Below, in pieces: positions 1 to 30,381 of a DNA stretch of 30,381 bases. Under the pieces are notes generated by a model that made no database searches, had not been told where the DNA came from, and saw nothing but the letters and a program-made list of their open reading frames with translations. Made by a program: the position numbers and the translations under genes. The stretch is from positions 1 to 30,381 of IMG/VR virus record IMGVR_UViG_3300031857_000945, one strand, 5' to 3'. The DNA is from a virus. Within the stretch, counting starts at the first letter, position 1, and each line of letters begins with the position of its first letter.

Positions 1-1739
1 TTCTTTCCACGCAGGAAGGCTAGACCCTTCATTACCTGCCCGATGAAGTTACCGAAGATACCGGCAACCATAAGCAACGGACCAACAAGGGCTGCGATGC
101 CAGCGATTGTTCCAAGCACGGTCTTGACAGGGCCTGGAAGATTATTGAACACTTCAAGAACCTTGTTCACAGCGTTAAGAACAGTGGTGAATACCTTAGT
201 GATTGCTTCACCGACAGGAATCATCTGAGCCTTGAAGCCCTCAACTGCTCGCTTCCACCTACCGCTTGCTGAGTCGGTAAGGCGGCTCATTTCCTTGTCA
301 GCCATAGCGCCAAGTGTCGCTGCACTCGCACCCGCCAGTTCCATAGCCTGAATGCTCTGCGATCCCTCACGGCCAAGGTTTTCGAACAGAGCGGAGATAC
401 GAGCGAACTGGTACTTACCGAAAATCTTTTCAATCAACTGAGCGCGCTCGAACGAGGACAACTTCATTAGTTCCTCGCGGAACTCAATAAGTGTCGGCAT
501 CAGTTCGCCCTTGTTGCGCTCAACGATTCCACCTAGGTCAACTCCCAATCCCTCAGCGGCTTCTCGCGCACGCTTGGTTGGGTTAATCATAGAGGCAAGA
601 CCAGACTTGATAGCGTTAGCGCCTTCACCTGCCTGGATGCCACCTTCCTTCATGGCTACAAGCATTGTGGCAAGGTCGCCAACGTCTCCACCAAGGGCCT
701 TGACAACAGGGCCAGCCTTAGGGATAGCAAGCGACAAATCTTCAAGGCTGGTCGAGGTCTGGTTTTCCACAGCGTTTAGTAGGTTGACAGACTCTACCAA
801 TTCCTGGTTGCTCAACTTGAATGCGCTTTGTAGCGATAGGGTTGCCTTTAGTGCTTCCTGGCGGTCAACCTCACCAAGAACAGAGAGCCTCATGGCCTCC
901 CTGGTAGAGACGAGCAAATCTTCGCCTTCCTTACCGGTCGCTGCAACGTCAGCCGCTAGGCCAACTGTCTCCTTCATGGAGACTCCCCATTCAGATGCGA
1001 TGTCGGTTCCGAGTACCGTTACCTGCTTCTTGACATTTTCTAGTGTTGCATCACTAATAATTCCAACCGCTCCACCGTAAACCTTCGCCATACGGGTGAG
1101 TTCCTTGTCAACATCAAGGAAGATGTTCTTCGCTGCGGCCCCCATCATCAACAGCGGAACGGTCATACCGACCATAATCTGACGACCGGCCCACTGGGTG
1201 TTCTTACCCCAGTTCACAGTCGCTTCGGCGTTCTGCATTAGAACCCTGTTGTAAATCTGCATTTCCTGGCGAGCCACGGCAATCTGTGTAGCCTGTGACT
1301 TGAAGTTAATTCCACCAGGGGTTGAAACCTGTGCCGTCCTGCGACCGTTAGCATCCTGCTGGAAATTTACAACCGAACGAGACATACGGACTTGCTCCTT
1401 GGCAAGTTCCGAGATTGCTCCGCGTGCGCCCACCGCACCCGCACGGTATTCCTTTAGAAGGTCCTTCTGCTTTGCAAGCGTTAGTTGGTTACGCTCAATG
1501 CTCTTACCAAGGCGGGCGGCATTGGTGTCCATCTGGATGCTCTCGGTGGACCAATTACGCATACCCTTTAGGCTTGCGTTGAAGTCTGCCGTAACACCTT
1601 GCAGAGCGGCTGAGGAAACGGCCCTAGACTTTACGATAGATGCATTGAGGGATTCAATCTCTGCCCTCAGGGTTCTGGCTGCCGATGCATACGGCTGAAT
1701 AGTGGCCGCATATTCGACAATTACCTTATGTCTATCCAT
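1..1739 (-). CDS. Tail tape measure protein (N-terminal part, runs off left edge)
   Basis: This is the scaffold that sets tail length and is later ejected with the DNA. About 579 codons are visible and no stop is reached before the edge. The N-terminal ~160 residues are charged and helical, followed by the TP901-type core: a hydrophobic WAGRQIMVGMTVPLLMMG stretch, then KKQVTVLG, and later INPTKRAREAAEGLG and GKYQFARISALFENLG, typical of TP901/PhageMin tail tape measure proteins. A Gly/Ala/Val-rich hydrophobic segment (GTIAGIAALVGPLLMVAGIFG) lies near the left edge. The ATG overlaps the stop of the frameshifted chaperone frame (ATGGATAG), the usual arrangement of chaperone and tape measure. 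The identification is secure; the length is unknown. Confidence 0.95.
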   Translation of the reverse strand, partial: MDRHKVIVEYAATIQPYASAARTLRAEIESLNASIVKSRAVSSAALQGVTADFNASLKGMRNWSTESIQMDTNAARLGKSIERNQLTLAKQKDLLKEYRAGAVGARGAISELAKEQVRMSRSVVNFQQDANGRRTAQVSTPGGINFKSQATQIAVARQEMQIYNRVLMQNAEATVNWGKNTQWAGRQIMVGMTVPLLMMGAAAKNIFLDVDKELTRMAKVYGGAVGIISDATLENVKKQVTVLGTDIASEWGVSMKETVGLAADVAATGKEGEDLLVSTREAMRLSVLGEVDRQEALKATLSLQSAFKLSNQELVESVNLLNAVENQTSTSLEDLSLAIPKAGPVVKALGGDVGDLATMLVAMKEGGIQAGEGANAIKSGLASMINPTKRAREAAEGLGVDLGGIVERNKGELMPTLIEFREELMKLSSFERAQLIEKIFGKYQFARISALFENLGREGSQSIQAMELAGASAATLGAMADKEMSRLTDSASGRWKRAVEGFKAQMIPVGEAITKVFTTVLNAVNKVLEVFNNLPGPVKTVLGTIAGIAALVGPLLMVAGIFGNFIGQVMKGLAFLRGK

Positions 1740-2372
1740 CGTTTGTCTGTGTCTCGAATCCAATCCCTCGGAACGCTAGACGTTCGGGCTCTGGCATGTC
1801 CTTTGTTGGATCAGCCTCTTCTGACCAAATATCCTCGAAGGATTTGGTGCCCTCTGGCGCTCCCGCCCCGTACTCAATTCCTTGAATCGCGGCGTGGAAC
1901 TTGAACTCTCTTTCCTCCTTCTTTCTTAGGGCTTCTAGAGTGGCAACTAGTTCCTCTAGAGTTAAAGCGTATTCCAGTTCTTCGTAGTTCTTCCAATGAC
2001 CGGCAAGAAAGACTTCCGACTCAATTTCTACGATGTCTAGTTCTGACCACTTTGTGCCGCCGCTGCTGCTGCCGCCATCGCTAAATTTTGATCATCAAAG
2101 TCGATTCCCGTTGAAACCAGAATGATCCTCTTCGCTGTAATAGCGTCGAGGGACATTTCTAGATCGTAGTCCTCTTCCAGTTGACCTTCGAGGCAAATCT
2201 TGGATAGGCTAACTAGGAAGTCAAACCCATCGCTATCTGTATCACCGTTCTCTACGGGGTCATCGACGTAGGCCATAGCCTTCTTCAATCTTCCGATAAC
2301 GAGAGGGCGAAGAGTAATCTCCTTGCCATCCTGCAAGGTCACGCGCTCTTCGGTATAAACTGTCTTAGCCAA
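1732..2372 (-). CDS. Tail assembly chaperone, long form made by -1 frameshift
   Basis: This is the GT-type fusion chaperone that coats the tape measure protein during tail assembly. Translation starts at the TTG at 2372, slips back one base at AAATTTA (2082-2088) and continues in the -1 frame to the TAG at 1732-1734, giving about 213 residues (97 + 116). After the slip the product reads a Gly/Ser linker (SDGGSSSGGTKW), then an acidic helical domain with YEELEYALTLEELVATLEALRKK. The -1 frame has no start of its own with a ribosome site, is open through the slip site and ends exactly on the tape measure ATG. Slippery heptamer, frame, position and neighbours all agree with known siphovirus chaperone pairs; frameshifting itself is inferred. 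Confidence 0.9.
2037..2372 (-). CDS. Tail assembly chaperone, short (zero-frame) form
   Basis: This is the 111-residue G-type chaperone, the more abundant product expected without frameshifting. The start chosen is TTG at 2372, preceded by GGAAAGGAAG with a 4-nt gap; an ATG further upstream at 2450 lies inside the terminator hairpin and is rejected. The protein begins with an AKTVYTEERV strand, has the typical LRPLVIGRLKKA segment and an acidic middle, and ends in a poly-alanine tail followed by QSGQN. The alanine tract and the alternative Gly/Ser linker come from the same DNA read in two frames. An extended -10 promoter lies 28 bases upstream of the start. Confidence 0.9.
   Translation of the reverse strand: MAKTVYTEERVTLQDGKEITLRPLVIGRLKKAMAYVDDPVENGDTDSDGFDFLVSLSKICLEGQLEEDYDLEMSLDAITAKRIILVSTGIDFDDQNLAMAAAAAAAQSGQN
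2082..2088 (-). promoter_or_regulatory. Programmed -1 ribosomal frameshift site AAATTTA
   Basis: Read on the minus strand in the chaperone zero frame this is A AAT TTA, a perfect X XXY YYZ slippery heptamer. It lies 45 bases before the zero-frame stop. The -1 frame is open from here to 1732. The GC-rich GCG/GCA alanine run just downstream could act as a barrier; I see no obvious simple hairpin. Confidence 0.9.
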
Positions 2373-2400
2373 TGTTCTTCCTTTCCCTAGGCATGAATCC

Positions 2401-2409
2401 ATTATAGCA
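2401..2409 (-). promoter_or_regulatory. Extended -10 promoter for chaperone/tape measure unit
   Basis: The minus strand reads TGC TATAAT, a perfect extended -10. No good -35 is present at 16-18 bases. It lies just after a terminator hairpin and 28 bases before the TTG start of the chaperone gene, so a leader with a Shine-Dalgarno site would be transcribed. Confidence 0.75.
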
Positions 2410-2430
2410 TTAAAAGGGGGTAAACAGGAA

Positions 2431-2458
2431 GGGCAGGGATGGTTTCCCATCCCTGCCC
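2431..2458 (-). terminator. Rho-independent terminator after tail tube genes
   Basis: A perfect 12-bp stem (GGGCAGGGATGG pairing with CCATCCCTGCCC) with a GAAA tetraloop in the minus-strand RNA, followed by a pyrimidine-rich tail TTCCTGTTT. It begins 18 bases past the stop of the 2476-3216 gene. Confidence 0.8.
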
Positions 2459-2475
2459 AACCAAGTTTGGCTAAA

Positions 2476-3216
2476 TCAGCCGTACACGCGGTCTGCGATC
2501 TTCATGTAACGTCCGTTGGTACCCGGTAGGCACCTGAACGACACAGGGAAAGATGTAACCTCGTTACGCTTTACAGCGACACCGACCGACTCAACGGAGA
2601 TGGCCCTGTAAGCCTCGAACACGCGCTCGGTTGACTTAGTAGCGAGCAAGTTGCGAGGACCGTTTGCTACGGCGATCAGGCTCTTCTCCTGTGGGAAAGA
2701 ACCAAGTGATCCACCAGTGATTCCAAGGGTCTTGCTGTCACCAATTTCCTCCCATGTGGAAGGAGTAGTGCTTCCTGCTAGAACAACTCCATCGGTTGCG
2801 CCTGTACCCTCTGTGTCCTTCTGTCCGATTGCTCGGGCAAGGTTCACTAGGGTCGCCTCAGTAAGCGATGTCTTTGCACTAACCTTCTGCTTCGTCTTGA
2901 ACAGGATGGCAGAGTCAAGCAACTGGTCTACCTCAACGTCATTGAACTCTGGCTCGAACGAAAGATCGAAACCTTCCGATGTGAACCCGACCTCCTTAAA
3001 CGCTTCTGGTGAAACATAGGCGTATAGGCCCTTCAACTTCTCACCAGCGGTTGCACCAGACTTGTACCCAGTGATGCAGGAAACTGCTGTGTCAGATGAG
3101 GTACCCTTGAATGTACCAGCGGCACCGGTGTCATCTGTGAAGCCCGATCCGTCTGCGTCAGCGGGACCAAGGAAAACCCTGGCACCACCTACGATAATGT
3201 TATCTGCTGTTGGCAT
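2476..3216 (-). CDS. Major tail (tube) protein, copy B
   Basis: A 246-residue tail tube subunit homologous to the gene immediately upstream (3250-3876). Shared blocks include GFTSEGFDLSFEPE, DVEVDQLLDSAILFKTKQ, TSLTEATLVNLA, ITGGSLGS and a C-terminal VESVGVAVKRNE..FPVSFRCLP ending in RVYG. Position between head-completion genes and the chaperone pair is the usual major tail protein slot. It differs from copy A mainly by an N-terminal insertion of about 35-40 residues (TDDTGAAGTFKG... region) and a longer linker before ITGGSLGS. The start follows AGGAGG with 12 bases spacing. The two genes share one transcript, and a terminator follows this one. Confidence 0.85.
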   Translation of the reverse strand: MPTADNIIVGGARVFLGPADADGSGFTDDTGAAGTFKGTSSDTAVSCITGYKSGATAGEKLKGLYAYVSPEAFKEVGFTSEGFDLSFEPEFNDVEVDQLLDSAILFKTKQKVSAKTSLTEATLVNLARAIGQKDTEGTGATDGVVLAGSTTPSTWEEIGDSKTLGITGGSLGSFPQEKSLIAVANGPRNLLATKSTERVFEAYRAISVESVGVAVKRNEVTSFPVSFRCLPGTNGRYMKIADRVYG

Positions 3217-3249
3217 TTCTTTAATTCACCTCCTTATTCGTTATTGTGA

Positions 3250-3876
3250 TCAGGTTCCGTAAATCCTGTCGATTACCTTGCCGTACTCAGAGCCTGTTGA
3301 GGCAGAGTCTGGAAGGCAACGGAATGTTACTGGGAACATGGTGGCCTCGTTGCGCTTTACCGCAACACCAACCTGCTCCACAGAGATTACTCGTGGTGCG
3401 TAGTACACACGCTCAGTCAACTCGCCTGCGCCCTTAGTGGTACCAAGATCGCGGGGAGCAGGGCCTACGGCCATGAACGCCCTTTCCTCAGGTGCCGAAC
3501 CAAGTGAGCCACCGTCAATGGTGATCGACTTGATATCTCCCGCTGCGGCAATCGTACCTGATACGGTGGTTGCCTTCTGACCCAACACGAATGCTAGGTT
3601 TTCGAGAGTGGCCTCAGTAAAGGAAGTCGCAATAGTGACCCTCTGCTTCGTCTTGAACAATGCAGCAGAGTCAAGTAGTGTGTCAACCTCTACGTCAAGG
3701 TAGTCAGGCTCGAACGTGATGTCCAGGCCCTCGCTTGTGTATCCAACCGAAACGAATCCGTTCAGCGCCGCCTTCTGCGACTGTGCCGAAGTTGGAGCGC
3801 CAAGGGCTGTCTTGGATGTAGAGTGCAGGTAAACCTCTGCCGCACCCTGGATAATGTTGTCTACATTTTGTGCCAT
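3250..3876 (-). CDS. Major tail (tube) protein, copy A
   Basis: A 208-residue tail tube subunit, shorter paralogue of the next gene. Key segments: GYTSEGLDITFEPDYLD, VEVDTLLDSAALFKTKQR, TSFTEATLENLA, IDGGSLGSAPEE, and VEQVGVAVKRNEATMFPVTFRCLP near the C-terminus. The ATG follows AAGGTAGGTG. An extended -10 (TGC TATGAT) lies about 50 bases upstream of the start, so copies A and B form a two-gene unit ending at the 2431-2458 terminator. Whether both copies enter the same tube or one serves another role cannot be told from sequence. Confidence 0.85.
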   Translation of the reverse strand: MAQNVDNIIQGAAEVYLHSTSKTALGAPTSAQSQKAALNGFVSVGYTSEGLDITFEPDYLDVEVDTLLDSAALFKTKQRVTIATSFTEATLENLAFVLGQKATTVSGTIAAAGDIKSITIDGGSLGSAPEERAFMAVGPAPRDLGTTKGAGELTERVYYAPRVISVEQVGVAVKRNEATMFPVTFRCLPDSASTGSEYGKVIDRIYGT

Positions 3877-3928
3877 TTGCTATTTTCACCTACCTTTCAA
3901 TTGTTTATTGGTGGAACGCTTCATGCTA

Positions 3929-3937
3929 ATCATAGCA
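3929..3937 (-). promoter_or_regulatory. Extended -10 promoter for tail tube genes
   Basis: The minus strand reads TGC TATGAT 10-18 bases after the stop of the 3947-4450 gene. It is followed by an approximately 50-base leader carrying AAGGTAGGTG before the ATG at 3876. No clear -35 is seen. Confidence 0.6.
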
Positions 3938-3946
3938 TAGGATTTC

Positions 3947-4450
3947 TCACGAGAAGCGTCCGGTACTTCCCAAATGCCTAACATATCGAACCCCGACGAT
4001 CATATCAAATGACATTCTTCCGGTGGTCGATCTTTCGGCCTTTACAGGCCTATTTTCCAGAATTGTTACATTCAGGTAGCCGAAGTTGTTGGCTGCCGTG
4101 TACAAATTCAAGTCGTGGGCAGAGGCATCCTGACGCCTGAATAGGTCAACCATGAGATTCCTGATCTTATTGGCTGTCTTGAAGTCCTCTGCATATACAG
4201 TGAATAGCACCTGCTCGTTGTGGACATACCACAGATCAGAGTCAATCACCGACTCGATCTCGTCATAGACGATGAATGGCTTGCCGCCGATCTTATCCAC
4301 AAGTTCTGGCTGCTGCTGAATTGGAACGATTGGGTTGAGCGAAAGGGACCCAACGGTATAGTCTGACGCGCTCAGAATTCCTGCTGCCTGCAACTCGCTC
4401 CACAGGTACTTGCGAATCTCTGATGCCACAGATAGAGAGTAGTCTGCCAT
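3947..4450 (-). CDS. Tail terminator / tail completion protein (probable)
   Basis: 167 residues. Length, position (last gene before the tail tube genes) and mixed alpha/beta character (SLSVASEIRKYLWSEL at the N-terminus; KPFIVYDEI, EQVLFTVYAEDF, KIRNLMVDLFRR in the middle; FDMIVGVRYVR at the end) fit the gpU-like terminator family, which caps the tail tube below the neck. The ATG overlaps the preceding stop as TAATG and sits after a GGAGGGGAG site, so it is translationally coupled. Function is assigned mostly by synteny. Confidence 0.55.
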   Translation of the reverse strand: MADYSLSVASEIRKYLWSELQAAGILSASDYTVGSLSLNPIVPIQQQPELVDKIGGKPFIVYDEIESVIDSDLWYVHNEQVLFTVYAEDFKTANKIRNLMVDLFRRQDASAHDLNLYTAANNFGYLNVTILENRPVKAERSTTGRMSFDMIVGVRYVRHLGSTGRFS

Positions 4451-5052
4451 TACTTAACTCCCCTCCTCAAAAGTCTCATTACCGCTTCCTTTTCCTGGTT
4501 CACAGCATCCTGGTAAGCGGGATTCTTCACCAAAACGGATGGCCTGAAATACATCATGAAGTCATCCCTCAGCGTACCCTTCACGGCCTCTCCACCAGGG
4601 TGAGGGACAATAACCGGGTTGATCGTGTAAATCTGCTCACCATCTACTTCAAATGATAGCATACCGCCGTCCTTAGGTGCAATGGTGATCTGCTGGCCCT
4701 CTTCCATGACTCTCGCCTTTTCAGAAAAGATGTGGCCGCTGTTGGGCACCGGTGCCGTGGACGGGATGAACTCATATGAAATCTCGAAAGACTCTGTTCC
4801 GATGTTGCGAGAGATTAGCCTGAACAGCCTAGCGCCACCGTCCCCAACCTGTCCCCACTCGTATAGGTGGTGATATGACATTGGCTTGGTCCTCGCACGC
4901 GCGTCCGTGCGCGCGTAGAATCCAGCCTTTAGTCCAGCGTAGACGTTTCTGGTAAACCTCTGGGCAGCCTCCTTAGACGCTGCCTTCTTCACGATTTCAT
5001 TATGCTGATCCAGAATGCGGATCGGCAGGTTCGGATCAGAAAATCGAGCCAT
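4450..5052 (-). CDS. Neck / minor tail completion protein (HK97 gp10-like, probable)
   Basis: 200 residues. It lies in the slot of HK97 gp10-type proteins that join head and tail. The start chosen is ATG at 5052 (MARFSDPN) because CGGAGG sits six bases upstream; the longer frame to 5067 lacks a site. The N-terminal half is helical and basic (EIVKKAASKEAAQRFTRN, DARARTKPM); the C-terminal half is beta-rich with a conserved-looking HPGG..VKGTLRDDFMMYFRP region typical of gp10-like proteins. It overlaps the previous gene by 17 bases and the next by one. Confidence 0.55.
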   Translation of the reverse strand: MARFSDPNLPIRILDQHNEIVKKAASKEAAQRFTRNVYAGLKAGFYARTDARARTKPMSYHHLYEWGQVGDGGARLFRLISRNIGTESFEISYEFIPSTAPVPNSGHIFSEKARVMEEGQQITIAPKDGGMLSFEVDGEQIYTINPVIVPHPGGEAVKGTLRDDFMMYFRPSVLVKNPAYQDAVNQEKEAVMRLLRRGVK

Positions 5053-5467
5053 CTTGGACCTCCGCACGGGACAGCATTGTGACGTACTCCATGATGCGGC
5101 CCTTGGCCCCTACAACGGGAACCGATCCGTTCGAGTCGAAGATCGTTGGCTCACCATCGTCCTCGGTCCATAGAGTGCCCTTGGAGTCCGTCAGGAGGCT
5201 CAGTTTATATTCCTTGGGGATCGGGGCAGCCGTGTAAATTCTAACGAAGTCTGTGGAGCCGTAGACGCCTGCTGACGAGTACGACTCATAGGTACCTGGC
5301 TGGTCCTTTCCAGACGCAGCGATACCAGCGGCGTAGCAGCGAATCTTTTCCTCGAAAGAGTACCCTCTCTGAAACTCTCCCGAGTCTGGGTCTTGCGTCA
5401 GTACCTCTGAGTATAGCGAGGCGCTCATCGTGTAGCGCGAGCCAGTCACGCAGCCGTAGAGCGTCAT
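5036..5467 (-). CDS. Head closure (stopper) protein, probable
   Basis: 143 residues, between the connector and the neck protein, the usual site of the small beta-barrel stopper that closes the head channel. It opens with MTLYGCVTGSRYTM, contains a beta-rich core (DFVRIYTAAPIPKEYKLSLL, GTLWTEDDGE) and ends RAEVQDGSIF. It overlaps the stop of the upstream connector gene by four bases (ATGA). Assigned mainly by synteny and size. Confidence 0.5.
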   Translation of the reverse strand: MTLYGCVTGSRYTMSASLYSEVLTQDPDSGEFQRGYSFEEKIRCYAAGIAASGKDQPGTYESYSSAGVYGSTDFVRIYTAAPIPKEYKLSLLTDSKGTLWTEDDGEPTIFDSNGSVPVVGAKGRIMEYVTMLSRAEVQDGSIF

Positions 5468-6354
5468 AGCACCCTAAATGTCCCCACGCGGTAAGGCTCT
5501 AGAATCCTGTCCACAGTCATTAGTCCGGTTCCAGCAAAGGCTAGGCGGTTTGCCCTGGTCTGGGATTCACCGAACTTGATTTGGTCGATGTACTGGTTCT
5601 GCTGTGCTGCATCCTCGCACAAGTAATGAACGGTCAGCATCTTCGCTGCCAGTTGAATGTCGTATGGAATCGAGGTTTCTCCGAAAATTCCTACAATTCT
5701 GTACTTGTAACCCTCTGGGAACCCATACCTACTTGCCCCATCCTTCACATACAACAGGTGTCCTGATGGTGAAATCTCTACCTCGTTGTTCGAATCTTCA
5801 TCGTAAAGTACGTCTCCATTTTCAACCGACACCGCGCCGATCCAAGAGAAATGCTCATCGCTGTAAAGCCTGTCTGTATCGGAGCCCTCGATCACGCGGG
5901 AGTCATAGAACCTGCCGAATGTTCGGCCAGTGTAAGCGTTGATAACGTGGCGCGCGACCGATTCCATATCTCTGATCACAACGGGATTCCTGTATCCAGG
6001 CGCATCTACATCGCTTGTGTTGAATCCACCAGCAAGCGCGATGTTTTGAACAGAAACGTATGGCTGAACAACATCGTAGTTTGTCTTGATCACCCTTGGT
6101 GTTGATCCGTCTAGGAGAGAAATCTCGATCCTAAACCCTGCGGGCCACTGGGAAAGTTCTGCTACATCTACCGTAAGCATCTTCTCTGCTGGTACTCCAC
6201 CGAGCGGTGTGCTAGTGTAGAACAGGTTTGTCTCAACTGGGGTTGGTTCGCCTAGGTTGTTGTAGAGGGTTTGAAACCCCTTGATTCCTTGGATCACATA
6301 AGCGTCACTGACAACGAAGGTGACGTTTACCTCGCCTTCGTAAATCTCGATCAT
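5464..6354 (-). CDS. Head-tail connector / adaptor protein (probable)
   Basis: 296 residues. The C-terminal half carries an RDMESVARHVINAYTGRTFGR segment and IPYDIQLAAKMLTVHYLCEDAAQQNQY helices, the helical pattern of gp6/gp15-type adaptors that sit under the portal. The N-terminal ~110 residues are an additional beta domain (VNVTFVVSDAYVIQGIKG...), making this longer than usual adaptors. The ATG follows AAGGGGTGGG. Its own extended -10 (6387-6395) stands directly downstream of a strong terminator, so expression is uncoupled from the capsid unit. Confidence 0.6.
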   Translation of the reverse strand: MIEIYEGEVNVTFVVSDAYVIQGIKGFQTLYNNLGEPTPVETNLFYTSTPLGGVPAEKMLTVDVAELSQWPAGFRIEISLLDGSTPRVIKTNYDVVQPYVSVQNIALAGGFNTSDVDAPGYRNPVVIRDMESVARHVINAYTGRTFGRFYDSRVIEGSDTDRLYSDEHFSWIGAVSVENGDVLYDEDSNNEVEISPSGHLLYVKDGASRYGFPEGYKYRIVGIFGETSIPYDIQLAAKMLTVHYLCEDAAQQNQYIDQIKFGESQTRANRLAFAGTGLMTVDRILEPYRVGTFRVL

Positions 6355-6386
6355 GTGTTCCCACCCCTTGTAGTATTCATAGACTG

Positions 6387-6395
6387 ATTATAGCA
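6387..6395 (-). promoter_or_regulatory. Extended -10 promoter for head-tail connector unit
   Basis: The minus strand reads TGC TATAAT, identical to the element at 2401-2409. It lies 20 bases past a terminator hairpin and about 32 bases before the connector ATG. Confidence 0.75.
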
Positions 6396-6414
6396 TGTTT
6401 GGGGTAAAGAGAAA

Positions 6415-6432
6415 GCCCCGCCGAGGCGGGGC
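6415..6432 (-). terminator. Rho-independent terminator after 6455-6835 gene
   Basis: GCCCCGCC/GGCGGGGC stem with a tight loop, followed on the minus strand by TTTCTCTTT. It lies 23 bases after the stop of the upstream gene. Confidence 0.85.
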
Positions 6433-6454
6433 CAACTCGATAAACTGTGTTGCA

Positions 6455-6835
6455 TCAGCCGTAGTAGTCTGCTGCCTCTTCTGCGGTCGCCACCCTAAAC
6501 ACACCGGGCCAGCGGGCCTCTAGAGACTTCGCTGCGTCTGCGGTAACAACGGCAAATGGGTTCTTTGCACTCCAAACAGCGCCGTGTCCAGAGTAACTAC
6601 CCTTGCCCTTGAACAGAACGAGAGTGTCGCCTGCTGGCTTTGCAGCAGGAGCGGGAGCCTCTACGGGCTTCTCAGCCTCTACCTCACCGCCACCCTGTAG
6701 GCTTGTGTATAGTTCGAATGTAACCCCTTCTGCTTCGAGGTTAGTAATGATGTCAGCCTTTGTACCAGAAGCCTCTACGCCGAATCCCTCGGCCACGGCA
6801 ACTAGTTCCTTCTTGCTCAACTTTTCAAAAGACAT
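6455..6835 (-). CDS. Small head-region protein with HeH/SAP-like N-terminal motif
   Basis: 126 residues, function unknown. Residues 1-36 (LSKKELVAVAEGFGVEASGTKADII..LEAEGV) match the helix-extended-helix pattern (HeH/SAP/Rho-N-like) that binds nucleic acids in other proteins. A Pro/Ala/Glu linker (PVEAPAPAAKPAG) follows, then a C-terminal domain from TLVLFKGKGSYSG to ATAEEAADYYG, with a KNPFAVVTADAA segment seen in small structural proteins near phage capsid genes. The ATG follows GGAAGGAGG. The gene is a monocistronic unit, with a promoter just upstream and a terminator just downstream. It could be a capsid accessory or decoration protein. Confidence 0.6.
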   Translation of the reverse strand: MSFEKLSKKELVAVAEGFGVEASGTKADIITNLEAEGVTFELYTSLQGGGEVEAEKPVEAPAPAAKPAGDTLVLFKGKGSYSGHGAVWSAKNPFAVVTADAAKSLEARWPGVFRVATAEEAADYYG

Positions 6836-6865
6836 TTCATACCTCCTTCCTGATGTCCAGTCTCT

Positions 6866-6874
6866 ATTCTACCA
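6866..6874 (-). promoter_or_regulatory. Extended -10 promoter for 6455-6835 gene
   Basis: The minus strand reads TGG TAGAAT, 11 bases after the end of a terminator stem and about 30 bases before the ATG at 6835. Confidence 0.65.
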
Positions 6875-6884
6875 CGAAACAGAA

Positions 6885-6910
6885 CAGGAGGGCCGTTTCC
6901 GGCCCTCCTG
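6885..6910 (-). terminator. Rho-independent terminator after major capsid gene
   Basis: A perfect 11-bp stem CAGGAGGGCCG/CGGCCCTCCTG with a GAAA tetraloop in the minus-strand RNA, followed by TTCTGTTTC. It lies 30 bases past the capsid stop. Confidence 0.85.
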
Positions 6911-6939
6911 CTCTTATGTAGTTGTTGCGACCTGGATTA

Positions 6940-7983
6940 TCAGGCAGCCTTGACACGGACGTTCTCGATACGAACGTAAGCATCCCAGTTCTCAACCTGA
7001 ACGCCGAAGCGCATGTACATGGTGTACTCGGTCGAGTCCTTGCGAGGCTTAAACTCGTCGTAGAACTCAATGTCACGCTTGATGCCCCAAATACGGTTCG
7101 ATGGGACTGTCAGTTCGACAGCGCCACGGTAGTCCGTAACAGGTGCCTCAACGGTGTGCTCGCCCTCGTCAAAGAGCGGAACCTCAACCACGGGAACACC
7201 GAACGCTAGTGGGTAACGTGCGCCACCAGCACCCTGAGGTCCACTGATTGTTCCGCGAAGAACGTCAGTCGCAAGCGACTCGACAGAAACCTCACCGGAA
7301 ACGGTTGCGGTTAGCGAGGTCAGGTAATCCTGAACCACACCAGAACCCGCGTAGAAGCGAAGCGCGGAGCGGTTCGCCTTGTACTTACGAGGAAGAGCCT
7401 TTAGAGCCCTGTCGAAAGTTGCGCGAGCAACAGCGTCGTCCCCACCGTCAAGTAGGTGCGCGCCATTACCTGGGGTGCAACGAGTTACGAAGCCGTCAAT
7501 GATGTTAAGGCCAGCGCCACCAGTGGCAATGTTGCCGTTGATAGCAAGGTCCTCAATGTCATTACCCGCCTGAGATGCGAAGAGACGAGCGATGTGGGTA
7601 GCAGTTCCTGCACCCTCGATGCTGTCCTCCTTAGCCTCAGTCGAAACTTCCCAGTCCAAACGAATCTTCTCAGTTGTAAGAGAAATCTTCGTGAACGTCA
7701 CGGCAGCGTTCGATGCGGTGTCGGTAGCCTCAGTAGCCTTACGGATGATACGCTCACCTACGGCAATCTTGTCAAGGTCCACCGTGTTCGACCTCATGAT
7801 AACCCTACGACCCTCCTTAGCAAGGGTAGTAGCGTCCCACATGTAATCGATAAACTCGTTCGCCTGCTCTGCGTTAAGCAGACCAGATGACTCGGCCATA
7901 GTTGTTACACCAGCGCCGAGGTTGTCGTTGAATCCAGAGGCTACAACGTTGTTAGCAGCCTTCTCTAGAATTTCATCAGCCAT
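6940..7983 (-). CDS. Major capsid protein (HK97 fold)
   Basis: 347 residues that form the icosahedral shell. The start chosen is ATG at 7983 (MADEILEK), with AAAGGAG 14 bases upstream; the frame extends further but without a site. Features typical of actinophage capsid proteins: an N-terminal arm (FIDYMWDATTLAKEGRRVI), an E-loop/core region with ISLTTEKIRLDWEVSTEAKED, the FASQAGNDIEDLAINGN spine helix, then YPLAFGVPVVEVPLF and a C-terminal beta region ending RFGVQVENWDAYVRIENVRV. It sits directly after the protease-scaffold gene and before a strong terminator. Confidence 0.92.
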   Translation of the reverse strand: MADEILEKAANNVVASGFNDNLGAGVTTMAESSGLLNAEQANEFIDYMWDATTLAKEGRRVIMRSNTVDLDKIAVGERIIRKATEATDTASNAAVTFTKISLTTEKIRLDWEVSTEAKEDSIEGAGTATHIARLFASQAGNDIEDLAINGNIATGGAGLNIIDGFVTRCTPGNGAHLLDGGDDAVARATFDRALKALPRKYKANRSALRFYAGSGVVQDYLTSLTATVSGEVSVESLATDVLRGTISGPQGAGGARYPLAFGVPVVEVPLFDEGEHTVEAPVTDYRGAVELTVPSNRIWGIKRDIEFYDEFKPRKDSTEYTMYMRFGVQVENWDAYVRIENVRVKAA

Positions 7984-8018
7984 TTTGTTTCTTTCAACTC
8001 CTTTCTGTTTGTTTTGGT

Positions 8019-8504
8019 TTATAGTGATCGAACGGTGAAGCGTTCCGCCCAAATATCCTTCTGCACAACCTCGGGAACTACTTCCTCGCGGTCAGCAGAC
8101 TTCTTAACAACAAGGGACTTCTCTACGCCACCAACACGGGTGGATAGAGTAGCAACAGCCTCGGCGGTTTCCGCCGCAGACTTTGTTACTGCCTCGTTAA
8201 GTGATACGCTAAGGGCTTCTACCTTAGCGTTAGTCTCGGTTACACTACCCTCAATAGCCTTGCTAATTCCGGCTAGTGCTGTGTTGAAGCCGCTTACTAC
8301 CTCGCGGAGCGAGAGCAACTCGGCCTTCCAGTCGAACTCGTCAACCGCAGGGGTGGCAGGTGTCTCATCGACCACTGTCTCCGTGCCAGCCTCAGCGGTG
8401 GCAACTGCGGTGTCAGAAGCATCGGACTTCTCGACTACTACTTCTTCGATGACGGCTACGGTTTCTACAACCTCAGCGGCCTTCTCTACTGTTTCATCAG
8501 CCAT
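8019..8504 (-). CDS. Possible scaffold protein from internal start
   Basis: In-frame 161-residue C-terminal product of the protease gene. An ATG at 8504 follows GAAGAAGGTG with about 11 bases spacing. The product would hold only the acidic coiled-coil scaffold region (ETVEKAAEVVETVA to the C-terminus). Nested scaffold genes inside protease genes are known (lambda C/Nu3); here it is an inference. Confidence 0.35.
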   Translation of the reverse strand: MADETVEKAAEVVETVAVIEEVVVEKSDASDTAVATAEAGTETVVDETPATPAVDEFDWKAELLSLREVVSGFNTALAGISKAIEGSVTETNAKVEALSVSLNEAVTKSAAETAEAVATLSTRVGGVEKSLVVKKSADREEVVPEVVQKDIWAERFTVRSL

Positions 8505-9269
8505 ATCTTCTTGTACACCTTCTTCCTTTTGTACCGCTGGCATTGCGGTATTGATATTCTTTAGCAATCCGGCAATAGCCTCTGCCTTCTCAGCGGGAGT
8601 TCCAGCCGATTCAATCCAACCGACCTTCTCACCAGCAGTTCCACAGGCAGAGCATCCTTCTGTCCCAATTGTAGCAAGTTTATCTTCCGAACACCAGAAA
8701 ACATCCTGCATTTCGACATCGACAGCGATACCGGAAATCTTTACGTCTCCATTGTCCATCTTTAGAACGGAGAAAATGTTGGAAAGTTGATTTGCCGGTG
8801 CGTCAACTAGACTCAATTCTGCAAGGACATATGCCTTGATAACTGAAATCCATGCGCCTAACTCGGAGTCAAATACATCTTCCTTTTCGGTGACAATTCC
8901 ACCAATGGAGAACCCGGTGAGGGTACCATCTAGTACCTTCTCCCAGGTGCTTGCTGCGCCACGGCTAACGTACACATCTACATAGATGCCCTCGTAGAAC
9001 TTCTCAGTGGCTGGGTCGTAATAGGCTTGCTCCCTAAAGTTTACCACCCTGCCTGCGGCGATCTTGTCGTGCATTTCACGAACGTTACCGGAGAATGCCT
9101 CAAACGCTGCCTTAGAAGCAGACGCGAGAACAATGTCTCCCTGTCGGTCAACGTTGTCCAGAGTTGCGAATCCAGAAACAATTCTGCGCTCTGCATCGAC
9201 CTTGCTGATCGGCACGCCCAGTTTTAGGCTGCCGTCATGCGATTCCCAATGGCTCTTTACAATTTCCAT
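8019..9269 (-). CDS. Capsid maturation protease fused to scaffold domain
   Basis: 416 residues. Residues 1-170 are an XkdF/HK97-type prohead serine protease: H67 in REMHDK, S121 in TGFSIGG, and the ELSLVDAPAN block at 151-160 are the expected active-site region. After a Cys-containing segment (CSACG) the C-terminal ~200 residues are acidic, Ala/Val/Glu-rich and coiled-coil, as in scaffolding (delta-domain) proteins. An internal ATG at 8504 (M256) starts MADETVEKAAE, resembling the capsid N-terminus, and could yield a separate scaffold. The start ATG lies 8 bases after an extended -10, so the leader would be nearly absent. Confidence 0.88.
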   Translation of the reverse strand: MEIVKSHWESHDGSLKLGVPISKVDAERRIVSGFATLDNVDRQGDIVLASASKAAFEAFSGNVREMHDKIAAGRVVNFREQAYYDPATEKFYEGIYVDVYVSRGAASTWEKVLDGTLTGFSIGGIVTEKEDVFDSELGAWISVIKAYVLAELSLVDAPANQLSNIFSVLKMDNGDVKISGIAVDVEMQDVFWCSEDKLATIGTEGCSACGTAGEKVGWIESAGTPAEKAEAIAGLLKNINTAMPAVQKEEGVQEDMADETVEKAAEVVETVAVIEEVVVEKSDASDTAVATAEAGTETVVDETPATPAVDEFDWKAELLSLREVVSGFNTALAGISKAIEGSVTETNAKVEALSVSLNEAVTKSAAETAEAVATLSTRVGGVEKSLVVKKSADREEVVPEVVQKDIWAERFTVRSL

Positions 9270-9277
9270 TTGATGTT

Positions 9278-9286
9278 AGTATAACA
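9278..9286 (-). promoter_or_regulatory. Extended -10 promoter for protease/capsid unit
   Basis: The minus strand reads TGT TATACT, with 8 bases before the protease ATG at 9269. This predicts a leader of at most one or two bases. Confidence 0.6.
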
Positions 9287-9308
9287 CATTAGTTTTTCAA
9301 GTAATGGG

Positions 9309-10868
9309 TTATTCAGTTACCCTTCCTTCACCCTTTGGATTTCTCGCCTCACCAGACGTATCAGGAGAATTGGCCGAACGCTCGCGCGCACGCGCGCTAC
9401 CAGCGGAAGGTGCCCCAGGAGTTGGCTTATCCTCTACCACCTTGTCTCCACCATCGATCCCAGGCATGCCCTTACGGGTCCTAACCTCGTTAGGAGTAAT
9501 CACCTTCATGCGCAGGTACCTCTCGTCAATCTTCGACTGAGTATCCTCATCTGTAAGCGAAAGTTCGTTGAGCGTGAACTTGAAGATATCACTCTTCTCC
9601 TTCACGATCATGTTTAGGCGCTTCTCGATCAAGTCCTGTACTGGACGAGTCACCTGCTCCTTGAAGGTCTTGTCTGCATCACGAGCAGCAGCAAGGGATA
9701 CGCCAGGGAGCAGCGTGATCTTCGAAATGGGCACGCGGTGAGCGGATAGGATTTCGTCACGGTTGTTGTCCTTGTACTTGATGAACGAAGCGTCCTGAAT
9801 ACCGGCCTCGATTGGCTTGATATCGATTTCAACCTTACGGTCTGGATCGTCAGCAGGAAGCGGGACATAAAGGGTCCTGTGGTTCTTGCCCTTCAACTTT
9901 ACATCGAAGAACTCGTACATAGCCTGCTCTGCGGCGGTGGAAAGGGTTGCACCCTTTACCACGATCATGTGCCTTGGAACAGCCTTGTTTTCAAAGTAGT
10001 CAAGGTTGAAGGTGGTAGCGAACTTGCTACCAAGCACGGCACCGACCGCAGGGATAATGTCTGGCACTCCATAGTAGTCGCTGTTTGGAGCGTACTTCTT
10101 GAAGTGAATGATTTCATTGGGCTGCGGATCGCCGTTGATTACATCGGGTGTTTCCCTGTCACCAAAGTTACGGAAGAACACCGCCTTGTTTCCTGGCGCA
10201 ATCTGTACGAAGCCGTCGCGTAGACGACGGACGCGCATTGTGATGGCAGGAACGTGACCGAGATAGGCAATCTCGCCGCCTTGCGTGCGGCCAATTTCCA
10301 GGTAGCCATTACCAAGAGCCTCGTAATCCTTGTAGAACTTGATAAGAGTTTCTACAAGAGTATCCTCCTTGTTCAGGCTGTCAATCCAGTCATCGTGTTC
10401 GATCTTGGCCCTGGACAACTTCTTACGCAACTTCGCTAGCGGCTCCTTCTTTCCTTCCAGATCGTCCAACTTCTGGGTCGTCTGGGGAGTAGGCTGCCAG
10501 TCGTAACCAAGGCCTACGGTGTTGTAGGTCTTGGCATTTACGGATGCGTAGTGGTGAACGTTCTGCTCGTACAGACCCGATAGCATGGCAAAGTTATAGG
10601 GTGGTCGGGCTACGTCGAAAAGACCATAGGCCGAGGCACCGTAAGGAACCTCGACCTTCTTGCTGCTGGCACCGTTGCCCTCGAAACGCTTCGAGATAGC
10701 GGTGGCCTTCCTCTTCATCTTAACGGTTGAGACGACCGACTTTAGGGTTTCGCCAGTAATGGCAAAGTAGTCGTTATCGACGCCGGTGTTTGGCGTAGGT
10801 GTTGGAGTCGGTCCAGTGTATACAGTTTCGATCTCAGGTAGTTCTGAGCGGTCGTCTGGTCTAATCAT
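9309..10868 (-). CDS. Portal protein
   Basis: 519 residues that form the dodecameric DNA channel at one capsid vertex. It has the PBSX/HK97-type portal pattern: ALGNGYLEIGR in the wing, then YLGHVPAITMRVRR, PNEIIHFKKYAPNSDYYGVPD, and the stem/crown helices LDYFENKAVPRHMIVVKG and EILSAHRVPISKI. The C-terminus is a disordered, Pro/Ser/Arg-rich tail after ITPNEVRTRKGMPGIDGGD. The N-terminus has a TPTPTPNTG tract. It overlaps the gene upstream by four bases (ATGA), so the two are coupled. Confidence 0.93.
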   Translation of the reverse strand: MIRPDDRSELPEIETVYTGPTPTPTPNTGVDNDYFAITGETLKSVVSTVKMKRKATAISKRFEGNGASSKKVEVPYGASAYGLFDVARPPYNFAMLSGLYEQNVHHYASVNAKTYNTVGLGYDWQPTPQTTQKLDDLEGKKEPLAKLRKKLSRAKIEHDDWIDSLNKEDTLVETLIKFYKDYEALGNGYLEIGRTQGGEIAYLGHVPAITMRVRRLRDGFVQIAPGNKAVFFRNFGDRETPDVINGDPQPNEIIHFKKYAPNSDYYGVPDIIPAVGAVLGSKFATTFNLDYFENKAVPRHMIVVKGATLSTAAEQAMYEFFDVKLKGKNHRTLYVPLPADDPDRKVEIDIKPIEAGIQDASFIKYKDNNRDEILSAHRVPISKITLLPGVSLAAARDADKTFKEQVTRPVQDLIEKRLNMIVKEKSDIFKFTLNELSLTDEDTQSKIDERYLRMKVITPNEVRTRKGMPGIDGGDKVVEDKPTPGAPSAGSARARERSANSPDTSGEARNPKGEGRVTE

Positions 10869-11221
10869 CTGCGCCTATCCCTCTTCATATCGTCCTTTAG
10901 TGATCCGAGGTCGTACATTGGGACCTCTCCATTGATCATTTGTGCAATCTGCTCGTCGTTTTCGCCCTCTGTCAACTTGACAGCGCCCTCCAAGAAGTGG
11001 GGACTTCCGCCAACAATGCCAAGTTCCTTCTCGACATACTGGCGAATAGCGTTCATCTTTGAGATGTCGCCCAGTCTGGACGCAACAGATAGAACGTTTC
11101 CGTCTCCGTCACCGAGGATTTTGCCATCTGGCATCTGCCAAGTGTATAGGCCAACTGTAATTCCGTCACTCACTCTGCGCCTACGGTGGGTTACACCGGG
11201 CATGCGGTCGTTAATATTCAT
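10865..11221 (-). CDS. Hypothetical protein upstream of portal
   Basis: 118 residues, not recognised. It has a basic N-terminus (THRRRRVSDG), a LYTWQMPDGKILGDGDGNVLSV beta segment, helices around NAIRQYVEKELGIVGG, and a very basic end (MKRDRRR). It is the first gene of the portal unit, leaderless if the promoter prediction is right: an extended -10 lies exactly six bases before the ATG and there is no Shine-Dalgarno site. A DNA- or portal-associated role would fit but is only a guess. Confidence 0.7.
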   Translation of the reverse strand: MNINDRMPGVTHRRRRVSDGITVGLYTWQMPDGKILGDGDGNVLSVASRLGDISKMNAIRQYVEKELGIVGGSPHFLEGAVKLTEGENDEQIAQMINGEVPMYDLGSLKDDMKRDRRR

Positions 11222-11227
11222 GCCCTA

Positions 11228-11236
11228 AGTATAGCA
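11228..11236 (-). promoter_or_regulatory. Leaderless-type extended -10 promoter for portal unit
   Basis: TGC TATACT on the minus strand, followed by six bases (TAGGGC) and then the ATG at 11221, which places the ATG at the expected +1. Confidence 0.7.
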
Positions 11237-11254
11237 CATTGTCCACCTAAGTGA

Positions 11255-11998
11255 CTAAACCTCGCGCCAGACCTCGGGAACTGTCACGGCGTTGTCACTT
11301 GGGACGGATGAAATGGCCGAATCTGTAAAGACGGTTGACACAGATGGCTTCCTGTAATATGCGCGTGCGTGGTTTGCGACCTCAGTGGCGTCCATCAACT
11401 TCTGCGTAATAGCGACCTGTTGTAGCCAGAACACCGCAGTTCCAGTTGACGAGCCCACGGTAACATGCTCTGTCGTGCGTGCTGTGTACGCAATTGTAAC
11501 TAGGCGTGGGAATGGGAATGGCACTGTGGTTCCAGTTGTAATAGCGGTGCCGTTGATGTATACCGCCTGCGCGCCAGTAAACGTAAATGCACCAGTAGAT
11601 GAGATATCCACTGTTAGGGCTCCGCGAGCAATGCGAATCGTGCCAGTAGATGGGGCAATTAGGAGGGTCACCGTTCCAGTCTCAGTCTGAGAGCCAGCCA
11701 TAAGGCCGAATGGGATGCCAGTGGTACCGTTGCTAACCAGAACGCCTCTCTGGTGCATCAGGGCTGGCCTACGCTTTGGAACGATTGTCACCACCGACGA
11801 GGATGCCAGTGTGTGCGCACCACCACCAGAAAGGATATTGCCAGGACCAGACAGTAACGCCCTAAACTGAAATGACGAGATGGCGCATGGATCACCAGTA
11901 AACCTTGACTTTAGAGGAAGGAGATATGACACAGCCATGCCTGCGCCATCGTTTGGCACTGTGTATCCATGAGTTACTGTTGTCGATGTCCTAATCAT
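11255..11998 (-). CDS. Minor tail / fibre protein (probable)
   Basis: 247 residues. The start chosen is ATG at 11998 (MIRTSTTV), which overlaps the upstream stop as ATGA with GGAG nine bases before it. The protein is beta-rich, with Thr/Ser/Gly repeats and a jelly-roll or laminin-G-like pattern: VTLLIAPSTGTIRIARG, VDISSTGAFTFTG, AQAVYINGTAI, then LVTIAYTARTTEHVTVGS, and a C-terminal helix LMDATEVANHARAYYRK. These are common in actinophage fibre proteins that bind cell-surface glycans. No catalytic motif is seen. Confidence 0.55.
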   Translation of the reverse strand: MIRTSTTVTHGYTVPNDGAGMAVSYLLPLKSRFTGDPCAISSFQFRALLSGPGNILSGGGAHTLASSSVVTIVPKRRPALMHQRGVLVSNGTTGIPFGLMAGSQTETGTVTLLIAPSTGTIRIARGALTVDISSTGAFTFTGAQAVYINGTAITTGTTVPFPFPRLVTIAYTARTTEHVTVGSSTGTAVFWLQQVAITQKLMDATEVANHARAYYRKPSVSTVFTDSAISSVPSDNAVTVPEVWREV

Positions 11999-13473
11999 AC
12001 CAGCGTCTCCGTAACTCCCGTAAGTTCTCCATCGATGTAAAGCCAAGGAACCCTGACTGAGTCACCGGGCTGCAAGGGAACGTCAACGACAACTGATGCC
12101 TCGGCCCTAACTGGCACTGGCTTGGTGTATTCTGCCGTAAAGAATGTGTGATTTCCATAGTTCGAGGCGCTCACGGCAGGCGAGGCTGAGTTAAACGTAC
12201 TCCACAGTCTCAACTCCCAGGTCCACGCACCCTGGCTAGAGAAGTATGGCTGGTCAAATGGGCCCTGCACAGATGACCTAGTGGTACCGAAAACAACCTC
12301 GTATTGACCAAAGTTCAGCCCCGCTGTATTCGGCACGAGCATTGCTGTGGAACCGTATACAACGTAGAGCCCGTTGGTGTCCCAACCGAATCCGACGTTT
12401 ACCGTGGCACCACCCGTAATGGCTACGCCTGGTGTTGCCTGTACGGTTCCAACTACGGTAGATGTGTCAACGCCATTTGCATCGACAGAGAACGTAGTTC
12501 TAAGCAACTCGACCCTGTTGCCAGTATTGAACCTCAGCGCAAACTGGTCAGCACCAGGAACGCGGGATAGCATGTGAAGAATGCCCCTGTTGGTTCCAGT
12601 GGCTGAATAACTAGGAATCTGCACATTGGCCTGTCCAGTGTTTGTTCCCCACATGTAGTAGGCTCTATTGGTTACCCACGCATTGGCGTTAGCGTCGTAC
12701 TCCTCGACCTGTGTAAGGTCTAGTTGCAAATTGCCATCCTGCGTTGTAAGACCGTCAACAAGGTAGTCGGACCACGGATACGACTTTGGAATGTCGTACT
12801 TGGTAGAATAGTGCTGTGAAAGGTCAGAGATTTCGTAGTTCACGAAGTCAAACCAAGCGCCTGCGTCAGGTGTGCAGAATACCGCCTCCACCTGCCTCGC
12901 TTGAATGGCAGACTCTTCCTGTGCCTTTGGATACACAGCACATGCTCCAAAGACCAGTGTTCCAGATGATGGGCTAGTCATTGTCAGGTTTGACAGGCTC
13001 TTGAAGCCTCCCGAGGGTGCGGAGCCGGTAGCAATTTGAACTCCGTCCACAAACACGGTGTATGAGCCCTGTGTCAGGTTAATAGAGAACTGGGTGGTGT
13101 CGTCCGGTGTGAAATCAACTAGGATCGATGTGGCCGTGGCGTAAGGTAGATTGATCTTGGCTAGGCCAGTCGAAACAAACTCAATTAGGTTATCTGCACC
13201 CAACTTGGTAGCCACAAAGGTTGACGAGCCATTCATATACAGATAGAACTCGATACATGCCTCGTCGTACTCTGTTAGGTTTCTGGTGGGAATGGTGATC
13301 GTCTTGGATGCTGCCGCACCATCAAACAGATGCGCGAAATTCGTTCCAGAGACAATTGGATCGACTTGTGCGCCAGTCGAAGTGATCGCGGCACCCGATG
13401 TTAGGTCGGCCATGCTAGCGGCGTGCATAACGAGAACGTCTGCACCTACGATGGCTCTATCAACGAGGGCCAT
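11995..13473 (-). CDS. Minor tail protein / fibre with LamG-like (concanavalin) fold
   Basis: 492 residues. Residues ~50-180 look like a laminin-G/concanavalin jelly roll: ACIEFYLYMNG, then FSINLTQGSYTVFVDGVQIATG and LSNLTMTSPSSGTLVFGACAVYPKA. A second similar block occurs at ~290-400 (VNVGFGWDTNGLYVVYGSTAM, GQYEVVFGTTRS). The C-terminus (VVVDVPLQPGDSVRVPWLYIDG) resembles beta domains at fibre ends. It probably binds host surface sugars. It starts 6 bases after the stop of the 13480-13845 gene and is translationally coupled to the following fibre gene. Confidence 0.65.
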   Translation of the reverse strand: MALVDRAIVGADVLVMHAASMADLTSGAAITSTGAQVDPIVSGTNFAHLFDGAAASKTITIPTRNLTEYDEACIEFYLYMNGSSTFVATKLGADNLIEFVSTGLAKINLPYATATSILVDFTPDDTTQFSINLTQGSYTVFVDGVQIATGSAPSGGFKSLSNLTMTSPSSGTLVFGACAVYPKAQEESAIQARQVEAVFCTPDAGAWFDFVNYEISDLSQHYSTKYDIPKSYPWSDYLVDGLTTQDGNLQLDLTQVEEYDANANAWVTNRAYYMWGTNTGQANVQIPSYSATGTNRGILHMLSRVPGADQFALRFNTGNRVELLRTTFSVDANGVDTSTVVGTVQATPGVAITGGATVNVGFGWDTNGLYVVYGSTAMLVPNTAGLNFGQYEVVFGTTRSSVQGPFDQPYFSSQGAWTWELRLWSTFNSASPAVSASNYGNHTFFTAEYTKPVPVRAEASVVVDVPLQPGDSVRVPWLYIDGELTGVTETLV

Positions 13474-13479
13474 ACGCGA

Positions 13480-13845
13480 TTACGCCTCTAGTAGTTCTAG
13501 AGTTCCCTCGGTTGGGACGCCCGAATCCATGCCGACAATGCCTACGCCGTTCTGAAACTCGACAAGAGCAACCCTTACGGCGTCAAAACTTGACTTGGAA
13601 TCTACGTCAAATCCAGCCTTGGCTAGACCCTTGACGGCCCTCTTCCATTCTGGGAGGGATAGCGTAGGAACCCTCTTTACGGGTGCTTCCTCAACAGTGT
13701 CATCCTCTACAACCTCTGCAACAACTTCAACGTCGCCAACCTCTACCGGCCTTTGTGCGGCGGCAGCGATCTTGCGGCCAACCTCTTCCTTATCCGTGTC
13801 AACCACAGGTGAACCCTCCCAGGTGAAATCTTCTGAACTAGTCAT
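13480..13845 (-). CDS. Small acidic protein with peptidoglycan-binding-like C-terminus
   Basis: 121 residues. The first ~60 are acidic and disordered (VEVGDVEVVAEVVEDD). The last ~55 (LPEWKRAVKGLAKAGFDVDSKSSFDAVRVALVEFQNGVGIVG...GVPTEGTLELL) resemble the three-helix PG_binding_1 repeat, which normally reads AV..FQ...GL..DG..G..T...L. The gene is predicted leaderless: an extended -10 lies six bases before the ATG and no Shine-Dalgarno site is present. It follows the holin-like gene, so a wall-binding or lysis-accessory role is plausible. The domain match is by eye only. Confidence 0.55.
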   Translation of the reverse strand: MTSSEDFTWEGSPVVDTDKEEVGRKIAAAAQRPVEVGDVEVVAEVVEDDTVEEAPVKRVPTLSLPEWKRAVKGLAKAGFDVDSKSSFDAVRVALVEFQNGVGIVGMDSGVPTEGTLELLEA

Positions 13846-13851
13846 GGACCA

Positions 13852-13860
13852 ATTGTATCA
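13852..13860 (-). promoter_or_regulatory. Leaderless-type extended -10 promoter
   Basis: TGA TACAAT on the minus strand, then six bases (TGGTCC) and the ATG at 13845. The TGA of the extended element is also the stop codon of the upstream membrane-protein gene. Confidence 0.65.
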
Positions 13861-14139
13861 CAATCCGAACACCAAGTGGAAGAACAGCCACACAATCAGC
13901 GTGCCCACTAGCGACTTCCAAATGATACTCCATACTCTATTCTTCGATAGCGTTCCCAACTGCACCTGCTCTGACAACGTATCTTCTGCCTCTGTGTGAA
14001 CTACGGACACAGCCTCTAAGCCTGCGAAGATGAGCCCCCAGCCCAGCCACATAACAAAGAAGTTCTCAAAAGCAATGCCCAGCATGACAACAGCAAATGC
14101 TAGCGTGGCTAATATAGCCATCAACTTCTTCTTAGTCAA
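13858..14139 (-). CDS. Small membrane protein, holin candidate
   Basis: 93 residues, with three likely membrane segments: KLMAILATLAFAVVMLGIAF (~5-24), FVMWLGWGLIFAGLEAVSVV (~29-48) and WSIIWKSLVGTLIVWLFFHLVFGL at the C-terminus, with a charged loop between the second and third. Size and topology fit class I holins. The start chosen is TTG at 14139, ten bases after AAGGAGG; the longer frame begins inside that site. It overlaps the ANL gene's stop. Other explanations include an inner-membrane exclusion protein. No endolysin is adjacent apart from the possible wall-binding protein downstream. Confidence 0.6.
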   Translation of the reverse strand: MTKKKLMAILATLAFAVVMLGIAFENFFVMWLGWGLIFAGLEAVSVVHTEAEDTLSEQVQLGTLSKNRVWSIIWKSLVGTLIVWLFFHLVFGL

Positions 14140-15292
14140 CGGGAACAAACCTCCTTGGGATGGAGAATGTAGGCAATCCGTATGCCTCTAGGTCGCCATT
14201 CACAGAATCCTGGTCGATCTCTCCAATGTGGGCACAAACCAAGTTTCCATCCTCTACATAGACAGACTTAATATCGTACCCGCGCGAGCGCAGGTGGTCC
14301 CTCACTTGAACTGGAAACACCGAGAACCCGCTAACCTTTGCCTTCGTTCTGCCGACTAACTTGATCAACTCGCCGCTAGTCTCAACGATATCACCAGTGT
14401 CCACAAAGTTCTTCTTCTCATATCCCCTGTCAGTAACTGTGCCGACTGTCATCTCGCTAAACAGAACCGCGCCCGATCCCTCCACCATAGGGGCCATCCA
14501 AAAGAAGGGCTCATCTGACGACCTTGCACCTAGAATTCCGGCTTCGGTACATGAGTAAACATCCACAATTGCCGGGTTGTCAAAAACAACCTTGGCCTGG
14601 GCGATAGAGTCCTCGCCTAGCGGTCCCGATGCTGACAGGAAGCAGGCAAACTTGCGCCTATAACCGGCCTCCCACAACTTGTTTACAACCATACCCTTAG
14701 TCATGATTGAAAGATCGTCATCCTGAACATGCGCGGCCAGAGTCTCTGCTGTTGGTCTTGCCGTCATCATTGAGATGGGAACCTCTAGAGCAAGGGTCGC
14801 TAGATAAGAGAGAATCGTGGTTTGTAGTGGTGCGGTCATGAATGCCCTTCCGACAAGGAGGGCTGGCATCGTCTTTTCCGCCCAATCGATCATCTTCTCA
14901 ATCATATCGGGCTGCATGAAGTAAGGCTCTACGATGTTAATCTTGGGCATGCCAGAGGTGCCAGATGACACGCATGCCAGCGAGCCGTTCGGATAAAACT
15001 CAGAGTAAGCCACAAACTGCCTCGTAAGGTGATCCGCTAGACCACCGCCAAAGAAGTTGGGCAGGGCAAATACCTTTGCGCCCCCTGCGAGCAGGCCCAG
15101 TACCTGTGGAATCTGGTGGGGGTCACCGGTAACGGAAAGAACGATTGTCTCGCCTTCTACGCCAGTCATGGCGCTGGTGGCGACCTCTCTGAACTCTGCT
15201 CCTGAAACCACAGAGCCGTCAATTCTGATTGGGTCGCTCATGCGACTAATTTTGTCAATCAGGTACAGTGGGTCACGCACTTGGCCTACCAT
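14132..15292 (-). CDS. Adenylate-forming (ANL) enzyme: AMP-dependent synthetase/ligase family
   Basis: 386 residues, short for the family (usually 500+). It should activate a carboxylate with ATP as an acyl-AMP. Family motifs are clear: A3 P-loop SSGTSGMPK (109-117), A5 YSCTEAG (246-252), A7 VDTGD (297-301) and the A8 hinge GRTKAKVSGFSVFP (314-327). The N-terminal subdomain is reduced, and the C-terminus stops at SIPRRFVPVD, just short of where the A10 catalytic lysine (GK motif) should be. The start is ATG at 15292 after AGGAGG with seven bases spacing. It overlaps the cupin-like gene upstream and the membrane-protein gene downstream. Substrate unknown; an ANL enzyme in a tail-fibre operon is unusual. 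Confidence 0.85.
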   Translation of the reverse strand: MVGQVRDPLYLIDKISRMSDPIRIDGSVVSGAEFREVATSAMTGVEGETIVLSVTGDPHQIPQVLGLLAGGAKVFALPNFFGGGLADHLTRQFVAYSEFYPNGSLACVSSGTSGMPKINIVEPYFMQPDMIEKMIDWAEKTMPALLVGRAFMTAPLQTTILSYLATLALEVPISMMTARPTAETLAAHVQDDDLSIMTKGMVVNKLWEAGYRRKFACFLSASGPLGEDSIAQAKVVFDNPAIVDVYSCTEAGILGARSSDEPFFWMAPMVEGSGAVLFSEMTVGTVTDRGYEKKNFVDTGDIVETSGELIKLVGRTKAKVSGFSVFPVQVRDHLRSRGYDIKSVYVEDGNLVCAHIGEIDQDSVNGDLEAYGLPTFSIPRRFVPVD

Positions 15293-15689
15293 AGCCAAGC
15301 CTCCTGTACATTTCACCCATTGTTTCTACCTCGCCATTTGGTCCGTAGGCTAGAGGTGGCTTGTGGGCATAGTTAAACGTAATGAACAGGGTATACGCTG
15401 GCCTCTTTGAAACGGCAGCGATCTTGTGAAGCCTGTCGTTGTTCATCCTGTGAACGTTGAACATACCTCGCTTTGCGCGCCTAAATGGAGAGGTAACATT
15501 TCGCATCTCATATAGGTCCTCTGTGTATGAGCCTAGCAGACCAATGGATACAAAGTCACATCCATGTTGGTGAGGAAACGCCCTCTCGTCGTCGGCCACA
15601 GTGATCTTGTTCAGCCTTACGCTAAACCTACTGTTGTGAACGAACTGAACAAAAGACATGCTAGAGCCGCCTCTGTCGTTAAACTTCAT
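15273..15689 (-). CDS. Cupin-like small protein
   Basis: 138 residues. An HxH motif (PHQHGCDFVSIGLLGSYTEDLYE) is followed by a later HR...LHKI and a YTLFITF strand; this pattern of H-x-H, Gly-Tyr-Thr-Glu, then a third His and a Trp/Tyr-Thr-Leu strand is seen in small cupin-fold phage and bacterial proteins, where the histidines bind a metal. The start chosen is ATG at 15689, overlapping the preceding 36-codon ORF as ATGA. It could be a dioxygenase, isomerase or a binding protein. The fold is moderately certain, the reaction unknown. It overlaps the ANL gene by 20 bases, so the two are probably made together. Confidence 0.55.
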   Translation of the reverse strand: MKFNDRGGSSMSFVQFVHNSRFSVRLNKITVADDERAFPHQHGCDFVSIGLLGSYTEDLYEMRNVTSPFRRAKRGMFNVHRMNNDRLHKIAAVSKRPAYTLFITFNYAHKPPLAYGPNGEVETMGEMYRRLGYGRPSA

Positions 15690-15796
15690 GCCTGATCTGC
15701 CTCCGCATCTAGTCCCCAAAAGCCGTCAACCGCTGGTGGCTCTGGCGGTGTTACGCTTAATTCTGCTCTAACCCAAGGCCTTGTTGTGCCCTCCAT
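15686..15796 (-). CDS. 36-residue peptide between GNAT-like and cupin-like genes
   Basis: A short ORF that exactly fills the gap: its ATG overlaps the GNAT-like gene's stop (TAATG) and its TGA overlaps the cupin-like gene's ATG (ATGA). The peptide is Pro/Trp-rich and acidic at the end (TRPWVRAELS, TPPEPPAVDGFWGL, AEADQA). No Shine-Dalgarno site better than TGGGGGC is visible, so translation would be coupled. It could be a small structural peptide, or a substrate for the neighbouring enzymes, as discussed in the findings. Confidence 0.6.
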   Translation of the reverse strand: MEGTTRPWVRAELSVTPPEPPAVDGFWGLDAEADQA

Positions 15797-16218
15797 TATG
15801 CCCCCATTCCCAATGCTGCAATCCCGTCAAGGATGCGCCTATTGTAAACCCACTTTGGTTCAATCAGACCCGGTGGCACGCTGCCCTCCTTGGGAATAGC
15901 CAGCCCCTTTTCAATCGCAATCGCAATCTCTTCTGGGCCCCTTGTGCTGATATACACCTTTTTCAAACCAAGTTCTTCCCTGCCCCACTTCTGCAAATCC
16001 TTGAAAATGCCCAGTGACCTAAACTCCTTGTCAGTCCAGGTAATTCCACCCATGCTGCAATCGTTGGTACAGTTGTCACACAGACGATATCTAAATGCAG
16101 TGTTGTAACTTGCCATCGAGACAATCCTGCCATCGATGATGGCTACTGCAATGTGGACGCCATCTGCGAAGAGCCCAGAAGTCCTAGCCTCTTCTTCGGT
16201 TAAGAACCTGAATTCCAT
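15796..16218 (-). CDS. GNAT-like acetyltransferase (probable)
   Basis: 140 residues. The pattern HIAVAIIDGRIVSMASY (beta2-beta4), GGITWTDKEFRSLGIFKDLQKWGREELGLKKVYIST (beta4, the acyl-CoA loop region and helix alpha3) matches the N-acetyltransferase (GNAT) order; the usual R/Q-x-x-G-x-G/A loop is represented by EFRSLGIF and is weak. A Cys cluster CDNCTNDC (47-54) precedes it, which could bind a metal. The ATG overlaps the upstream stop as TAATG. It is probably co-translated with the ANL, cupin and peptide genes. Acyl-donor and acceptor are unknown. Confidence 0.5.
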   Translation of the reverse strand: MEFRFLTEEEARTSGLFADGVHIAVAIIDGRIVSMASYNTAFRYRLCDNCTNDCSMGGITWTDKEFRSLGIFKDLQKWGREELGLKKVYISTRGPEEIAIAIEKGLAIPKEGSVPPGLIEPKWVYNRRILDGIAALGMGA

Positions 16219-16721
16219 TATACACCACCCTGCAAGTTTGCAACTGCCTCTTCCAGGTCATCTACCCTCTGGCTAATTCCCGTGATGTAGTCGTACAGAG
16301 ACTTATATCTCACACCGCTAGAGCCTAGAAGGAATGAGTATGCAAACGCTACTTGGGTCAGAATCAGGAAGGCCAACTTGTTTACGTCCTCGTCATACCT
16401 TCCATACTGAGAGAACGCCAGTAGTGCTTGTTGAACAGGAGCGTTCATGGAAATAAACTCCTGCTCGTTAATAACCCCATCTTGGGTTGCTGCGCGAAGG
16501 CCGATAAGCGTGTTTTGAAGCAGCGCGATGAGCGTCTGCTTCTCCTGCAATTCCTGTGCTGATGCCTGTGGGAACAGTGTGTAGTATTCCTGAATCTCCG
16601 TAGCATCGGCGTCACGAACTGGCTCTACAACTACGCCCTCACTGTCAGTCTTGTAAATCCTTTGTGAAACCGTGTCGAACTTAACTGTGTTGCCATCATA
16701 GGCAAGCCACTGGACTAGCAT
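16218..16721 (-). CDS. Hypothetical tail-region protein
   Basis: 167 residues, not recognised. It opens with MLVQWLAYDGNTVKFD, a short beta motif, then is mostly helical (ASAQELQEKQTLIALLQNTLIGLRAA; FLILTQVAFAYSFLLG) and ends in a leucine-rich amphipathic helix ISQRVDDLEEAVANLQ, a likely short coiled coil. This coiled coil may trimerise. It follows GGAGG closely and overlaps the GNAT-like gene by one base. A chaperone or fibre-attachment role is possible. Confidence 0.6.
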   Translation of the reverse strand: MLVQWLAYDGNTVKFDTVSQRIYKTDSEGVVVEPVRDADATEIQEYYTLFPQASAQELQEKQTLIALLQNTLIGLRAATQDGVINEQEFISMNAPVQQALLAFSQYGRYDEDVNKLAFLILTQVAFAYSFLLGSSGVRYKSLYDYITGISQRVDDLEEAVANLQGGV

Positions 16722-16724
16722 TAC

Positions 16725-17651
16725 TTACGCCTCCGCTCTTACGATGATATATGGTCCACCCGGTCTTGTTGGTAGCGGGTTTGATGCTGCGTGTGAAGCG
16801 TTGTTTGCGCCGCCGCAGGTGCCCCATGCCGAATACGGTTGAGCCACCGCGCTAGTAGTCGGATACGCATATGGAACCGTAGTTCTGTACTTCTTGCCAT
16901 TGACATAAACCTCTACATCATTGTGATAGTTTAAGGTTGTGTCACCAGTTAGCGTGTAAGTCTCTCCACCAAAGAAGGCATTCCTAATTCTGCCAACATA
17001 TCCGAAGGCGGGATTGACAATTCCATAGGGCCAGTAGACCACACCACCCAGGAACGCCTTGCTTGGAAGCAAGTCCCCAACATTCGGAATGTCCTGAATT
17101 GCAGGCCTCATTGTAACCAATTCACCAATTTCGTTGCTCGACGAGCCCTGATATCCGTGGACAACGTCTGCGGAAGCCCACGGAGTTCCGGCCTCATTGT
17201 GAACTGGAAGGGCGGATCGGAATCCAATAGCGACCCAATGCTTGGACGCGTCAGTTTGAACTTCTGAACTAATTGGAACGTACCTACTTAGAAACACTGA
17301 CGAACTTGGGCTTCCATAAGAGTTTGCTCTGTTTCCAGCATTGGTACCAGTAACCCTCCACCAGAATACGTCGTTGAAAACCGCATACTGAAATGAAACA
17401 GCAGTTGATGCAGTTAGCGCGTGGCCGAATGAGATGAAGTGCTGAACCCCGTTTAGGTAAACCGGGTAGTTTCCATTTGCATCGAAGGCGGTTGCCTGCA
17501 TGTTTACTGTCAGAGTGGTGCCCCCGACTGTAGATGAATAAATGTTAGCAGCATTAGTCCAGCCAGCACCGCCAAGTGCATTGCGAATCTCTGTAATCAC
17601 GTTCGACGCTGTCGCGTCCGTTGGGTTCACAAACTGGTCTGAAAATGCCAT
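16725..17651 (-). CDS. Minor tail protein, probable
   Basis: 308 residues, beta-rich and lacking Cys-based motifs except one CGG near the C-terminus. The N-terminus (FSDQFVNPTDATASNVITEIRNALGGAGW) resembles the helical start of some phage fibre-associated proteins that carry a per-subunit domain, followed by strands around FQYAVFNDVFWWRVTG, KHWVAIGFRSALP and GYVGRIRNAFFGGETYTLTG. The C-terminus is a Pro/Gly-rich tail (PLPTRPGGPYIIVRAEA). It sits between fibre genes. Structural role by synteny. Confidence 0.55.
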   Translation of the reverse strand: MAFSDQFVNPTDATASNVITEIRNALGGAGWTNAANIYSSTVGGTTLTVNMQATAFDANGNYPVYLNGVQHFISFGHALTASTAVSFQYAVFNDVFWWRVTGTNAGNRANSYGSPSSSVFLSRYVPISSEVQTDASKHWVAIGFRSALPVHNEAGTPWASADVVHGYQGSSSNEIGELVTMRPAIQDIPNVGDLLPSKAFLGGVVYWPYGIVNPAFGYVGRIRNAFFGGETYTLTGDTTLNYHNDVEVYVNGKKYRTTVPYAYPTTSAVAQPYSAWGTCGGANNASHAASNPLPTRPGGPYIIVRAEA

Positions 17652-18068
17652 TTATTCGTCAATCTCCCTGAAATCATCTGTACCTAAGTATACCACGGCG
17701 ACGGGATAGGTGTCCTGACCAGAATACTGAGTCTCGATCATTGGAGAGATTGGTGCTGATGTCATAGCGGGGTTTAGATTTCTACCAAATGTCCCATGTT
17801 CAAGTGCCGATGCCTGCCCGTTGGTTGTGTGTGCGAAAACGGAGAGATCGGCAAAAGGCAGTGAGTTAGACATGCTGAACGTCGCAATCGGTGTATCGAC
17901 TCCGATATTTGGAAATCCAGCGGTGTTGTAAATCTCTAGGTTGTAAGAGGACGCCTGATGCGGAAACGAGCCTGTTGAAGAAATAGGTCTAAAGATTACC
18001 CAAATAGTTCCTGAAATCTGAGTGTTGGCCGTTCCACCGGCCTGATAGGATGGTCCTGCGGCACCCAT
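17652..18068 (-). CDS. Hypothetical minor tail protein
   Basis: 138 residues, beta-rich, Thr/Ser/Gly-rich (AGGTANTQISGTIWVIFRPIS; IGVDTPIATFSMSNSLPFADLSVF; DTYPVAVVYLGTDDFREIDE). Its ATG overlaps the upstream stop (TAATG) after a GGAG site, and the next gene's ATG follows its TAA directly. It has no recognised domain. A small fibre or tip component is likely from position. Confidence 0.5.
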   Translation of the reverse strand: MGAAGPSYQAGGTANTQISGTIWVIFRPISSTGSFPHQASSYNLEIYNTAGFPNIGVDTPIATFSMSNSLPFADLSVFAHTTNGQASALEHGTFGRNLNPAMTSAPISPMIETQYSGQDTYPVAVVYLGTDDFREIDE

Positions 18069-19072
18069 TATCTGGCTCCGTTCGACTCTAGTGTAACTGG
18101 ATACAGGGTTCCAGAAATGTTCGAGTTGAAATAAAGGGCTACACCCGCGACGCTGGCAAAACCAAGCCCGCCAGACATGCCCTCGATTTTCAAATAGTAG
18201 TTAGCATCATCCTCTGCCTGTGGATAAAGACCGTTTGCACTCAGAGCAAGTCGCTCGCGCCCTGTCACAGCAGTTGTAACAAATAGGCTTCCACCAGTTG
18301 TGTACACCTGTGATGCAATCGGAAGGCCAGTGTCTTTTGTGAACGTTCCGTTGTCGATGACAAAGGATGAGTCATTTACGACATCATATGGGTTGCTAGT
18401 GTATGTAAAGTCAGCCCTATACATTCTCTTCGTGCCTGGACCTGGAAGATATGGATCGCTGTCAATACCCCATGAGTACAGAGCAATTCCACCGACCTCT
18501 GCCCCTGTGCCAGTGACAGTAGCATATGCATTAGCCACATTAAACAGCGTGTTGTACGGTTGCGATCCAATGAAGGTACCAGTACACGACCTAAGGCTTA
18601 ATTCGATAACCTTACGGTAGTTTGATGTCGATGAACCTGCTGACTTAAGCATAACCTTGTATCCGGTTTTATTTACAAGGAACAAAACGTCCACGTTCGT
18701 GCCCGGCGGAAAACTAGATGGAACCAGGGCCTCAGCGTAAGTGGGGAAACCCTGGTAGGGCAGGGGGAAACCTGGCACTGCGGCTGCTTGCAACTTCATT
18801 GACTTTCCGCCGTTGAAGAACTTGAATGTTACACCGTCTGTGGCGTTTGCCGTAGGCGATGACATCTGCATGCTAAGATTATCGCTAATCTTCATTCTCA
18901 CAAGAATCCTCTGGAATGGAGAATTCTGTGTGTACATCCCACTGGTTCCGTTGTAGAGATAGTGAGTTCCGTTCCAACTTGTTAGAGCGGAGCCAGACAG
19001 ACCAACGCTGTCCGTGGCATGGACGCCAGTAAAGACTTCCAGACCATTCTTTAAAGTGGGATTAAGAGGCAT
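18068..19072 (-). CDS. Minor tail / fibre protein, LamG-like (probable)
   Basis: 334 residues. Strand-rich with short WNGTHYLYNGTSG and FQRILVRMKISDN segments, a VTFKFFNGGKSMKLQ stretch and GTNVDVLFLVNKTGYKVMLKS, reminiscent of jelly-roll (laminin-G/concanavalin) modules as in the 11995-13473 protein. The C-terminal part (YYLKIEGMSGGLGFASVAGVALYF) forms another beta region. It overlaps the 3' end of the collagen-like fibre by 11 bases with GAGGTG eight bases before the ATG. Confidence 0.5.
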   Translation of the reverse strand: MPLNPTLKNGLEVFTGVHATDSVGLSGSALTSWNGTHYLYNGTSGMYTQNSPFQRILVRMKISDNLSMQMSSPTANATDGVTFKFFNGGKSMKLQAAAVPGFPLPYQGFPTYAEALVPSSFPPGTNVDVLFLVNKTGYKVMLKSAGSSTSNYRKVIELSLRSCTGTFIGSQPYNTLFNVANAYATVTGTGAEVGGIALYSWGIDSDPYLPGPGTKRMYRADFTYTSNPYDVVNDSSFVIDNGTFTKDTGLPIASQVYTTGGSLFVTTAVTGRERLALSANGLYPQAEDDANYYLKIEGMSGGLGFASVAGVALYFNSNISGTLYPVTLESNGAR

Positions 19073-20894
19073 TCAGGGTACACCTCAGAGATAGCGTAAC
19101 ATCGGTTGGTGGTGTGCCTCCTGGGTTACTTGTAACCTCAAACTGAATAAAACTGTTTGCAGCAACTGAATATCCAAGTGTAAACGTCTGATAGGTTGAC
19201 GAAGCGGTTAGTGTCTGCTCTGTTCCAAGCAGCACTCCATTCCTTAGAAGCCTAAAGTTAACGTTAGCGGTACCTGCTGTGCAGGCGATAGTCGCAGAAT
19301 GAATGGTTCCGCCGAGGTCTAGAGGAATCTTTGCAGAGTAGACCTTCTGTGATAGTGTTGCAATGCCTCCAAGTGTAAGAACCGATGGGTTTACTCCGTC
19401 TGCACCGTCAGAACCGTCTGCGCCTGCCACACCCTGAATTCCCTGAATCCCTTGGATTCCCTGATCTCCTGTATCGCCCTTGATGCCCTGGATACCTTGT
19501 GGGCCAGAGTCTCCCGTATCACCCTTTAGACCTTGGATTCCCTGAGGTCCAATATCTCCCGTGTCACCCTTGACTCCCTGAATACCTTGGGCACCTTGGA
19601 TTCCTTGGATTCCCTGTGGTCCAACAAGACTTACGCCAGCGGGCCATGTGGTTGCCTTTGGTCCGTAAATGAAATTGGTGGTTGTATTAATGTAGAACTC
19701 TCCATCGAATCCTACGCCGTTAGCCGGTGCGCCTGCGCCATAGCGCAGAGTTGTTCCGTCAATCCCGTCTGTGCCGTTCGTTCCCGCTGGTCCCTGAATA
19801 CCCTGAGAACCCGTGGTTCCCTGAATACCCTGAACGCCCTGGATTCCCTGTGGGCCAACCAGTGATGTTCCAGCAGGCCATGTGCCAGCAGCCTTAGGTC
19901 CGAACAGGAAGTTTGTGTTGGTGTTAATGAAGAAGTCGCCGTTAACTCCAAGACCGCTTGAAGGATTAGTGTTGCCATATAGGATCGTCTTACCATCGGC
20001 ACCGGCGGTACCTGGAATACCCTGTGGTCCAGCCACTGTTGATGCAGCACCGGTGGCTCCTGTATCACCGGTATCACCCTTTAGACCCTGAATGCCCTGG
20101 ATACCTTGAATACCCTGGCTTCCTGTGTCACCCTTATCGCCCTTGTCACCCTTTAGGCCCTGGGCACCTGTGTTACCAGTGTCTCCCTTTAGACCCTGGA
20201 TTCCCTGGATACCTTGGTCGCCCTTATCTCCCTTTAGACCCTGAATTCCTTGAATGCCCTGGATGCCTTGATCGCCAGTGTCACCCTTTAGTCCTTGAAC
20301 TCCCTGGATACCCTGAATACCCTGAGGGCCTCGAATCTGACCAACATTTACCCACTGCGTGTCTGCCCACACAAGTCCGTCACCAGTTGAACCAATGCCA
20401 ACCTCTGCTTCGCCAAGAATCCACATATCTCCCGGCTGGGCTGCTTCCAAAGAGATTTCGTCCCAGGTTGCGGTGCCCTTCACGACAATACCGGAGCCAT
20501 CCTGTCCGTCGATTCCTGGGGCTCCTGGCTCACCACGGAAGGTGCCTACGTCTACCCATTCGGTGGAATCCCAAACCCAAAGGTTGTCTCCTACAACATA
20601 CGATGCGTCACCGTTGCCAGATGGGTATGCGGCAATAAGGTCACCGGAGGTTGGGAAGGAGCCAGCGATTCTGCCGTATCCGATTGTCTTTAGCGCATAG
20701 GTTCCATCTGTTCTACGGTAGAGGACTTGATACGCTGTACCGCCCGCCGTCGAAACGTCTGCTAGATCGTTGAGGCGTAGCGAGGAGCCCGCTGTATATG
20801 CGGGAGTTCCACCATTTGAGGTAGGCGTTGATCCTGGCTGTCCAGGTACAGATGTGATACCCGACAATTGGCTTGGGTCATATACATGGGACAT
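19062..20894 (-). CDS. Collagen-like tail fibre protein
   Basis: 610 residues. The middle (~190-300 and ~420-510) is built from Gly-X-Y repeats, mostly GPQGIQGIQG, GLKGDTGD and GLKGDKGD, which fold as a collagen triple helix and trimerise fibres. Two near-identical inserts interrupt the collagen (NGDFFINTNTNFLFGPKAA.TWPAG and DGEFYINTTTNFIYGPKA.TWPAG), and two similar modules near the N-terminus contain DNLWVWDSTEWVDVG and GLVWADTQWVNVG. The C-terminal ~100 residues (from TLGGIATLSQKVYS) form a globular head, a candidate receptor-binding domain. The ATG lies exactly six bases after an extended -10, so the mRNA is probably leaderless. Confidence 0.9.
   Translation of the reverse strand: MSHVYDPSQLSGITSVPGQPGSTPTSNGGTPAYTAGSSLRLNDLADVSTAGGTAYQVLYRRTDGTYALKTIGYGRIAGSFPTSGDLIAAYPSGNGDASYVVGDNLWVWDSTEWVDVGTFRGEPGAPGIDGQDGSGIVVKGTATWDEISLEAAQPGDMWILGEAEVGIGSTGDGLVWADTQWVNVGQIRGPQGIQGIQGVQGLKGDTGDQGIQGIQGIQGLKGDKGDQGIQGIQGLKGDTGNTGAQGLKGDKGDKGDTGSQGIQGIQGIQGLKGDTGDTGATGAASTVAGPQGIPGTAGADGKTILYGNTNPSSGLGVNGDFFINTNTNFLFGPKAAGTWPAGTSLVGPQGIQGVQGIQGTTGSQGIQGPAGTNGTDGIDGTTLRYGAGAPANGVGFDGEFYINTTTNFIYGPKATTWPAGVSLVGPQGIQGIQGAQGIQGVKGDTGDIGPQGIQGLKGDTGDSGPQGIQGIKGDTGDQGIQGIQGIQGVAGADGSDGADGVNPSVLTLGGIATLSQKVYSAKIPLDLGGTIHSATIACTAGTANVNFRLLRNGVLLGTEQTLTASSTYQTFTLGYSVAANSFIQFEVTSNPGGTPPTDVTLSLRCTLNAS
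19420..20340 (-). repeat. Collagen-type Gly-X-Y repeat tract (low-complexity DNA)
   Basis: Within the fibre gene, DNA coding 'Gln-Gly-Ile', 'Lys-Gly-Asp' and 'Thr-Gly-Asp' units recurs with mixed synonymous codons (CCCTGGATTCC, CCTTGAATACC and similar on the plus strand). It is a variable-number repeat prone to length change and alignment errors. Confidence 0.85.
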
Positions 20895-20900
20895 AACCTC

Positions 20901-20909
20901 ATTATACCA
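20901..20909 (-). promoter_or_regulatory. Leaderless-type extended -10 promoter for collagen-like fibre unit
   Basis: TGG TATAAT on the minus strand, then six bases (GAGGTT) and the ATG at 20894. It lies in the short gap after the 20919-21608 gene. Confidence 0.75.
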
Positions 20910-20918
20910 CTAAGCGGA

Positions 20919-21608
20919 TCAAATAACTTCGTACTCCACATACGATCCAGCCTTCGCTGTGATTGCCGAGGATGTCACCTCTGACGCGAATCTAGCGATG
21001 ATCGTGCCGTTCGCAGACGGAGTCACAATTCCCGTGATCAGAGCAACGTTAAGCGTGGTTGCAGACGTTGCGTTAGACGCTGCCGGAAGGTCATATGCGT
21101 TGTGCCAGCCGTTCGCAGTTCTAGTGGAGGCGGTTAGAGAATACTCGCTAGTGTACGCAATTGTTGTGGCGGCGGGGCCGTTAATTGACCATCGTGATCC
21201 AGTGGTAGTCGCGGCGGCATCATACCTAATGACAAACCTAAACTTGTAGGTAACCCCAGATAGAACGGCGAATGAAAGACCTGTTACGTCAGCCATTGTG
21301 TTCGCAGTAACGTTGTTATTGACAACATCCGAGCCGAGGTAGGCGATCAGCATTGGGTTGGAATGCGAGTGAACGGTAGCCGCATATGGGTGTGCGTGCG
21401 GTGGGGCGAAGTCACCCCTTGTTCCATCGGCAAGCGCGTACTGCGTGTGATCGTCGTCACCAAGGCCTGTTAGGGCACCGTGATCTGTAACGCCAGCACC
21501 GCCGCCGCCAGCCAGCACACCAGTGTGATAAACCGCAAGGGTCGGAACCGAACTTACGAGTCTCACACTAGGTGTGGCTGACTTGACGATCTTGATTACA
21601 TCTGGCAT
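20919..21608 (-). CDS. Minor tail / fibre-base protein with DHTQY motif
   Basis: 229 residues. The start chosen is ATG at 21608 (MPDVIKIV), overlapping the upstream stop as TAATG; the longer frame has no site. The GVTDHGALTGLGDDDHTQYALADGTRG block (~63-88) is a motif found in many phage tail-fibre proteins, where it marks a trimerising region. It then has a beta-sandwich-like C-terminal half (SNPMLIAYLGSDVVNNN; VTYKFRFVIRYDA; NGTIIARFASEVTSSAITAKAGSYVEYEVI). The final stretch after the motif resembles C-terminal head domains of fibre proteins. Confidence 0.65.
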   Translation of the reverse strand: MPDVIKIVKSATPSVRLVSSVPTLAVYHTGVLAGGGGAGVTDHGALTGLGDDDHTQYALADGTRGDFAPPHAHPYAATVHSHSNPMLIAYLGSDVVNNNVTANTMADVTGLSFAVLSGVTYKFRFVIRYDAAATTTGSRWSINGPAATTIAYTSEYSLTASTRTANGWHNAYDLPAASNATSATTLNVALITGIVTPSANGTIIARFASEVTSSAITAKAGSYVEYEVI

Positions 21609-21970
21609 TATCCTGCGATACCCGCCTTGACGGTAATCGTGCCCTCCATAATTGCTTCCTTCTCGCCGCCACCGGACGTAAGCACTAGGTCGTAGTTGTA
21701 CGTTCCTACTGCCCAAAGCACTGTTGTGGCAATTGGCACATTGACAGTGATGACACCACCTGCCGCGTTTGTGATTGAGGCAAACGGGTTATTTGAGTTG
21801 TTATATGTGCTGTGCATCGGTGCGGCAGCGCCAGTTGAATCTGCGACACCGATACGCACCGTGTAACCAGTTAGGTTGAACGGAGTTGTCTCCGTCTCGT
21901 CTGTGTAGTACGTCAGAACAAACTTTAGCGTTCTGTTCGTGGTGGCGGATAGGTTCACTTCATTACTCAT
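21608..21970 (-). CDS. Small beta-rich tail protein
   Basis: 120 residues with the pattern of an Ig-like or BppU-N-type beta sandwich: TLKFVLTYYTDETETTPFNLTGYTVRIGV, then GGVITVNVPIATTVLWAVGTYNYDLVLTSGG and MEGTITVKAG. Small proteins of this type attach fibres to the baseplate in other phages. The ATG overlaps the ribonucleotide reductase stop (ATGA) and lies exactly six bases after an extended -10 within the end of that gene; there is no Shine-Dalgarno site, consistent with leaderless translation. Confidence 0.55.
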   Translation of the reverse strand: MSNEVNLSATTNRTLKFVLTYYTDETETTPFNLTGYTVRIGVADSTGAAAPMHSTYNNSNNPFASITNAAGGVITVNVPIATTVLWAVGTYNYDLVLTSGGGEKEAIMEGTITVKAGIAG

Positions 21971-24018
21971 ACTAGAATTGTATCACTTTCCACGATTTCA
22001 TCAGTAGAACCGAGGCCAGGAATCTCACAGACATCGGTGGTGCAATACTTGTCACCCTCAGCCTCACGGCCATTGGCGTAGAGCAGGGCCTTGTCGATCT
22101 GGCCCAACTTGCCAACATAGGACTCGTACTGCTCCTGCGTGATCTGCGTGTACGGCTGCTGTTTGTAGACGCCACCCATCGGTAGGAAGGATACGGTCTT
22201 AAGTTTGCCCTCGTACATCTTTAGCACCGTGGCGATGTGCTTGCCCTCAGTCTCGGGGTCAAAGGAAACCGTAACCGAAACAGAGTTATCAGCCCAGTAC
22301 CTTTGCGTCTCCGACGCCAGAGCAATCTTCTCGAAGATGGTAACCTCGCGCTCGCTGCGCTTGTTATCGGACTTGATCGGGAAGTAGGCAACCTTTGTGT
22401 TAGCGGAAACCAAGTCCTTCTCAACCGTGTAGCCAGCCTCTTCCAGGGCCTTCACAATAGGCTCGGTGTCAGAGAATCGAACCGCACGGAGGAAGTATTC
22501 CCCACCAGGAGTCCAGTGAACACCGGGGCTTGCGCCACTCAGTAGGCTCACTGTGCCAGATGGCTTTACCGTGGTTGTCTTGATCGACTCACGGATTCCA
22601 AGCCATTCTGAATACTTCTTGTCCAGAACTTGAACGTAGTCATATCCGGTGTTGAACCAGTCGCGCAGGGTGGTCAGACCGTGAATGTCCGAGAACTGCG
22701 AAATTCCTGTCATCGAAGTACCGATGCGACGGTTGCGCTGAATGACGGCGTTCGTCTCAGGCCAGTGCGTGGGAAGCAGGGTAATCGACTTTGCGTAGAG
22801 GTAGGCGAACTTCAAGGTGCGCTGCAAATCCTCTTCGTCCTCAATGTTGTTCAAGTGAATCTCAACGAGGTTGCAAAGTTCGAATGACTCCAAGGTGATC
22901 TCGGCGCAAGGGTTGGTACCCTTAGCACGCGAGTCCTTGTGGTTAGCAGGATCGACCATGCGGCCATACGCCTGCGATGTATCGAGCCACATAAACCCAG
23001 GCTCACCGTTATTGAGAATCCTTTGAGCGGCATCCTCGTAATTAGGCACCGAGTCGCTGTCCAGGGACAGGGTGTTGTTGCTCATCCAGCCCCAACCCGT
23101 CTCGAAGTGGTTGCGCTCAGGGAAAACCTCAGCGTTCTTCAAGTCGATGAACCAAACGTCATCGCTACCACCCAAAGCAATCGTTGCGGAGCGGCGAACG
23201 TTGCCAGCCACCACGCAGGTGCCGATAAGGTTCACAACATCAACGATAGCACGCGAGTCAAAGAGTTCACCCGCGCGACTACCGATGACGCGGCGGATAT
23301 CCTCGTGCAACTTCATAAGTGGGCCAGGACCCGACGAGGTACCACCAAAGCCCTTGATGGGCTCGCCAGCCGCACGAATACGGGAGTAGTCGAATTCCTG
23401 CGGGCGACCGTCTGTACGCAGGAGTGAGTTGATCAGTAGTCTAACACTCTCTGCCCAGCCCTCGCGTGAGTCAGGGATTGAATACACCTGTACCTCACCC
23501 TCGGGCTCACGAATTACGATGTTCTTGGCTGCGCCACGGGTATCAAAGCCAACACCGATACCGCACATGAGCGCATCTGCCACCCACCCAAAGATTGAAC
23601 CAGGATCGTTCCTGGTCATATCATCGGTGGAGATAAAAGAGCAATTGTAAAGCGCAGCCGTCAGGCCGCGCTTGTGTACCGCTTCGGTACCGGTGACCCA
23701 CAGGCCACGACCGGGCGGGGTCCACTTCAACTGGAACATGCGATCAAAGGCTTCCTGGGCGCTAGCCTGGGCCTTCCTGTCGTTCCAGGGGAGTCGATTG
23801 GCCTTGCACCAATCCTTCTGAATCGAGTACATACCCTCGATCACACGACGGCAAACTTCGGGCCAAGTCTCCTTGGTGCCGTCCTCCTTCACGCGCGAGT
23901 AGGTGCGAATGAAGATCAACTCTCCAACCGAGTTGCCTCCCGCATCTGTGTTGCCCCAGGGGGTCTGGATCACGTTATATGGTGCGATGAACTCGTCAGA
24001 GAGTCTAAAAGATAGCAA
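21967..24018 (-). CDS. nrdJ: Adenosylcobalamin-dependent ribonucleoside-triphosphate reductase (class II)
   Basis: 683 residues. It reduces ribonucleotides to deoxyribonucleotides using B12-generated thiyl radical chemistry, oxygen-independently. The active-site residues match the Lactobacillus-type monomeric enzyme by spacing: C126 (YNCSF), thiyl C371 with E373 (GTNPCAEITLESF) and C382 (ELCNL), exactly 11 residues after C371. The C-terminus has a CX4C pair (C659, C664 in KYCTTDVCEIP), the shuttle cysteines. The start is TTG at 24018 preceded by GGAACGGGAC. It is the first gene of the leftward block and sits before structural genes, which is an unusual place. Confidence 0.93.
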   Translation of the reverse strand: MLSFRLSDEFIAPYNVIQTPWGNTDAGGNSVGELIFIRTYSRVKEDGTKETWPEVCRRVIEGMYSIQKDWCKANRLPWNDRKAQASAQEAFDRMFQLKWTPPGRGLWVTGTEAVHKRGLTAALYNCSFISTDDMTRNDPGSIFGWVADALMCGIGVGFDTRGAAKNIVIREPEGEVQVYSIPDSREGWAESVRLLINSLLRTDGRPQEFDYSRIRAAGEPIKGFGGTSSGPGPLMKLHEDIRRVIGSRAGELFDSRAIVDVVNLIGTCVVAGNVRRSATIALGGSDDVWFIDLKNAEVFPERNHFETGWGWMSNNTLSLDSDSVPNYEDAAQRILNNGEPGFMWLDTSQAYGRMVDPANHKDSRAKGTNPCAEITLESFELCNLVEIHLNNIEDEEDLQRTLKFAYLYAKSITLLPTHWPETNAVIQRNRRIGTSMTGISQFSDIHGLTTLRDWFNTGYDYVQVLDKKYSEWLGIRESIKTTTVKPSGTVSLLSGASPGVHWTPGGEYFLRAVRFSDTEPIVKALEEAGYTVEKDLVSANTKVAYFPIKSDNKRSEREVTIFEKIALASETQRYWADNSVSVTVSFDPETEGKHIATVLKMYEGKLKTVSFLPMGGVYKQQPYTQITQEQYESYVGKLGQIDKALLYANGREAEGDKYCTTDVCEIPGLGSTDEIVESDTILV
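21977..21985 (-). promoter_or_regulatory. Leaderless-type extended -10 inside end of nrdJ
   Basis: TGA TACAAT on the minus strand, then six bases (TCTAGT) and the ATG at 21970. The element overlaps coding sequence, so it may be partly fortuitous. Confidence 0.5.
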
Positions 24019-24037
24019 TTTGTCCCGTTCCGTTTCT

Positions 24038-24053
24038 GCCCTGTACGCAGGGC
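24038..24053 (-). other. Small stem-loop in nrdJ leader
   Basis: GCCCTG/CAGGGC six-base stem with a four-base loop, about 20 bases before the TTG start. It may influence ribosome access. Confidence 0.5.
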
Positions 24054-24074
24054 GCTTTCTAGAGTGATGCGTCT

Positions 24075-24103
24075 ATCATACCATCACTCTTTCCTGAACG
24101 CAA
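24075..24103 (-). promoter_or_regulatory. Promoter for leftward block (nrdJ)
   Basis: The minus strand reads TTGCGT, 17 bases, then TGG TATGAT. The -35 is a partial match but the spacing is ideal and the extended -10 is strong. The divergent rightward promoter lies about 110 bases away. Confidence 0.7.
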
Positions 24104-24215
24104 GCGATTCCAGCGTGGCCGAAAGTCTCCGAATGTTACATCTGTGTAAACTCTTCGGCGCGCGGCGTGCGGCGGGCGTCCCCGAAAGAAACATTGAAAA
24201 AGCGGCAAGAATGGC
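24104..24215. other. Divergent intergenic spacer
   Basis: Between the two divergent promoters lies ~110 bases with no ORF. It contains an imperfect inverted repeat TTACA-TCTG-TGTAA (24136-24149) that could be an operator and a GC-rich stretch (about 24155-24185) rich in CGGCG. No terminator hairpin or gene is seen. Confidence 0.6.
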
Positions 24216-24244
24216 TTGACATTCAGAGAGCGATGTGCTACAGT
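24216..24244 (+). promoter_or_regulatory. Strong promoter for rightward block
   Basis: TTGACA, 17 bases, then TGC TACAGT: consensus -35, ideal spacing and an extended -10. Start of transcription is expected at about 24251, one base before an ATG. Confidence 0.85.
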
Positions 24245-24251
24245 ATCTATA

Positions 24252-24281
24252 ATGGTTCTAAAGAATAAAGAAGAATCCTAG
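24252..24281 (+). CDS. Nine-codon leaderless ORF (leader peptide candidate)
   Basis: ATG at 24252 lies seven bases after the -10, so it is at or next to the transcription start. It encodes MVLKNKEES and stops at TAG (24279-24281), which falls inside the left arm of an inverted repeat (24275-24296). The combination of a tiny leaderless ORF and a stem-loop resembles a leader peptide that controls downstream genes, but it could be fortuitous. Confidence 0.4.
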   Translation: MVLKNKEES

Positions 24282-24300
24282 AGGATCATCTAGGATCATC
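24275..24300 (+). repeat. Inverted repeat and 10-bp tandem repeat in leader
   Basis: ATCCTAG (24275-24281) pairs with CTAGGAT (24290-24296) across eight bases. The same stretch is a tandem repeat: GAGGATCATC then TAGGATCATC, 10-base period. It is either an operator (repressor site just after the start of transcription) or an RNA hairpin. Confidence 0.5.
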
Positions 24301-24345
24301 AAGAATCTCTTGAACATCTGTCTTTACTAAGATTAGGAGATCGTA

Positions 24346-24555
24346 ATTACACCTGAAATTCCAAGCATCCTCCGTGCGTTCAACGCCGTGAAGGAAACTC
24401 TATCATGTCCGATGGATGAAGGGCAACTTGAACCCCGTGTGACGTATGTCTCAACTGTGGAAATCTACTGCCTGTCTTGCTCATGGACGCAGGAAATCGG
24501 GTCAAATGCCGCACAGAACCTAGTAGAACAGGCGTATGCGCTAGGCAAGATGTGA
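24346..24555 (+). CDS. Small Cys-containing protein, possibly ATT-initiated
   Basis: An open frame of 69 residues with no ATG at its beginning. An AGGAG site at 24335-24339 is followed by six bases and ATT (24346), ideal spacing for an ATT start, which is rare. Alternatives are GTG at 24388 or ATG at 24412 (48 residues), both without good sites. The protein has CP..DEGQLE and YCLSCSWTQEIG, with a CxxC and an upstream Cys, resembling a treble-clef or zinc-ribbon fragment like that of the 29410 gene, then a helix AAQNLVEQAYALGKM. Function unknown. Confidence 0.5.
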   Translation: MTPEIPSILRAFNAVKETLSCPMDEGQLEPRVTYVSTVEIYCLSCSWTQEIGSNAAQNLVEQAYALGKM

Positions 24556-24570
24556 CCTTCGTCACCCACC

Positions 24571-24599
24571 TTGACTCCTGACCCTCCCTGTGGTAGGAT
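24571..24599 (+). promoter_or_regulatory. Promoter for lytic transglycosylase gene
   Basis: TTGACT, 17 bases, then TGG TAGGAT. It gives a start of transcription near 24606. Confidence 0.8.
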
Positions 24600-24603
24600 T
24601 GAA

Positions 24604-24624
24604 CCTATGTTCCCACAACATAGG
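24604..24624 (+). promoter_or_regulatory. 5' hairpin overlapping the Shine-Dalgarno site
   Basis: CCTATGTT (24604-24611) pairs perfectly with AACATAGG (24617-24624) across five bases. The right arm includes the first bases of the AGGAGG at 24622-24627, so the hairpin may occlude the ribosome site or protect the mRNA end. Confidence 0.6.
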
Positions 24625-24631
24625 AGGTAAC

Positions 24632-25243
24632 ATGCGATTCGAGAAAACTAGACACGGCATCGTCACCATCACGGCCAGCGCGCTCCTTGCGGCTGGTCTT
24701 GTTAGTTTCGGGCCTGCCGACACAGTGACGGCCTCATACCCTTCACCGGCGCAAGCATCCATTGTTGCGTTCGAGGCTAGGGATGACACAAGGGCGTCAC
24801 GTTCATCAACCCGCCAGCCAACTCCGAAGGTCGTGGAGAAGAAGGTTGTACAAAAGAAGAAGGTTGAAAAGAAGAAGAAGGTGACCCATACTCACCCACA
24901 CCCCGAAAAGAAGAAGAAGTCGGGTACGGTGAAGTCCATCGCTTCTAACTCAGGCAAGAATCGCGCTCTAGGTCGCTCGCTAGCGGCCAAGCGTGGTTGG
25001 ACTGGAAATCAGTGGACCTGCCTGAACAATCTGTGGACGAAGGAAAGCGGGTGGCGACACACAGCCGACAACCCAAATTCCTCTGCCTACGGTATCCCAC
25101 AAGCACTCCCTGGCTCCAAGATGGGTCCTGGGTGGCGCACCGATCCGGTGGTTCAGATCAAGTGGGGTCTGAAATACATCAGTGGGAGGTACGGCACCCC
25201 TTGTGGCGCTTGGACCGCGTTTCTGAACAAGGGATGGTACTAG
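24632..25243 (+). CDS. Secreted lytic transglycosylase-like protein
   Basis: 203 residues. Residues 1-40 are a Sec-type signal (basic start, then VTITASALLAAGLVSFG). A Lys/His-rich, Pro-rich linker (~60-98, VEKKVVQKKKVEK) follows. The C-terminal ~95 residues are an SLT-like domain with the catalytic Glu in LWTKESGW (E138), the AYGIPQALPG block, PVVQIKWGLKYISGRYGTP and a final WTAFLNKGWY; C130 and C191 could form a disulfide. This domain cleaves peptidoglycan and is common in actinobacterial secreted hydrolases. The start is ATG at 24632 after AGGAGG. It may act in lysis, in infection entry, or be a captured host gene; it is not linked to the holin-like gene. Confidence 0.85.
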   Translation: MRFEKTRHGIVTITASALLAAGLVSFGPADTVTASYPSPAQASIVAFEARDDTRASRSSTRQPTPKVVEKKVVQKKKVEKKKKVTHTHPHPEKKKKSGTVKSIASNSGKNRALGRSLAAKRGWTGNQWTCLNNLWTKESGWRHTADNPNSSAYGIPQALPGSKMGPGWRTDPVVQIKWGLKYISGRYGTPCGAWTAFLNKGWY

Positions 25244-25270
25244 AAAGTCGGACTATTCGGACCCCGAAAA

Positions 25271-25279
25271 TGGTATACT
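25271..25279 (+). promoter_or_regulatory. Extended -10 promoter for Ntn hydrolase gene
   Basis: TGG TATACT, with no good -35. It overlaps the left arm of an inverted repeat (25271-25291). Confidence 0.6.
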
Positions 25280-25291
25280 GACGGTATACCA
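25271..25291 (+). repeat. Inverted repeat TGGTATAC-N5-GTATACCA
   Basis: Eight-base perfect arms (25271-25278 and 25284-25291) with a TGACG centre. It overlaps the -10 and the start of the AGGAGG site, so it can act as a repressor operator or, in RNA, as a hairpin beside the ribosome site. Confidence 0.65.
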
Positions 25292-25308
25292 GGAGGGATT
25301 CCAAACCG

Positions 25309-25899
25309 TTGACAATCGTTGTGGCAGTAGAACATAAGGATGGCGTGCTAGTTGCATGCGACAGTCAGGTAACTGACTCGGGAACATCATTCTTGATGCA
25401 CAGGTCACAGAAAAAGATTGGTACGGTTGGTCCGTACATCATCGGCGCGGCGGGTCGTCTGAGGACGGGACAAGTTCTCCTAAACTCAGACGGCCTGCCC
25501 ACGCCACCACAACGAGCCTCGGACGAGGCTCTAAACAAGTTCATGATCACCAAGTTCGCAGCAGCCGCTCAGAACACTCTGAAAGACGCTGGCGTTGAGC
25601 AGGTGGTGGATCACGAGAGACTCCTTACTGAATCAGAGTTGATCGTATGCGTGCAGGGTCGCGCATACATGGTAGGCGAGGACTACGCGATCATGCGTGC
25701 AGGAGATTCGACTTCCATCGCTAGCGGGATTGCCATTACTGGCTCTGGATACCCCTTTGCGCTCGGTGCCTACCATGCCATGAGCAAAGCCACTAGAAAG
25801 ATGTCAGCCAAAGACATCGCTACGACTATGGTTGAGGCAGCGATCAAGTGGGATCAAGGCTGCGGTGGCGAAATCGAGTTCTACGAACAGTCCAGATGA
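25309..25899 (+). CDS. HslV/proteasome-beta-like Ntn hydrolase
   Basis: 196 residues. The start is TTG with AGGAGG 12 bases upstream; the Met is followed by Thr, so removal of Met would expose the catalytic threonine of the proteasome/HslV family. After Met removal, T1 begins TIVVAVEHKDGVLVACDSQ, placing D17 exactly at the family position, and KKIG at 34-37 supplies the Lys33 counterpart. Later GSGYPFALGAYHAM and the end motif WDQGCGGEIEFYEQ also match HslV. It should be a self-assembling peptidase. No HslU, Mpa or other ATPase partner is seen beside it. Promoter elements overlap an inverted repeat. Confidence 0.8.
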   Translation: MTIVVAVEHKDGVLVACDSQVTDSGTSFLMHRSQKKIGTVGPYIIGAAGRLRTGQVLLNSDGLPTPPQRASDEALNKFMITKFAAAAQNTLKDAGVEQVVDHERLLTESELIVCVQGRAYMVGEDYAIMRAGDSTSIASGIAITGSGYPFALGAYHAMSKATRKMSAKDIATTMVEAAIKWDQGCGGEIEFYEQSR

Positions 25900-25900
25900 C

Positions 25901-25930
25901 TTGACAGAACGACAGGCCCTCTGATACCAT
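25901..25930 (+). promoter_or_regulatory. Promoter for nucleotide-metabolism operon (leaderless type)
   Basis: TTGACA, 18 bases, then TGA TACCAT; six bases (AGGGGC) separate it from the ATG at 25937, placing that ATG at +1. Confidence 0.8.
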
Positions 25931-25936
25931 AGGGGC

Positions 25937-26335
25937 ATGACACAATACTTCCTGATCACAGGGGCCAGGGACTGGCCTGAGAGCCATGCTCACATCATCA
26001 CTGATCTGCTTGACTCGCACCTGCGCTGGCACCCCGATTCCACAATGCTCAATGGGATGTGCCCGACTGGTGCCGACAAGATCGCCTATGAGTGGGCGGT
26101 CGCCAATGGCGTCCCTGTTGAGAAGCACGCCGCAGACTGGACAAAGGGCCGCAGCGCGGGCCCACAGCGCAACACAGCGATGGTAAATAGACTTCTGGAA
26201 GAAGGGTCCAGTATCGCATTTGCGTTTTTCTACGGGCCTAAGAACGCCTCGCGCGGTACCATGAACACTTACCGAACTCTCGTAGCCCGAGGGGTCGAAC
26301 CTATCGAAAGGCAACTCGACTATGTACAAGTATAA
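25937..26335 (+). CDS. DUF2493/YspA-type SLOG (Rossmann-like) protein
   Basis: 132 residues. Clear family pattern: FLITGARDW at 6-14, a LNGMCPTGADKIAYEWAVANGVPVEKHAADW core and GRSAGPQRNTAMV, typical of DUF2493, a SLOG-fold group. SLOG proteins bind nucleotide or nucleotide-derived ligands; in phages this family is common, but its role is not settled. It is the first gene of a nine-gene operon, probably leaderless, and overlaps the nuclease gene by 14 bases. Possible sensor for the operon's nucleotide-related enzymes. Confidence 0.8.
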   Translation: MTQYFLITGARDWPESHAHIITDLLDSHLRWHPDSTMLNGMCPTGADKIAYEWAVANGVPVEKHAADWTKGRSAGPQRNTAMVNRLLEEGSSIAFAFFYGPKNASRGTMNTYRTLVARGVEPIERQLDYVQV

Positions 26336-26681
26336 AGCCAAGTTAGTTAGAGTTGTGGACGGTGATACCGTCATCCTCGACATTGATCTTGGGTTCCACA
26401 TTAGGTGCGTGAAGCGTGTTCGCTTTGCTCGCATCGATGCTATCGAGCGCAAGGATGATCCATCACGCACAGCGACCCTTGCTGTGATCTCTTGGTTTGA
26501 GGGAACACAGAATGAAGTGTTTCTCACCACCACCCTAGACAAGACAGACCTGTACGGTCGTGTGATTGGCGAAATGACGCAGGCGTATGTTGCCAAGGTG
26601 AATCTAGGTGACAATCCGAACCTGAGCGATCATATGGTTGGCCTAGGTCTTGCTTCGTACAAGGACTACGGCATCGTCTGA
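26322..26681 (+). CDS. Thermonuclease-like (SNase) protein
   Basis: 119 residues, an OB-fold nuclease in the staphylococcal nuclease family. Catalytic residues align: VVDGDT with D13 and D15, R34 and D39, E42 in RFARIDAIE (R35, D40, E43 of SNase), and R80 in YGRVIG (R87). A non-secreted form, since there is no signal peptide, and the family's C-terminal helix is shortened to ASYKDYGIV. Phage members may degrade host DNA or RNA or process phage DNA. Its stop TGA overlaps the next ATG by one base. Confidence 0.85.
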   Translation: MYKYKAKLVRVVDGDTVILDIDLGFHIRCVKRVRFARIDAIERKDDPSRTATLAVISWFEGTQNEVFLTTTLDKTDLYGRVIGEMTQAYVAKVNLGDNPNLSDHMVGLGLASYKDYGIV

Positions 26682-26857
26682 TGGACTCAGAGGATAGACT
26701 GATCGCTCTCACAGAGCATTACGGTGTTGATGCTCTACAATCAGCGTACTTCAAACTTGAACTGGGCATTGCAACGTCTGAGGAACAGATTGCGATGTGT
26801 GAGTTCATCAAGGTACTCCGCGATCTACTGAAAGAGGTAAACGACTACAATGACTAA
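26681..26857 (+). CDS. 58-residue hypothetical protein
   Basis: A small, acidic, helical protein (DSEDRLIALTEHYGVDALQS, then SEEQIAMCEFIKVLRDLLKE). It begins at ATG 26681, overlapping the nuclease stop (TGATG), and its end overlaps the start of thyX at 26850. Not recognised. The overlap on both sides shows it is translated in the operon. Confidence 0.7.
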   Translation: MDSEDRLIALTEHYGVDALQSAYFKLELGIATSEEQIAMCEFIKVLRDLLKEVNDYND

Positions 26858-27620
26858 GATCGATGTACTGGACAAGGGCTACGTTCGCCTGGTCGATCAC
26901 ATGGGTAATGATCTAAGGATCGTCAACGCAGCCCGTGTGTCCTACGACAAGGCCTCAACAAATTGGGGTGACCGTGACGCCAGCCTCCTAAACTTTCTCA
27001 TGCGAGAGGGGCACACAAGCGTCCTGAGGCATGCCTCCCTCACCTTTGAGTGCTACGCTCCGCTCATGGTTGCTAGACAGTGGTATAAGCACGCTGTTGG
27101 CTCGACCTATCTGGAAGATCAGAACGGCTGGAACGAGTCTAGCCGCAGGTATGTAACTGAAAACGAAGAGTTCTACCTCCCCCGCGAAAATGAGTGGAGA
27201 AGTAAGCCTGCGAATTCGAAGCAGGGCTCAGGAGAGCCCATTGATCTCGAAACGGCGTTCCACTACATGAACTATTTGGACTCTTATCAGAAGCAGGGAC
27301 TGGAATGGTACACTCGCGCTATGGAATGTGGGATCGCTCCCGAACTAGCACGACTGTTTTTGCCTGCGAATGGGCTGTATGTCCGATATTACTGGACGAC
27401 TAGCCTAGCGGCACTCATCCATTTTCTGAATCTTAGGGACGAAAGTCACGCTCAGTACGAAATTCAACTATATGCGAAGGCGCTTCGTGAACTTGCGGAG
27501 CCGATCTTCCCCGAAACATTCAAGGCGGTGTTCGGTGAACAATTGGGAAGGCAGTGGGTCGAAGAGTCTCTCGGCCCGCTCAACAAGACATTGGATGAGG
27601 ATTGGACAGGAAATGGCTAA
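26850..27620 (+). CDS. thyX: FAD-dependent thymidylate synthase
   Basis: 256 residues. It makes dTMP from dUMP with FADH2 and methylenetetrahydrofolate. Family hallmarks are the HTSVLRHASLTFECYAPLMVARQW block (55-78) and NESSRRY at 95-101. The ThyX motif normally reads RHRxxSxxxxSxRY; here the RHR is YKH (79-81), and an insert of about nine residues (TYLEDQNGW) precedes NESSRRY. The C-terminal helices (RLFLPANGLYVRYYWTTSLAALIHFL) carry the expected nucleotide-contact region. The gene is in the middle of an operon with a deaminase, which supplies dUMP. Confidence 0.92.
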   Translation: MTKIDVLDKGYVRLVDHMGNDLRIVNAARVSYDKASTNWGDRDASLLNFLMREGHTSVLRHASLTFECYAPLMVARQWYKHAVGSTYLEDQNGWNESSRRYVTENEEFYLPRENEWRSKPANSKQGSGEPIDLETAFHYMNYLDSYQKQGLEWYTRAMECGIAPELARLFLPANGLYVRYYWTTSLAALIHFLNLRDESHAQYEIQLYAKALRELAEPIFPETFKAVFGEQLGRQWVEESLGPLNKTLDEDWTGNG

Positions 27621-28044
27621 GTTTAGAAAGAAGCCAGTTGTGATCGAGGCCGTGCAACTACGGTGGGGCAATTGGTCGGAAATGTGCGAGTTCGCTGGAG
27701 TCGGATTCTTAAAAGACGGTAAGCCGGAAGGATGCTTTGTTAAGTCTGATGGGACTGTCTCACCACACATGGAGTTCACTGACCGTATTGGCCTGCAAAT
27801 CCCGACGCTAGAGGGAGTCATGCTCGGTGTCGAGAACGACTGGATCATTCGCGGGGTGCAGGGTGAACTCTATCCCTGTAAGCCTGATATCTTCTTGCAG
27901 ACATACGAACAGGCTGATACAGAAGCCTGTGAGTGCTGCGGTCAGCAGAGAGACGAACTTCCCTACACCTCGCGTAATGACATTGCTTACTGTCAGGTAT
28001 GCTGGGACACAGGCTGTGACCTTGTTGAATGCAGCGTGCGATGA
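27613..28044 (+). CDS. Conserved phage protein with C-terminal Zn-ribbon-like motif
   Basis: 143 residues. The start chosen is ATG at 27613 (MAKFRKKPVVIEAVQL), which overlaps thyX by eight bases; the longer frame to 27472 lies inside thyX. The N-terminus and the IPTLEGVMLGVENDWIIRGVQGELYPCKPDIFLQTYE segment are typical of a widespread phage family of unknown function. A four-cysteine tail (CECCG..., then YCQVCW) probably binds zinc and is not usual in the family. It overlaps the next ATG as ATGA. Confidence 0.75.
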   Translation: MAKFRKKPVVIEAVQLRWGNWSEMCEFAGVGFLKDGKPEGCFVKSDGTVSPHMEFTDRIGLQIPTLEGVMLGVENDWIIRGVQGELYPCKPDIFLQTYEQADTEACECCGQQRDELPYTSRNDIAYCQVCWDTGCDLVECSVR

Positions 28045-28418
28045 GTGATACCAACTTCGAGATTCGATCCAAACTAGGCAACTACTTCCGTGGATATACG
28101 CATTATATCGATGAGAAGGCGAACAACAGCCTTGAACTCAACGTCTACATGGTGATCAACGGCATGAATCAGCGCATCGATTGGACGTTTGACCTTGGTG
28201 AGCCTGCCGAAGGTCAACTCGAAGAATTCTTCAAGACGGTTCGCCTTGACATTGCAGCCATGTGGATGCTAGACTCTAGTGGTCAGATCGAATACATCAC
28301 AGGAACCGGGAGGTTCAGGGGCGTATCATCTATGACGATGACGCTGACGAATGAGGATGGGGTCACCCTGGCCTCGATCACAGACGGCGAAGAGGATATC
28401 GCGGAAAATGAGGCATGA
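28041..28418 (+). CDS. Hypothetical protein
   Basis: 125 residues, acidic, alpha/beta. The start chosen is ATG at 28041 (MSDTNFEIRSKLG), overlapping the upstream stop. It has a beta-rich core (NSLELNVYMVINGMNQRIDWTFDLG; QIEYITGTGRFRGVSSMTMTLTNEDGV) and a helical segment LEEFFKTVRLDIAAMWML. Not recognised. It overlaps the deaminase gene as ATGA. Confidence 0.65.
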   Translation: MSDTNFEIRSKLGNYFRGYTHYIDEKANNSLELNVYMVINGMNQRIDWTFDLGEPAEGQLEEFFKTVRLDIAAMWMLDSSGQIEYITGTGRFRGVSSMTMTLTNEDGVTLASITDGEEDIAENEA

Positions 28419-28756
28419 ACATGATTCCCTGTCTAAAGCAGCGAACACGCTGTGAAATCTGGTTTGCTTCCCCTGGTGGAACCTACATGTTCGAGGCCAC
28501 TAACGAGTGTGCTGCCGATGGGTGTGATGAATGCCCACGCGTAACCGCAGGCTCTAAGACAGGTGAGGATTATCACCTATGTGGATCGACTCACGCAGAG
28601 GCTAATGCTGCTGCTAAGGTTCACCCTGGATTTAACAGTGAATATGGGCCGGGTACAGCGTATCTCTACGGCCATGACTGGTTCTGCCGAGACTGTCAGC
28701 ACGCTCTTACCGCCGCAGGTGTCACTACCTTTGTCATTACAGGGAGGCCAGCATGA
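28415..28756 (+). CDS. Deoxycytidylate deaminase-like protein
   Basis: 113 residues. It has a zinc-dependent deaminase core: H60-A61-E62 in STHAEANAAAK, then GTAYLYGHDWFCRDCQHALTAAGVTTFVI with C91 and C94 in FCRDC. The canonical second motif is PCxxC; here Pro is replaced by Phe. N-terminal cysteines (C32, C37, C40) match the second zinc-related Cys set of dCMP deaminases. The likely reaction is dCMP to dUMP, feeding ThyX, which is three genes upstream. It is short, missing part of the usual C-terminal region. Confidence 0.75.
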   Translation: MNMIPCLKQRTRCEIWFASPGGTYMFEATNECAADGCDECPRVTAGSKTGEDYHLCGSTHAEANAAAKVHPGFNSEYGPGTAYLYGHDWFCRDCQHALTAAGVTTFVITGRPA

Positions 28757-28974
28757 TCAGATCAGTGGCCTACGCGACCATCCAGATAATCGGCGGTGCC
28801 TTCGCTATTGCATTCTTCATGGGAATCTCAGTAGTATACCTGTTCCTCCTGACAATGATCTCAGCCGAGGTTGGGTGGCAAGCATTGCCCCTAGGATTCC
28901 TTATTCCGTCTGCAATTCTGTGGACAGCATTGAAGATCATTCCCGATGACGACGCTGCGCGTAGCCAGCAATAG
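28753..28974 (+). CDS. Small two-pass membrane protein
   Basis: 73 residues with two hydrophobic helices (TIQIIGGAFAIAFFMGISVVYLFLLTM, then ALPLGFLIPSAILWTALKI), and an acidic/polar C-terminus (IPDDDAARSQQ). Its ATG overlaps the deaminase stop (ATGA). No function is evident; superinfection exclusion or membrane anchoring are possibilities. Confidence 0.65.
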   Translation: MIRSVAYATIQIIGGAFAIAFFMGISVVYLFLLTMISAEVGWQALPLGFLIPSAILWTALKIIPDDDAARSQQ

Positions 28975-28982
28975 GAGAAGAT

Positions 28983-29204
28983 ATGCTGTTTAGGAAGAAG
29001 TACGCTGTTAAGATCAAGCCCCACGTTTGGGGAGACGACTGGGCTGTTCTTCAAGTATGGCACAAGGGTAAGGTCATTGGTACCGCCGACATTGTACGAA
29101 GCAATCTGTCCAAGTCGTATATCAAGTACCGCGCCAAGAATGTCTACAACGAGTACAAGCGTGAGCAGAAGGTTAATCGATGGGTTGACAGGTTACCTGG
29201 ATAG
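28983..29204 (+). CDS. Small basic hypothetical protein
   Basis: 73 residues, rich in Lys/Tyr/Trp (RKKYAVKIKPHVWGDDWAVLQVWHKGKVIG) with a basic C-terminal helix YNEYKREQKVNRWV. A strong AGGAG site lies five bases before the ATG. It is the last gene of the operon. Not recognised; the basic character suggests nucleic-acid binding. Confidence 0.65.
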   Translation: MLFRKKYAVKIKPHVWGDDWAVLQVWHKGKVIGTADIVRSNLSKSYIKYRAKNVYNEYKREQKVNRWVDRLPG

Positions 29205-29228
29205 GTGAAGTTTACTTCACCCTTTACT
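29204..29228 (+). terminator. Terminator closing the 25937-29204 operon
   Basis: GGTGAAG/CTTCACC seven-base stem with a TTTA loop (29204-29221), followed by CTTTACT. The stop codon of the last gene touches the stem. The tail is only moderately T-rich. Confidence 0.65.
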
Positions 29229-29342
29229 CTCATTGCAAATGTTAGAAAATTTTGTTTGTGTATGATGACGAACTTGTGCGCATATGTCCGTTTTGGAATA
29301 GTGCGCACTTGTCGTCGTTACCAAACTGTTACCTGAATAGGC
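29229..29342. other. Intergenic region with palindromes
   Basis: About 110 bases without an ORF. An AT-rich stretch (29231-29266) is followed by a near-palindromic TGTGCGCATA (29275-29284) and a perfect palindrome AGTGCGCACT (29300-29309), both with GTGCGC cores 25 bases apart. They may be a regulator's paired binding sites upstream of the 29343 promoter. Confidence 0.5.
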
Positions 29343-29371
29343 TTGACTTTTCGGCATCCGTGTGCTAGCCT
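29343..29371 (+). promoter_or_regulatory. Promoter for 29410 gene
   Basis: TTGACT, 17 bases, then TGC TAGCCT. The -10 is weak but the extended TG and spacing are right; a 38-base leader with GAAAGG precedes the ATG. Confidence 0.65.
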
Positions 29372-29409
29372 TAGGGCACAAGGTAAAGGAAACAACGAAA
29401 GGCAAGACC

Positions 29410-29547
29410 ATGATCAACCAGACCTACAACCCCGCTAACGGTGTCTACACTCTCACCTGTGACCAGTGTGGACACACCGCTAGTGACCCCACCCTCCCCT
29501 GGTTGCGTCGCTGGTTCGCCTCTCGTCATGTGTGTGTCACTCGCTAG
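29410..29547 (+). CDS. Small Zn-finger-like protein
   Basis: 45 residues. CDQCGH and RHVC provide a C2H/C-type zinc site (TLTCDQCGHTASDP...RRWFASRHVCVTR). The ATG at 29410 follows GAAAGG; the GTG-started longer frame includes the promoter and is rejected. Small proteins like this recur in actinophage early regions, function unknown. Codon use is richer in C-ending codons than in the upstream operon. Confidence 0.65.
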   Translation: MINQTYNPANGVYTLTCDQCGHTASDPTLPWLRRWFASRHVCVTR

Positions 29548-29580
29548 GGTGACCGTAACACAACCGTTACACAACAACAC

Positions 29581-29609
29581 TTGACACATACCCTCGCTTC
29601 ATGTAGTCT
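29581..29609 (+). promoter_or_regulatory. Promoter for 29649 gene cluster
   Basis: TTGACA, 17 bases, then TAGTCT, with a palindrome TAGTCT-A-AGACTA (29604-29616) over the -10 that may be an operator. Confidence 0.7.
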
Positions 29610-29648
29610 AAGACTACTAGATCAGAACAACACCTAAGGACACACACC

Positions 29649-29858
29649 ATGACTACCCTCCCCACCACCACCCCCGCTGAGTCAGAGGGACGCACCCTCA
29701 CCATCGGACGTACCGACGCGCATGGTACGCTACATCACATCACTGGTATCGTATCCCTGAGTGATGGGTTCGGATACCTCACTGTGGGTAAGGGTACATA
29801 CAGGGAGTACGCTATCACCCTGGGTGGATACCACACCCCCATCCCCTACGTCCGATGA
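29649..29858 (+). CDS. Small hypothetical protein
   Basis: 69 residues, Thr/Gly-rich with a Thr-Pro start (TTLPTTTPAESEGR) and a beta-rich body (TLTIGRTDAHGTLHHITGIVSLSDGFGYLTVGKGTYREYAITLGGYHTP). Preceded by AAGGA. Codons favour C-ending triplets (ACC, CTC, CCC). Not recognised. Confidence 0.6.
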   Translation: MTTLPTTTPAESEGRTLTIGRTDAHGTLHHITGIVSLSDGFGYLTVGKGTYREYAITLGGYHTPIPYVR

Positions 29859-29968
29859 GTAGGCCTTGCGCCACGGTACGCCGTGTGCTACGCTCTAACA
29901 ACGGATACGCCGAATGCCCCTGCTGTGGGGGCTGGGTAGTCAAGAACGGAAGGATCGAATCATGCTAG
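29855..29968 (+). CDS. 37-residue Zn-ribbon-like peptide
   Basis: ATG at 29855 overlaps the preceding stop (ATGA). The peptide ends with ECPCCGGWVVKNGRIESC, with CPCC and a trailing Cys. It has no site of its own, so coupled translation is likely. It overlaps the next gene's start. Confidence 0.6.
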   Translation: MSRPCATVRRVLRSNNGYAECPCCGGWVVKNGRIESC

Positions 29969-30141
29969 ATCAGATTCAGGCTAGGGACCTGTGTGTAGGG
30001 GACGAGGTCCCCAATGGTATCGTTACCGATATCACCGCTGGGCCTACTGGCCTCCTTGCTGTGGAGGTCGCTGCCTACCCTGGTAGCGTCATCACTAACA
30101 CTGTCACCCTGTCCCCTGTGTCCTGGGTGGAGGTACTGTGA
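29962..30141 (+). CDS. Small hypothetical protein
   Basis: 59 residues, beta-rich (DLCVGDEVPNGIVTDITAGPTGLLAVEVAAY, then GSVITNTVTLSPVSWVEV). The ATG at 29962 is preceded by GGAAGGA. It reads like a small OB- or SH3-like barrel but this is not certain. Its stop overlaps the next GTG. Confidence 0.55.
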   Translation: MLDQIQARDLCVGDEVPNGIVTDITAGPTGLLAVEVAAYPGSVITNTVTLSPVSWVEVL

Positions 30142-30245
30142 GGCTTACCCGTAGGGCCTACGCCCTCATCTACCTTACCGCTGCTGCTGTGGGCCTGTGG
30201 TGGCCCTGGGAGTCGATGCCCTGGTATGGCCTTGACCTAAGGTAA
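30138..30245 (+). CDS. 35-residue single-pass membrane peptide
   Basis: GTG at 30138 with GGAGG four bases upstream. It has a basic start (RLTRRAY), then one hydrophobic stretch (ALIYLTAAAVGLWWPW), and a Trp-rich end. Overlaps the previous stop as GTGA. Confidence 0.5.
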   Translation: MRLTRRAYALIYLTAAAVGLWWPWESMPWYGLDLR

Positions 30246-30381
30246 CGATTAGGTAACATCGGCGTGTTGGACTTGACAAATCCAGCAGGCCGGGCAAGGT
30301 CTTACCCGGTAAATCGGCAATTGTCAAGGTACGAATCCGTTGAGTTTTCACGGGAATACAACGATATCCGTAGGCGATTCC
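30246..30381. other. Non-coding right edge with nested inverted repeat
   Basis: No ORF over 30 codons. CTTGACAA (30272-30279) pairs with TTGTCAAG (30321-30328), enclosing a second stem CCGGG/CCCGG (30290-30294 and 30305-30309). A TTGACA is present in the outer arm with no matching -10. Function unknown. Confidence 0.55.

Follow-up and report, generated by a model that had tools for sequence, protein, structure and literature searches.

A tail-fibre module accompanied in four viral loci by genes for predicted GNAT-fold and ANL-fold proteins and, in three of them, a conserved micropeptide

The window, by which we mean the whole 30,381-base stretch of viral DNA analysed here (positions 1 to 30,381 of IMG/VR record IMGVR_UViG_3300031857_000945), carries a run of minus-strand genes in which a collagen-repeat fibre gene is followed by genes for proteins of 334, 138, 308 and 167 aa, and these in turn by genes for a GNAT-fold protein, a 36-residue peptide, a cupin, an ANL-fold protein and a small membrane protein. 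We compared this arrangement with three further IMG/VR contigs, L001, L008 and L057; three of the four loci are related to each other, and the four records may be incomplete. Along the minus strand of the window the features are:

19062–20894, minus strand: collagen-repeat tail fibre, 610 aa, first in the series of fibre genes (PF01391, 4e-31; PHROG tail fibre families)
18068–19072, minus strand: 334-aa fibre-module gene, with a homologue in L057
17652–18068, minus strand: 138-aa fibre-module gene, assigned by its position within the module
17687–17692, minus strand: −10-like TATACT with TG before it, upstream of the 308-aa gene (consensus match only)
16725–17651, minus strand: 308-aa fibre-module gene, conserved together with the cassette
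16218–16721, minus strand: 167-aa gene, last of the fibre module, with a putative coiled-coil C-end
15796–16218, minus strand: predicted GNAT-fold protein, 140 aa (AF2 model, Foldseek, homologues in L001, L008 and L057)
15686–15796, minus strand: 36-residue peptide, conserved in L001 and L057 directly after GNAT
15273–15689, minus strand: predicted single-domain cupin, 138 aa, cysteine-dioxygenase-like (PHROG 4786; conserved His)
14132–15292, minus strand: predicted ANL-fold (adenylate-forming-like) protein, 386 aa (Foldseek, HMM, motifs)
13858–14139, minus strand: small membrane protein, its start overlapping the ANL stop

The stop codon of the 167-aa gene and the start codon of the GNAT gene share the bases TAATG, as do the GNAT stop and the peptide start; the peptide stop and cupin start overlap as ATGA at 15689–15686, and the cupin gene, whose stop ends at 15273, overlaps the ANL gene, which begins with ATG at 15292, by 20 nt. 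The first-pass annotation had reported four coupled genes with such overlaps, and all four open reading frames lie where it placed them or a few bases away. The coupling stands, and the chain is one gene longer than described: the membrane protein starts at a TTG (14139), preceded by AAGGAGG, that overlaps the ANL stop. Comparison with L001 and L057 indicates that the reading frames of the cassette are genes and not products of chance.

Beside the fibre operon lies a gene for a B12-dependent class II ribonucleotide reductase (21967–24018, minus strand) that shares 57% identity with the enzymes of Actinomycetia phage DSL-LC01 and Mycobacterium phage Gaia, and the portal of the window is 59% identical to those of Streptomyces phages. 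Taken together, these identities make an actinobacterial host likely. Further along, on the plus strand, are an open reading frame with a short match to a proteasome subunit (25309–25899; PF00227, E 1.2e-6, above the cut-off, residues 3–47), a YspA/SLOG-family protein (25937–26335; PF10686, 7e-14) and a ThyX thymidylate synthase (26850–27620; PF02511, 1e-41). On the other side of the cassette is a 121-aa protein (13480–13845, minus strand), the C-terminal part of which is conserved in L001 (62%); by eye it looks like a peptidoglycan-binding repeat, with no family match.

In L001, a 71.9-kb contig, the order of the GNAT, peptide, cupin and ANL genes is that of the window, and a second cupin and the membrane protein come after them; identity to the window is 37% for GNAT, 56% for the peptide, 69% for the cupin and 73% for ANL. 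In L008 (12.1 kb), GNAT is followed by a Trp-rich open reading frame of 53 residues and then by ANL, without a cupin. In L057 (102.8 kb), unlike the other loci, ANL precedes GNAT: fibre genes of 334, 308 and 167 aa are followed by ANL, GNAT and the peptide, and no cupin match was found on that contig. The block is thus no rigid unit of four genes: GNAT and ANL are constant (4/4 loci), whereas the homologous peptide occurs in three of the four and the cupin in two, and ANL is relocated in L057. The membrane protein, which has a weak match to PHROG 3555 (E 0.006), is present in the window, L001 and L008, with none adjacent in L057, and is probably not core.

Directly upstream of the cassette, in every one of the four loci, stands the 167-aa fibre-module gene, which bears out the tie to the fibre genes proposed earlier. 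Identity of the 308-aa gene to the window is 36% in L001, 26% in L008 and 32% in L057, and the L057 homologue of the 334-aa gene is 29% identical. The first-pass annotation had also described the block as inserted in a fibre operon, which the comparison does not show: we saw no locus that has the fibre module without the cassette, which makes the cassette look like part of the module, nor did we see the cassette apart from it. On the L057 contig we detected no homologue of the window portal or of the PHROG 12 portal at the sensitivity used, so that this contig either represents another lineage or has no portal region; on this basis, more than one lineage appears to have the fibre module and the cassette.

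Outside these four records, we found no 308- or 167-aa fibre gene and no GNAT, ANL or cupin in 21 loci with a related portal, which form 18 groups at 95% identity and each extend 7 kb or more beyond the portal on its upstream side. Searches of 50,697 phage records by tblastn gave no match to ANL, GNAT, cupin or peptide, nor to the 308-, 334- and 167-aa fibre-module genes; genome contigs scanned with ANL and cupin profiles yielded none, and viral contigs scanned with cupin, ANL and 167-aa fibre-gene alignments yielded no loci beyond the four. In the literature we found no phage cassette of this kind described. Enzymes beside phage fibre genes are usually annotated singly; here, apparently in two lineages of phages, such genes recur as a linked set, along with their fibre module and a conserved micropeptide.

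The micropeptide lies directly after GNAT in the window, L001 and L057 and follows the pattern MEG...W...PP...D..WGLD over 36 residues; the L057 version reads MEGRPVWIVATEATPPPSGADSRWGLAMDADED. Identity across the three loci is 45–56% (window–L001 56%, L057 45–47%), and in each of the three pairs the similarity exceeds that of all 5000 shuffles (z 6.3–8.4), which marks the peptide as a genuine gene under conservation. That it might be a precursor peptide had been proposed from gene position; conservation now adds to this idea, and composition detracts from it, no Cys, Ser, Thr or Lys being invariant across the three homologues. In L008 the micropeptide position is taken by the 53-residue Trp-rich open reading frame (1624–1785), which has W-x-G-x-x-W repeats and which we rejected as a homologue of the peptide (shuffle p 0.67).

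The window GNAT has no match in Pfam or PHROGs, and a sequence search of the PDB with its profile returned weak or chance matches only. Structure prediction is more informative. Using an AF2 model built on the four homologues (pLDDT 70), Foldseek gave 31 PDB matches at E≤0.001, nearly all to named acetyltransferases, and the top matches are acetyltransferases with a probability of 1.00 and TM of about 0.5–0.6. The BFVD likewise gave acetyltransferase matches, including GNATs of other phages. The predicted GNAT fold, which had been suspected from the letters alone, is therefore supported by both structure databases. Compared with the motif that binds the pyrophosphate of acyl-CoA, Q/R-x-x-G-x-G/A, all four homologues have R/Q-x-x-G-I-F, in which the first half fits and the last position is Phe. 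The cassette protein has its fold in common with other phage GNATs, but differs from them in an extra C-D-x-C-x3-C, invariant among the four homologues and a mark of this family, and in the coupling of its gene to those for a micropeptide and an ANL.

For the cupin, the window protein matches PHROG 4786 ('cysteine dioxygenase') at E=1.5e-13 and carries the pattern H40-x-H42 ... H80-x3-N84; H40, H42 and H80 are invariant in three sequences, in which the motif-1 position is without Glu. Neither Pfam nor NCBIfam gave a match, and its profile found no credible match among PDB sequences, only weak or chance ones. The PHROG match and the conserved histidines support its identification as a cupin, probably a CDO-like one, in agreement with the earlier cupin-like label, on a sequence rather than a structural basis. 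The HMM match and the HxH...H histidines are common to the PHROG 4786 phage cupins and the window protein, yet the latter is a single short domain of 138 aa, compared with a 252-position model. The second cupin of L001 (7171–7566, between ANL and the membrane protein) matches the same family at E 1.9e-11 and is 38% identical to the first, possibly through duplication within the cassette.

The ANL model is poor (pLDDT 55); the top PDB matches from Foldseek are all ANL enzymes (probability 1.00, E 3e-14), and a profile of the four homologues aligns to the GrsA adenylation domain as far as residue 508. Against PF00501, the L057 protein scores 47.0 bits (E 2e-12), above the gathering cut-off of 29.9, while those of L008 (28.9 bits) and the window (12.8 bits) fall below it. 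The A3 P-loop, A5 Glu, A7 Asp and A8 Arg are kept in all four proteins despite identities of 24–29%, as is the A8 Lys (Arg in L057); of the TGD motif, L057 keeps the Asp alone and L008 has NGD. The best NCBIfam match is TIGR02372, 4-coumarate--CoA ligase (window E 0.011, L057 E 3e-8), an enzyme involved in preparing the photoactive yellow protein chromophore. Its model, with 386 positions, is similar in length to the phage protein, but the scores of 14.5 (window) and 32.8 (L057) are far under the curated cut-off of 334.7 bits, and the phage ANL is therefore not a member.

Fold search and motifs thus support the ANL fold named in the first-pass annotation. Its simple corollary, that the protein activates a carboxylate, is weakened: the A10 lysine (GrsA Lys517) is missing in all four proteins, the chains of which end just before A10, even though the other motifs are kept. 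The adenylation domain of GrsA uses Lys517 (A10) for adenylation and Lys434 (A8) for thiolation (PMC11253843), and CysK A3, an NRPS domain without the A10 lysine, failed to accept L-Asn and is held to be inactive (PMC7966384). The phage proteins share with the ANL superfamily (PF00501; GrsA) the fold and motifs A3, A5, A7 (Asp) and A8, but stop near residue 508 of GrsA, the window protein at its exact equivalent, and so before Lys517. We also considered a ribosomal frameshift into the membrane-protein frame, which would add an A10-like 'PLTKKKL', and rejected it, as this is found in the window only and is absent from L001, L008 and L057.

Rates of change differ between the genes of the cassette. 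Between the window and L001, pN/pS is lowest for ANL (0.23) and the cupin (0.30) and higher for GNAT (0.57) and the peptide (0.58). In this comparison ANL comes close to the portal in its conservation (73% versus 76% identity; pN/pS 0.23 versus 0.27), and these values indicate clear purifying selection on it. Given this selection and the missing A10 lysine, the protein is needed and yet is unlikely to carry out adenylation in the normal manner. A family with nucleotide-site motifs but without the adenylation lysine makes a well-defined biochemical puzzle. GNAT and the 167-aa gene are each 37% identical between the window and L001, compared with 69–73% for the cupin and ANL. GNAT thus diverges like the adjoining fibre gene, perhaps because it co-evolves with the fibres or because a recombination joint lies near the peptide.

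Our preferred reading, to which we give a probability of roughly 0.4, takes the block for a fibre-linked cassette for acyl modification, with the fibres or the micropeptide as its target. The enzyme activities, the substrates, the target and the biological role that we infer are as follows. The cassette would be an accessory of the tail-fibre module, with GNAT, a small companion protein or open reading frame and a divergent ANL as its constant parts and the CDO-like cupin as an optional one, and its proteins would most likely act in the infected cell, before assembly. ANL would bind or handle an acyl-adenylate or a related activated acyl group; the cupin, where present, would oxidise the acyl precursor or a thiol; and GNAT would transfer the acyl group to an amine, either on a fibre protein or at the N-terminus of the M-E-G micropeptide, the latter being suggested only because the three peptides have no Cys, Ser, Thr or Lys in common. 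The modified product would then join or tune the receptor-binding apparatus. That the genes are neighbours is, however, no proof that it is the fibres that are modified. If fibres or peptide are indeed acylated, phage adhesins would carry a self-encoded chemical modification.

A natural pathway with a comparable set of folds is that of SB-203208 in Streptomyces, which has SbzL (ANL), SbzI (GNAT) and SbzM (cupin) in one set; SbzL, a carrier protein and SbzI put 2-sulfamoylacetate on an amine, and SbzM makes the precursor of this acid from cysteine (PMC6331615). The likeness between SbzL-SbzG/K-SbzI plus SbzM (SB-203208/altemicidin) and the phage set is one of folds only. The Sbz pathway leads to an antibiotic and involves an aldehyde dehydrogenase as well as acyl carrier proteins (PMC6331615), whereas the phage set has an ANL without A10, an optional cupin, a position in a fibre operon and no carrier protein that we could find: PF00550 had no match in the four records, which may be fragments. 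A host carrier protein could serve in place of a phage-encoded one. It is tempting to speculate on a carrier-free acyl relay, in which the A10-less ANL and GNAT would work with a peptide of about 33 residues that replaces the carrier, as acceptor or scaffold, and a modified micropeptide or fibre would serve host recognition; we regard this as a long shot.

Other readings of the same genes have to be weighed. Because GNAT, ANL and cupin folds are known from small-molecule pathways (PMC6331615, PMC2922099), and a membrane protein follows the cassette in the window, L001 and L008, the cassette could modify a host molecule (envelope, lipid or small metabolite), for example changing the receptor so that later phages are excluded, and share the fibre operon just for late expression. 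The cassette lies behind the same fibre gene in all four loci, however, including L057, on whose contig no portal homologue was detected, we identified no gene related to sugars or lipids within the cassette, and the four records gave no carrier-protein match, so that we find this explanation rather unlikely.

Fibre chaperones are typically encoded directly after fibre genes, which is where the cassette lies. It is conceivable, if doubtful, that the enzymes have lost their activity, the GNAT-fold protein and the A10-less ANL now being fibre assembly chaperones or parts of the virion and the peptide a fibre component. The ending of all four ANLs before the A10 lysine would fit such a role, as would the resemblance of the W-x-G-x-x-W repeats in the small L008 open reading frame to those in an L057 fibre-region open reading frame; the retention of the ANL A3, A5, A7 and A8 residues across 24–29% identity and of three His in the cupin speaks against it. 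Less probable still is that the micropeptide is the precursor of a RiPP-like product, matured by GNAT, ANL and cupin and released by the phage. A short conserved peptide whose translation is coupled to that of GNAT in three loci is what one might expect of such a system, but the three peptides conserve none of Cys, Ser, Thr and Lys and have no recognisable division into leader and core, neither a protease nor an exporter was identified, and the L008 open reading frame at the peptide position is non-homologous.

Turning to expression, the window has nine copies of a −10-like motif, TGnTAYAmT, shortly before start codons, where 1.06 would be expected, and five of the nine lie 6–8 nt ahead of the ATG of a likely gene (window 21970, 20894, 13845, 11221 and 9269, minus strand). 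This placement suggests leaderless transcripts. The genes from the 308-aa gene on, with the cassette among them, have a candidate promoter in the TATACT at 17687–17692. L001 has a promoter-like TGGTATAAT, again a consensus match only, 6 nt before the GNAT start, and GNAT is there possibly the first gene of a transcript. The TGnTAYAmT motif also occurs in L001/L004 and in L008.
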